DNA from: Rhodospirillales bacterium Ga0074136
GTDB lineage: Bacteria > Pseudomonadota > Alphaproteobacteria > Acetobacterales > Acetobacteraceae
Length of the DNA: 48,696 bases
Direction of reading: 5' to 3'
Assembly (NCBI GenBank): GCA_001464375.1
Contig: LNEW01000076.1
Location: 1 to 48,696, forward strand
The translations under genes were made by a program, and so were the position numbers. Positions 1-48,696 of this stretch are shown piece after piece. Every line of letters begins with the position of its first letter. The stretch's first letter is position 1. The notes under the pieces are model-generated. The model saw only the letters and a program-made list of their open reading frames with translations, searched no databases and was not told where the DNA came from.

Positions 1-397
1 CGTCGTCGAGCGTGCCAGGCTCAATTCGCAGGAAGATGCGATTGCCCCAGGCACCCGGACCCATCGCACGGACGATCAGAGTCTGGGCGCCGTCGGCGGT
101 CGGCACGCTGAGGCTTGCAGTCGCCGCATCGCCTCGGGTGATGCGCGCTACGAACAGGCGCTGGCCGCCGTTGTCGAAGAAGCCGCGCGCGGCGTACGGC
201 ATGAAGGACTGCACGGGGTCCATGATGCCGCCGAACCATGACTGGAAGTCGCCCCAGCTGGTGACCATGCGCCGGCGCGTCGGGCCGCGCTCCGTCTGGC
301 CCACGAAGCCCGCCGTGCTGGTCGAAACGCCCTCGATGGGACGCGGCCCAGTGGCCACTTCTTCCACATACACGCCGGGGCTCAGGTATTCAGGCAT
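1..397 (-). CDS. Contractile tail sheath protein, N-terminal part (runs off the window)
   Basis: The frame opens at ATG 397 with GGGAG just upstream and begins MPEYLSPGVYVEEV, the classic N-terminus of phage and eCIS tail-sheath proteins. It continues with GFVGQTERGP, a WGDFQSWFGG block and FFDNGGQRLFVARI, all typical of the family. About 132 residues are visible; full sheaths are 350-700 residues, so the C-terminus lies beyond position 1. The sheath polymerises around an inner tube and contracts to drive it through a target membrane. The gene sits 44 nt downstream of an unknown gene that is itself coupled to a DUF4255/Pvc16 gene, which favours an eCIS over an ordinary myophage. Identity is secure; the eCIS assignment is an inference from the neighbours. 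Confidence 0.9.
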   Translation of the reverse strand, partial: MPEYLSPGVYVEEVATGPRPIEGVSTSTAGFVGQTERGPTRRRMVTSWGDFQSWFGGIMDPVQSFMPYAARGFFDNGGQRLFVARITRGDAATASLSVPTADGAQTLIVRAMGPGAWGNRIFLRIEPGTLDD

Positions 398-441
398 GGT
401 CGGCTCCCTAAGGTAGACGGGTACGCGGGGGGTCGCATGGG

Positions 442-1113
442 TTAAGCGAACTTGAGCTCGAGGACATGGCCGAGCCCGTTGGGAAGAGGCACGGTCGCGG
501 AAGTGCTTCGGCTGGTAGGCAGGTGCTCGGCGAGCACGAGGACGGAAGCGGCCGGCGAGGTGAGGCGCAGCGGCAAGGCAAATGCGCCCCTCTCGTCGCT
601 CAGCACGTGGTCATTGGTAGCGCTTACCTGCACATCGGCGACCGGCCCCGTGGCGTCGTGCACTGTCCCGTGCAGCACTGGCAAATGACGCGGGAAGGGA
701 TAGCTAGCTCCGGGCAGCAGTGCGATCAGCTCCGGAGAGCCCGCCTCATTGGCAGGCGGCACCGTGTGGCTGTATGTCGGCACGTCGAATTCGAGTGTCT
801 CGAGCGTCGCGCGGAAGGCGGGGCGATAGATGGCCCGTGGCGGGTCGTCGAGGAAGCGCAGCCGGTAACGCCGCACAGGCTGTGCAGCCGGGTCCGTCGC
901 AAGGCCGAGACCAGCAAAGGCGAGGATGCCACCCGCGCTACGCGCCGGCGTCACCTCCGCCGCTGCCCAGAGCCGGCCCGAACTGCGCGGCTCTTCGAGA
1001 ATGAAGGCGACAGGGTGGTGTGGAGGTGAGGCCGTGAAGTCATCCACCAGCCGAAAGGCCTTAGAGGCAACGTATCGTAGCGCGGGGCCGCTGCTTCTAC
1101 GCCAGTGTCTCAC
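442..1113 (-). CDS. Unknown beta-rich protein of the eCIS/tail cluster
   Basis: This 223-residue protein starts at a GTG that overlaps the stop of the upstream DUF4255 gene as GTGA, so the two are probably translationally coupled. I do not recognise the N-terminal half. The C-terminal part, from about residue 145, reads LHGTVHDATGPVADVQVSA then a LSDERGAFALPL segment, which resembles a carboxypeptidase-regulatory-like beta-sandwich. No signal peptide or membrane segment is seen. Its place between a Pvc16-type protein and the sheath suggests a structural or assembly part of the injection particle. That role is inferred from position only. Confidence 0.6.
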   Translation of the reverse strand: MRHWRRSSGPALRYVASKAFRLVDDFTASPPHHPVAFILEEPRSSGRLWAAAEVTPARSAGGILAFAGLGLATDPAAQPVRRYRLRFLDDPPRAIYRPAFRATLETLEFDVPTYSHTVPPANEAGSPELIALLPGASYPFPRHLPVLHGTVHDATGPVADVQVSATNDHVLSDERGAFALPLRLTSPAASVLVLAEHLPTSRSTSATVPLPNGLGHVLELKFA

Positions 1114-1706
1114 GGCACGGGCTCCGCGCTCTCGATCACGCGGGTCCGCACTGCGGCGGCTTCGGTGAACGAGTCGGCATCCAGTTCGGCGAGACGCACC
1201 TCATAGACGACGGACAGGCGGTAGCGGCGCTGGATTGAATGCCAGATTCGTGTCCGCTCCTCGAGGCTCAGCAGCGCGAGATGAATCTTTAGCGAGGCAT
1301 TGGAGCTGCGTAGCCCGTCCGGGGCAGCGTCGCCGCGCAGGTCGGGCCCGAAGCGGATCGGCTGGCCGTACAGCACCTGCATGGTGCGCGCGAGCATGCG
1401 CTGCTCGGTCGAGCGGTCACCGGCGAACGGCGTTAGCAGGTAGCGCAGCACGAGGGTAAGGGGCGGCTTTCGGAGCCTGACGTCCCCGACAACGTCCTCG
1501 CGCAGTGGTGGTCGGTTCCGTGTCGCCGGGTCTTGCGTCACCTCGTAGAGGAACAGCACCATGGACGCGGGCGAGGTAATGGGGTCGGTGCCGTAGTCAT
1601 GCAAGACGGCGCGCGGCGGATCGGTGGGGTCAAGGTTTTCCAGCGCCGCGTCAATCGCTGCCGCCAGGGTCTCTGATACATCCGCGATCACGCTTTGCCG
1701 TGGCAT
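1110..1706 (-). CDS. DUF4255 (Pvc16-type) tail terminator/cap protein
   Basis: The chosen start is ATG 1706, preceded by an AAGAGAAAG purine stretch, giving 198 residues beginning MPRQSVIADVSETLAAAID. The N-terminus, the SMVLFLYEVTQDPATRNRPP segment and the PPLTLVLRYLLTPFAGD block match the DUF4255/Pvc16 N-terminal family. In eCIS particles this family caps the sheath-tube complex at its distal end. An upstream in-frame ATG at 1958 would add 84 residues of no recognisable character running into IS66 terminal sequence, so it was rejected. The gene is the first visible cistron of the minus-strand cluster, and an IS remnant lies 240 bp upstream. Confidence 0.8.
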   Translation of the reverse strand: MPRQSVIADVSETLAAAIDAALENLDPTDPPRAVLHDYGTDPITSPASMVLFLYEVTQDPATRNRPPLREDVVGDVRLRKPPLTLVLRYLLTPFAGDRSTEQRMLARTMQVLYGQPIRFGPDLRGDAAPDGLRSSNASLKIHLALLSLEERTRIWHSIQRRYRLSVVYEVRLAELDADSFTEAAAVRTRVIESAEPVP

Positions 1707-1946
1707 GGGCTTTCTCTTAGCGTCGAAGAGCAGGCAGCAAGCGTCGTGCCAAGCCGGCGGCTGGGTCGGAAGTCGTTCGCGATTAAGGTGTTGCGGGCGT
1801 GCTCGCGCAGCATGCGCAGTGCGGGGCAGGACAAAAACGTCCGGCTCCGTGGAGGCGTCGGTAGTCCGAGTGCCGGCGGACGTGGTGGAATCAGGTGATT
1901 GCGCGCTGCGGAACGGCAGCGAGAAGCGTGGACGATTTTGTCCAGC

Positions 1947-3538
1947 GTAAGCGTGCACTGACGGCTACGGCGCCGGCGGCGTGGCGGTGGTCAAGCCGCG
2001 TCGGGCCGCAGGTTCCACGGCGCGAGTTCGCCGATGCGGTTGATCGGGTGGTCGGCGATGCGCTCGAGGAGCACGCGCAGATAGGCCTGCGGATCCCAAC
2101 CGTTCAACTCCGCGGTGCCGACCAGGGTGTAGATGGTGGCTGCGCTCTTGCCGCCCTCGAGCGACCCGGCGAACAGGTAGTTCTTCCGCCCCAGCGCGAG
2201 CGGGCGCATCCGCCGTTCGGCGGCATTGTTGTGCAGGCAGGCGCGGCCGTTGCGCAGCACCGTCGTCAGCGCGCTCCACTGCGCCAGCGTGTAGCGGATG
2301 GCCTTCGCCAGGTCCGACTTGCCCGAGATGCGGCGCAGCGTCGCTCCAGCCAGACGTACAGGTCTGCCATGATCGGCGCGGAGCGGGCTCGGCGCGCTGC
2401 CAGCCGCGCTTCCGGCACCTGGCCGTGGACCTCCGCCTCGATGGCGAACAGCGGCTGCATGCGCTCGATCGCCTCGCGCGCGAGCGGGCTGCCATTCGCC
2501 AGCATCTCGTCGTGGAAGTAGCGCCGCGCATGCGTCCAGCACGCCGCCTCGACCACACGGCCGCTTTCGTAGAGCGCGTTGAACCCCGAATACGCGTCGG
2601 CCTGCAGGATGCCGCGGAACTCGCGCAGGCGCCGCCGCGGGTGCTCGCCCTTGCGGTCCGGCGTGAACTCGTAGAGCACCGCGGGCGGATCACGCCCGCC
2701 GAATGGCCGGTCGTCGCGCAGATAGGCCCAGGCCCTTGCCGTCTGCGTCCTGCCGCGGCCCGGTGCCAGCATCGGCATCGGCGTGTCGTCGGCATGGACC
2801 CGCGGGCCGGCAAGCGCGTGGCGACCGATGAACGCCGCCATCGGCTCGGCCAGCGCGGCCGACTTGCCGACCCAGCCCGCGAGCAGCCCGCGTGGCAGAT
2901 CCAGCCCGTCCCGGGCGTAGATCTCCGATTGCCTGTAGAGCGGGAGATGGTCGCAGTACTTCGAGACCAGCACATGAGCGAGCAGCCCCGGGCCCGGCCT
3001 GCCGCGCTCGATCGGCATCGAGGGCATCGGCGCCTGCGTCATCGCCTCGCAGGCGCGGCAGGAGAACGCGGGCCGGATGTGGCGCACCACCTCGAACCGG
3101 CCGGGGCGGTATTCCAGGATTTCGGTCACGTCCTCGCCCACCTTGCGCAGCGCGCCGCCGCAGGAGCGGCAGGTGCAGCCCTCGGCGGGCAGGTGCTCGA
3201 TATCTCGCCGGGGCAGGGTCTCGGGCACGCGGCTGATCGGGACGACCTCCTCGTCGGCCCTGACTGCCTCCTGCCCGCCCTCGGCCATGCGCCGTCTCCA
3301 CTGGAACAGCAGGCTGGGCGAGACGCCGTGCAGCCGCGCGACGGCGGAGACCGTCATGCCGGGCTGCATGGTCTGCTTGATCAGCCGGACCTTTTCCTCG
3401 GCAGTGTAGCGCCGCCGGCGGTGGATGCCGGTGATGATCTCAACGCGCTCGATGGGCTTCGACATAGGCGTGCGCTTAGGCGTGAACTTAGGCCCTCCGG
3501 GCTATGCCACCTGTCCGGTCGAATTGGGGGCCGCTCCA
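1947..3538 (-). mobile_element. Broken chimeric insertion sequence (IS3-type OrfA head joined to IS66 TnpC)
   Basis: The left boundary is a candidate IS66 terminal repeat, gtaagcgtgcactgacggc, beginning at 1947. The right boundary is taken at 3538, where the complement reads TGGAGCGGCCCCC, a sequence that looks like the end of an IS3-type element. The encoded protein has an OrfA-like HTH head fused directly to the middle of an IS66 TnpC, with no tnpB and no TnpC N-terminus. I found no matching target-site duplication. The element lies between the eCIS cluster and the LysR gene. It is most simply a deletion product of two adjacent ISs. Confidence 0.6.
1991..3465 (-). pseudogene. Frameshifted chimeric IS66-type transposase
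   Basis: From ATG 3465 the first about 75 residues (MSKPIERVEIITG...RRRRYTAEEKVRL) are an OrfA-like HTH domain. From about residue 85 the protein is IS66 TnpC: the zinc-binding CTCRSCGGALRKVGEDVTE, the HADDTPMPML region with the first catalytic Asp, and LQADAYSGFNALY with the second. Near 2340, after LYVWLE, the frame is lost by what looks like a 1-nt deletion. The TnpC C-terminus resumes in another frame as TLRRISGKSDLAKAIRY through NNAAERRMRPLALGRKNYLF, ending at 1991. The catalytic Glu is therefore out of frame and the product should be inactive. Confidence 0.8.
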
Positions 3539-3586
3539 CGGGCCAGCACCCACGCCCGCAAGTCACGAAACAACAAACGGTCAGCG

Positions 3587-4477
3587 CTAATCCCCACAAC
3601 CGGACAGCGCGTCTAGGAACCCGGACGCCAACTTGGACAAGGACCGCTGTCGCGACAGCAGGACCCTGGCATGCAGGTCGAGGGCTGGAACAAAGGGACG
3701 CGTCTGAAGCCCCTGTGCTGCCGCTGCCATCACCGTGAATCCCTCCAGGATGGCCACGCCGACCCCCGCCGCAGCCAGCGCAGACGCGACGGAGGACTGG
3801 GTCGTCTCTGCCGCGAGACGCAGGGGCACGTTCGCTTCTTCGAAGGCGCGTGCGACGAGTTCGCCCGCCGGCAGATTACGCGCAACGCTGATGACGGCGT
3901 GATCCATCAGGTCCCGCGGAGACAGTTTGGCAAGGCTGCAGAGGGGGTGGCCATTCGGAAGCACGCAGCCGAGCGGCAGCGCAAAGAGGTCTCGCACAAC
4001 CAGCCGCGCATCGCCGGCCGTGTCAAGAATAACTCCCAGATCCACCCGGTGGTCGAGCACCAGCCGCGCCACGTCGCGCACGCCAGCGATCTGAAGGTTC
4101 ACGCTGGCTTCGGGCCGAGCGGCGAGGAATGCGGCGACCGCCCGAGGTGCAAGGCTGTGCGCAAGGGTGGGAGTGATCGCGATACGGAGCATCCCGGAAC
4201 GGCCTGCGCGTAGGTCGCGAGCCAGGCGTTGCACGGCCTCGATCGCGGCGGATGCGCTGACAGCCTCGGGGAAAAGCGCTTCGGCTTCGGTCGTCGGGAT
4301 CAGGCGCTTCCGCTGGCGGATGAAGAGCTTGAATCCCAACCGATCCTCGGCTTGCTGAAGTGACTTGCTCACCGAAGGCTGCGACACGCCGAGCGTCGCG
4401 GCGGCGGCCGTGATGCTGCCGCGCTCCATGATGCTTCGGAAGACCTCCATCTCACGAACCGTGAGAAGCATAACCAT
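3587..4477 (-). CDS. LysR-family transcriptional regulator
   Basis: A 296-residue protein of normal LTTR length. Residues 3-65 form the winged HTH (LLTVREMEVFRSIMERGSIT, VSQPSVSKSLQQAEDRLGF). The remainder is a periplasmic-binding-protein-like effector domain (LRIAITPTLAHSLAPRAV, DHRVDLGVIL). It is divergent from the CoA-transferase gene at 4583 across a roughly 105-bp gap, the usual arrangement for an LTTR controlling its neighbour, so it probably regulates the catabolic cluster to the right. Start ATG 4477 is used; ATG 4471 is equally possible and no clear ribosome site distinguishes them. The inducer is unknown. Confidence 0.9.
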   Translation of the reverse strand: MVMLLTVREMEVFRSIMERGSITAAAATLGVSQPSVSKSLQQAEDRLGFKLFIRQRKRLIPTTEAEALFPEAVSASAAIEAVQRLARDLRAGRSGMLRIAITPTLAHSLAPRAVAAFLAARPEASVNLQIAGVRDVARLVLDHRVDLGVILDTAGDARLVVRDLFALPLGCVLPNGHPLCSLAKLSPRDLMDHAVISVARNLPAGELVARAFEEANVPLRLAAETTQSSVASALAAAGVGVAILEGFTVMAAAAQGLQTRPFVPALDLHARVLLSRQRSLSKLASGFLDALSGCGD

Positions 4478-4582
4478 GGACCATGATGTCTGTCGGTTTT
4501 CGTATTTGCGCGCATGGACGCATGGTGGGCAACCTTACGCCTGAAACGCGCTTGCAATTGCGCGGGTGGGAAGGAAGCGCCG

Positions 4583-6043
4583 ATGAACGCCCCGGTCAGC
4601 GACCCTCTGGTCGCACCTGGCTGCGACCAGGCTTTCGCTGAACTTATGGATAAGCGGGCTCTGGCTGTTCCGCCGGTCGGAGAAGTGACGATCACAGGGA
4701 GCGATCCCTTCTGGCGCACGCCCGTACGCGCCGGCGAAACGACAGCCGCAGTGCTTGGCGCAATCGGCGTCGCGTCAAACGACATCTGGGAAGCCCGGAC
4801 AGGCGGGCGGCAGAAGGTCAGTGTGGATCTGCGCCACGCCGCGGCGACGCTGCGCACCGTGGACTACAGTCAGGCCGAGCGTGCGGATGGAAGTTGGGAA
4901 ACACTTTCCATCCCCGACCACATGAAGGCGATGATCGCCGTCACCCAGCCCTGGCCCACCAGGGATGGCGCGTACTTCCTGCCGCACCTGAATCTGCCGC
5001 ATCTCGCGCAACGCGTGCTGGGTGTCCTGAAGTGCGACTTCACGCCCGCATCGGTGCGCGCGGCCGTCGGTCGCTGGAATGCCGATGATCTGGAGGCGGC
5101 CATTGCTGCCGTCGGCGCCTGCGGCGCCCGTGTCCGCAGCGCCGAGGAATGGCTCGCCCATCCGCAGGGGCAATATCTCGCGGCCCAGCCGATCCTCGAC
5201 ATCCGCCGCATCGGCGATGGCCCGCGCCTGGACCTGCCGGCCGGCTCCCGTCCGCTCTCGGGCATCCGCGTGCTGGACTTCACCCGCATACTGGCTGGAC
5301 CCATCTGCGGCCGCACCTTGGCCGAGCATGGCGCGGAAGTGCTGATGGTGACGGCGCCGCACCTGCCTCAGACGCCCGAGCATGTGCGCGACACGAGCCA
5401 TGGCAAGCGCAGCTGCTTCCTGGACTTCTCGGATCCCGCGCAACTCGAACGTGCAAAGGCCTTGGCGCTGACCTCCGACATCATCGTCGGTGGCTACCGC
5501 CCAGGCAGGCTCGAAGCGTGGGGGCTGAGCCCGGAAGAAATCGCGGCGAAGAAACCTGGCCATGTCCATGTGACAGTGTCCTGCTACGGCTCGGGTGGAC
5601 CATTTGCCGAGCGCGCCGGTTGGGAGCAGGTCGGCCAAGCCGTGAGCGGCATCGCGCATGCCCATGGTGCGTGGATCGGCGACGGCACGCCCAAGCTCAT
5701 CTTCGCGACTGTCTGCGACTACCTCACCGGATATCTCGGTGGCTACGGAGCCCTGCTCGCACTGGGCAAGCGCATCCGCGAGGGTGGCAGCTGGCACGTG
5801 AATGTCTCCCTCTGCCAATCGGCCATGCTGGTGCTGCGCCAGGGCATCATTGAGGGCTTCCAGGACGCGCCGGAGACTCTGACCGAGGAGGAACTCGCCA
5901 CGCTCCGTGTCGTGACGGACACCGCGGCCTATGGCCGCATCCGTACGCTTGGCCCTGCGCTGGGGATGTCCGAGACGCCGGTCCACTGGGCGACGCCCAC
6001 CCCCGTGCCCGGTGGCGACAAACCCGAATGGCTGCCGCGATGA
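4583..6043 (+). CDS. CaiB/BaiF family CoA-transferase, long form with extra N-terminal domain
   Basis: Start ATG 4583 has AAGGAAG about 6 nt upstream; the longer frame from 4514 has none. The protein is 486 residues. From about residue 225 it carries the family hallmark PLSGIRVLDFTRILAGPICG and the catalytic-Asp region FATVCDYLTGYLGGYGALLA. The roughly 220 residues before that resemble the C-terminal lobe of the family (EEWLAHPQGQYLAAQPILDI), so the lobes are in permuted order. The family moves CoA between carboxylic acids. The substrate is unknown. The gene opens the operon and its stop overlaps an ATG preceding the TctC gene. Confidence 0.85.
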   Translation: MNAPVSDPLVAPGCDQAFAELMDKRALAVPPVGEVTITGSDPFWRTPVRAGETTAAVLGAIGVASNDIWEARTGGRQKVSVDLRHAAATLRTVDYSQAERADGSWETLSIPDHMKAMIAVTQPWPTRDGAYFLPHLNLPHLAQRVLGVLKCDFTPASVRAAVGRWNADDLEAAIAAVGACGARVRSAEEWLAHPQGQYLAAQPILDIRRIGDGPRLDLPAGSRPLSGIRVLDFTRILAGPICGRTLAEHGAEVLMVTAPHLPQTPEHVRDTSHGKRSCFLDFSDPAQLERAKALALTSDIIVGGYRPGRLEAWGLSPEEIAAKKPGHVHVTVSCYGSGGPFAERAGWEQVGQAVSGIAHAHGAWIGDGTPKLIFATVCDYLTGYLGGYGALLALGKRIREGGSWHVNVSLCQSAMLVLRQGIIEGFQDAPETLTEEELATLRVVTDTAAYGRIRTLGPALGMSETPVHWATPTPVPGGDKPEWLPR

Positions 6044-6054
6044 GGAGAACGACC

Positions 6055-7017
6055 ATGACGCTCTTGAGCCGCCGCGTAATTCTTGCCGGCATCGCCTGCA
6101 CGCCAGCGATCGCACGCGCCCAGTCCCTTGATCCGAGCCGCCCGGTGCGCTGGGTCGTTCCCTTCACACCCGGCGGCGGTTCGGACATCGTGTCCCGATT
6201 GCTGACGGGATTCATCGCGGAACTGCCCGGCGCCCCGCGTTTCGTCATCGACAACCGCCCCGGCGCCGGCGGGAATATCGGCACCGCCGCCATCGGACAG
6301 GCGCCGCCCGATGGCCATACTGTGGGCGTGCTCACAGTCGCCTCGCACGGCATCAACCCGACGCTTTATCCGCGCCTGCCCTTCGATCCGATCGCAGACT
6401 TCACGCCGATCTCGCTGCTGAACCTCCAGCCGGTGGTCATTGCGACCAAGGCGGACTCACCGATCCGCGACTTGGCCGACCTGCTGTCCCGCCGCGACCG
6501 CGAGATGACCTTTGCCAGCGCGGGCAACGGGCTGAGCGGCCACGCGGCAGGGGAATTGTTCCGCATGCGCAGCGGGCTCAAGCTGATGCATGTGCCCTAT
6601 CGCGGCAGCAGCGCCGCATGGACGGACCTGCTCGGCGGCCGTGTGGACCTGATCGTGGACAACATCGCCACTGCAATGCCGCATGTTCAGGGCGGGACCG
6701 CGCGTATCCTCGGGCTTACCTCGCGAAACCAGATGCCCGGGGTCGATGCGCCGACGATCGGGAGCTTGCTGCCCGGCTACGTGGTGGACTCCTGGAACGT
6801 GCTTGGTGGTCCTGCGGGGATGCCCGCGCCAATCGTGCAACGCTTCTCGGAACTCGTCGCTGCAGTGCTCCAACTTCCTGCAACCCGTGCGCGCTATGCG
6901 GAACTGCGGATGTTGCCGCCGCCTGACACCTCACCAGCCTTCGCCGCCAACTACATTCGAGAACAGATCGCGATGTGGGCAACGGTCGTCCGCGAAGCCG
7001 GCATGCGGATCGATTAG
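6055..7017 (+). CDS. TctC/Bug-family periplasmic solute receptor
   Basis: ATG 6055 is chosen because GAGGAGA lies about 7 nt upstream, giving 320 residues. A signal peptide (MTLLSRRVILAGIACTPAIARAQ) is followed by the Bug core: RPVRWVVPFTPGGGSDIVSR, FVIDNRPGAGGNIGTAAIGQ, PDGHTVGVLTVASHGINP and LKLMHVPYRGSS. These receptors bind carboxylated ligands for tripartite tricarboxylate transporters. No TctA or TctB membrane gene is nearby, so it is an orphan receptor, as is common in Betaproteobacteria and Acetobacteraceae. Its place between two CoA-transferase genes suggests that the ligand is the acid they activate. Confidence 0.92.
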   Translation: MTLLSRRVILAGIACTPAIARAQSLDPSRPVRWVVPFTPGGGSDIVSRLLTGFIAELPGAPRFVIDNRPGAGGNIGTAAIGQAPPDGHTVGVLTVASHGINPTLYPRLPFDPIADFTPISLLNLQPVVIATKADSPIRDLADLLSRRDREMTFASAGNGLSGHAAGELFRMRSGLKLMHVPYRGSSAAWTDLLGGRVDLIVDNIATAMPHVQGGTARILGLTSRNQMPGVDAPTIGSLLPGYVVDSWNVLGGPAGMPAPIVQRFSELVAAVLQLPATRARYAELRMLPPPDTSPAFAANYIREQIAMWATVVREAGMRID

Positions 7018-7023
7018 CCGACC

Positions 7024-8226
7024 ATGCCCGAGTCACCCGCTGCGCCGGCGTTGCATGGGATACGGGTCCTCGACCTCAGCCGTGTGCTCGCCGGACCATC
7101 CTGCGGCCAGCTTCTCGGCGATCTGGGCGCCGAGGTCATCAAAGTCGAGGACCTCAGCGGCGACGAAAACCGTCGATGGGCGCCCGTGGTCGACGGGCGC
7201 GGCGCGAATTTCTTCAGCGCCAATCGAGGTAAACGGGGGCTCACGCTCAATCTGAAATCCCGCAAAGGCCAGGAGCTCCTGGAACGCTTGGTGGCGCGTT
7301 CGGATGTTCTCATCGAGAATTTTCCACCACCGACGGCTGAGCGACTGGGTCTGTCGCATGCAAGGCTGATCGGCCTGAACCCGCGACTGATCCACGTGTC
7401 CATAACGGGCTATGGCTCACGCGGACCGCTGAAGGATCGGCCCGGCTACGACAACATGCTGCAGGCCTTCTCCGGAATGATGGCGATGACGGGCGAGCAT
7501 GACCGGGGGCCCGCGCGCCTGGGTCCTTCGCTGATCGATCTTGGCACCGGGATGATGGCAGCGACCGCGACCTGCGCGGCGCTGACGGCGCGGGCCGAAG
7601 GGCGCGCGCAGGGGCAGCATGTGGAAGTCTCGCTGCTCCAGACGGCGATCGCCATGCTCGGCTATCACCTGACAGCCTGGACAATGGCGGGAAAACTGCC
7701 CGAACGGTCCGGCTCCGCGGTCTGGCACATCGTGCCTTACCAGGCGTTCCAGACAGCGGACGGCTGGCTGATGGCCGGCGCGACCAATGACGACGCGTGG
7801 CGGCGCATGTCCACGATCCTGGATGTACCGGCACTCGCGGATCACCCCGACTACAGCACGGCGGTCGCGCGCTCGGCCAACCGCCCGGCGCTGATCGCGC
7901 TGCTGGAGCCGATCTGGCGGCGGCGGACGACGGAGAACTGGATCGCGCTGCTCGAGGCAGCAAAGGTTCCTTGCAGTCCAATCTTCGACATCGCGCAGGC
8001 GCTCGACCATCCGCAGGTCAAGGCGATGGACATGGTGATCGAGGTGCCGGACGGGCGCGGGGGCACGCTGAAGCTTTGCGGCGTTCCGTTTTCCATGTCC
8101 GCGACGCCGCCGGTGGCGGGTGGGCGACCACCGGATCTCGGCGAGCACACGGACGAGATCCTGACACAGGAGCTCGGCCTCGCGGCCGAGGAGATCGCCG
8201 CACTGAAGGCAGAGGGGGTTGTATGA
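7024..8226 (+). CDS. CaiB/BaiF family CoA-transferase (class III)
   Basis: A 400-residue protein of standard family length. Motifs include LHGIRVLDLSRVLAGPSCGQ, LGAEVIKVED, NFPPPTAERLG, ITGYGSRGPLKDRPGYDNM and, around Asp172, GPSLIDLGTGMMAA, where the family's catalytic aspartate forms the acyl-anhydride intermediate. It begins 6 nt after the TctC stop, and its own stop overlaps the crotonase start as ATGA. It most likely activates an imported organic acid to its CoA thioester, taking CoA from a donor thioester. The specific substrate cannot be read from the sequence. Confidence 0.92.
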   Translation: MPESPAAPALHGIRVLDLSRVLAGPSCGQLLGDLGAEVIKVEDLSGDENRRWAPVVDGRGANFFSANRGKRGLTLNLKSRKGQELLERLVARSDVLIENFPPPTAERLGLSHARLIGLNPRLIHVSITGYGSRGPLKDRPGYDNMLQAFSGMMAMTGEHDRGPARLGPSLIDLGTGMMAATATCAALTARAEGRAQGQHVEVSLLQTAIAMLGYHLTAWTMAGKLPERSGSAVWHIVPYQAFQTADGWLMAGATNDDAWRRMSTILDVPALADHPDYSTAVARSANRPALIALLEPIWRRRTTENWIALLEAAKVPCSPIFDIAQALDHPQVKAMDMVIEVPDGRGGTLKLCGVPFSMSATPPVAGGRPPDLGEHTDEILTQELGLAAEEIAALKAEGVV

Positions 8227-9017
8227 GCAGCCAGATCCGGCAGGAGCAGCGTTCGGATGGGGTTGTCCTGCTGCGCCTCGACAATCCGACGCATCGCAAT
8301 GCGCTCAACAACAGCATGATCGCCGAGCTCACCAGTGCGATGCACGCGCTTGCGGGAGACGGCACTTGCCGCGCGATCGTGCTGCGCGGGGCTGGCGGCA
8401 TCTTCTGTGCCGGGCGGGAGATTTCCGAGTTGCAGCGTCTTCAGGCCTCCTCGCCGGAGGAGGTCACGGCCGCCTATGGCCGGCTGCGTGTGCTCAGCGA
8501 GGCCATCTACTACTGCCCGAAGCCCACCATCTCGGTGCTTGAGCGCTATGCGCTCGGCGCGGGTACTGCGCTGGCCAGCTGGTCGGACATCGCGATCGCC
8601 GAGGAAGGCTGCCTGCTTGGCTATCCGGAAGTGAAGATCGGCCTGCCGCCGACCATGACGACGCTCGCCCTGATCCGCGGCGTGCATCGCAAGACCGCAA
8701 TGGACCTGCTGCTCACGGCGCGAAACATCGATGCGGCGGAAGCCGCCGCCCTTGGACTGATCACGCGCGCGGTGTCTGCGTCGGAGCTCGACGCCGCGGT
8801 CGAACGAACTCTCGCTGCGCTGGTGGCAAACAGCCCCGACGCGATGACCCGGACGAAGGAGATGATCTGGAAGACCGAGGATGCCGACAACCGCGCCGGT
8901 CTTGCCGTCGCGGTGGACGGGATCAGCATCGCGGTCGGCACCCACGATGCGCGGGAGGGCGTCGCGGCCTTCCTGGGCAAACGCAAACCCAACTGGTCCG
9001 CTCGGGAGGAACGCTGA
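8223..9017 (+). CDS. Enoyl-CoA hydratase/isomerase family (crotonase fold) protein
   Basis: ATG 8223 overlaps the preceding stop as ATGA, giving 264 residues. The oxyanion-hole segments are present (RGAGGIFCAGREISEL near 55-70; ALGAGTALASWSDIAIA near 110-126). Of the two glutamates of classical hydratases, the one in YPE (Glu136) is kept, while the position of the GGGCE glutamate is Ala116. Classical syn-hydration is therefore doubtful, and an isomerase, lyase or hydrolase reaction is plausible. The gene lies in an operon with CoA-transferases and TctC receptors, so it probably acts on the CoA ester they make. Confidence 0.88.
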   Translation: MSSQIRQEQRSDGVVLLRLDNPTHRNALNNSMIAELTSAMHALAGDGTCRAIVLRGAGGIFCAGREISELQRLQASSPEEVTAAYGRLRVLSEAIYYCPKPTISVLERYALGAGTALASWSDIAIAEEGCLLGYPEVKIGLPPTMTTLALIRGVHRKTAMDLLLTARNIDAAEAAALGLITRAVSASELDAAVERTLAALVANSPDAMTRTKEMIWKTEDADNRAGLAVAVDGISIAVGTHDAREGVAAFLGKRKPNWSAREER

Positions 9018-9991
9018 TGCGCCGTCACATGCTGAGGACCTTGCCCGCTTTCCTGGCGGGGATGCTTTGGGTCGCGGCTGCGGGAGCACAGAGTTTCCCG
9101 GACCGCCCGATCCGGCTGATCGTGCCATTTCCGCCAGGTGGGCCAGTCGACGCCGGTGCGCGCATCATCGCCAATGCGCTGCCCGCCCAGCTCGGCCAGC
9201 CCGTCATCGTGGAGAACCGCTCGGGCGCGGGTGGCTCGGTCGGTGTTGCGGAAGCCGCGCGTGCGACGCCCGACGGCTATACGCTTGTATTTTCCAGCAC
9301 CGGCTCACTGGCTGTGAATGTGAGCCTGATCCCGAATATCTCCTACGACACGCGGCGCGACTTCGCGCCGGTCTCCGTCGTGGTCGCAATCCCGATGTTG
9401 ATGGTCGCGCGTGCCGGGCTACCGGTGCAGTCGATTCAGGATGTTGTGGCCCTCGCGCGTCAGCGACCGAATGTCCTGACTTACGCCACGACCGGCCCCG
9501 GGGGGCCGCCGCACCTGCTTGGCGAGACCATGCGCCAACGCTCGAATGTCCACATGACCATGGTAGCCTATCGGGGCGCCGGACCGACCATCACAGCGAT
9601 CCTGTCGGGCGAAGTGGATGTGACGTTCCTCGATCCGGCGGTGCTGATGCCCCATGTGCGGGAGGGCCGCATGAGGGCGCTAGCCGTCTCGAGCCGAGAC
9701 CGCAACCCATCCATGCCGGGTGTTCCAAGCCTTGTGGAAGCCGGATTGGACGGCGCTGAATTCGACAACTGGTATGCACTTCTCGCTCCGACGGGCACGC
9801 CACCGGAGCGTGTCAGGCGCCTGCACACAGCGCTTGCTGGAGCCCTCGCCCAACCGGAGACCCTGCGGATCTTCACCGACCAGGGTGCGAGGGTGCTCAT
9901 CTTGGATCCGGAGCGCAGTGCGAATTACATCCGTGAGGAAGTCGAGCGTTGGGGCGAGGTGGTTCGGGCTACTGGGATCCGGCCAGAATGA
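9017..9991 (+). CDS. TctC/Bug-family periplasmic solute receptor (second copy)
   Basis: The start ATG shares one base with the crotonase stop (TGATG) and has GGGAGGA upstream, so it belongs to the same operon. The 324-residue product has a signal peptide (MLRTLPAFLAGMLWVAAAGAQ), then [39 protein letters not shown] and PDGYTLVFSS, all Bug-family hallmarks. It differs clearly from the copy at 6055, so the cluster may handle two ligands. No transporter membrane genes accompany it. It is the last gene of the operon; the next sequence is transposase debris. Confidence 0.92.
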   Translation: MRRHMLRTLPAFLAGMLWVAAAGAQSFPDRPIRLIVPFPPGGPVDAGARIIANALPAQLGQPVIVENRSGAGGSVGVAEAARATPDGYTLVFSSTGSLAVNVSLIPNISYDTRRDFAPVSVVVAIPMLMVARAGLPVQSIQDVVALARQRPNVLTYATTGPGGPPHLLGETMRQRSNVHMTMVAYRGAGPTITAILSGEVDVTFLDPAVLMPHVREGRMRALAVSSRDRNPSMPGVPSLVEAGLDGAEFDNWYALLAPTGTPPERVRRLHTALAGALAQPETLRIFTDQGARVLILDPERSANYIREEVERWGEVVRATGIRPE

Positions 9992-10140
9992 GATTGGCTT
10001 GGCGGACACCTCGCTACCGGGGCTGCGCGTCGGGCGTGAGCTCGACCGGATCGTGGCGCTACGTGGCCGCCCGGCGATGATCGTCAGCGAGAACGGCACC
10101 AAGCTGACATCCCACGCGATGCTGCGCTGGCAGGTCGGCG
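9992..10140 (+). pseudogene. IS3-type transposase OrfB remnant
   Basis: Between the TctC stop and the next operon the plus strand reads DTSLPGLRVGRELDRIVALR then GRPAMIVSENGTKLTSHAML and RWQ, which is a segment of the integrase (rve) domain of IS3-family OrfB. The active family usually has SDNGTE here; this copy has SENGTK, so even the Asp is lost. Only about 45 residues survive, with no start. The following 10141-10356 is GC-rich sequence in which I see no gene apart from the ribosome site of the next CDS. Confidence 0.7.
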
Positions 10141-10356
10141 CGGCTGCTGCAGCGCGATCACCTCTACGACAAGCGGGCGGGAGCCGGCCGCTCTCCCCAG
10201 CCCCCCGGTGGGACCCAACGCGGGTCGAGGGCAGGATTGCAGGGGCACGCCGCGGAAAGGTTCGCCGCCGGGTCCGCGCGGAGCGCCCATAGTCTGGACT
10301 GATACGGCGACCCGGCGCCATCCGTGATGCAACCCTGGATCAGCAAGGACAGCACC

Positions 10357-11934
10357 ATGCTCAAGCGACGTGAACTCCTGCCTCTTTCCGCGGCGCTGCT
10401 CGCCGCGCCACGCCTTGCGACAGCACAGGGCCAGCGTTCGCTGCGCTTCGTGCCGCAGGCGGACCTTGCCATCCTCGATCCCATCGCAACGCCGGCCTTC
10501 GTCACACGCGCCCACGCCCTGATGGTGTTCGACACGCTCTATGGCTGGGATGCCGAATTCGTTTCCCGTCCGCAGATGGCCGAAGGCCATGTCGTCGAGA
10601 ATGACGGCAAGCTGTGGCGCATCACGCTGCGCGAGGGACTCCGCTTCCACGACGGTGAGCCGGTGCGGGCCCGCGACGTGGTCGCGAGCCTCAACCGCTG
10701 GGGCAAGCGCGATACCTACGCCTACGACTTGATGGACGTGGTGGAGGAAATGCGCGCGGAATCCGACCGCGTCGTGATGCTGCGCCTGCGCAGGCCATTC
10801 CCCACGCTGCCGGACCTGCTCGGCAAGCCGGGCACGAACATCGCGTGCATCATGCCCGAGCGGCTGGCCAGCACCGACCCGATGCGGCCGCTTACGGAGA
10901 TGGTGGGCAGCGGCCCCTTCCGCTTCGTCGCGAATGAGCGCGTGCCCGGCGCGCGCAATGTCTACACGCGCTTCGAGGACTATGTGCCGCGGCCGAGCGG
11001 CACGCCGAGCTTCCTGGCGGGCCCGAAGGTGGCGCATCTCGACCGCGTCGAATGGCACACCATGCCGGACGCCGCCACCGCCGCCGCGGCGCTGCAGTCG
11101 GGCGAAGTGGACTGGTGGGAACAGCCCCTGCCCGATCTGCTGCCGGTGCTGCGCCGGCACCGCGACGTGCGCGTGTCGATCCAGGACGAGGCCGGCTTCA
11201 TTGCCTTCCTGCGTCTCAATCACGTGCAACCGCCCTTCAACAATCCGGCGATCCGCCGCGCGATCTTCGCGGCTCTCGACCAGGCGGAGGTGATGCGCGC
11301 GGTTGCCGGCGAAGACCGCGCCATGTGGCGCGACAACATCGGCTTCATCACGCCGGGGCCGATGGCGAGCGATGCCGGCATGCAGGCGCTGACCAGTCCG
11401 CGCAGCCTCGACGAGGCGAAGCGCCAGCTCCAGGCCGCGGGTTATCGCGGGGAACGGGTCGTCTTCATGGCGCCGACCGATTTCGCCGCCATCAACGCCA
11501 TGAGCCTCGTAACCGGCGACCTGCTGCGTCGCATCGGCTTCAACGTGGATTACCAGGCCCTCGACTGGGGTACGCTGGCACAGCGCTGGAACAGCCGCCA
11601 GCCTGTCGAGCAGGGCGGCTGGAGCGCCTTCTGCACCTTCACGACCGCCGCCGCCACCACGACGCCGGCGGACAACAAGTTCATCCGCGGCATCGGCGAG
11701 CGCGGCCTGATGGGTTGGCCGGACAGCGACGAGATCGAGCGCCATCGCACCGCCTTCCTCGACGCCACAGATCCCGCGGCGCAGCGTGCCGCCTGTGCCG
11801 CGCTCCAGGAAGCTGCCTTTCGCGACGTGCCCTATGTGCCGCTCGGTATCTTCTTGCAGCCGACGGCCTACCGTCGGAACGTCCTCGACATCCCGAAGGG
11901 CTTCCCGCTGTTCTTCAACGTCCGGAGAGGGTGA
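10357..11934 (+). CDS. ABC transporter substrate-binding protein, family 5 (peptide/nickel/opine type)
   Basis: ATG 10357, with AAGGA 7 nt upstream, gives 525 residues. A signal sequence containing LKRRELLPLSAALLAAPRLA is followed by the SBP_bac_5 fold: DTLYGWDAEFVSRPQMAEGH, WRITLREGLRFHDGEPVRAR, the PLTEMVGSGPFRF block, and NPAIRRAIFAALDQ late in the protein. Such receptors deliver peptides, opines or similar amides to ABC importers. Permease and ATPase genes are absent here. It overlaps the amidase gene by one base, which suggests that the imported ligand carries an amide bond cleaved by that enzyme. Confidence 0.92.
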   Translation: MLKRRELLPLSAALLAAPRLATAQGQRSLRFVPQADLAILDPIATPAFVTRAHALMVFDTLYGWDAEFVSRPQMAEGHVVENDGKLWRITLREGLRFHDGEPVRARDVVASLNRWGKRDTYAYDLMDVVEEMRAESDRVVMLRLRRPFPTLPDLLGKPGTNIACIMPERLASTDPMRPLTEMVGSGPFRFVANERVPGARNVYTRFEDYVPRPSGTPSFLAGPKVAHLDRVEWHTMPDAATAAAALQSGEVDWWEQPLPDLLPVLRRHRDVRVSIQDEAGFIAFLRLNHVQPPFNNPAIRRAIFAALDQAEVMRAVAGEDRAMWRDNIGFITPGPMASDAGMQALTSPRSLDEAKRQLQAAGYRGERVVFMAPTDFAAINAMSLVTGDLLRRIGFNVDYQALDWGTLAQRWNSRQPVEQGGWSAFCTFTTAAATTTPADNKFIRGIGERGLMGWPDSDEIERHRTAFLDATDPAAQRAACAALQEAAFRDVPYVPLGIFLQPTAYRRNVLDIPKGFPLFFNVRRG

Positions 11935-13394
11935 TGGCGGCGGCGGACCTCGCCTTCCTCTCTGCCACCGGGATGGCTGCCGCGCTGCGGGCGCGGCAGG
12001 TCTCGGCGGTCGAGTTGCTGGACCTGCACCTCGCGCGCATCGACCGATTTAACCCCTCGGTCAATGCGATCGTGGTCGAGGACCGGGAGGGCGCACGACG
12101 CCGCGCCGCGGCGGCCGATGCGGCACTGGCGCGCGGCGAGGCGCTGGGTCCCCTGCACGGCGTGCCGATCACGGTGAAGGAGGCCTTCGACGTCGAGGGC
12201 CTTCCCACCACCTGGGGCGACCCGGCGCTGCGCGGCAACGTCGCGGCGCGCACGGCACCATCGGTCCAGTCGCTGCTAGATGCCGGGGCGGTGCTGATCG
12301 GCAAGAGCAACGTGCCCTACCTGCTGTCCGACTGGCAGACCTTCAACGCCATCCACGGCACGACGCGGAATCCGTGGGATCCCAGCGCGACACCGGGTGG
12401 ATCCTCGGGCGGGGCGGCGGCGGCGCTGGCGGTCGGGATGTCGGCGTTGGAACTCGGCAGCGACATCGGGGCGTCCATCCGCAACCCGGCGCATTACTGC
12501 GGGGTGTTCGGCCACAAGCCGAGCTTCGGCGTGGTGCCGCAGGCGGGGCACGGCATTCCCATCGCGCGCACGCCGCTCGACGTTCTGGTGTGCGGCCCGC
12601 TGGCGCGCAGCGCGGAGGATCTCGCGCTCGCCATGGATCTCCTCGCCGCGCCGGAGCCGCAGGATGCGCCCGGATGGCAGGTCCGCCTGCCGCGACCGGC
12701 GCAGACGCGCCTGAGCGATTTCCGCGTGGCCGTACTGCTCGGCTCGCCGGTCTGCGCGGTGGACGACACAGTCGTCGCCTGCCTGGAGAGCGCAATCTCC
12801 GCCGTCGCCGCCGCCGGAGCACGGGTGGATCGCGCGGCACGGCTGGAATGGAACCTGGCCGCCTTCCACGACACCTATATACGCGTCCTGCGCGGCGCGA
12901 CGGGTGCCCTGCTGCCGGATGCGGACTACGTTGCGCTCGAGCAGGATGTCGTCGCCCTTGGGCCGCACGACGGGAGTTACCGCGCGCGCGTGGCGCGGGC
13001 GGCGACGCAGTCCCGTCGCGCCTGGTTCCAGGCCTGCGAGGAACGGCAGCGAATCCGCGACGCCTTCGCGAGCCTGTTCGAGACCGTCGATGTCCTGCTG
13101 TGCCCGGTGGCCGCCTCGGCTGCCTTTCCGCACGACCAGGACAGGCCGCGCTGGGCAAGGACCATCACCGTCAACGGGCGGCAGGAGGACTATAACGACC
13201 AGCTCTTCTGGGCCGGCATCGCCAGCCTGCCGAACCTGCCGGCGACGGTGGTGCCGGCCGGGCGCACGCCTGCGGGTCTCCCGGTCGGGCTGCAGATCGT
13301 CGGGCCCTATCTGCAGGATCATCGCACCATCTCCTTCGGGAGGCTCGTCAGCGGCGTGATCGGCGGCTTCGTGCCGCCGCCCGGCTACGCATGA
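11934..13394 (+). CDS. Amidase-signature family hydrolase
   Basis: ATG 11934 overlaps the previous stop as TGATG, giving 486 residues. The Ser-cisSer-Lys triad can be placed: Lys82 in VPITVKEAF, the cis Ser in the glycine-rich GGSSGG near 156-160, and nucleophile Ser181 in GSDIGASIRNPA. That last motif is a slight variant of the usual GGSIR. The C-terminal LPNLPATVVPAG segment is also typical. No signal peptide is present, so it acts in the cytoplasm, presumably on an amide taken up by the neighbouring receptor. It is followed by an ATGA overlap with a hydrolase gene. Confidence 0.92.
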   Translation: MAAADLAFLSATGMAAALRARQVSAVELLDLHLARIDRFNPSVNAIVVEDREGARRRAAAADAALARGEALGPLHGVPITVKEAFDVEGLPTTWGDPALRGNVAARTAPSVQSLLDAGAVLIGKSNVPYLLSDWQTFNAIHGTTRNPWDPSATPGGSSGGAAAALAVGMSALELGSDIGASIRNPAHYCGVFGHKPSFGVVPQAGHGIPIARTPLDVLVCGPLARSAEDLALAMDLLAAPEPQDAPGWQVRLPRPAQTRLSDFRVAVLLGSPVCAVDDTVVACLESAISAVAAAGARVDRAARLEWNLAAFHDTYIRVLRGATGALLPDADYVALEQDVVALGPHDGSYRARVARAATQSRRAWFQACEERQRIRDAFASLFETVDVLLCPVAASAAFPHDQDRPRWARTITVNGRQEDYNDQLFWAGIASLPNLPATVVPAGRTPAGLPVGLQIVGPYLQDHRTISFGRLVSGVIGGFVPPPGYA

Positions 13395-14163
13395 CCCGCC
13401 AGAGCCTGATCGCCAACGGGATCACCTGCGGTTCGGCTCGCCGAACCTGCCGGCGCTGGTGCTGCTGCCGGGCATCACCAGCCCGGCCCAGACCTGGGCC
13501 TTCGTTGGCGAGCGGCTCGGTGCCCGCTACGACATCATCATCCCGGACCTGCGCGGGCGTGGCTTCAGCGAAGCCGGGCCGCACCTGGTCTACGACCTCG
13601 ACAGCTACGCGGCGGATATCGAGGCGCTGGTCGGCGCCATCGGCCTTTCCGCGCCGGTCCTTATGGGGCACTCCATGGGGGCGCGCGTTGCCATTCGCCT
13701 GGCCCGGCGCGGCCGCGTTGCCTTCGATCGCGCGGTGCTGATCGACCCGCCGATGAGCGGTCCGGGCCGCCGGCCTTATCCCACCGGCCTGGCGTGGTTC
13801 CTCGATTCCCTCGATCTCGCGCGGAGCAGCACCGATCCGGCCGTGCTGCGGGACTTCGTGCCGGGCTGGTCGGACGAGCACCTGCGCACGCGCCTGGAAT
13901 GGCTGCGCCGATGCGACCGCGACGCGGTGATCGCGAGCCACGAGGGCTTCCACACGGAGGACATTCACGCCGACCTGCCGCATCTCGCGTTGCCGACGTT
14001 GCTGATGGTGGCGGGGCGTGGGGGCGTCGTCTCAGACGCGGACCTGGCGGAGATCAGCGTGCTGAACCCGCGGATCGAGACGAGCAGGGTGGCGAACGCC
14101 GGTCACATGATCCCGTGGGAGGACGAGGTGGCGTTCTTCCGGGCGCTGGAGGCGTTTGTCTGA
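13391..14163 (+). pseudogene. Alpha/beta hydrolase, frameshifted near the N-terminus
   Basis: The gene should start at ATG 13391 (ATGA overlap with amidase): MTRQSLIANGIT is followed by loss of frame near 13426. The family sequence resumes as LRFGSPNLPALVLLPGITSP in the next frame. One missing C (acctgcgg instead of accctgcgg) would restore a continuous 258-residue protein. The rest is intact: GRGFSEAG, nucleophile elbow MGHSMGARVA, and the catalytic His in NAGHMIPWED. An internal GTG at 13459 could make a shorter product lacking the first strand. This is a real mutation or a sequencing error. With the amidase it would form a two-step hydrolytic pathway. Confidence 0.75.
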
Positions 14164-14399
14164 GCACGAGGCGGGAATCTCCGGCACGGGCAGGCCTGCC
14201 CTGCGGTCTCGGGCGCCAGAGACAGAGTCGAATCTCGTTTCGCCCGTCAGCAGTCCGGCATCCTTCGGCGTGTGCGCGGATAGTGGATTTGCCCCCACTC
14301 AACTGTTAGCGTTGCCCCCTTCGTGCCTTGGTCCGTTGCTGGCCCTCCTCTCAGCCCTCAATCTGCCAGAGCAAGAAGGGCCGCCGGGCAACACTTACC

Positions 14400-14775
14400 C
14401 GGCAGCATCACCCGGCGTGCCAGCCGCACAGCCGGGCGGCCACCCAGCGCCACGCCGAGATGGTGGAGGATCCCATCGAGCCTCGCGGTGCGCCTGGCCG
14501 CCTTCAATGCGACGCCTGGACGCAGCAGCTCGCCGAAGATCTGGCGCTTGCAGGCGGCATTGCTGCAGCGAAACCGCCGCACCTGAACCCGGAACCGGAC
14601 GCAGCGGCCATGGGCAGGCAGATCCTGCAGCTGTCGTTCGTAGCGGCTATGGATTCGCGCCGATCTCTGGCCGCAGCCGGTGCACTCCGCGTCAGGCGAG
14701 ATCGGATGGGCGCTGACAACACGCGGTCGCCTTCTATTGACACCGTGTCGACCACGAGCCCAGACCTGCCGACGC
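14400..14775 (-). pseudogene. ISL3-family transposase, N-terminal fragment with frameshift
   Basis: The first residues GRSGLVVDTVSIEGDRV lie in one frame. The zinc-finger part CTGCGQRSARIHSRYERQLQ and FRCSNAACKRQIF follow in another frame from about 14720. The sequence then reads through LGVALGGRPAVRLARRVMLP and stops resembling the family near 14400. This is only the first quarter to third of an ISL3 transposase; the catalytic domain is absent. The fragment begins directly inside the OrfA-like remnant to its right. Confidence 0.75.
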
Positions 14776-14929
14776 CGCGCGACCTCCGCTGCGATTGCGC
14801 CAAACTCCAGCGCCTTCACCAAGATCCGCGCCTTGTCCTCGTCGGACCATTTCCGCCGTCGGCCAGACCAGTAAGAATCTCTACCGCGCGATACCCGCCG
14901 CCCTTCGCGTCGTCATCAACGTCGAACAT
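14769..14929 (-). pseudogene. OrfA/TnpA-type transposase head, frameshifted and truncated
   Basis: From ATG 14929 the frame reads MFDVDDDAKGGGYRAVEILT. It then shifts to RRRKWSDEDKARILVKALEF and GAIAAEVARRR, a transposase-associated HTH head. At 14769 it runs straight into ISL3 sequence. A likely terminal inverted repeat lies about 70-85 bp upstream (ending 15014). About 50 residues remain and no function is expected. Confidence 0.6.
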
Positions 14930-15149
14930 AACGTCGGCCCGATCCTCCCAGTCCAATGCCGACCAACCACATCCAACGCCCTCGACGAACGACGGGCCTC
15001 ATCACCGCGCTTACGGTAGAAGTTTGCCACCAGCGGTCAGACGACCGCGTCCTGCGACCACGCCGCATGGTGGGTGCCAGACGACCCGACGCGCAGGAGG
15101 GGAGGGGTGTTTCTCTCTCACTTTCCAGTCTTCCGTTCCTTCCTTCTGT

Positions 15150-15188
15150 TGCTCTTTGGAGAGCATGTCGAGTGCTCACCAAAGAGCA
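15150..15188. repeat. 16-bp near-perfect inverted repeat (hairpin)
   Basis: The arms TGCTCTTTGGAGAGCA (15150-15165) and TGCTCACCAAAGAGCA (15173-15188) pair over 16 bp with one mismatch around a 7-nt loop. It lies just downstream of the last minus-strand gene of the integrative element (15210-15608). It could be that operon's transcription terminator, although no U-run follows on either strand, or a recombination or replication site of the element. Confidence 0.7.
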
Positions 15189-15209
15189 TGTGGCCCGCTT
15201 CGTCGCCGG

Positions 15210-15608
15210 TTACTGCTCGGGCGCGCCGGTCGCCTTTCGGCGGGCGATCTCCTCGGCGGCGCGGGCAAGGATGGCGGCGGCTTCCACGCGCCGCATGCGC
15301 GTCCGTGCCGTCCCGTGTCGACCGAGCGGCGTCACCAGGCCGCGCAATCCCGCATGGGCACGTGTAGCCATCTGCGCCGAGCGCCGAATGTCGCGCGCGA
15401 TCCGCTCATGGGACGGGTAGAAGCACCACGCAGGGATTCCGGGCCGGTCGTGATCGGCACATCTGGCGATCGCGGCAAGCAGCGCATGCGCGGACAGCGG
15501 CGATAGTGGAATATCGAGCGCGGCAAGCCGCACCGCGAGGTGCGATTCCTGCCCCGATGCGACGGTGCTCGCCGGGTTCGGCGCGTAGTCCTTCCTGCGC
15601 GGCATCAT
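15210..15608 (-). CDS. Small HTH-like protein of the integrative element
   Basis: ATG 15608 overlaps the primase-polymerase stop as ATGA, giving 132 residues starting MMPRRKDYAPNP. The middle part (LSAHALLAAIARCADH, then CFYPSHERIARDIRRSAQMA) looks like a winged-helix DNA-binding segment of the kind found in plasmid and phage replication proteins. The C-terminus is a charged helix (AAAILARAAEEIARRK). I do not recognise a named family. Coupling to the prim-pol gene suggests a role in element replication or its control. Confidence 0.6.
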   Translation of the reverse strand: MMPRRKDYAPNPASTVASGQESHLAVRLAALDIPLSPLSAHALLAAIARCADHDRPGIPAWCFYPSHERIARDIRRSAQMATRAHAGLRGLVTPLGRHGTARTRMRRVEAAAILARAAEEIARRKATGAPEQ

Positions 15609-16399
15609 CGCGGCCGATACCGCCAAGCACTTGCGATCGTTTTTCGCGCCTCCGCCTCGTCCAGCCCCAACGTGCGCCCGGCCTCGACCAGGCGAGCTTG
15701 CGCATCGGCATCACCGATTAGGCCTTGCGCCGCCACATCGCGCAGCAGGCACGAACCGCGGAACAAGCGCTGATTGCGGTTGCCTTCCCGCGCGCTGGTG
15801 GTCCATCGCAGTGCGCCGTCAATCCTGTGGACGGTGACGGCCGGGTGAGGCCGGCGGGCACCGGAATCCGCCGGCTCGGTGGTGTTCTTGCGAACCATCG
15901 CCAGTAGCGGCACCGGCCAGTCGGCGAGCGGCCCGCGTTCCAGCACGGGGCCGCCGAACAGATGCCATGGAACAATGAAACCGCCAGTCGCTTTCACGTC
16001 CACGTGCGGCCCGGCCTTGGCCGACCGCAGCCCAGCCGCGTGCCTGAACTAGCAATGAAGCCCGCCCGATGGTGTGCGATAGATCAGCAGCTGGGGCGGC
16101 AGTCGATCGCACCAAGTACGCCACCAGAGCGCCGCGGGGGAGTGCTGAAGATCGGGGTCGAGCACGTCCAGCCCGGAAGGTTCACCCGTCGCGATTCCTA
16201 CAAGCGGTGCGGGACAACGCGGCCACAAATCGCGCAAGGCGGCAGGATCCGTTGTCGCGTCGAGATGTCCGCGCGATCCGCGCAACGGGCGCTTGTTCGG
16301 CGCCAGCGGGAACACGGCGAGACCTTGAGCGGCGAGGTCAAGCGCGATGCGCAGCGCCTCGGCGGGGCGACGGAAGGTCGGTGTGAATGTGTGAGTCAT
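15605..16399 (-). pseudogene. Bifunctional primase-polymerase (prim-pol) with in-frame amber codon
   Basis: The frame runs from ATG 16399 (MTHTFTPTFRRPAEALRIAL) to 15605, with one in-frame TAG at 16049-16051. Before it are LAVFPLAPNKRP, the acidic motif LDVLDPDL (archaeo-eukaryotic primase DxD) and the second motif TPSGGLH. After it the same frame continues FRHAAGLRSAKAGPHVDVKA and TGGFIVPW, which holds the third acidic motif. The stop therefore falls between motifs II and III with no frame change. Such N-terminal prim-pol domains start replication of plasmids and phage satellites. Either the gene is dead or the stop is suppressed. Confidence 0.8.
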
Positions 16400-16553
16400 A
16401 GCCTCGCGTTGCCTTGGTTGGCCCGGTCGTTTTGTTCGCATTGCATCGTCTCGGCCTTCATCTTCAGACGGCGCGAACTGCGCGTGCAGCGGGGATTTGG
16501 GCGTTTCCGCTAAGCTCGCGCTCTCGGTCGCACGCGTCAGTGCGTCGGGCGAA

Positions 16554-17687
16554 TTACGGGATGCGGATCGCGCCTTTGCCCTTCGGTGTCGCAGCGCACT
16601 TCCGGTCGCGTTGTTTGGCACGCTCGACCAGCGACGTTGCGAAGCGTCGCACCTCCCGCGTTGACCATCGCTGCACCAGTGCGCCGAACAGCACATCTTC
16701 GACCGCGGTTGTGATGATCGAGAGCGGGTCAAGCGGATCGGCATTAGCGCCCTTCCGCAGCTGTTCGTTTTCCTCGACCAGCCGCATCACCTCGGCACGG
16801 AGCCCGGTCGGAGCCGGCGGCGATACCGAAGGATGTCGCGGCGCTGGGCTCACGCGTGAGGCGCGCCACTTCGCCAGAACGGTACGAGGATGATTCGCCC
16901 GAATGCGCTCGCGCTCGGTCAGCATCGCGCGCCATGCCTCCACGGCCGGCGCATTGTCGGCCAGTTCGCACAGCGCGGCGCGATCGGCCGGGGCGAGCCC
17001 GCCCAGATCGAGCCCAGCGGAGGTTTCCCATACGGCGAAGGCGCGCTGATAGCCGCGGCCGAAGGGCTCGTTGCATCCAGCCTGCCGCATAGCGAAGTTG
17101 CGCCCTGCGGAGACGACGCGCCCGACAGTCTGCCAATCCTCCCAATGATTATTACGGATGCGGGCCAGCGCGTCGCGAGCGGCGCGCAGCAGGACCGGCT
17201 CGACCTCTCCGTCCGTTGAGATTTCAGGGTGAAATCTCAAGCCTTCGCTCCGGCGCTGCCCTGGGTCCTTCTCTTCAGACGCCGGCTCTTGGGTCGGATC
17301 GTCCGTCGCAACGCGCGTTTCCTGTGCCTCCGTGCCGTGCTGCGCCTCCTTTGCGACTTGGCGGCGCGGGCGATCGGCGGTGCAGTCGCTGCGTTCATTG
17401 GAGCCGCCGTCGTACAGCACGGGCGGCGACGCGTCCGCGGGCGCGGAGAGCCGGTGGCGCTTTCCGGCCTGAACGACTTCGTCGCAGCGCAATCTTGTGA
17501 CGTCGGAGGGACCTATGCGCGTATCCGCGGCAACCTCAGCGCCGGTGATCGTGCGGGAGCGGGTCGCCGCGACGTCAGCGGCATCCTTCGAACCGGGCAC
17601 ATGCCCGCCGGGCTGGCGGGCGTCCGCGGTGGAGAGCAAATTGGGCGCCGCCCCGGACTGGAGGTGATCGGCTGGGGCGGCGCTCAT
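16554..17687 (-). CDS. Unknown protein of the integrative element
   Basis: This 377-residue protein is coupled to the AlpA-like gene (ATGA overlap at 17684-17687). The first about 150 residues are polar and low in recognisable structure. The central part (LARIRNNHWEDWQTVGRVVS, AMRQAGCNEPFGRGYQRAF, LAPADRAALCELADNAPAVE) is compact and probably folded. A C-terminal helix (LRAEVMRLVEENEQLR) could be a coiled coil. The central block looks like genes I associate with alphaproteobacterial islands, but I cannot name a function. It lies immediately upstream of the prim-pol gene, after a 154-bp gap. Confidence 0.6.
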   Translation of the reverse strand: MSAAPADHLQSGAAPNLLSTADARQPGGHVPGSKDAADVAATRSRTITGAEVAADTRIGPSDVTRLRCDEVVQAGKRHRLSAPADASPPVLYDGGSNERSDCTADRPRRQVAKEAQHGTEAQETRVATDDPTQEPASEEKDPGQRRSEGLRFHPEISTDGEVEPVLLRAARDALARIRNNHWEDWQTVGRVVSAGRNFAMRQAGCNEPFGRGYQRAFAVWETSAGLDLGGLAPADRAALCELADNAPAVEAWRAMLTERERIRANHPRTVLAKWRASRVSPAPRHPSVSPPAPTGLRAEVMRLVEENEQLRKGANADPLDPLSIITTAVEDVLFGALVQRWSTREVRRFATSLVERAKQRDRKCAATPKGKGAIRIP

Positions 17688-17977
17688 GTCCGCGTCCCCA
17701 TGACGGCCTTCGGCTTGCGACCCGGTCCGCCCCGCCCAGGTCGGGACGTCGGCGGTCGTTCGAGAGCGGCCTTCGCGGCGGTGGCCTCGGCCCTCGCGGT
17801 CAGGTGCGCGTCAATCGCGGCAAGGTTCCACCGCTTCACTCCGCCAAAGTCGGCGGGCGGCGGAAGCAGCGCGTCCTTGGTGCGGCGGTAAAGCGTCGGA
17901 AGCGACACGCGCAAATGCGCGCACGTCTCGCGCGCGGTAGCCCAGCGCGCGGCTGGCCGTTCGGTTTCTGTCGACAT
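17684..17977 (-). CDS. AlpA-like helix-turn-helix excisionase/regulator
   Basis: ATG 17977 has GGAGGGG about 6 nt upstream and gives 97 residues. The core ARETCAHLRVSLPTLYRRTK followed by GGVKRWNLAAIDAHL is the MerR/excisionase-type HTH of AlpA-family proteins. These control integrase expression and promote excision of P4-like elements. The C-terminus is basic (GRGGPGRKPKA). The position in the same operon orientation as the integrase and prim-pol supports this. An upstream ATG at 17992 would place the ribosome site inside the coding region and is not used. Confidence 0.75.
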   Translation of the reverse strand: MSTETERPAARWATARETCAHLRVSLPTLYRRTKDALLPPPADFGGVKRWNLAAIDAHLTARAEATAAKAALERPPTSRPGRGGPGRKPKAVMGTRT

Positions 17978-18062
17978 TGTCGCCCCCTCCATTTCAGGGC
18001 GACAGGATCAGTAAGGACAAAGCGAGACATGCAGCAAAGGCACTTGTCTCTGCTTACTCAGT

Positions 18063-18581
18063 TTATTTTCGAGACTTTGCCGCTCGCCAGCGATCGAGGG
18101 TTCGCGTAGTGATCTGCAGTGCTTGCGCCACCTCCACCCGGGATTTGCCTTCGGCCAACATGCGAAGGGCCCGCGCACGGCTCGGATCGACTCCCCTGGC
18201 GTCGCGCGTCGCGGCCCCACCCTTGGATCCCTGCCGCGCCCTCCCGGCGCTGTGAAACGCGACCACCTCAGATTCGGCCACCGCCCAGCGATCCGCTTCC
18301 TGGGCAAAGGTCAGCAGGACCTCGCCCAGTTCCTCGACCACGGCAAGCGCTCGGCCGTACGCGTTCGGTTCTTTCCCCCAACGTGGTTCCTCGTCGGGGA
18401 AGGCGCATCGCAGGTCTTCGCGGGCGGTTGCGATGGCGCGTTCGGCAGATTCGCGACTGAGATCGTGCGGCAAGCAATCTGCGCGGCCGGCTTTCATAGT
18501 TTCACGCAGCATGTCGCGGCGCCAGCGTTCTGCTTCCGCCGCCTCGGCGAACGCTGGGTCATCCCCGGGGTCGCTGGTCAT
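18063..18581 (-). CDS. Helix-turn-helix protein of the integrative element
   Basis: ATG 18581 overlaps the end of a truncated upstream gene as ATGA, giving 172 residues. The bulk is an acidic helical domain (DPAFAEAAEAERWRRDMLRE, VVEELGEVLLTFAQEADRW). The C-terminus is a resolvase/Hin-like HTH (RALRMLAEGKSRVEVAQALQ, ITTRTLDRWRAAK). It is probably a DNA-binding regulator of the element. Its former upstream partner was cut by an IS3-family insertion, so its transcription may now depend on the IS. Confidence 0.65.
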   Translation of the reverse strand: MTSDPGDDPAFAEAAEAERWRRDMLRETMKAGRADCLPHDLSRESAERAIATAREDLRCAFPDEEPRWGKEPNAYGRALAVVEELGEVLLTFAQEADRWAVAESEVVAFHSAGRARQGSKGGAATRDARGVDPSRARALRMLAEGKSRVEVAQALQITTRTLDRWRAAKSRK

Positions 18582-18712
18582 GACGCGCGCCGCCGCGGCC
18601 GCAGCGCCACCATCTTGCCGGGGTGCGTCTCGGGCCGCGACGCCACCAAGCCGGTGACGTGATCCTGCCAGCGCCGCAGCGCCTCCACGGCTGCCGCCTG
18701 GAACGTATGCAG
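18578..18712 (-). pseudogene. C-terminal fragment of a gene truncated by the IS3-family element
   Basis: In the frame ending at the TGA that overlaps the next ATG, the minus strand reads PLHTFQAAAVEALRRWQDHV then TGLVASRPETHPGKMVALRP. The IS end lies at 18713. The helical segment plus a basic tail ending in (V)VALRP resembles the extreme C-terminus of some tyrosine integrases, but this is weak. The rest of the gene is missing from the window. The ATGA overlap with the downstream gene shows it was once a translated cistron. Confidence 0.5.
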
Positions 18713-18739
18713 TGGGCTTGCCCGCTTTCGTGGACACGG

Positions 18740-19615
18740 TTACGCGGCTGGTGCCGCTGAATGAAACGCTGCTGCCTTCTGCTCGGGTGTGATGTAGCCG
18801 AGCGAGGAGTGCAAGCGGCGCTTGTTGTAGAAGCCCTCGATGTCGTGGAACACATCGGCCCTGGCCTGATCCCGCGTCTCGTAGTCGGCCTCCTCGACGA
18901 GCTCGCTCTTCAGCGTCGCGAAGAAGCTCTCCATCGGTGCGTTGTCCCAGCAGTCGCCCTTGCGGCTCATCGAGCAGAGCATACCATGCGCCAGCAAGCG
19001 GGCGCGATACCGATGCGCGGCGAATTGCACGCCGCGGTCGGCGTGGTGGATTAGGCCGGGCAGCGGCCGCTGTCGCGCGATGGCCATGTCGAGTGCGGCC
19101 AGGGCCAGTTCGTGGCCGAGGTGGTCGGCCATCGCCCAACCGACGACCCTGCGCGTGCAGAGATCGAGCACCGCGGCGAGATACAGCCAGCCTTCCGCGG
19201 TCCAGATGTAGGTCAGGGCGGCGAGCCAGACCCGGTCCAGCGCCTCCGCCGTGAAGTTGCGCCCTAGCAGGTTGGGCGCGATCGGGAAGGCGTGGCTGCT
19301 GTCCGTCGTCCGCTGGAAGCGGCGCCAGCGGCGCGCCGCCAGGCCCATGCCGCGCATCAGGCGCGCGACCCGCTTGCGGCCAACCCGGTGGCCGCGGGCG
19401 CGCAGTTCGGCGTGCATGCGCGGGCTGCCGTAGCGGCCGCGGCTGGCCGCGTGGGCAGCCCGGATCTCGGCGGCCAGCGCCCGGTCGGCGGCCGCCCCCG
19501 CGCTCTCGGCCCGGCTTGCCCAGGCGTAGTAGCCACTGCGGCTGACGCCCAGCGTCTCGCGCATGACGTTGACGGGGAAGTCGGCGACGTGGTCGCGCAT
19601 GAACATGAAGCTCAC
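18740..19615 (-). CDS. IS3-family transposase OrfB with first catalytic Asp replaced
   Basis: The 291-residue frame starts at GTG 19615 overlapping the OrfA stop. It has the N-terminal HTH_21 helix (FPVNVMRETLGVSRSGYYAW), the RRYGSPR-type segment GRYGSPRMHAELRARGHRVG and an rve integrase core. In the first catalytic motif the usual V..DITYI is LAALTYI, so Asp is Ala133. The second Asp (HHADRGVQFA) and the Glu (PMESFFATLKSELV) are present. In the family OrfB is normally expressed as an OrfAB fusion by -1 frameshifting. With the Asp gone the enzyme should not cut DNA. Confidence 0.85.
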   Translation of the reverse strand: MSFMFMRDHVADFPVNVMRETLGVSRSGYYAWASRAESAGAAADRALAAEIRAAHAASRGRYGSPRMHAELRARGHRVGRKRVARLMRGMGLAARRWRRFQRTTDSSHAFPIAPNLLGRNFTAEALDRVWLAALTYIWTAEGWLYLAAVLDLCTRRVVGWAMADHLGHELALAALDMAIARQRPLPGLIHHADRGVQFAAHRYRARLLAHGMLCSMSRKGDCWDNAPMESFFATLKSELVEEADYETRDQARADVFHDIEGFYNKRRLHSSLGYITPEQKAAAFHSAAPAA

Positions 19616-19902
19616 CTCCGGTCCGTCGCCTGGCCTAAGATGAGCGCAGCTCGTTTTAAGATGTCTCGCTCCATCCGGACGCGCTCGAGCTCCTTGTGCA
19701 GCCGCGCGATCCCGGCGGCCTGGTCCGCCAGGCTCGGCCCGACGCGGCGCGCCGGCACCGCCTGCTCTCGTCGGGGCGTCGGCGCCGGCGCGCCGTTCCC
19801 CCCGGGTGCACGCCCCTCAGCCCAACGCAGCCAGGAGCGGACCAGACGATCCGGCAGACCCAGTTCGGCCGCGAGCTGCGATGCCGAACGACCGCCACGC
19901 AT
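19612..19902 (-). CDS. IS3-family transposase OrfA, 5' end damaged
   Basis: The first in-frame ATG (19902) gives 96 residues (MRGGRSASQLAAELGLPDRL), followed by the leucine-zipper helix AGIARLHKELERVRMERDIL. OrfA homology clearly extends further upstream in the same frame (RERRRSFPDAFKWEAIAA), but no start codon is found there. An AGGAGG site sits before an ATG one nucleotide out of frame (near 19967). A single missing G after that ATG would give M-G-R-G-R-E-R-R-R-S and restore the full protein. OrfA supplies DNA binding and dimerisation. Confidence 0.7.
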   Translation of the reverse strand: MRGGRSASQLAAELGLPDRLVRSWLRWAEGRAPGGNGAPAPTPRREQAVPARRVGPSLADQAAGIARLHKELERVRMERDILKRAALILGQATDRR

Positions 19903-20024
19903 CGCGGCAATCGCCTCCCATTTGAACGCATCGGGAAAACTCCGACGCCGTTCACGCCCTCTACCATCGTCACCTCCTAGCCCTTCAGCCTATCAAAGGT
20001 GTCCGTTCAAGCGGGGCAGGCCCA

Positions 20025-20119
20025 TCACGCCCTACGAATTCATCTGCCGTTCATGGGCCGCTGAGCCGCATCGGTTCACCGCAAATCCGCACCACGAAAT
20101 GCCCGGACCAAACATCTAA
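20025..20119 (+). pseudogene. C-terminal remnant of an IS481-type transposase
   Basis: The plus strand reads ITPYEFICRSWAAEPHRFTA then NPHHEMPGPNI and a stop at 20117-20119. This is the characteristic tail of IS481-family transposases (TPYEHIC..W...P.RF..NP.H.MPG.N). The rest was lost or displaced by the IS3-family element, whose right end abuts it. Its stop overlaps the integrase stop from the opposite strand. Confidence 0.7.
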
Positions 20120-21465
20120 GCGGAGCGCGCGCCGCCATGAACGGCATCGCTGCGCCCGCCCGTGCAATGCGCCGCCCACTCATTCATTAGTGTGATGCGC
20201 CGGTCGAGCATGTCGCTTCGGCGATACGCTGCTGAGGCTGCGTTGGCGATCGTATGGGCAAGAGCGCGCTCGGCGGCTTCGCGTTCGTGGGGGCGGGTAT
20301 CATCCACCCACGTCGAGAACGAAGCGCGCAGCCCGTGCGGAACAGCTTCCCGCCCATCGCCGTCACGCCACGGCGCCGGGGCACCCTCGGGCCGCTCCGC
20401 GTTCATGCGGCGCATGACCGCCGACAGCGCCATGTCGGACAGCACGACGTCCTTTTTTCGGGACGGGAAAATCAACGCGTCACCCCGCATAGCGGCCAGT
20501 GCTGCCAGCTTCTCAATTCTCGCCTCGGTGCCGGCGGCATTCGCATAGGCCTCGGCAAGCACGCGAAGCACGGCCGGGGCTAGCGGAACCCGGTGGGCCG
20601 CAATGTCGGCGGTTTTCCGGCCTTTCATGATCTCGCCCGGGACAGTCATGACCGGCATGGCGCCGTCGAACGACAGCCAGGCCCATCGCGCTTGCCGCAC
20701 CTCGCCCGATCGAAGCGCCGTCAGACCGAGGAACCGCAGCGCCAGCGCCGACACGCCATCCATCTTCGTCAAGGCGTTGTAGAATGCAGGAACCTTTGCC
20801 CAGGGGAGGGACGGTTGCTTCTGCTTCCCGCGGAGGGGCGCCAAGCCGGCGTAGCGCAGCATCTTCGGGTCGGCCGGATTGTCGTTGGCCCGCCAACCAT
20901 TGGCGGCGGCGAAGCGGAGAATCACGGCGACATATTGAAGGGTCTTCTTCGCCACCGCTGGCGCCGATACCCAGACATCGCCGATGGCATCACGGACCGC
21001 GGTGCGGTCGACATCGGCAATCGGGGTGTCGCCGATCTTCGGGTAGATGTGCCGCGCCAGGGCGCTTGCCCATTGCTGCGCCGTCCGCGGGCTTTTCCAG
21101 CCCGGCGTCTCGGCCTTGATGCAAAGGCCGGCGACTGCGCGGAATGTGCGGGCGTTGGCCGTGTCCTCGGCCGTCCGTTGTGCACGCTTCACTTCCTTCG
21201 TCGCGCGGGCCTGCCGAATCGGATCGTCACCTTCCCGTGCCGCCGTCCGCGCCGCCTTCGCGCGCTCCCGCGCTTGCTCAAGGCTGATGTCGGGGTAGCC
21301 ACCGCCAAGCCCCATATCCCGGCGCCGACCGTCGATCACGATCCTGGCGATCCAGGTCTTAGCGCCGGACGGCTTCACCACCACGAGGAGCCCTTTCCCG
21401 GCGACTACGCGATAGGGCTTCTCTCGCCCCTTCAGCGCGTTTAGGCCCTTCACGGTCAGCGCCAC
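20116..21465 (-). CDS. P4-type tyrosine integrase
   Basis: GTG 21465 is preceded by GGAGG at about 9 nt and gives 449 residues starting (V)ALTVKGLNALKGREKPYRV, the N-terminal arm-binding domain (DUF4102). A longer ATG frame from 21600 crosses a promoter-like inverted repeat and is not used. The catalytic residues are visible: Arg in LTALRSGEVRQARW, His-x-x-Arg in VPHGLRASFSTW, the later His in ALAHTIANAASAAYRRSD and the Tyr beside it. It should integrate and excise the element to its left. No tRNA gene adjoins it in this window, so the attachment site is not obvious. Confidence 0.92.
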   Translation of the reverse strand: MALTVKGLNALKGREKPYRVVAGKGLLVVVKPSGAKTWIARIVIDGRRRDMGLGGGYPDISLEQARERAKAARTAAREGDDPIRQARATKEVKRAQRTAEDTANARTFRAVAGLCIKAETPGWKSPRTAQQWASALARHIYPKIGDTPIADVDRTAVRDAIGDVWVSAPAVAKKTLQYVAVILRFAAANGWRANDNPADPKMLRYAGLAPLRGKQKQPSLPWAKVPAFYNALTKMDGVSALALRFLGLTALRSGEVRQARWAWLSFDGAMPVMTVPGEIMKGRKTADIAAHRVPLAPAVLRVLAEAYANAAGTEARIEKLAALAAMRGDALIFPSRKKDVVLSDMALSAVMRRMNAERPEGAPAPWRDGDGREAVPHGLRASFSTWVDDTRPHEREAAERALAHTIANAASAAYRRSDMLDRRITLMNEWAAHCTGGRSDAVHGGARSA

Positions 21466-21480
21466 GTCCTGGCCTCCAAG

Positions 21481-21535
21481 AATGTGGGCACTGCCACTCG
21501 CTCCTAATCGTGGTACCCACAGTAGTGCCCACATT
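21481..21535. promoter_or_regulatory. Inverted and direct repeats upstream of the integrase gene
   Basis: AATGTGGGCACT (21481-21492) and AGTGCCCACATT (21524-21535) form a perfect 12-bp inverted repeat. On the minus strand TGTGGGCACT is followed closely by TGTGGGTACC, a degenerate direct repeat. The block is 15-70 nt upstream of the integrase GTG start. It may be an operator for the integrase promoter, an arm-type integrase binding region, or both. Confidence 0.6.
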
Positions 21536-21613
21536 CGACCTGCGCTAGCCTGATCCGATGTGATGTACGATGATGGCGAATTCGGCAGAATTCCATCCAT
21601 TTCCTGCAGCGGC

Positions 21614-21647
21614 CGGTTCAGCCTGATCCAACCTGAACCGCTTTTTT
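21614..21647 (+). terminator. Rho-independent terminator-like hairpin
   Basis: CGGTTCAG (21614-21621) pairs with CTGAACCG (21633-21640) over 8 bp with an 11-nt loop, followed by six T at 21642-21647 on the plus strand. No plus-strand gene ends just before it. It may belong to a gene whose 3' end was replaced when the element integrated, or it may insulate maeB from island transcription. Confidence 0.6.
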
Positions 21648-22067
21648 GGTTTCTCTCGACCGCACCAAGGTTTTAGATCCGCCAAACGCCGGGCGGCCCG
21701 CATCCGCGGGCCTTGGCTTCGCGCCACGCACTGTTGCGTTGGCGGCCGCGGCCGTCTGGGCGCGGCCGCGCCGTGCGCTCCCGGCCCAAGCAGGGCCTCG
21801 GGCCGGAAGGCGGCGCGCCGGGCCGGCGCCGCACGGCCCCGCAGCCAGCCGCCGCACCGCGCCTGCAGTCAGGATCGGGCCGATCAACGAGGTCGACCAT
21901 CGGCACCGTGTTCAGCATGGCCTCGCTCCGCCCGCGTTCACCGCATCCTGGCCGACCGGCGCGGCGGCCAGCGCCGTCGCGTGTAGCCTCGCGGTCCGGG
22001 ACCAGGCGCGCGGGGCGGCCTGACGCGCGGCGCCGCAGCGGCTATCGTGCCGGCGGAGGTGACTTCC
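21648..22067. other. Non-coding GC-rich gap between the integrative element and maeB
   Basis: About 420 bp hold no convincing gene. The stretch contains short GC palindromes (cgcatccgcggg, ggccgcggcc, cgcggccgcg) and would include the maeB promoter. The maeB ribosome site GGAGGT is at about 22055-22060. No attachment-site repeat was recognised. Confidence 0.5.
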
Positions 22068-24341
22068 ATGGACGAGGATTTCCGGCGCGCAGCGCTCGAC
22101 TACCATCGGCTCCCGCGCCCCGGGAAGCTGGCGATCGAGCCCACCAAGCGCATGGCGACGCAGCGCGACCTCGGCCTGGCCTATTCGCCCGGCGTCGCCG
22201 CCGCCTGCGAGGCGATCGCCGCCGACCCCGCCGCCGCCTATGAATACACCACGCGCGGCAACATGGTCGCGGTCATCACCAACGGCACCGCGGTGCTCGG
22301 CCTCGGTGCCATCGGCGCGCTGGCGTCGAAGCCGGTGATGGAGGGCAAGGCCGTCCTGTTCAAGAAGTTCGCCGGCATCGATTCCATCGACATCGAGGTC
22401 GAGGAACGCGACCCCGCGAAGTTCATCGAGGTAGTCGCGGCGCTCGAACCCTCCTTCGGCGCGATCAACCTCGAGGACATCAAGGCGCCGGAGTGCTTCG
22501 TGATCGAGGCCGCGCTGCGCGCGCGCATGAAGATCCCGGTCTTCCACGACGACCAGCACGGCACCGCGATCATCGTCGCCGCCGCGGTGCGCAACGGGCT
22601 GCTGCTGCAGGGCAAGCGGCTGGAGGACATCACGCTGGTCAATACCGGCGGCGGCGCGGCGGCGCTGGCCTGCCTCGACCTGCTGGTGTCGATGGGGCTC
22701 AAGCGGGAGAACGTGACGGTCTGCGACATCGGCGGCGTGGTGCATGCCGGGCGCAACGACCTCGATCCCTACAAGGCGCGCTATGCGCGCGAGACGTCGG
22801 CGCGAACGCTGGAGGATGCGCTGCCGGGTGCGGACGTGTTCCTCGGTTTGTCGGCGCCGCGCGTGCTCAAGCCCGAATGGCTCAAGCTCCTGGCGCCGAA
22901 GCCGCTGGTGCTGGCGCTGGCCAACCCCGAGCCCGAGATCCTGCCCGAGGCGGTGCGCGCCGCCCGCCCCGATGCGATCGTCGCCACCGGCCGCACCGAC
23001 TATCCCAACCAGGTCAACAACGTCCTGTGCTTCCCCTTCATCTTCCGCGGCGCGCTCGATGTCGGCGCGACCACGATCAACGAGGAGATGAAGATCGCCG
23101 CGGCGGATGCCATCGCCGCCCTGGCGCGCGTGGAGGCCAGCGAGGTGGTCGCCGCGGCCTATGGCGGCGTCGCGCCCGTGTTTGGGCCGGACTACATCAT
23201 CCCCAAGCCCTTCGACCCGCGCCTGATCCTGGAGGTCGCGCCGGCGGTGGCCAAGGCGGCGATGGACAGCGGCGTGGCGACGCGCCCGATCGCCGATTTC
23301 GAATCCTACCGCCGCGAACTGGAACGCAACGTGTTCCGGTCGGGCAACCTGATGCGCCCGGTCTTCGAATCCGCCCGCAAGCGTCCGCGGCGCGTGGCCT
23401 ATGCCGAGGGCGAGGACGAACGCACCTTGCGCGCCGTGCAGTCGGTGGTCGATGAAGGCATCGCCGAGCCCATCCTGATCGGCCGCCGCGCCGTCATCGA
23501 GGCGAAGATCGCCGCCCTCGGGATGCGCATGCACCTGGGCGACAGCGTGCGCGTGGTCGATCCCGCGGTGGACGATGCGCTGTTCGCCCCGCTCACCGAA
23601 CTCTATCGCCGCAAGGTCGGTCGTCGCGGCACGCCGCCCGAGGCGGCCGAACGCCGGGTGACAACGGACCCCGCCGTCGCCGCGTCCCTGCTGCTCGAAG
23701 CCGGGCACGCGGATGCCGCGATCTGCGGGGGCACCGGCGACTGGATGGGGCAGTGGACGCATGTGCTCGACATCATCGGCAAGCGCGATGATGTCGGTCG
23801 CGTCTATGCCATCTCCGGCCTGGTCACCCGCGCGGGCGAGCATTTGTTCGTCGTGGACACCCATCTGTGCGTCGAGCCGAACGCCGACCAGATCGCCGAG
23901 ATGACGCTGCTGGCGGCTGAGCAGGTGCGCGCCTTCGGCATCACCCCCAAGGTCGCGCTGCTGTCGCATTCGTCCTTCGGTGCGTCGCATGCGCCATCGG
24001 CGCGGCGGATGCGCCAGGCGCTCAAGCTGGTGCGCATGCACGACCCGGCGCTCGAGGTGGATGGCGAGATGCACGCGGATGCCGCGCTGATCCCGGCGAT
24101 CCGCGCGCGATCCGTGCCCGACAGCACGCTGGAGGGGGCGGCGAACCTGCTGGTGATGCCCGGCATCGACGCCGCCAACATCGCCTTCAACCTGGTGAAG
24201 GCGGCGACCGACGGGTTGCAGCTGGGTCCGCTGCTGCTGGGGATGAACAAGCCGATCCACGTGCTGGTGCCGTCCGTCACGGCGCGCGGCATCCTGAACG
24301 TGACGGCGCTGGCGGTGGCGCAGGCGAACGCCCAGGGCTGA
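22068..24341 (+). CDS. maeB: NADP-dependent malic enzyme with phosphotransacetylase-like C-terminal domain
   Basis: ATG 22068, 7 nt after GGAGGT, gives 757 residues, the usual MaeB length. Residues 1 to about 430 are malic enzyme: AYSPGVAAACEAIAADP, GNMVAVITNGTAVLGLG, IPVFHDDQHGTAIIVAAAV (metal-binding region), the dinucleotide-binding NTGGGAAALACLDLL and LALANPEPEI. From about 430 the PTA-like domain follows (GEDERTLRAVQ, CGGTGDWMGQWTHVLDIIGK). MaeB oxidatively decarboxylates malate to pyruvate with NADP+ reduction; the PTA domain is thought to be regulatory. It converges on the channel gene, with 2 nt between the stops. Confidence 0.96.
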   Translation: MDEDFRRAALDYHRLPRPGKLAIEPTKRMATQRDLGLAYSPGVAAACEAIAADPAAAYEYTTRGNMVAVITNGTAVLGLGAIGALASKPVMEGKAVLFKKFAGIDSIDIEVEERDPAKFIEVVAALEPSFGAINLEDIKAPECFVIEAALRARMKIPVFHDDQHGTAIIVAAAVRNGLLLQGKRLEDITLVNTGGGAAALACLDLLVSMGLKRENVTVCDIGGVVHAGRNDLDPYKARYARETSARTLEDALPGADVFLGLSAPRVLKPEWLKLLAPKPLVLALANPEPEILPEAVRAARPDAIVATGRTDYPNQVNNVLCFPFIFRGALDVGATTINEEMKIAAADAIAALARVEASEVVAAAYGGVAPVFGPDYIIPKPFDPRLILEVAPAVAKAAMDSGVATRPIADFESYRRELERNVFRSGNLMRPVFESARKRPRRVAYAEGEDERTLRAVQSVVDEGIAEPILIGRRAVIEAKIAALGMRMHLGDSVRVVDPAVDDALFAPLTELYRRKVGRRGTPPEAAERRVTTDPAVAASLLLEAGHADAAICGGTGDWMGQWTHVLDIIGKRDDVGRVYAISGLVTRAGEHLFVVDTHLCVEPNADQIAEMTLLAAEQVRAFGITPKVALLSHSSFGASHAPSARRMRQALKLVRMHDPALEVDGEMHADAALIPAIRARSVPDSTLEGAANLLVMPGIDAANIAFNLVKAATDGLQLGPLLLGMNKPIHVLVPSVTARGILNVTALAVAQANAQG

Positions 24342-24350
24342 CGTCAGCCC
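24335..24350. repeat. 16-bp perfect palindrome containing both convergent stop codons
   Basis: GGGCTGACGTCAGCCC is fully palindromic. The maeB stop TGA (24339-24341) lies in one half and the channel-gene stop TGA lies symmetrically in the other. It could fold as a bidirectional hairpin at the end of both transcripts, but it has no loop of its own and no U-tract. It may simply reflect the convergent stops. Confidence 0.5.
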
Positions 24351-25438
24351 CGGGCGAGCAGCGCAGCCAGGTCCCGCGCGCCGGCCTTCTGCTCGGCGCG
24401 CAGGATGACGTAGACGGCGGCCGCCTCGATCGGTTGCCCGATGGCGGGGTTCAGCACCACCTCGCCGCCCGGCGGGCTGTAGGCGATGGCGGTGCCGAGC
24501 CCCTTCTCGAGCAGCCGCCCCGCCACCTGCGCCCAGGGGCCGCGATACAGGCTGGGCAGGTCGATCCGGAACAGCTCGTTGCCCTCGGAGGAGAACAGAT
24601 CCTCCAGCAGCCGCTCGGCCCCCGGCGCCACCAGCGCGCGGGCCAGCATCTCGGGGTAGCTGCGCAGCGGGCGCACCGCGGCTGCCGCACCCGCCGCGAT
24701 CAGCCGCGCGCGATTGCGGTCATCGACGCATTCCGTCACCACCAGCGGGGGCGCGCCGGCGGCCATGGCGCGCACCCGCGTCACGACATCGGCCGAGATC
24801 GCGTCGCTCACGGCGTCGTCCTCGTTCTCGGCCAGCACGATCACGGCGGCGGCGGATTGCGCATCGGCCAGGCGCAGCGCATCCGGGTCGGTGGGCGCAC
24901 CCTGCACATGCACCAGGTCCGCGTCGCACAGCGCCTGCGGCAGGCCGTCGGCGCTGCCGGCGAAGGCGCGGGTCAGCAGCATCACCGGCGCGTCGCGGTA
25001 GCCCGGCGACCCGCGGATCTGCCGCACCAGCCCGTGGAAGAACCGCGCCGCGTCACCGACCGGCGTGCCGATCACCAGCACATGGCCTTCCATGCCCCAC
25101 CTCCAGGCTCCGGCGCGCCTGCGCGCGCGCACTTCCTCGCGCCACTCGAACCAGTCGGACGCGACCTTCGCCACCACGAAGACACCGCCCAGCAACAACA
25201 GCAGCACCGTCGCGATCCGGCCGGCCTCGGTCTTGGGCGTGACATCGCCATAGCCGACCGTGGTCAGGGTCACGACCGCGAGCCACAGGCTGTCGGCCGG
25301 CACCATGTCCTCGAAGGCGGCCATGGCGGCAACGAAGATCGCCACCATCGCCGCCAGCCACATCACCGGCCGGCGCAGCTTTGGCCGCCCGTGCCGCCAG
25401 CGCCGCCGGCGCCAGACCAGGCGGAACGTCGTCAGCAT
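24344..25438 (-). CDS. Two-TM potassium channel with RCK/TrkA-N-type regulatory domain
   Basis: A 364-residue protein. The first membrane helix is near residues 25-42 (MWLAAMVAIFVAAMAAFEDM). The pore helix carries the K+ selectivity filter TTVGYGD at 59-65, and a second helix follows (IATVLLLLLGGVFVVAKVAS). The cytoplasmic part starts with a basic linker and then a Rossmann-like RCK domain (GHVLVIGTPVGDAARFFHGL, ADLVHVQGAPTDPDALRLAD, AAAVIVLAENEDDA, and PPLVVTECVDD). It probably forms a ligand-gated K+ channel of the MthK/Kch type. The gene is monocistronic and converges with maeB. Confidence 0.9.
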   Translation of the reverse strand: MLTTFRLVWRRRRWRHGRPKLRRPVMWLAAMVAIFVAAMAAFEDMVPADSLWLAVVTLTTVGYGDVTPKTEAGRIATVLLLLLGGVFVVAKVASDWFEWREEVRARRRAGAWRWGMEGHVLVIGTPVGDAARFFHGLVRQIRGSPGYRDAPVMLLTRAFAGSADGLPQALCDADLVHVQGAPTDPDALRLADAQSAAAVIVLAENEDDAVSDAISADVVTRVRAMAAGAPPLVVTECVDDRNRARLIAAGAAAAVRPLRSYPEMLARALVAPGAERLLEDLFSSEGNELFRIDLPSLYRGPWAQVAGRLLEKGLGTAIAYSPPGGEVVLNPAIGQPIEAAAVYVILRAEQKAGARDLAALLARG

Positions 25439-25475
25439 GGCGCGGCCGGCGCTTCTGTCATGCCAGCCGGGCGCA

Positions 25476-27008
25476 TCATTGCGCCGTGGCGGTTATCCCG
25501 AGCAGCCGCTGCGCCTCGACCGGGCTCGGTGGCACGCCCTGCACATCCGCCATGCCGAGCGGCCGCGGCGGATTGGCGCGGATCTCGATGGTGCGCGCCT
25601 GGCCGCGGATGAAGCGCTGCACCGCATCGCGCACCGGGTCGAGCGCTGCGGCACCCGGCTGGGACAGCGCGCCGCCGGCCATGGCGGCGAACTGTTCGCG
25701 CAGTTGCGGCTCCGGCGTGCGGGCTTCGCGCGACTGCGCCGCGATGAAGCGCTGGAACAGCGACGCATCGGCATAGCGCAGGCCGAAGGAGATCAGTCGC
25801 GCGGTGGAGAAGTCGCTCGCCTGCAGCCTCTCCTGCGTCAGGCCATCCATCGCGAGCGACAGCGACAGCGTGCCGGCCTCGCGCACCGCCAGCGAGATGT
25901 CGCGCACCTCGATCCGCCCCGACCCGCCCTCGTAGGCGGTCGAGGAGGTGATGTCGGCATCGATCGCCTGGTAACCGAAGCGCGTCAGCCAGGCCGCGAT
26001 CATCGGCGTGGCCTCCACGCGGATGCCCCGGAAGGCCAGCGTGCCGGTGCCGGAGCCATCGGCGTTGGAGACGTCGGCGCCGATGCGCATCTCGGTCATG
26101 CGCCCGACCGGCCGCCCGCCGCCGGCGAGTTCCAGGCCGTCGAGTTCGACCGCGGCGCGCCCGACCAGCGTGCGCGGGCGTTCCTGGCGCATCAGCGCGC
26201 CCAGCGTGCTCGCGATGTCCACGCCGCTGAAGGCGAAGCGCGCGAGGCGCACGGCATCGACCATGCCGCCGCCGTCGATGCGCGAGACGTCCAGCCCCTC
26301 CATCGAGAAGCGCGCCGGCTGGCCGGCGACCCAGTTCTCCAGGGACGCCACCGCGAGGCGCATGGTGGCCCCGCCGGACGTTTCGACCCCTTCGAGCCGC
26401 AGCGTATCGAGGCGCACCTGCTCGGGCCGCGGGGGCGCGCGCGTGCCATCGCGCGGCACCGTCAGCCCGGCGATGCGGACCAGGCCGATGCGCACCTGCG
26501 TGCCGTCCTCCGTGGTCGTGAAGCCGCGGATCACCGCCTCGGCCACGCCATCGGTGCGCAGGCCGTTCAGGGTCAGTTCATCGGCGGTGGCGCGCTTGTT
26601 GCGCTGTTCCAGCACCACGCCGGACAGGCGCACCTGTTCGCCGGCGGCATCCAGGGCCTGCGCATTGGCGTAGGACAGCCGCACATCGGCGCCGAGCAGT
26701 CCCCGCAGCCGCGTCACCGCCGCCGGCTCGTTCGGCGGGATGGCCTGCTGGGGCGCCGGCTGGGCGACGGCCGGCGGGGTGATCGGCGGATGCAGCGGCG
26801 CGGGCTGGGCCTGCGGCGGCGCGGCGCGCGGCACCGGCTGGGCCTGCTGCGGCGCGCCCAGCGGCGGCGGCTTGGCGGTGGGCAGCGCCTGCTGGGGCGC
26901 ACCGGGCGGCGCGGGCTTGGTCTGCGCCATCGCGACCCCGGCGAGGGCGAGCCCCGCGACGGTCGCGAGCATCGTGGCCCTGGCGCCCATCCTGCCTGCT
27001 GCGTGCAT
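25476..27008 (-). CDS. Exported protein of unknown function with Pro-rich N-terminal region
   Basis: ATG 27008, with AGGAGGG 8 nt upstream, gives 510 residues. A signal peptide (MLATVAGLALAGVAMAQ at 13-29) is followed by about 65 residues rich in Pro, Ala and Gln with repeated PPxGAPQQA units, probably a flexible linker. The rest, from about residue 100, is a repetitive beta-type pattern (VRLSGVVLEQRNKRATADEL, LTLNGLRTDGVAEAVIRGF, VRLDTLRLEGVETSGG) similar to AsmA-like or other stacked-strand periplasmic proteins. That likeness is only impressionistic and I do not recognise a family. It is monocistronic and divergent from the VWA gene. Confidence 0.7.
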   Translation of the reverse strand: MHAAGRMGARATMLATVAGLALAGVAMAQTKPAPPGAPQQALPTAKPPPLGAPQQAQPVPRAAPPQAQPAPLHPPITPPAVAQPAPQQAIPPNEPAAVTRLRGLLGADVRLSYANAQALDAAGEQVRLSGVVLEQRNKRATADELTLNGLRTDGVAEAVIRGFTTTEDGTQVRIGLVRIAGLTVPRDGTRAPPRPEQVRLDTLRLEGVETSGGATMRLAVASLENWVAGQPARFSMEGLDVSRIDGGGMVDAVRLARFAFSGVDIASTLGALMRQERPRTLVGRAAVELDGLELAGGGRPVGRMTEMRIGADVSNADGSGTGTLAFRGIRVEATPMIAAWLTRFGYQAIDADITSSTAYEGGSGRIEVRDISLAVREAGTLSLSLAMDGLTQERLQASDFSTARLISFGLRYADASLFQRFIAAQSREARTPEPQLREQFAAMAGGALSQPGAAALDPVRDAVQRFIRGQARTIEIRANPPRPLGMADVQGVPPSPVEAQRLLGITATAQ

Positions 27009-27143
27009 CCGGCGAACCCTCCTGTTGCGGGGACGCAGTAAAGCCCGCGCGCGCCTCCCGCACCAGCGTTCCGCGCCGGGGCTTGGCGTGGCGTGTGAGC
27101 GGTTTCACATGACAGCCTGAATGCGCGACCATCGGACCCCAGA

Positions 27144-27866
27144 ATGACCCGCCCGCCCACCCGCACCGGACCCACGCCCGAGGTCGCCGCCTTCCTCGAC
27201 CGCGTGGCGCGCCTGCCGGCCGCGCGCCCGGCCAGCGGCCGCCCGGGGCGGCTGATCTTCACCGTCGATGCCACGGCATCGCGCCAGCCGGCCTGGGACC
27301 GCGCCTGCGCGCTGACCGGGGAGATGTTCCTGGCGACCCGCGACCTGGGTGGGCTGGCGGTCTCCCTGGCCTATTGGCGGGGCTTCATGGAATTCGCCGC
27401 GACGCCGTTCCTGACCGATGGCGCGGAGTTGGCGCGGCGGATGTCCACCGTGACCTGCCTGGGCGGGCAGACGCAGATCTTGCGTGCGCTGCGCCATGCG
27501 CTGGCGGAATCGCGCAAGGACAAGGTCGGCGCGCTGGTGCTGGTGGGCGACGCGATCGAGGAGGATGTCGACGCCGTCTGCCACGCCGCCGGTGAACTCG
27601 GCCTGTTCGGCACGCCGGTCTTCTGCTTCCACGAGGGTGCCAACCCGGTCGCGGCCAATGCCTTCCGCCAGGTCGCGAAGGTCTCGGGCGGCGCCTATGC
27701 GCCCTTCGATGCTGGCTCGGCCGGCACCTTGCGCGACCTGCTGCGGGCGGTCGCGGTGTTCGCCGCCGGCGGACGCGCGGCGCTGGCCGCACTGCCCGGG
27801 CCGGCCGCGGCGCGCATCGCCGGGCAATTGCCGGCGCCCCCGGGAACGAAGGGGGGGCGCGCATGA
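27144..27866 (+). CDS. VWA-like domain protein
   Basis: This 240-residue protein has no signal peptide or membrane helix. GRLIFTVDATASRQPAWDRA (near residue 35) has the form of a MIDAS strand with D-x-T-x-S, and AESRKDKVGALVLVGDAIEE resembles the later strand of the VWA fold. The segment STVTCLGGQTQILRALRHAL carries the Thr/Gly turn typical of such domains. VWA domains bind partner proteins through a metal. The gene overlaps a membrane-anchored J-domain gene by 4 nt (ATGA), so the two products may act together. The target is unknown. Confidence 0.75.
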   Translation: MTRPPTRTGPTPEVAAFLDRVARLPAARPASGRPGRLIFTVDATASRQPAWDRACALTGEMFLATRDLGGLAVSLAYWRGFMEFAATPFLTDGAELARRMSTVTCLGGQTQILRALRHALAESRKDKVGALVLVGDAIEEDVDAVCHAAGELGLFGTPVFCFHEGANPVAANAFRQVAKVSGGAYAPFDAGSAGTLRDLLRAVAVFAAGGRAALAALPGPAAARIAGQLPAPPGTKGGRA

Positions 27867-28552
27867 CCTGGCTCGCGCTCGGTGCGCTGGCGCTGCTGGT
27901 GCTGCTGGTGGTGCTGCGCGGCTTCGCCACCGCTTCGGTCGCCACGGTCAGGAAGGCGGTGGCGTGGATCGCAGGGGGGCTCGGCCTGGTGCTGGTGGCG
28001 GCGCTGCTGTTCAGCGGGCGCGGCTTCCAGGCGATCTGGTCGCTGGCCTTCTTCGCGCCGCTGCTGGTGCAGGCGTGGCGGTCCTGGCGCACGGCACGCA
28101 CCTTCTCGCGCGGCGGGCAGGCCAGCCCGGGGCAGGAAAGCCGGGTGGAGACCGCGACGCTCGAGATGGTGCTGCACCACGACAGCGGGCGGATGACCGG
28201 CACGGTGAAGCGCGGGCGTTTCGCCGGCGCCGACCTCGCGGACCTCGATCTGCCGATGCTACGCGCGCTGCTGGCCGATTGCGCGGCGGAGGATCCGGAG
28301 AGCGTGCCGCTACTGGAGGCCTGGCTGGATCGTGCCCAGCCCGACTGGCGCGACGGCGCGCCGCCGCCCGATGACGGCCCGCTGACCCGGGCCGAGGCGC
28401 TGGCGGTCCTGGGCCTGGCCGAGGGCGCGACCAAGGGCGAGATCCGCGCCGCGCATCGCCGCCTGATGCGCACCGCCCACCCGGACCAGGGCGGCAGCGC
28501 CTGGCTGGCGGCGCGGCTGAACGCGGCGCGGGACCTGCTGGTCGAGGGGTGA
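27863..28552 (+). CDS. Membrane-anchored DnaJ (J-domain) protein
   Basis: A 229-residue protein starting at the ATGA overlap with the VWA gene. Two N-terminal membrane helices (LALGALALLVLLVVLRGF; AWIAGGLGLVLVAALLFSG, plus a short IWSLAFFAPLLV) precede a central helical region. The C-terminus, from about residue 170, is a J-domain: LTRAEALAVLGLAEGATKGE, then IRAAHRRLMRTAHPDQGGS with the HPD motif that stimulates Hsp70 ATPase. The layout resembles small inner-membrane J-proteins of alphaproteobacteria, with the J-domain in the cytoplasm. It probably recruits DnaK to the membrane, perhaps to the VWA partner. Confidence 0.85.
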   Translation: MTWLALGALALLVLLVVLRGFATASVATVRKAVAWIAGGLGLVLVAALLFSGRGFQAIWSLAFFAPLLVQAWRSWRTARTFSRGGQASPGQESRVETATLEMVLHHDSGRMTGTVKRGRFAGADLADLDLPMLRALLADCAAEDPESVPLLEAWLDRAQPDWRDGAPPPDDGPLTRAEALAVLGLAEGATKGEIRAAHRRLMRTAHPDQGGSAWLAARLNAARDLLVEG

Positions 28553-28721
28553 GGGGCGGTGTCGTGGCGGCGGTTGGCTGGCGGGATCGTGGCCTGCCCA
28601 GGCGGGGGCAGGGCACAGGACCGGCCTTGATGCATGCCCGGCAAGTCCCCGGCCCGTCGCGTGCATCGGCGCGGGGTGCGGTCGCCGCAGTCTTGCCGCG
28701 ACGCGGCGTCACGCTGCCAGC

Positions 28722-29462
28722 ATGACAGCTTCCCGCCGCGCGGCGCTCGCCACTCCCTTCGTCGCCCTCGTCCTGCCGCGCGCCGGGCGCGCGCAGGGCG
28801 GCGTGATCTCCGGCACCGCCACCTATCGCGAACGCATCGCGCTGCCGCCGGGCGCCGTGCTGGATGTGGACCTGCGCGACACCGCCAACCCCGATGCGGC
28901 GGCCCCGGTGCTGGCGAGCACGCGCGTCGAGACGACGGGCCAGGTGCCGATCCCGTTCACGCTGCGCTTCGACCCGGCCGACATCGATCCGCGCCGCAGC
29001 CACGGCGTGACGACGCGGCTGTCGGTCGATGGGCGCCTGCGCTTCCGCAGCGACCGCGCGCATCCCGTGCTGACGCGCGGCGCCGGGACCGCCGCCGAGA
29101 TCCTGCTGGTCGGCGTTGCCACGCCCGAGAACCTGTCCGGCGCGCCCTGGGTGGTGCAGGAGATCGCCGGGCAGCCACTGGCGGGCCAGTCCCGCGCCGA
29201 CATCACCTTCGATGGACACGGCCGCGCCCATGGCACCGGCGGGTGCAACCGGTTCAATGGCGGTTATCTCATCGATGGCGCCGCGCTGCGCTTCGGCCCG
29301 GCGGCACAGACCAACATGGCCTGCGAACCGCCGGCGATGGACCAGGAGGCGCGCTTCCACGCGGCGCTGGCCACGGTGCGCGCCTGGCGGATCGACGGCG
29401 GGCGCCTGCTGCTGCTGGAGGCGGGCGGTGCGGTGGCGATGCGCCTGGCGCGGGCGGCCTGA
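28722..29462 (+). CDS. Exported YbaY/META domain protein
   Basis: A 246-residue protein with a signal peptide (ATPFVALVLPRAGRAQ). Residues about 28-130 follow the YbaY type (ISGTATYRERIALPPGAVLD, VDLRDTANPD, PIPFTLRFDPADID). The second half is a META/HslJ domain (APWVVQEIAGQPLAG, HGTGGCNRFNGGYLIDGAAL, AQTNMACEPPAMDQEARFHA, with the conserved GGCNR and MAC cysteines). This pairing recurs in secreted proteins linked to envelope stress or resistance. The biochemical role is unknown. The preceding 169-bp gap shows nothing recognisable; RppH converges downstream. Confidence 0.85.
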   Translation: MTASRRAALATPFVALVLPRAGRAQGGVISGTATYRERIALPPGAVLDVDLRDTANPDAAAPVLASTRVETTGQVPIPFTLRFDPADIDPRRSHGVTTRLSVDGRLRFRSDRAHPVLTRGAGTAAEILLVGVATPENLSGAPWVVQEIAGQPLAGQSRADITFDGHGRAHGTGGCNRFNGGYLIDGAALRFGPAAQTNMACEPPAMDQEARFHAALATVRAWRIDGGRLLLLEAGGAVAMRLARAA

Positions 29463-29475
29463 CGGCGCGGGCGCC

Positions 29476-29958
29476 TCACGCCGCGAAGCGTGCGAATTCG
29501 CTGGCGAGGTCCCGGTAGATCGCGCGCTTGAAATCGACCGCCAGCACCGGCAGCTCCGCCAGCTTCGCCCAGCGCCAGGCGTCGAATTCCGGATGCGGGT
29601 CGAGGTCGAGCCGGATGTCGGCATCCGCGCCGGTGAAGCGCAGCGCGAACCATTTCTGCCGCTGCCCGCGGTATTTCCCACCCAGCGCGCGGCCGAGCAG
29701 TTCCGGCGGCAGGTCGTAGGTCAGCCAGCGCGGGTGTTCGGCGAGGATCTCCGCGGCGGCGGTGCCGACCTCCTCCTCCAGTTCGCGGAACACCGCGATG
29801 GCGGGGTCCTCGTCATCATCGATGCCGCCCTGCGGGAGTTGCCAGCCGCCGGGCGCGCCCTCGGCATTGGGAAGGTCGGCGCGGCGCGCCACCAGCACGT
29901 GGCCGACGCCGTTGAACAGCACGGCGCCGACATTGGCGCGATAGGGCAGGGATTTCAT
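29476..29958 (-). CDS. rppH: RNA pyrophosphohydrolase RppH (Nudix)
   Basis: A 160-residue protein with MKSLPYRANVGAVLFNG at the N-terminus and the Nudix box GGIDDDEDPAIAVFRELEEE VG (Gx5Ex7REUxEExGU). GGWQLPQGGI, LTYDLPPEL and GQRQKWFALRFTG are specific to the RppH/NudH group. It removes pyrophosphate from 5'-triphosphorylated RNA and so triggers mRNA decay. It overlaps the deacetylase gene by 4 nt (ATGA) and is the last gene of the gpmI-envC-ctpA-deacetylase-rppH series. Confidence 0.95.
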   Translation of the reverse strand: MKSLPYRANVGAVLFNGVGHVLVARRADLPNAEGAPGGWQLPQGGIDDDEDPAIAVFRELEEEVGTAAAEILAEHPRWLTYDLPPELLGRALGGKYRGQRQKWFALRFTGADADIRLDLDPHPEFDAWRWAKLAELPVLAVDFKRAIYRDLASEFARFAA

Positions 29959-31244
29959 GGTGCACTCGCGGGACGGATGGGCTGGGCCTCCCCGCCGGGG
30001 GATTCTGGCCGGCGGATCAGGGCCGAGACGGGGGCCAGCACCAGGCCGCGCTGGTCGAGCCCCGCCGCCCAGGCGCTGATGCTCTCCACCAGCACGAAGG
30101 TGGGTGCGCCGGCCAGGCCAAGCGCCGCGCCGCGGTCGCGCGCGACCTGTTCCAGTTCCGCCAGCCGCCGGTCGATCTCGTGCCGCGTGCGGGCCGGTTC
30201 GTCGAGCACGACATCCACCCCGCGACCCCAGGCGCGCGCCGGCGAGGGCGCGCCGGGCCGCGGGTCGAGGTAGAGCAGGCCGCGGCGGAACAACGCTTCC
30301 TGCACGGCGCCGATCGCCTCCGGCAGGGCCGCGAAGCGTTCGCCGCGCATGCCCGCCACCACGCCGATCGCGCCGACATAGCCCTGGAAGCGCGCCAGCG
30401 ACCAGTCGAGCTGGTCGAGGTTGTCGGCGATCGGCCGTCCGGTCAGCAAGGCGCGGTCGCCGGGGTCGTTGAGCGGGTAGCCGGTGGGCTCCAGGGGAAT
30501 GGAGATGAGCGTCTCCATGCCGCGTTCGCGCGCCCGTTCGGCGGCCTGGGCCGGGCGCAGCGCATAGGGGGACACGGCCAGCGCGACAGCGGGCGGCAGG
30601 CGGCGGATGGCGTCGTCGGTCGCGCTGGCCGACAGGCCGATATCCGCCACCACGATGCCGATGCGGGGCCGGGTGTCGCGACGGTCGAAGTCGCGGCCAT
30701 AGGCGCGGATGGCTGTGCGGCCATCGGCGCCGATGCGCGGCAGCATGCCGTGCCGCCCGGCTTCCTGCAGCGCGGGGTCGGGCGGGGCGATCGGCCGCGG
30801 CGCGGCGCGCGCGGCCGTGGCGGCTTGAGCGAGCGGCGGCGGCTCGGGGGCGGGCGGCGGGGTTTCGCCGGCGGCAGGCGTCGGCGCGGGCGCCGCGATG
30901 GGGCCAGGCGCGCCCGGCGCCGGCGGTGTCGTCGCCGCGACCGGCGCACCGACCGGGCCGGGCGGTGATGCGCCGGCCCCTTGGGGCAGCGGCGCGGCGC
31001 CCGGCGCCGATACGGTCGGTGAAGGCGCCGAAGCGACCACGCGCGATTCGGCGGCCGGCGCGCCGGGGGGTGCGGCTTCGATTGTGGCGGTCAGCGGCGC
31101 AGCCGTGCCGGGTTGTGCCGGGGCGGCGGCGGCGACGACCGGTTCGGGCGGGCCCAGCCGGGCCAGCCAGGCCGCACCGCCGCCGGCCAGCATCACCACC
31201 GCCACCCAGAACAGCCCGAGCGCCCGCCAGCCCGGCACGCGCAT
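29955..31244 (-). CDS. Divergent polysaccharide deacetylase family protein
   Basis: A 429-residue protein with one N-terminal membrane anchor (ALGLFWVAVVMLAGGGAAWL), a roughly 130-residue Pro/Ala-rich linker, and a C-terminal domain from about 190. That domain reads PRIGIVVADIGLSASATDDA, PPAVALAVSPYALRPAQAA, METLISIPLEPTGYPLNDP and GRGVDVVLDEPARTRHEIDR, which are hallmarks of the YibQ-like divergent deacetylase family. Homologues act in the periplasm, probably on glycans, and are commonly found beside ctpA and envC as here. It starts 15 nt after ctpA and overlaps rppH, so it is part of the same operon. Confidence 0.9.
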   Translation of the reverse strand: MRVPGWRALGLFWVAVVMLAGGGAAWLARLGPPEPVVAAAAPAQPGTAAPLTATIEAAPPGAPAAESRVVASAPSPTVSAPGAAPLPQGAGASPPGPVGAPVAATTPPAPGAPGPIAAPAPTPAAGETPPPAPEPPPLAQAATAARAAPRPIAPPDPALQEAGRHGMLPRIGADGRTAIRAYGRDFDRRDTRPRIGIVVADIGLSASATDDAIRRLPPAVALAVSPYALRPAQAAERARERGMETLISIPLEPTGYPLNDPGDRALLTGRPIADNLDQLDWSLARFQGYVGAIGVVAGMRGERFAALPEAIGAVQEALFRRGLLYLDPRPGAPSPARAWGRGVDVVLDEPARTRHEIDRRLAELEQVARDRGAALGLAGAPTFVLVESISAWAAGLDQRGLVLAPVSALIRRPESPGGEAQPIRPASAP

Positions 31245-31258
31245 CGGGGGTCGCAGGC

Positions 31259-32647
31259 TCAGCGCGCCGCGCGGCGCTGCGGGTTCGGCGCCGCGGCCAT
31301 GCCGCGCAGAAGCTGGACCGCCTGCTGCAACTGGTGGTCGGTCTCGGGCTTGGTCGGGTCGAAGGCGGCGGCGCCCTCGGCCGGCTGGCGCACGACGCGC
31401 TCGGCCAGGCCGGCGGGCAGGTTCAGCGGCGGGCGCGGCGGCGGGGCCTGCTGCGCCTGCGGGGCCGCATTGTCGTTGCGCAGCGCGCGGCGCAGGTCGG
31501 CCTCGCGGTCGCGCCGCGCCACCGCGGCGGTGGTGGTGTCCTCGCGCGTCGCCAGCACCTCGATGTCGGGCTCGATGCCGGTCGCCTGGATCGAGCGCCC
31601 CGAGGGCGTGTAGTAGCGCGCCGTGGTCAGGCGCATGGCGCCATTGCCCGGAATGGGCATCACGGTCTGCACGCTGCCCTTGCCGAAGGACTTCACGCCC
31701 ATGACGATGGCGCGGCGATGGTCCTGCAGCGCGCCGGCGACGATCTCGCTGGCGGAGGCCGAGCCGGCATTGATCAGCACCACGATGGGCAGGCCCTGGG
31801 CGATGTCCCCGGCGCGGGCGTTCCAGCGCTGCGCGTCTTCCTGGCGCCGTGCGCGGGTGGAGACGATCTCGCCCTGTTCGAGGAAGTCATCCGAGACCTG
31901 CACCGCCTGGTCGAGCAGCCCGCCCGGGTTGTTGCGCAGGTCGAGCACGATTCCCTTCAGGTTGGCGCCCGCCTGCTGGCGCAGCTGCTGCATCGCGCGG
32001 CGCAGCGCCGCCTCGGTCTGTTCGTTGAAGGACGACAGCCGGATGTAGCCGATGTCGCCGCCTTCCATGCGGAAGCGCACCACCTGCGGGCGGATCACGT
32101 CGCGCGTGATGGACAGTTCGATCGGGCGTTCGGCGCCCTCGCGCCGGATGGTGATGCGGATGGCGGTGCCGCGCTCCCCGCGCATCTGCTCGACCGCTTC
32201 CTGCAGCGACAACCCCTGCACGGAATTGCCGTTGAGATGCGTGATGAGGTCACCCGGGCGCACGCCGGCGCGCGCCGCCGGCGTCTCGTCGATCGGCGAG
32301 ATGACCTTGATGTAGCCGCCTTCCTGGCTGACCTCGATGCCGAGGCCGCCGAACTCGCCGCGCGTCTGCACCTGCATGTCGCGGTACATGCGCGGGTTCA
32401 TGTAGGAGGAATGCGGGTCGAGGCCCGACAGCATGCCCTGGATGGCATTCTCGATCGCGTCGCGGTCGTTCACCGGCTCGACGTATTCGGCGCGGATGCG
32501 TTCGAAGACATCGCCGAACAGGTTGAGCAGGCGATAGGTCTCGGCCCGCCCGCCTTCCTGCGCGCCGGCGCCCATGATGGGGCCGATGGCAACGCCCGCG
32601 ACGAAGGCCGCGCCCACCGCCGCAAAGGTTCCGGTCCTGCGCCGCAT
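31259..32647 (-). CDS. ctpA: Carboxy-terminal processing protease CtpA (S41)
   Basis: ATG 32647 is preferred over ATG 32668 because AAGGAAGGA lies about 7 nt before it, giving 462 residues. A signal anchor (FAAVGAAFVAGVAIGPIMGA) is followed by LDPHSSYMNPRMYRDMQVQT, a PDZ domain (FGGLGIEVSQEGGYIKVISP, ARAGVRPGDLITHLNG) and the protease core LRNNPGGLLDQAV, with catalytic Ser in NAGSASASEIVAGAL and Lys in GVKSFGKGSVQT. CtpA degrades periplasmic substrates such as endopeptidases of peptidoglycan. The 107-bp gap to envC holds a short palindrome, atagccggctat. Confidence 0.95.
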   Translation of the reverse strand: MRRRTGTFAAVGAAFVAGVAIGPIMGAGAQEGGRAETYRLLNLFGDVFERIRAEYVEPVNDRDAIENAIQGMLSGLDPHSSYMNPRMYRDMQVQTRGEFGGLGIEVSQEGGYIKVISPIDETPAARAGVRPGDLITHLNGNSVQGLSLQEAVEQMRGERGTAIRITIRREGAERPIELSITRDVIRPQVVRFRMEGGDIGYIRLSSFNEQTEAALRRAMQQLRQQAGANLKGIVLDLRNNPGGLLDQAVQVSDDFLEQGEIVSTRARRQEDAQRWNARAGDIAQGLPIVVLINAGSASASEIVAGALQDHRRAIVMGVKSFGKGSVQTVMPIPGNGAMRLTTARYYTPSGRSIQATGIEPDIEVLATREDTTTAAVARRDREADLRRALRNDNAAPQAQQAPPPRPPLNLPAGLAERVVRQPAEGAAAFDPTKPETDHQLQQAVQLLRGMAAAPNPQRRAAR

Positions 32648-32775
32648 CAGAAATCCTTCCTTCCGCATCGCCGCAGGCCCACGACCCCGGCGCGAGTCTC
32701 AATCATACAGCGCATCCTAGGGCAGCGTGCAGCCTCAATCCGCGCAAATACGAACCCGTTACCCTGCATAGCCGG

Positions 32776-34086
32776 CTATCCCGCCCCGGGACGGCCGGCG
32801 CCGAGCCAAGCCCGCGGGTCGACCGCCTGCCCGTCCCGCCGCAATTCGAGGTACAGGCGACCCCGCCCGCCCTCGTTGTCGCCGACGATGCCGACCGGCT
32901 CGCCGGCCAGCAACCGTGTGCCGGTGGCCGAATCCAGCCGCCCGAGCCCGGCCAGGACGACATGGTGGCCATCGGCGCACTCGACAATCAGCATGAGGCC
33001 ATAACTTCGGAAAGGACCGCTGAACACCGCGCGGCCCGGGCAGGGGCTGACCACCCGGGCGCCGGCGGCGGCCTGGATGGTCTGGCCGCGCGCCGGGCCG
33101 GCTTCGGCGGCGTCGCCATAGGCGCGCACCACCCGGCCGGCGACCGGGGCGACCCGGGCGGCGGCGGGCGCGGCCGCGAGCGCGGCGGGTTCCGGCGTGG
33201 GGGCCGGCGGCGGTTCGGGCAGCGGGCGGCCGGCGCGCCGGGCGGCGCGTTCCTCGCGGGCGCGGGCGGCGGCCTCTGCGCGGTTGCGGGCGGCCTCGGC
33301 GGCGGCTTCGCGGGCGCGATCGCGTTCCAGGCGGCCCAGCATTTCCGCCAGGTCGGTGGCGCGGGCCAGCGCCTCCTGGGCGCGGCGGCCGGCGTCGCGC
33401 TCGGCCTGGCGGGCCTCGGCCTCGCGGGTGCGGGCGGCGGCGATCTCGGCGTCCAGCGCGCGGGCGGCGGCGAGGGCTTCGGTCCGTGCCCCGGCGACCA
33501 TGGCGGCTTCGGTCGCGGCCTGGCGGGCGCGGCGGGAGGCTTCCTGGTCGGCCTCGCGCAGGGCTTCGACGTCGCGGCGGACCTGGCGGGCGACGCCCTG
33601 GAGCACCAGCACGCCGCGCAGGGCTTCCTCGGGTGGCAGGGGGACGGCCAGCAGGGTTTCGACCGGCCAGAGCGAGAGACGGCGCATGGCCGGCATCAGC
33701 GGCGCGAGGGCGGCGGCGCGGCGTTCGACCTCGGCGCGGGCGGCGATGGCGGCCAGGGAGGCGTCGCGTTCGCGCTCCTGTGCCGCGTCCAGCGCGGCGT
33801 CGGCGCGCAATGCGCGTTCGGCCATGGCGACGCGCTGGCGCGCCAGGCCGCGTTCGAGGTCGGCGGCTTCGCGCGCCAGGCGCGCCGCTTCGGCGGCGGC
33901 CGCGCGTTCGGCCTCCGCCGTGCGCCGCGCGTCCTGGATGGCTTCGCGGGTGGGTTGGGCGTGCGCTGGTGGCGTGAGGAGCAGTAGCCCCAGGACCAAC
34001 GCCAGGTAACGGTTTCCAAAGGCCTTTCGGCCTTTGGCGGGGAGGTCCGCAGGGGCGGCGCCCCTCTGGTCTCTAGTCGCGCCCAT
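32776..34086 (-). CDS. envC: EnvC-like murein hydrolase activator (coiled coil + degenerate LytM)
   Basis: The 436-residue frame from ATG 34086 overlaps the end of gpmI. A signal peptide core (NRYLALVLGLLLLTPPAHA) begins about 25 residues in. A long Ala/Arg/Glu coiled coil follows (about 50-290), a Pro/Ala linker and a C-terminal M23/LytM domain (SPCPGRAVFSGPFRSYGLML, AGLGRLDSATGTRLLAGEPV, GRLYLELRRDGQAVDPRAW). The usual HxH of active M23 enzymes is LYL here, so zinc binding is lost, as in EnvC, which activates amidases for septal wall splitting. The true start is uncertain: two hairpins lie in 34016-34066 and a later non-ATG start is possible. Confidence 0.88.
   Translation of the reverse strand: MGATRDQRGAAPADLPAKGRKAFGNRYLALVLGLLLLTPPAHAQPTREAIQDARRTAEAERAAAAEAARLAREAADLERGLARQRVAMAERALRADAALDAAQERERDASLAAIAARAEVERRAAALAPLMPAMRRLSLWPVETLLAVPLPPEEALRGVLVLQGVARQVRRDVEALREADQEASRRARQAATEAAMVAGARTEALAAARALDAEIAAARTREAEARQAERDAGRRAQEALARATDLAEMLGRLERDRAREAAAEAARNRAEAAARAREERAARRAGRPLPEPPPAPTPEPAALAAAPAAARVAPVAGRVVRAYGDAAEAGPARGQTIQAAAGARVVSPCPGRAVFSGPFRSYGLMLIVECADGHHVVLAGLGRLDSATGTRLLAGEPVGIVGDNEGGRGRLYLELRRDGQAVDPRAWLGAGRPGAG
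34016..34037 (-). repeat. Perfect 9-bp hairpin with GAAA tetraloop before envC
   Basis: On the minus strand CCAAAGGCC-GAAA-GGCCTTTGG forms a stable stem closed by a GNRA loop. A second small hairpin (aggggc-ggc-gcccct) lies about 15 nt upstream of it. They sit between the gpmI stop and the envC signal peptide. With no U-run a terminator is unlikely, so they may act in mRNA processing or in control of envC translation. Confidence 0.6.
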
Positions 34087-35617
34087 CGCGCAGCAGCGAC
34101 TGCCCGGTCATGGCCGCAGGCTGCGGCAGGCCGAGCAACGCCAACAGGGTCGGCGCGATATCCGCGAGCCGCCCGTCGGCGAGGGTTGTGTTGGTGGGCG
34201 CGCCGAGCAGGATCGCCGGCACCGGGTTGGTGGTGTGAGCGGTGTGCGGCCCGCCGGTGGCGGGGTCGCGCATCAGCTCGGCATTGCCGTGGTCGGCGGT
34301 GACGAACAGGGCGCCGCCGGCGGCGCGGATGGCGTCGGCGATGCGGCCGAGGCCGGTGTCGACCGCCTCCACCGCCTTCGTTGCCGCGGCGAGGCTGCCG
34401 GTGTGGCCGACCATGTCGGCATTGGCGAAGTTCAGCACGATCAGGTCGTAGGCGCCGGAGCCAATCGCGGCGACGGCCTTGTCGGTAAGTTCGGGCGCCG
34501 ACATCTCGGGCTGCAGGTCATAGGTCGCGACCTTGGGGGAGGGGACCATGATGCGGTCCTCGCCCGGATATGGCGTCTCCTCGCCGCCGTTCAGGAAGTA
34601 GGTGACGTGCGGGTATTTCTCCGTCTCGGCCATGTGCAGTTGCGCGAGGCCGGCGGCGGCGATGGTGGCGCCCAGGATGTCGTTCATGGGTTGCGGGGCG
34701 AACAGCGTCGCGAGGAAGGGATTCAGCGCCGCGCTGTATTCGGTGAGCCCCGCGGCGGCGGCGAAGCGGATGGTGCGGGCCCGGGCGAAGCCCTCGAAGG
34801 CGGGATCAAGCAGCGCGCCGAGGATTTCGCGCACGCGGTCGGCGCGGAAGTTGAAGCAGAACAGGCCGTCGCCGTCGGCCATGCCGGCGTAGTCGCCGAT
34901 GATGGTGGCGGGGATGAACTCGTCGGTCTTGCCGGCGGCCTGGGCGTCGGCGATGGCGGCCTGGGGCGTGGCCGCGCGGGTGCCCTCGCCGGCGACCATG
35001 GCGTTGCAGGCCTGCGAGACGCGGTCCCAGCGGTTGTCGCGGTCCATCGCGAAGTAGCGGCCGGTCACGGTGGCGATGCGCACGCCGGGCAGCGGTGCGA
35101 TGTCGGACTCGAATCGCGCCAGGAAGTCGGGCGCGGCCTGGGGCGCGGTGTCGCGGCCATCGGTCCAGGCATGGATCGCGACCGGGATGCCCGCGGCCGA
35201 CAGGATGCGCGCCAGCGCCACCGCATGGTCCTGATGGGAATGGACCCCGCCTGGCGAGAGCAGGCCAACCAGGTGGCAGGTGCCTCCCGAATGCTGCAGC
35301 GCGGCGATCAACCCGGTCAGCGCCGGCAGGTAGGCGATCGATCCCTTTGCGATGGCGGCGCCAATGCGCGGCAGGTCCTGCATCACCACGCGCCCGGCGC
35401 CGATGTTGAGGTGGCCGACCTCGGAATTGCCCATCTGGCCGTCCGGCAGGCCGACATCGGCGCCGGAGGTGCGCAGGAAGCCATGCGGGCAGGATGACCA
35501 CAGCGCATCGAAGGCGGGCGTGCGGGCCTGGCGCACGGCATTGTCGGCCACCTCCTCGCGCCAACCCCAGCCGTCGAGGATGACGAGCATGACGGGGCGG
35601 GGGCGGGTGGCTGACAT
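34073..35617 (-). CDS. gpmI: 2,3-bisphosphoglycerate-independent phosphoglycerate mutase
   Basis: A 514-residue protein of standard length. MLVILDGWGW holds the first metal-binding Asp, and DGQMGNSEVGHLNIGAGRVV holds the phosphoserine-forming Ser and nearby ligands. Substrate and metal motifs follow: GVHSHQDH, IHAWTDGRDTAP, TVTGRYFAMDRDNRWDR, ADMVGHTG and FVTADHGNAE. It interconverts 3- and 2-phosphoglycerate using two Mn2+ ions and no 2,3-BPG cofactor. Its 3' end overlaps the envC start by 14 nt and it begins 28 nt downstream of the channel gene. Confidence 0.97.
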   Translation of the reverse strand: MSATRPRPVMLVILDGWGWREEVADNAVRQARTPAFDALWSSCPHGFLRTSGADVGLPDGQMGNSEVGHLNIGAGRVVMQDLPRIGAAIAKGSIAYLPALTGLIAALQHSGGTCHLVGLLSPGGVHSHQDHAVALARILSAAGIPVAIHAWTDGRDTAPQAAPDFLARFESDIAPLPGVRIATVTGRYFAMDRDNRWDRVSQACNAMVAGEGTRAATPQAAIADAQAAGKTDEFIPATIIGDYAGMADGDGLFCFNFRADRVREILGALLDPAFEGFARARTIRFAAAAGLTEYSAALNPFLATLFAPQPMNDILGATIAAAGLAQLHMAETEKYPHVTYFLNGGEETPYPGEDRIMVPSPKVATYDLQPEMSAPELTDKAVAAIGSGAYDLIVLNFANADMVGHTGSLAAATKAVEAVDTGLGRIADAIRAAGGALFVTADHGNAELMRDPATGGPHTAHTTNPVPAILLGAPTNTTLADGRLADIAPTLLALLGLPQPAAMTGQSLLRDGRD

Positions 35618-35644
35618 GGGCGATCCTCGGATCCTGGGGCGGGA

Positions 35645-36508
35645 TTAGCCCCCGGCGCGCTCCGCCCGCAAGGCCGCGACCTCGGTGCGCAGCGCGCGGA
35701 TCTCGTGCAGCAGCGCGATCTGGTCGGCATGGGCGGCCGAGGACGCGGCATCCGACGCCGCCTGTGCGGCCGCGGCATCGGCGCTGACGCGTTCCTCGCG
35801 CAGCGTCTGGATGCTCTCCACGATCACGCCGATGAACAGGTTGAGCACCACGAAGGTGGCGACGACCGAGAAGGGGATGAAGAACAGCCAGGCGAGCGGC
35901 TGCTTCTCCATCGCCTGGCGCACGATGTTGCCGAAATCATCCATCGCCATGAGCTGGAACAGGGTGAACAGGGAGGCGCCCAGGTCGCCGAACTGCTCGG
36001 GCAGGTCCTCCCCGAACAGCTTCGCGCCCATCACCGCGAACACATAGAAGATCAGCAGCATCAGCAGCACGATCGAGCCCATGCCGGGCAGCGCGGCCAG
36101 CATCGCCTCGACCACGTTGCGCATCGAGGGCACGACGGAGACCAGGCGCATCACGCGCAGGACGCGCAATGCGCGCAGCACCGACAGCGGGCCGGTCGCC
36201 GGCATCCATGCGATGCCCACCACGACCAGGTCGAAGATGCCCCAGGGGTCGCGAAAGAAGCGGCCGCGGAAGGCGTAGATGCGCAGCACCAGTTCGGCGG
36301 TGAAGGCGTACAGCAGGGCGGCGTCGATGGCGTGCAGCGTGCCGCCCCAGGATGCCATGATGGCGTCCGAGGTCTCGAGCCCGAGCGTCACGGCATTCAG
36401 CATGATGAGCGTGACGATGGCGCGCTGGAACGGCGCGCCCATGACGAAGCGGGCGACGCGCGCACGCAGCGTATTCGCCGCGTCGGCGGCGATCAGGACT
36501 TCCTGCAT
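35645..36508 (-). CDS. Bacterial voltage-gated cation channel (NavBac type) with unusual MDDFG filter
   Basis: ATG 36508 (MQEVLIAADAANTL) is chosen; the longer frame begins at GTG 36547 without a ribosome site. The product is 287 residues. S1 to S3 run through about residue 105. The S4 sensor is RALRVLRVMR at 112-121, with Arg at every third position. S5 is VLLMLLIFYVFAVMGAKLFG, and the pore reads TLFQLMAMDDFGNIVRQAM. S6 is FSVVATFVVLNLFIGVIVES, followed by a coiled-coil tail (ADQIALLHEIRALRTEVAAL). In NavAb the filter is TLESWS; here two adjacent Asp replace Glu-Ser and Phe replaces Trp. This recalls the TLDDWSD of the engineered Ca2+-selective CavAb. Confidence 0.88.
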   Translation of the reverse strand: MQEVLIAADAANTLRARVARFVMGAPFQRAIVTLIMLNAVTLGLETSDAIMASWGGTLHAIDAALLYAFTAELVLRIYAFRGRFFRDPWGIFDLVVVGIAWMPATGPLSVLRALRVLRVMRLVSVVPSMRNVVEAMLAALPGMGSIVLLMLLIFYVFAVMGAKLFGEDLPEQFGDLGASLFTLFQLMAMDDFGNIVRQAMEKQPLAWLFFIPFSVVATFVVLNLFIGVIVESIQTLREERVSADAAAAQAASDAASSAAHADQIALLHEIRALRTEVAALRAERAGG

Positions 36509-36581
36509 GGTGTCTCGAATCCCCGCGACTTCCCGTCGGCGCGCCACATAGGGCCGTGGCGCGTCGGGCTCAAGCGGCAGG

Positions 36582-37259
36582 TCAGCCCAGGATCAGTGCC
36601 GGCACGCCGAAGACATGGCGGTGGGAATGCAGCAGCGCCGCCCAGGCCACCACGCCGACCAGCGGCGCGATCCAGCCGATCTCGTGCGCCACCAGCCGGT
36701 TGCGCCCGGCCAGGATGGCCCCGAAGGGCAGGATGGAACTGGCGGCGGCGAAACCCGGCCAGGTCTCCGGATGGCGGCGCGCCATCTTGGCGTCGATCGA
36801 GGGCATGCCGGCCACGGCGGTGACCAGGAAGGCGCCGAAGAACACCAGCGCCGCCGAATCGCCATTGCCCAGCACGTGCACCAGCGCCCACAGCGCGAAG
36901 GCGCACAGCATGGGGTGGCGGGTGACGCGCTGGATGCCGCGCGGCCCCTGCGCCAGCAGCCCGGCGCCGCCCATCGCCGTGGGGTTGCCGATGAGCGAGC
37001 AGGCGAACAGCACGAAGGCCGGCAGCATCAGCACGGCGAGGATCCAACGCAGCCAGGGCGGCGCGAACCACAGCGGTGACGTCGCCGCGCCCTGCCAGGC
37101 CAGCACCAGCAGCACGATCGCGCCCACCGAGCCGATCGAGAAGGCGACCGAGAAGCCGCGTTCGCCCAGGCGCGCCACCGCCGCATCCCGCAGCGCCGTG
37201 CCAGAAATGCCGACATGCACGAAGACCCAGAGCAGGGCCGCGAGGACAAGCAGGATCAT
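36582..37259 (-). CDS. NnrU-family integral membrane protein
   Basis: A 225-residue protein made almost entirely of hydrophobic helices (LLVLAALLWVFVHVGISGT, WILAVLMLPAFVLFACSLIG, and others). Conserved NnrU features are the N-terminal VHVGISG, a GIQRVTRHPML loop with RHP, and a WPGFAAASSILPFGAILAGR segment. NnrU was first linked to nitric oxide/nitrite reduction clusters, and relatives resemble phospholipid methyltransferases such as Isc1-type NNT proteins. No denitrification genes are present here, so the role is open. It lies 41 nt downstream of rlmH in the same direction. Confidence 0.85.
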   Translation of the reverse strand: MILLVLAALLWVFVHVGISGTALRDAAVARLGERGFSVAFSIGSVGAIVLLVLAWQGAATSPLWFAPPWLRWILAVLMLPAFVLFACSLIGNPTAMGGAGLLAQGPRGIQRVTRHPMLCAFALWALVHVLGNGDSAALVFFGAFLVTAVAGMPSIDAKMARRHPETWPGFAAASSILPFGAILAGRNRLVAHEIGWIAPLVGVVAWAALLHSHRHVFGVPALILG

Positions 37260-37299
37260 GGCCGGCAGTGTCGCCGCAGCGCCGTGGCCGCGTCCAGCA

Positions 37300-37731
37300 T
37301 CATGGCCGCCAGGCGCGGTGATACGGATGCCCCGTGCGGATTGCCTGCGCCCGATACAGTTGTTCGGCGAGCATCCCGCGCACCAGGAAATGCGGCCAGG
37401 TCATCGGGCCCAGCGCGATGCGGTGGTCGGCGCGCGCCAGCACGAGGGGGTCGAGGCCTTCCGCGCCACCAATCAGGAAGCAGGGCGCGCGGCCGGCATC
37501 GTCCCAGCGGCCCAGCAGGCCAGCGAAGCGGGCGCTGTCGGGCTGTTCGCCACCGAGGTCGAGAGCCACGGCCAGCGCATCCGGCGGCACGGCCGCGAGC
37601 AGCGCCGCACCCTCGCGACGACGGATTTCCGCGGCGGACCCGCGCGCTTCCGGGATTTCGACCACCTCGGGCGGTGGGCGCAGCCGGGCGGCGTAGTGCG
37701 CGAACAGCGCCGCCTCCGGCCCCGGCTTCAT
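37300..37731 (-). CDS. rlmH: 23S rRNA pseudouridine-1915 N3-methyltransferase RlmH, start codon unclear
   Basis: From ATG 37731 the 143-residue product starts [17 protein letters not shown] and ends YHRAWRP. The SPOUT knot is intact: [29 protein letters not shown] (SAM loop) and [20 protein letters not shown] with RAxxIxxGHPYH. RlmH normally has about 8 more residues. In frame just upstream the codons read R-I-L-A-V-G-R, exactly the expected N-terminus, but no ATG, GTG or TTG precedes them, and the rsfS stop TAG overlaps the AGG codon. An AUC at 37749-37747 may be the initiator. It modifies psi1915 in helix 69 of 23S rRNA. Confidence 0.9.
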
Positions 37732-37750
37732 GCGCCCGACGGCGAGGATC

Positions 37751-38917
37751 CTAGCCGGGCGGGGCGTCGGCGGCCCCCGGGCTTTCCGGGCCCCACATGC
37801 GTTCCAGGCGGTACAATTCGCGCGCCTCGGGCCGGAACAGGTGGATCACCAGGTCGCCGGCATCGATCAGGATCCAGTCGCCCGAGGCCTGGATGGAATC
37901 GCGGCGCAGATGAAGGCCGGCCTCGCCCAGCGCCTTGTCCAGGTGCGTCGCCATGGCCTGGAGTTGCCGCTCGACCAGGCCGGTGGCGATGATCAGGCGG
38001 TCGGCATAGTCGGCACGGCCGGTGACATCGAGCAGGATGATGTTCTCGGCCTTGTCGTCCTCGAGGCTCTTCATCGCGGCATCGACCAGCAGCGCGAGCC
38101 GGTCCGGGGCGAGTTTCTCGCGCTTCTTGGTGCGGGTGGGGCGCGGGGCGGCGGGCTTTGGCGTCGCCTTTGCCGGCGTGGGCGCCGCGGTCTTGGCGGT
38201 GGTGCGTGCCGGGGCCTTTTTCGCAGCCGGTGCCTTGGCGGTGCCGGAGTGGCCGGCCGATGCCTTGGCCGGGGCCTTCACGGCAGCCTCCGCCGGCGCC
38301 TTGGCGGCGCTGCGGGACGGCGCCTTCGCGCGCGTGCCGGACGTCGCCTTGGGCGCGGCGGCGCTGGCGCGCTTCGCGGCGGCAGGTGCCTTGGCGACCG
38401 CCGGAGCCTTGCGCGCGGGCGCGGGCTTGGCGACGGCAGCCTTTGTCGGAGCCGTCGCTGCCTTCCGGGCGGGTGCCTTGGCCGGGGTCTTGCGCGGGGT
38501 CGCGGCCTTGGGGGCGGCAGGCTTCGCCCGAGCCGCCGCGGGTGCCGCCTTGGGGGCATTGGACAGGGCGGCCTTGGGGGTGGCCTTCGTGGCCACCTTC
38601 GCCACGCGTGGCGTGGCGGGCTTCGGCGCGGCAGCCTTCACCTTCGCCGCGGCCGTCTTCGCCTTCGGCGCGGCCTTCGTGGCCACCTTCGCCACGCGTG
38701 GCGCGGCGGGCCTCGACGCAGCAGCCTTCACCTTCGGCGCGGCAACCTTCGCCTTCGGCGCGGCCGTCTTCGCCTTGGGCGCGGCAGCCTTGTCCTTGGC
38801 GGTAGCCGCCTTGGCCTTGGGCGCGGCAGCCTTGGCCTTGGCGGTGGCCGCCTTGGCCTTGGTCGTGGCCGCCTTGGCGGCGGGCTTCGTCGTCTCGGTC
38901 TTCGGCGTGCGGGCTAT
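37751..38917 (-). CDS. rsfS: Ribosome silencing factor RsfS with long Ala/Lys/Pro-rich N-terminal extension
   Basis: The C-terminal about 115 residues are RsfS ([77 protein letters not shown]). RsfS binds L14 and stops subunit joining in starvation. Before this lies about 270 residues of KAAAPKAK-type sequence resembling histone-H1-like or AlgP tails. The frame is open back to 38917, where AGGAGG stands 5 nt before an ATA codon that overlaps the nadD stop as ATAG. This is taken as the likely start, although the first conventional start is an internal GTG at 38731. The extension may bind RNA. Confidence 0.85.
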
Positions 38918-39540
38918 GGCCCCCTCCTGTCACGCGGGCCGCCCCGGGCCTTTGCCGCACGAATGGCGGTGGCGGAGGCGGCGTGCTCTCGCGCCGGAAC
39001 CAAGCACCAAGGCGCGTGCGGCGCAAACCTTTCCGCGCGGACCACCCCCGGCGCGCGGCGGTGCCGGCGCAGCGCCTGTGCCGCCTGGCCCTTCAAGGCG
39101 GGCCGCGTGAAGCCAGGCCGCGGCAGCACCGCCAGTGCCGTGCGCCGCGCAATCCCGCGCCACCCCTTCCAGCGCGGCAGTTGCAACAGGTTGTCGGCGC
39201 CGATCACGAAGGTGAAGTCCGCGCGCGGGAAGCGCTTGCGCAGCAGCCGCAGCGTATCGGCGGTGAAGCGCGTGCCCAGCGCGCGTTCGATGTCGGTTGC
39301 GATCACCCGCCGCCCATCGGCCATGCGCCGGGCGCTGGCCAGGCGTTCGGCCAGCGGCGCCATGCCCGCCCGGGGCTTCAGCGGATTGCCCGGGGAGACC
39401 AGCAGCCACACCTCGTCCAGCCCGAGCGCGCGCAGCGCCCGCTGCGCAACATGCAGGTGCCCCGCATGCGCCGGGTTGAAGGAACCGCCCAGCAGCCCGA
39501 TGCGCCGGCGCCTGGAATCGCCGAAGCGGCCGGGCGTCAC
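38914..39540 (-). CDS. nadD: Nicotinate-nucleotide adenylyltransferase
   Basis: A 208-residue protein starting at GTG 39540, which overlaps the upstream stop as GTGA. The nucleotidyltransferase signature LLGGSFNPAHAGHLHVAQRA (GSFxPxHxGH) is followed by LLVSPGNPLKPRAGMAPLAE and FVIGADNLLQLPRWKGWR. The C-terminal SATAIRAAK corresponds to the ISSTxIR motif. NadD makes deamido-NAD from nicotinate mononucleotide and ATP. The stop overlaps the presumed AUA start of rsfS; nadD-rsfS-rlmH is a common alphaproteobacterial order. Confidence 0.95.
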   Translation of the reverse strand: MTPGRFGDSRRRRIGLLGGSFNPAHAGHLHVAQRALRALGLDEVWLLVSPGNPLKPRAGMAPLAERLASARRMADGRRVIATDIERALGTRFTADTLRLLRKRFPRADFTFVIGADNLLQLPRWKGWRGIARRTALAVLPRPGFTRPALKGQAAQALRRHRRAPGVVRAERFAPHAPWCLVPAREHAASATAIRAAKARGGPRDRRGP

Positions 39541-40388
39541 CGCGTGCGGACGCTCACGCTGACCGGCTGCGGCGCGAGCCCCTCGTAGCGCACGGTGTAG
39601 GTCCTCCCCGCTTCCAGCGGCAGCGTCGGCGAATACCCCGCGACCGAGACCACCTGGCCGGCCTGCAACCGCAGCCCGTTGCGCGCGAGGTCCTCGACCA
39701 GGAAGGCGATGACGTTGAGCGGATGGCCCAGCGCGGCGGTGCCTGTCGCGCGGGCGCGTTCCTGCCCGCCGTCATCGACCATCGTCACGACCATGGTCGC
39801 CAGGCGATCGGCGAAGGCCTGCGTCGCCTCCACGGCAATGGGCGTGCCCATCACGCCAAGCCGCGCACCGACATTGATCGCGAGCAGGCTCGGCCCGGTG
39901 AAGCCCCCGGTGAGCACCAGGTCCGGCAACTCGATATAGGGGATCACCGCGTCGAGGTGGCGCAGGATGGCGACATGGTCGCGCCCGGCGGTGTTGATGC
40001 CCTCGTCGCGCACGCGCACCAGGAAGTCGCTCTCGATGACCGGCACGGCACCGAAGCGGGCCGGCACCTCGGCGCCGTCGCGCAGGCTGATGCTGGATTC
40101 GAACAGCACGCCGCGCAGCGGCTGGTTCACGCCGAAGCGCTGCTGCACCGGCGCGCTGGTCAGGCCGACCTTCCAGCCGACGATGCGGCCCCAGCTCGGC
40201 ACCAGTGCTGCGACAAGCCGGTCCTGCGCGCAGAGGCCGTCCTCGATCGACGCCAGGCCGGCGATCGGCGGGGAGGGTCGGTTCGCAACCAGCGCCTGCG
40301 CCAGGCTGTCCATCGTGGCCTGGGACGGGCAGGCGGCCTGCGCCGTCACGGGCAAGGCCAGCAGGGCCAGCATCAGCATTCGGCGCAT
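39537..40388 (-). CDS. Secreted hydratase-like protein (FAH/MhpD superfamily), catalytic residues mostly kept
   Basis: ATG 40388, with GGAGGAA about 8 nt upstream, gives 283 residues. A clear Sec signal peptide (RRMLMLALLALPVTAQAA) makes it periplasmic, which is unusual because 2-keto-4-pentenoate hydratases and fumarylacetoacetases are cytoplasmic. The body has GRIVGWKVGLTSAPVQQRFG (Lys73 at the usual position) and PLRGVLFE. The metal-ligand motif is IESDF (Glu119, Asp121; ExE in the family), followed later by IELPDLVL, NVGARLGVMG and LGHPLNVIAFLVEDL. Two Cys (20, 53) may form a disulfide. It pairs with the paralogue at 40521 and overlaps nadD (GTGA). Confidence 0.85.
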   Translation of the reverse strand: MRRMLMLALLALPVTAQAACPSQATMDSLAQALVANRPSPPIAGLASIEDGLCAQDRLVAALVPSWGRIVGWKVGLTSAPVQQRFGVNQPLRGVLFESSISLRDGAEVPARFGAVPVIESDFLVRVRDEGINTAGRDHVAILRHLDAVIPYIELPDLVLTGGFTGPSLLAINVGARLGVMGTPIAVEATQAFADRLATMVVTMVDDGGQERARATGTAALGHPLNVIAFLVEDLARNGLRLQAGQVVSVAGYSPTLPLEAGRTYTVRYEGLAPQPVSVSVRTR

Positions 40389-40520
40389 GGGTCGTTCCTC
40401 CGAGGGAGTGATGCTACCGGCGCGCCGGGGCGGACGGGAAGGGCGTGTCGGAGACCGCTTGGGAATGCCGGTGCCGGCCCGGCTCGGAATGCGCCTCACG
40501 GCGCAGTCTCAAGGGACCTC

Positions 40521-41300
40521 TCAGCGGAAATTCACCACCACGGCGCCGAGGCCCTCGACCGACAGGCGCCAGGTCTCCCCGGCGCGCGGTGCGATCGGCG
40601 CGGCGGGGCCCATCAGCGCCACCTGGTCGCCCACGCGCAGCGGCCGGCCTTCGGCGGCGAGGTCCCGCGCCAGGCCGGCGAGCAACGTGGCGGGCGGCGT
40701 GGCAAGGCCAAGCCCCGGCAGGCTGGCCGCCGTGCCGTGGTTCGCCTGCAGCGTCGCGCCGGCGTCCAGGGCGGCCACATCGTGCAGCGGCACCGCGGCG
40801 CCCACCACGCCCAGCCTGACGCCGAGATTGCCCGCGCGACGCGACGCCGCATCCAGGCCCGCCGGCATGGCCGCGAGGTCGAGCAGCACCAGGAAGGGTG
40901 CGACGGTGCCGACGTGCCCGCGTGGATCGGGCGCGCCTTCGGCGCCCTCGCGCCCGATCGTCAGCAGCAGGGCCGGTGCGATGGCGGGGCGCGCCGCGTA
41001 GCCGGCCTCGATCGTGGCGCCGGAGCGTTCGCGGAAATTCGCGTGGAACAGCGCACCGCGCAGCGGCGGCGCGACCTCGGCGGCGAGCACGATGCCCTCG
41101 ATGTCACCCCAGGGCTGCGCCAGCATGCCGGCCAGCCGCTGCTGCGCGCAGCCTGCATCCGTGCCGGGCGCGAAGGCCTGCGGAACGCGGCGTTCCAGCA
41201 ATGCTCGGGCGAAGTGCGCGACCTCCGCCAATTCCGGGCAGGCGGCCTGCGCCGGCGCGGCGGCGACCGCCAGCGCGAGCGCGGCCGCCGCGAGCCTCAT
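40521..41300 (-). CDS. Secreted hydratase-like paralogue, probable pseudoenzyme
   Basis: ATG 41300 overlaps the proA stop as ATGA, giving 259 residues. A signal peptide ([19 protein letters not shown]) is followed by the same plan as the neighbour: [62 protein letters not shown] and [12 protein letters not shown]. Both Cys positions (21, 51) match the paralogue. The catalytic Lys region is GIVLAAEV (no Lys), and the metal-ligand motif is AIAPALLL instead of IESDF, so both acids are gone. It may bind ligand without catalysis, or regulate or partner its active paralogue. The 132-bp gap to the next gene holds no gene. Confidence 0.8.
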
Positions 41301-42562
41301 GGCCGCGTCTGGCCGGTGCCGATCACCTGGTAGCGATAGGTGCAGAGCTGTTCGAGCCCGACCGGCCCGCGCGCATGCATCCGTCCGGTGGCGATGCCGA
41401 TCTCCGCGCCGAAGCCGAATTCGCCGCCGTCGCAGAATTGGGTCGAGGCGTTCCACAGCCCGACCGCGGAATCGATGCCGTCGAGGAAGGCGCGTGCCGC
41501 GGCGGCGTCCTCGGTGACGATCGCCTCGGTGTGCTCCGAGCCGAAGCGGCGGATGTGGTCGAGCGCCTGGGGCAGCCCGTCGACGACCTTCACGGACAGG
41601 ATGGCGTCGAGCCATTCGGTGCCGAAGTCGGCCTCCGTCGCGGCGGGCAGGTCGGGCACGATTGCACGCGCACGGTCATCGGCGCGGAAGTCGCAGCCGA
41701 GGGCGCGCAGGTCCGCCACCAGCAGCGGCAGCAGCGCGGGCGCGATGGCGGCGTCGATCAACAGCGTCTCGGTCGCGCCGCAGACGCCGGTGCGGCGCAT
41801 CTTCGCGTTCGCCAGCACCGCGCGCGCCATGGCCGGATCGGCAGCTTCGTGGATGTAGGTGTGGCAAAGCCCCTCGGCATGCGCCAGCACCGGTACGCGG
41901 GCTTCCTCCAGCACGCGCGTGACCAGGCCCTTGCCGCCGCGCGGCACGATCAGGTCGATCAGGCCGGCGGCGCGCAGCATGGCGCCGACGAAGCCGCGGT
42001 CTGCGGTGGGGGCCACCTGCACCGCCGCTTCCGGCAGGCCGGCGGCGCGCAGGCCCTCGGCGAGGCACGCATGGATGGCGAGCGCCGATCGCGTGCTCTC
42101 GGACCCGCCGCGCAGGATCACGGCATTGCCCGACTTCAGGCAGAGCGCAGCGGCATCCGCCGTGACGTTCGGCCGGCTTTCGAAGATCATGCCGATCACG
42201 CCGAGCGGCTGCGCGACGCGCCGGAACACCAGGCCGTTGGGCCGCGTCCATTCGGCCAGCACGCGCCCCACGGGGTCGGGCAGGGCAGCGACCTCCTCCA
42301 GCCCGACGGCCATCGCCTCGATGCGCGCCGGGGTCAGCGTGAGGCGGTCGCGGAAGGCCGCGGTGAGGCCGGGCGCGGCTTCGACATCGGCGGCATTGGC
42401 AACCAGGATCGTCGCCGCATGGCGGCGCAGCGCCGCGGCCGCTTCCGCCAGCGCCAGGTCCTTCGCCGGCGACGGGGCGCGCGCAATGACAGCGGCAGCC
42501 ACGCGCGCGGCGTGGGCTGCGGTGTCGAGAAGGCGGGCGGCGTCGGGGGCGATGGCGTTCAC
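41297..42562 (-). CDS. proA: Gamma-glutamyl phosphate reductase (glutamate-5-semialdehyde dehydrogenase)
   Basis: GTG 42562 with GGAGA about 10 nt upstream gives 421 residues, the usual length; the ATG frame at 42643 adds unrelated residues. Motifs include [56 protein letters not shown] and the catalytic-Cys region [20 protein letters not shown]-terminal [20 protein letters not shown] is also typical. It reduces gamma-glutamyl phosphate with NADPH in proline synthesis. proB is 1.6 kb upstream, separated by two unrelated genes, although the two are usually adjacent. Confidence 0.96.
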
Positions 42563-42662
42563 GGTCTGGGTCTCCGGGGCGCAGACGTATCGCGCCGCGC
42601 GCGCGGGGGGAAGCGCGTTGGCGCCACGATCCCTGGACGCCATGCCGCGCCGCGCGGACGCG

Positions 42663-43640
42663 CTAATCGATGCGGATGCCGCTCTCGCGGATGATGGGTT
42701 CCCACTTCGTGCGCTCGACCGCGAGCGCTTCGGTCATCTGCGCCGGCGTGCTCCAGCGCGGCTCCAGGCCGTTGCGGTTGAGCACCGCGGTCGCGTCGGC
42801 ATCGTTCAGCGCCACGCGCATCGCGGCGTTGATCCGTGCGAGGGCCGGCTCTGGCGTGCCGCGCGGCGCCAGCACCCCGTACCAGGACGGCACGTCGAAG
42901 CCTGGCACGCCGGATTCCGCGACGGTCGGCAGCTCGGGCATCAGGCGCGATCGTTCGGCGTGCGGCACCGCCAGCGCGCGCAGCTTGTCCTCGCGCACCT
43001 GCGCCAGGACGGAGGCTGCGGTGGCGAAGGAGAAGTCGACACGCCCGGCGAGCAGGTCTGTCACCACCAGCCCGCCGCCGCGGTAATGCACCGGCGTCGT
43101 CTCGATGCCGGCCATGCGGTCGAACAGCAGCCCCGCGAGGTGCGGCCCGCCGACAATGCCGCTGGTGCCGTAGGAAAGCCGCCCGGGCGCGGCCTTCGCC
43201 GCGGCCACCAGGTCGGCGACGCTGCGCCAGGGCCGGTCCATCGGCAGCACGAGGATGTTGAACAGGTCCACCGCAATTGAGATCGGCACCAGGTCGCGCG
43301 CCGGGTCGATCGGCAGGCGCACCACCATCGGGCTGACCACCAGCGCGCCGAGCGTCGCCAGCAGCAGCGTGTGGCCGTCGGCCGGGCTGCGGGCGACCAC
43401 CTCGGAGGCGATGTTGCTGCCGGCACCGGGGCGGTTCTCGACGATGACGGGCTGGCCCAGCGCCTCGCCCATCTTGGGGGCGATGGCGCGGGCGGAGATG
43501 TCGGTGGCGCCGCCGGGCGTGAAGCCCACGATCAGGCGCAGCGGGCGCGAGGGGAAGGTGTCCTGCGCGAAGGCGGGTGCGGCCAGGGGCAGGGCGCCGG
43601 CGGCCAGCAGGGCGCGGCGGCGGATGGCGTGGGTGGTCAT
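42663..43640 (-). CDS. TctC/Bug-family periplasmic solute receptor (third copy)
   Basis: ATG 43640, with GGGGAGAT about 8 nt upstream, gives 325 residues. A signal peptide ([18 protein letters not shown]) and the Bug core are clear: [58 protein letters not shown] and [20 protein letters not shown]. It is unaccompanied by TctA or TctB genes and is inserted between proB and proA. It is not closely similar to the two copies at 6055 and 9017, so it is not a recent duplication of them. Confidence 0.92.
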
Positions 43641-43827
43641 GGCGTGATCTCCCCGGGTCGATTGTCGTTGGCGCCATCTTCGCACGATCTGCCCGCGTGC
43701 CGAAACCGCGGCAGCTATGACGGCCATAGCGCAGGCCTATTGGCGGACGGAGCGTGACCAACCCAGCTGTTGTGGCGAAGTGATGGATAGGACGCGTCCG
43801 CCATCACCCAGAACAAGGACAACAGAC

Positions 43828-44142
43828 ATGATCCGCACTTCCTTCCGCGCCGGCGCTGCCGCCGCTTTCGTCATCCTGGGCAGCCAGGCCGTGCAGGCGA
43901 ATGAGTGGCTCGCCGTGCCGCAGGCCTATGTCGAGGGCAGCGGCGAGAACGCCTCCGTCGCCTATGCCGGCAGCCGCCCGGCCGGTGTCACGCTGCCGGG
44001 TTCGGTGGTGACCGGAAGCGGCATGAACCAGTCGGTGACGCTGCGGACGCCGCCGGCGCCCTCGACGCGCAACTTCACGGCGGTGGTCGAGGGTTCGGGC
44101 GAGAACCAGACCGTGCGGCACATCCCGCTGCCGCGCGGCTGA
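43828..44142 (+). CDS. Small secreted protein with three GSGxN-type repeats
   Basis: ATG 43828 with AAGGA 8 nt upstream gives 104 residues; a longer frame from 43717 has no ribosome site. A signal peptide (GAAAAFVILGSQAVQA) leaves a mature chain of about 80 residues. That chain holds three spaced units: VEGSGENASVAYAG, VTGSGMNQSVTLRT and VEGSGENQTVRHI, each V-x-G-S-G-x-N-x-(S/T)-V. The repeats predict short beta hairpins, so a small beta-structured periplasmic or surface protein is likely. I do not recognise the family. It lies opposite in strand to its neighbours, 2 nt from the end of proB. Confidence 0.75.
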   Translation: MIRTSFRAGAAAAFVILGSQAVQANEWLAVPQAYVEGSGENASVAYAGSRPAGVTLPGSVVTGSGMNQSVTLRTPPAPSTRNFTAVVEGSGENQTVRHIPLPRG

Positions 44143-44143
44143 G

Positions 44144-45271
44144 CTACAGCAGGACGAGGTCGTCCCGGTGGATGATCTCGTCCCGCCCGCGCCAGCCGAG
44201 GATGGCTTCCAGTTCCTCGGACCGGTGACCGGCGATCAGGCGCGCGGCCTCGGCATCATAGGCCGACAGGCCGCGCGCCACTTCGCGCCCGGCGTCGTCG
44301 CGCACGCTGATCGGGTCGCCGCGTTCGAAACTGCCTGCCACGGCGCGCACGCCGGCCGGCAGCAGCGATGACCCGCGCGCCAGCGCCCGCGCCGCCCCCG
44401 CATCGACCGTGAGCGTGCCGAGCGGCGCAAGGCTTCCAGCGATCCAGCGCTTGCGCGCGGTGCGCCCTTCGGGTGCCGCGAGGAACCAGGTGCAGCGCGC
44501 GCCATCCAGCAGCGCGGCCAGCGGATTGTCCCGCTGGCCGAGTGCGATCGCCATCGCGCAGCCGGCGCCGGTCGCGATGCGCGCGGCGATCAACTTGGTG
44601 CGCATGCCGCCCGAGGAATAACCGGGCGGTGGGTCGCCGCCCATCGCCATGATCTCCTCCGTGATGCGATCGACGGTGGGGATATGCGCCGCGGCCGGGT
44701 CGCGCCGCGGGTCGGCGGTGTACAGGCCATCGATGTCCGACAGCAGCACCAGCGCGTCGGCGCTGATCATCTCCGCCACGCGCGCGGCCAGGCGGTCATT
44801 GTCGCCGAAGCGGATCTCGGCGGTGGCGACGGTGTCGTTCTCGTTGATGACCGGCACGCAGCCGAGGCCGAGAAGCGTGCTGATCGTGGCGCGCGCATTG
44901 AGGTAGCGGCGGCGGTCCTCGGAATCCTCCAGCGTGAGCAGCAGTTGCGCGGCGTTCATGCCGTGGGCGGACAGCGCATCCTGCCAGGCGCCGGCCAGGC
45001 GGATCTGCCCGACCGCGGCGGCCGCCTGTTTTTCCTCGAGCCGTAGCGCGCGGCGCGTCAGTCCGAGCGCGCGGCGCGCCAGCGAAATGGCGCCTGAGGA
45101 GACCAGCACGACCTCCGCGCCTGTCGCCCGCAGCGCCGCGACGTCTGCCGCAACCGAGGCCAGCCAGGCGGCACGCGGCGCGGCCGTCGCTTCCTCCACC
45201 ACCAGGGCGGAGCCGATCTTGACGACGATGCGCTTGCCCTGCGCGAGGGAAGGGGCGGCGGGATCGATCAT
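44144..45271 (-). CDS. proB: Glutamate 5-kinase
   Basis: ATG 45271 ([20 protein letters not shown]) gives 375 residues. The amino-acid-kinase domain has [65 protein letters not shown] and [19 protein letters not shown] domain occupies the last about 90 residues ([37 protein letters not shown]). It phosphorylates glutamate at the gamma carboxyl in the first step of proline synthesis and is usually inhibited by proline. In the conserved order it should sit between obg and proA; here both junctions contain extra genes. Confidence 0.96.
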
Positions 45272-45397
45272 GGCGCGGGGCTGTAGCATGCGGGACGGGC
45301 GGCCTGAAGGCGGGACGCGCGACCCGGCAATGTCGCTTGCCCCGGGCGTGCGGGGGCCTATCGTGCGGTGCACAACGACATCACAGGGAGACAGCCC

Positions 45398-45883
45398 ATG
45401 GCGGACCTCATCATCGTCGCCTACCCGGACGAGAAGACGGCGGAAGCCGCGCGCGCCAGGCTGATGGAGCTGCAGAAGGAATACCTGATCGAGCTCGGCG
45501 ACGCGGTGATCGCCGAGCGTGTGGCGGACGGGTCGGTCAAGCTGCACCAGTTGATCAACACCACCGCGGCCGGTGCGGCCGGCGGGGCCATGTGGGGCAC
45601 CCTGATCGGGCTGCTGTTCCTGAACCCGCTGCTGGGCGCGGCGGCGGGCGCGGGTGCGGGGGCGCTGAGCGGCTACCTGACCGATGTCGGCATCGACGAC
45701 AAGTTCATGAAGAGCGCGGCGGAATCCCTCACACCCGGCCAGGCGGCGCTGTGCGTCCTGGTACGCAAGGTGACGGCCGACAAGGTGCTGCCGGCCATGG
45801 CGCAGTTCGGCGGCACGGTGCTGCGGACCAACATGACGACCGAGCAGGAGCAGAAGCTCCGGGATGCGCTGAAGGCAAGCTGA
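45398..45883 (+). CDS. DUF1269 membrane protein
   Basis: ATG 45398 ([20 protein letters not shown]) follows AGGGAG and gives 161 residues. The family features are the N-terminal ferredoxin-like strand, the [20 protein letters not shown] segment, a Gly/Ala-rich hydrophobic stretch ([20 protein letters not shown]) and the C-terminal [23 protein letters not shown]1269 proteins are common in alphaproteobacteria and look like glycine-zipper membrane proteins; their function is unknown, with a stress link often suspected. It is inserted on the opposite strand between obg and proB. Confidence 0.88.
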
Positions 45884-46271
45884 ACGACGCGGCGGCGCCG
45901 GGCTGCGACAGGTCCTGCATGACGGTGCGGGAGACGGCGCGATATTCCTCCGCGACGCGCAGGTCGACACCATCCTCCAGCGCGTCGCGCGACAGCCCCG
46001 GCCAGGTGCGGGCGCGCGGCAGGGTGGGCGCCGCATCCCACGCGCCGGCTGGCCGGCGGCGATGGTCCATCCCGGTGAAGGCGCGCGCCTGCAACATGGC
46101 GCCGTCAAAAAAAAGCCGGCCGGATGCCGTGAGGCATGTCGCGCCAGGGCCGCGCGCCAGGGTGGCAGGCCGCCGCGCCCAGCGTGTGCACTTCCACCAA
46201 TCCGACGCGAGAAATTCCTGCTCCGCACGCCGGCGCGCGCAGCGGGCGCGGGTGGCGCGATGACGGATGCG
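45884..46271. other. Gap between DUF1269 and obg with a possible gene remnant
   Basis: No intact gene is evident in these 388 bp. On the minus strand a frame from 46097 reads [20 protein letters not shown] then [15 protein letters not shown] before losing character and running antisense into the DUF1269 gene. That stretch looks protein-like and may be the tail of a decayed gene. An eight-A run at 46107-46114 is the only homopolymer of note. Confidence 0.35.
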
Positions 46272-47348
<1,077 letters not shown>

Positions 47349-47618
47349 TTACTCGGCGGCCTGGGCGGCCGGCGTGACGGTGACGTGTACGCGGCCTTCG
47401 GCGCGGCGCACAAAGGTCACGCGGCCGTCGACCTTGGCATGCAGGGAGTGCTGGCGCCCGGCATAGACATTGTCGCCCGGGATCATCTTCGTGCCGCGCT
47501 GGGTCACGATGATCGACCCCGCGTTGACGGTCTGGCCGCCGAACAGCTTCACGCCGAGCCGCTTGCCCGCGCTGTCGCGCCCGTTGCGGGATGAGCCGCC
47601 TGCCTTCTTGTGAGCCAT
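47349..47618 (-). CDS. rpmA: 50S ribosomal protein L27
   Basis: An 89-residue protein beginning [20 protein letters not shown], the signature of L27, with [20 protein letters not shown] and [20 protein letters not shown]. The flexible N-terminus reaches the peptidyl-transferase centre. There is no cleavable pre-sequence of the Firmicutes type. The gene lies 12 nt downstream of rplU in the standard rplU-rpmA-obg order. Confidence 0.98.
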
Positions 47619-47630
47619 GGTGTGTGCCCC

Positions 47631-47915
47631 TTACGCCGCGGTGATGGTGGCGATCTTCAGCACCGTCTGGTGCTGGCGATGGCCGTTCTTGCGCCGGCTG
47701 TTCTGGCGGCGGCGCTTCTTGAAGATCAGGACCTTGTCGCCGCGGTTCTGCGCGACGACCTCGGCCGTGACGGAGGCGCCGGCGACGGTGGGGGCGCCGA
47801 TCATCAGCCCGGCCTCCGTCGCGACGCAGAGCACGTCGTTGAAGGTGATGGTGGTGCCCGGGGCGGCGTCGAGCTTTTCCACGAACAGGGTGGCGTTCGG
47901 GGTGACGCGGTACTG
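47631..47915 (-). CDS. rplU: 50S ribosomal protein L21, N-terminal segment missing or displaced
   Basis: From Gln at 47915 the frame reads [20 protein letters not shown], then [20 protein letters not shown] and [20 protein letters not shown], a normal L21 body (95 residues). The expected first about 11 residues (of the type MxAVIRTGGK) are absent: upstream the frame reads ...SRACHDL, unrelated to L21. An ATG at 47923-47921 lies only 8 nt before the CAG codon and is out of frame. An internal GTG at 47882 is the first conventional start in frame. A small deletion, an assembly error or an alternative start is possible. Confidence 0.88.
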
Positions 47916-48117
47916 TAGGTCATGACAGGCCCTGGATGTTTCCCGCTGCCCCTTGGGCCGGAGGCCGGGGGCGGGCGGGCAAAAGCGAAGGCGGCGGAGA
48001 TGGCGCCCCGCCGAGAGAGCGGGCGTATAGCGGTGGGGTGGACGGGGCGTCAACCGGCGATGCGCAACTCTGGGCGTTGCGCCCGGCGCGCGGGCGGATT
48101 ATAGCCGCGACCCCGTC

Positions 48118-48207
<90 letters not shown>

Positions 48208-48248
48208 AAAGGTATTCAAATTCAATCGGTTAGATAGCTAACTCCTGA

Positions 48249-48270
48249 GGGTCCACAAATGGGTCCACAA
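48249..48270. repeat. Short direct repeats beyond tRNA-Ser (candidate integrase arm sites)
   Basis: gggtccacaa occurs twice (48249-48258 and 48261-48270) separated by two bases, about 42 nt beyond the tRNA 3' end. On the other strand each unit reads TTGTGGACCC, similar in pattern to the TGTGGGCACT/TGTGGGTACC units upstream of the integrase at 21465. Such spaced TGTGG repeats next to a tRNA suggest the edge of an integrated element, but no integrase is visible here. Confidence 0.55.
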
Positions 48271-48382
48271 GATGAGCGTGTTGGCGCCCGCTGCGGCGTT
48301 ATCCTTTCAGGTGCGACCGTTGTTCATGCGTGAGTAAACTAATCCACCTTTGGCTTCGGCCGAAATTTCAGCGGGTGGGGTG

Positions 48383-48696
48383 ATGAAGGTTTGGTCCCTT
48401 GTTGCGCTCATTGCTTTGTGGGCCTTGCCTCTTTCGCAAAGCCATTCCTTAGAATTCGAGCCGCTGGAGATTGGCGGGGGCGAGCACGTCCTGTTTGCAA
48501 AGGGCCCTATACGCCTCGGAGACGATGAGCGCCTTCATCGACTTGTTGCACAATTACCGCGTGGCAGCCGAGTCACGCACATCGTCCTAAACAGTCCAGG
48601 CGGTAACCTTTATGAAGCCGCGAGTCTCGCGCAGACAGTCCGTAACTCGCGGCTAATCACAGTAGTCGCGTTGAACGATACATGTGCATCAGCTTG
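48383..48696 (+). CDS. Exported ClpP-like-fold protein (COG3904 type), partial
   Basis: ATG 48383 opens a frame that runs off the window, with 104 residues visible. A signal peptide (MKVWSLVALIALWALPLSQS) is followed by ARGPIRL-like strand FAKGPIRLGDDERLHRLVAQ, then THIVLNSPGGNLYEAASLAQ and VVALNDTCASA. SPGG and the C-A-S-A stretch match the periplasmic ClpP/SppA-superfamily proteins grouped as COG3904; the Ser in CASA is in the place of the nucleophile. The base composition appears lower in GC than the rest of the window, in keeping with transfer on an element inserted at tRNA-Ser. Confidence 0.75.
   Translation, partial: MKVWSLVALIALWALPLSQSHSLEFEPLEIGGGEHVLFAKGPIRLGDDERLHRLVAQLPRGSRVTHIVLNSPGGNLYEAASLAQTVRNSRLITVVALNDTCASA

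Follow-up and report, generated by a model that had tools for sequence, protein, structure and literature searches.

A predicted exported MhpD-type protein and a conserved pseudoenzyme relative between proA and nadD in Neoroseomonas

Introduction

The enzymes of the MhpD type are regarded as cytosolic, and their catalysis presumably depends on a lysine and three acidic positions. The closest described relatives of the two proteins studied here are MhpD itself (2-hydroxypentadienoate / 2-keto-4-pentenoate hydratase, PDB 1sv6/2wqt), the 4-oxalocrotonate decarboxylase NahK (5d2f/5d2i) and 8ih6, a structure whose title names a decarboxylase-hydratase complex; its partners share this fold, so that it sets a precedent for complexes that combine two such paralogues. 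According to the accessible parts of the respective reports, 4-OD works in complex with VPH (PMC5480330) and the interaction between two pathway enzymes enhances decarboxylation (PMC12718150). YisK and FAHD1, from the FAH superfamily, could be aligned with our proteins from about residue 66 on only, without the N-terminal part, and in the accessible part of their literature no export is described, whereas our two proteins are predicted to be exported.

Here we describe two neighbouring genes in a 48,696-nucleotide stretch of DNA (the window; contig LNEW01000076.1 of Rhodospirillales bacterium Ga0074136), encoding one protein in which the catalytic residues are kept (ACT) and one in which they are lost (PSE). 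Both differ from MhpD by their predicted signal peptides and two cysteines, ACT also by an ExD motif in place of ExE, and PSE by the lack of an active site. They differ from 8ih6, whose partners are both named enzymes, in that PSE is without catalytic residues and that each of the two is also found alone. A literature search by title and abstract start, in which subscription journals were thinly covered, found no exported MhpD-type proteins and no pseudoenzyme of this family, in line with an earlier reading of the window from its letters (the sequence-only reading), which had called the pair undescribed.

Results

The two genes lie on the minus strand of the window between proA (41297..42643; NCBIfam NF001221, E 7.6e-164) and nadD (38914..39540; NCBIfam NF000843, E 7.2e-76), both firmly assigned, in the order proA, PSE (P0002, 259 aa, 40521..41300), ACT (P0001, 283 aa, 39537..40388), nadD. 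PSE is a predicted exported MhpD-fold pseudoenzyme of subfamily B and ACT a predicted exported MhpD/NahK-like protein of subfamily A. The stop of proA overlaps the start of PSE (ATGA) and the start of nadD overlaps the stop of ACT (GTGA); the coordinates and both overlaps, as the sequence-only reading gave them, are all present in the sequence. Between PSE and ACT there is no overlap but a gap of 132 bp (40389-40520), in which a relaxed pattern match located a promoter-like element, CTTCC-N20-TAGCAT (40411..40441, minus strand). The pattern CTTCC-N16-21-TA(G/C)NNT recurs upstream of 9 of the 13 ACT genes of the genus, 4 of 22 other genes and none of 16 PSE genes, against shuffled means of 0.01-0.02, which overstate its significance because the motif was first spotted by eye; moreover, the spacing was widened after a stricter first pattern had failed (0/13 genus ACT, 3/22 others). 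By this element, ACT probably has its own promoter and PSE follows proA. The gap and the distribution of the element thus speak against the proposal that the pair is co-translated.

The predicted folds of both ACT and PSE had MhpD, NahK, HpcG and 8ih6 as top matches in Foldseek and VIA-align, and each showed the full-length MhpD/NahK/HpcG fold including the N-terminal helical part, in agreement with the fold assignment of the sequence-only reading. The best profile scores were obtained with NahK and 8ih6. None of the curated cut-offs of the NCBIfam equivalogs catechol_dmpH, catechol_dmpE, PRK11342 and HpaH was reached, with 52-70 bits for ACT against cut-offs of 350-409 (60 bits against 350 for PRK11342) and at most 19 bits for PSE. 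Pfam PF01557 (FAA_hydrolase) gave no match for P0001 or P0002 at E up to 1, and it matched 4 of the 44 members of alignment A2 at E up to 0.01. Aligned over 254 columns, the two proteins are 31% identical (E 3e-21).

In ACT, K73, E119, D121 and E153 align with K, E, E and E of MhpD, NahK and the 8ih6 hydratase, Asp121 replacing the second Glu of the ExE motif. The codons of Lys73 (40170..40172), of Glu119-Ser-Asp121 (40026..40034), which hold two predicted metal-ligand positions, and of Glu153 (39930..39932), the third, are all on the minus strand, and the four residues are invariant in alignments A1 and A2 (44 rows in A2). ACT therefore has the lysine and all three acidic metal-ligand positions; PSE has none of them. 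The four positions are occupied by V/A, A, A/G and V/A in 16 of 16 PSE proteins (V, A, A and V in that of the window), and two further features are missing from PSE: most of the lid loop that follows the lysine (GLTSAPVQQRFGVN region), and the His of GHPLN. The sequence-only reading had rightly placed Lys73, Glu119 and Asp121 in ACT, with their replacement segments in PSE, and the cysteines 20/53 and 21/51; it had overlooked the third ligand, Glu153, whose position is Val or Ala in all 16 PSE. Its distinction between one protein with catalytic residues and one conserved pseudoenzyme is supported.

Two further loci are of note for their gene structure. At a contig end (L094, G254:C25) we observed a truncated homologue in which the Lys is kept and the lid loop is seemingly absent, possibly a second, independent degeneration. 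Another locus (L061, G147:C89) has two ACT-type copies in tandem in its proA-nadD interval, of which the second is split over two frames.

Signal peptides, judged by a crude hydrophobicity score, are predicted from the sequence at the start of PSE (41244..41300, minus strand; a similar start is found in the 16 PSE) and of ACT (40335..40388, minus strand; MRRMLMLALLALPVTAQA). Both signal peptides are Sec-like: a hydrophobic stretch follows the short basic n-region, then come AQA-A and, just after the signal peptide, a first Cys, with a second about 30 residues on. In a survey of 128 profile-matched rows, both Cys and a signal-like start were present in 94 of 98 ExD-type rows (with one locus, Stella, entering twice, under L169 and L184) and in every one of the 11 PSE rows; among 17 ExE-type rows none had both Cys and one had a signal-like score. 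L177 and L180, misaligned at an insertion, were not counted as ExD, and the four exceptions comprise L191-L193, without the Cys pair, and one row with internal stops (L189). The occurrence of these features is confirmed to be beyond chance, and together they make export of ACT and PSE likely. This agrees with the sequence-only reading, in which both proteins looked exported.

Cys20 was also considered as a lipoprotein cysteine, and this was rejected because in several members (L109, L154, L161) the Cys is located well past the likely cleavage region and a second Cys is conserved. L191, L192 and L193 (G518, G293, G421) form a variant exported branch that has ExD and, as its third ligand residue, Asp; it lacks the Cys pair, and its hydrophobic start leads into a long Pro-rich linker. 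A variant gene of this type adjoins a hemB-like gene (L219, G518).

By these sequence features, ACT is a member of an unnamed, predicted exported clade scattered through Pseudomonadota, with ExD rather than ExE, two Cys and a signal peptide. In 385 class-level genomes (no more than 6 candidates being scored in each, at a cut-off of 1e-20), an ACT-type profile gave 14 exported-clade matches, the window's ACT included, at 154-461 bits; other hydratases scored at most 114 bits, and the window's PSE stood alone in between with 127. At phylum level the clade is rare (8 of 398 genomes, the window's own included, E up to 1e-35), with further representatives in Stella, Dechloromonas, betaproteobacterial MAGs and other Pseudomonadota. 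In a scan of named genomes, of which the best 80 of 504 candidate loci were kept, 61 of the 80 had the gene between proA and nadD, and in some of them another gene intervened ahead of nadD. In a 250-genome sample of the order, a catalytic exported gene of subfamily A or B was found in 47 genomes (E < 1e-60), 27 of them outside the window's genus and none of these 27 with PSE.

PSE orthologues were found in 16 of the same 250 genomes (221-524 bits), all in the window's genus, Neoroseomonas, the next best match being a catalytic gene at 157 bits. The genus sample comprised Neoroseomonas nitratireducens, N. eburnea, N. soli, N. lacus, N. terrae, N. alba and others, with MAGs labelled Roseomonas sp.; among its 35 genomes 16 carry PSE, 17 carry a single gene of another type and 2 have no match. 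The 17 single-gene genomes are smaller (2.6-4.2 Mb), and K, E, D and E are retained in the single gene of all 16 that were inspected (every one but G008). ACT stands beside PSE in 13 of the 16 PSE genomes, and within the genus a subfamily-A ACT, present in 13 genomes, always has PSE next to it. In the other three (G006, G021, G022), PSE is alone between proA and nadD, and no ACT-grade match was found elsewhere in these genomes; this most likely reflects two losses of ACT, not three, because G021 and G022 are near-identical. The two genes are thus not always found together, and the proposal in the sequence-only reading of an active protein and its inactive partner as a unit is not supported: PSE without ACT (3/16) and catalytic exported genes without PSE in the 27 genomes of other genera both argue against it, as does the phylogeny.

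In the tree, PSE forms one clade (support 100) that groups with the single genes of the genus and the second copy of Crenalkalicoccus roseus, apart from ACT (SH-aLRT 99); its stem branch, at 1.06 changes per site, could distort this position. Most cytosolic rows, nine near-identical single-copy genomes of the genus and the frameshifted second L061 copy had been dropped. A recent tandem duplication of ACT as the origin of PSE was rejected (p-AU 0.00108, 37 log-likelihood units) in a test that was run after the first tree had been seen and in which the PSE branch is long. The constrained group consisted of the 16 PSE together with 11 ACT rows of the genus; its other two, from G004 and G017, were left out as they branch elsewhere, and all cytosolic rows, G049 and G050 were additionally dropped. 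By the tree and the constraint test, PSE therefore most likely represents the non-catalytic end point of an old subfamily B rather than a surplus copy of ACT. Catalytic subfamily-B members survive in related lineages, and the catalytic residues of PSE were most likely lost once. In G004 and G017 (L012, L017) ACT is divergent and falls elsewhere in the tree, whereas PSE has its normal place; this suggests gene replacement, the enzyme having been swapped while PSE stayed. ACT and PSE turn out to be old, separable relatives, not an obligatory pair.

Pairwise dN/dS of PSE was 0.14-0.36 (10 pairs, including pairs from PSE-only genomes), with 0.14 for G021/G022 and 0.17-0.19 for the pairs of G006. 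The values were 0.10-0.55 for ACT (7 pairs, 0.55 coming from a pair with a divergent gene) and 0.06-0.07 for catalytic subfamily B (3 pairs). No stop occurs inside the PSE match in any of the 16, and 65 positions are invariant in all of them, 18 of which are rare (<10%) in 59 catalytic rows; these PSE-specific invariants include R104, A106, A108 and P109, in the former ligand strand. Judged by these substitution patterns, PSE is under purifying selection.

Discussion

ACT is most likely a periplasmic metal-dependent enzyme of 2-oxo or enol acids and PSE a separate non-catalytic periplasmic protein. We slightly favour the whole explanation, in which PSE is moreover a subfamily-B descendant. ACT would fold in the periplasm around a Cys20-Cys53 disulfide, bind a divalent metal via Glu119, Asp121 and Glu153, and perform metal-assisted enol/keto chemistry (hydration, decarboxylation or tautomerisation) on what may be a small 2-oxo or enol carboxylate, handled before uptake. 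PSE would stem from subfamily B, a second one that was formerly catalytic; the Lys, the three metal ligands and the lid loop would have been lost in the ancestor of this Neoroseomonas group, with the fold, the export signal and the cysteines retained, and we infer that PSE now serves a non-catalytic periplasmic role of its own, with or without ACT. Ligand handling or sensing, as suggested for the pair in the sequence-only reading, is a conceivable role.

PSE might instead be a regulatory or structural subunit that tunes or stabilises the enzyme in a periplasmic ACT-PSE hetero-oligomer, which we think unlikely, although the idea has its attractions: the best structural match of ACT is 8ih6, with two proteins of this fold in one complex, the VPH/4-OD complex (PMC5480330) is a further precedent, an interaction of two pathway enzymes is reported to enhance decarboxylation (PMC12718150), and ACT of subfamily A is accompanied by an adjacent PSE in 13 of 13 genus genomes. 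PSE, however, is kept under purifying selection where ACT is missing (3/16), and the 27 sampled genomes of other genera that have catalytic exported genes but no PSE, the divergent ACT of G004 and G017 next to a normally grouping PSE, and the separate promoter-like element before ACT all weigh against it, so that a hetero-oligomer cannot be the whole reason for the retention of PSE. It is quite improbable that PSE is a decaying relic of subfamily B: all its catalytic residues are gone, its stem branch is long (1.06 changes per site) and its dN/dS exceeds the 0.06-0.07 of the catalytic B genes (3 pairs), but these ratios stay well under 1, 65 positions are invariant, 16 of 16 genes have no stop within the match and in G006, G021 and G022 it is the enzyme that is missing, not PSE. 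Cytoplasmic proteins whose signal peptides are artefacts of wrong start codons are barely credible, as signal pattern and Cys pair recur in nearly all ExD rows (94/98) and every PSE row (11/11), and the ExE rows have both Cys in 0 of 17 and a signal-like score in 1 of 17.

Beyond the favoured explanation of a separate non-catalytic role, we tentatively consider, with more doubt than belief, that an exported MhpD-fold subfamily gave rise, on one occasion, to a periplasmic protein with a disulfide that serves in binding or as a scaffold, with the former metal site as a conserved small-residue patch and the pseudoenzyme as the kept part. Among genus genomes with either gene, PSE is present in 16 of 16 and ACT in 13 of 16, and the pseudoenzyme would therefore be the retained part. 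More generally, a whole exported branch of a family regarded as cytosolic would point to periplasmic 2-oxo/enol-acid chemistry; this branch is mostly missed by Pfam, and ACT lies far below the NCBIfam cut-offs. With a single loss of catalysis, living catalytic sisters in neighbouring lineages and genomes holding only the dead copy, PSE offers a clean natural experiment, and the function of a pseudoenzyme without its enzyme thereby becomes testable.

As to the substrate, ACT could act on 2-keto sugar acids from periplasmic oxidation, as in acetic acid bacteria, and not on aromatic ring-cleavage products, a reading that we consider improbable. No aromatic ring-cleavage context was seen among the neighbours in the loci inspected by eye, in one of which (L232) the hydratase gene had been missed by gene calling. 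The neighbours vary by lineage and name no pathway. In the window, a Bug/TctC-type solute-receptor gene, named by eye and a possible functional neighbour, lies upstream of proA (42663..43727, minus strand). A Bug/TctC homologue was near the hydratase-like gene in 44 of the 80 named loci (the best 80 of 504 candidates), and in 12 of 12 proA-less Acetobacteraceae loci such a gene lies upstream on the same strand (about 2.7 kb away in L155); receptors from different lineages are 29-51% alike. This linkage is no more than suggestive, because such receptors are very common in these genomes, with 54 to 216 first-look candidates per genome (at most 68 of them scored) in the 22 Acetobacteraceae genomes checked. 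Directly upstream of the hydratase-like gene of Stella is a Liv-type ABC operon (named by eye). Either transport gene would fit, as a hint, an enzyme acting on a carboxylate that awaits uptake. Other neighbours outside Acetobacteraceae, again named by eye, are hemB-like, nitrile-hydratase-like, quinone oxidoreductase/SDR and iron alcohol dehydrogenase genes.

Some variants of the neighbourhood were also recorded. Pseudoroseomonas-type genomes (L134, L150, L154, L161) have a Bug receptor, the hydratase-like gene and a hisF-like gene instead of the proA-nadD arrangement, and two small-genome relatives within the genus (L163, L172) carry a flavin monooxygenase-like gene between the hydratase-like gene and nadD. 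The gene that follows nadD in the window (37751-38731, minus strand, putative start codon) is RsfS-like by eye and has a very long Lys/Ala/Pro-rich, histone-H1-like N-terminal extension.
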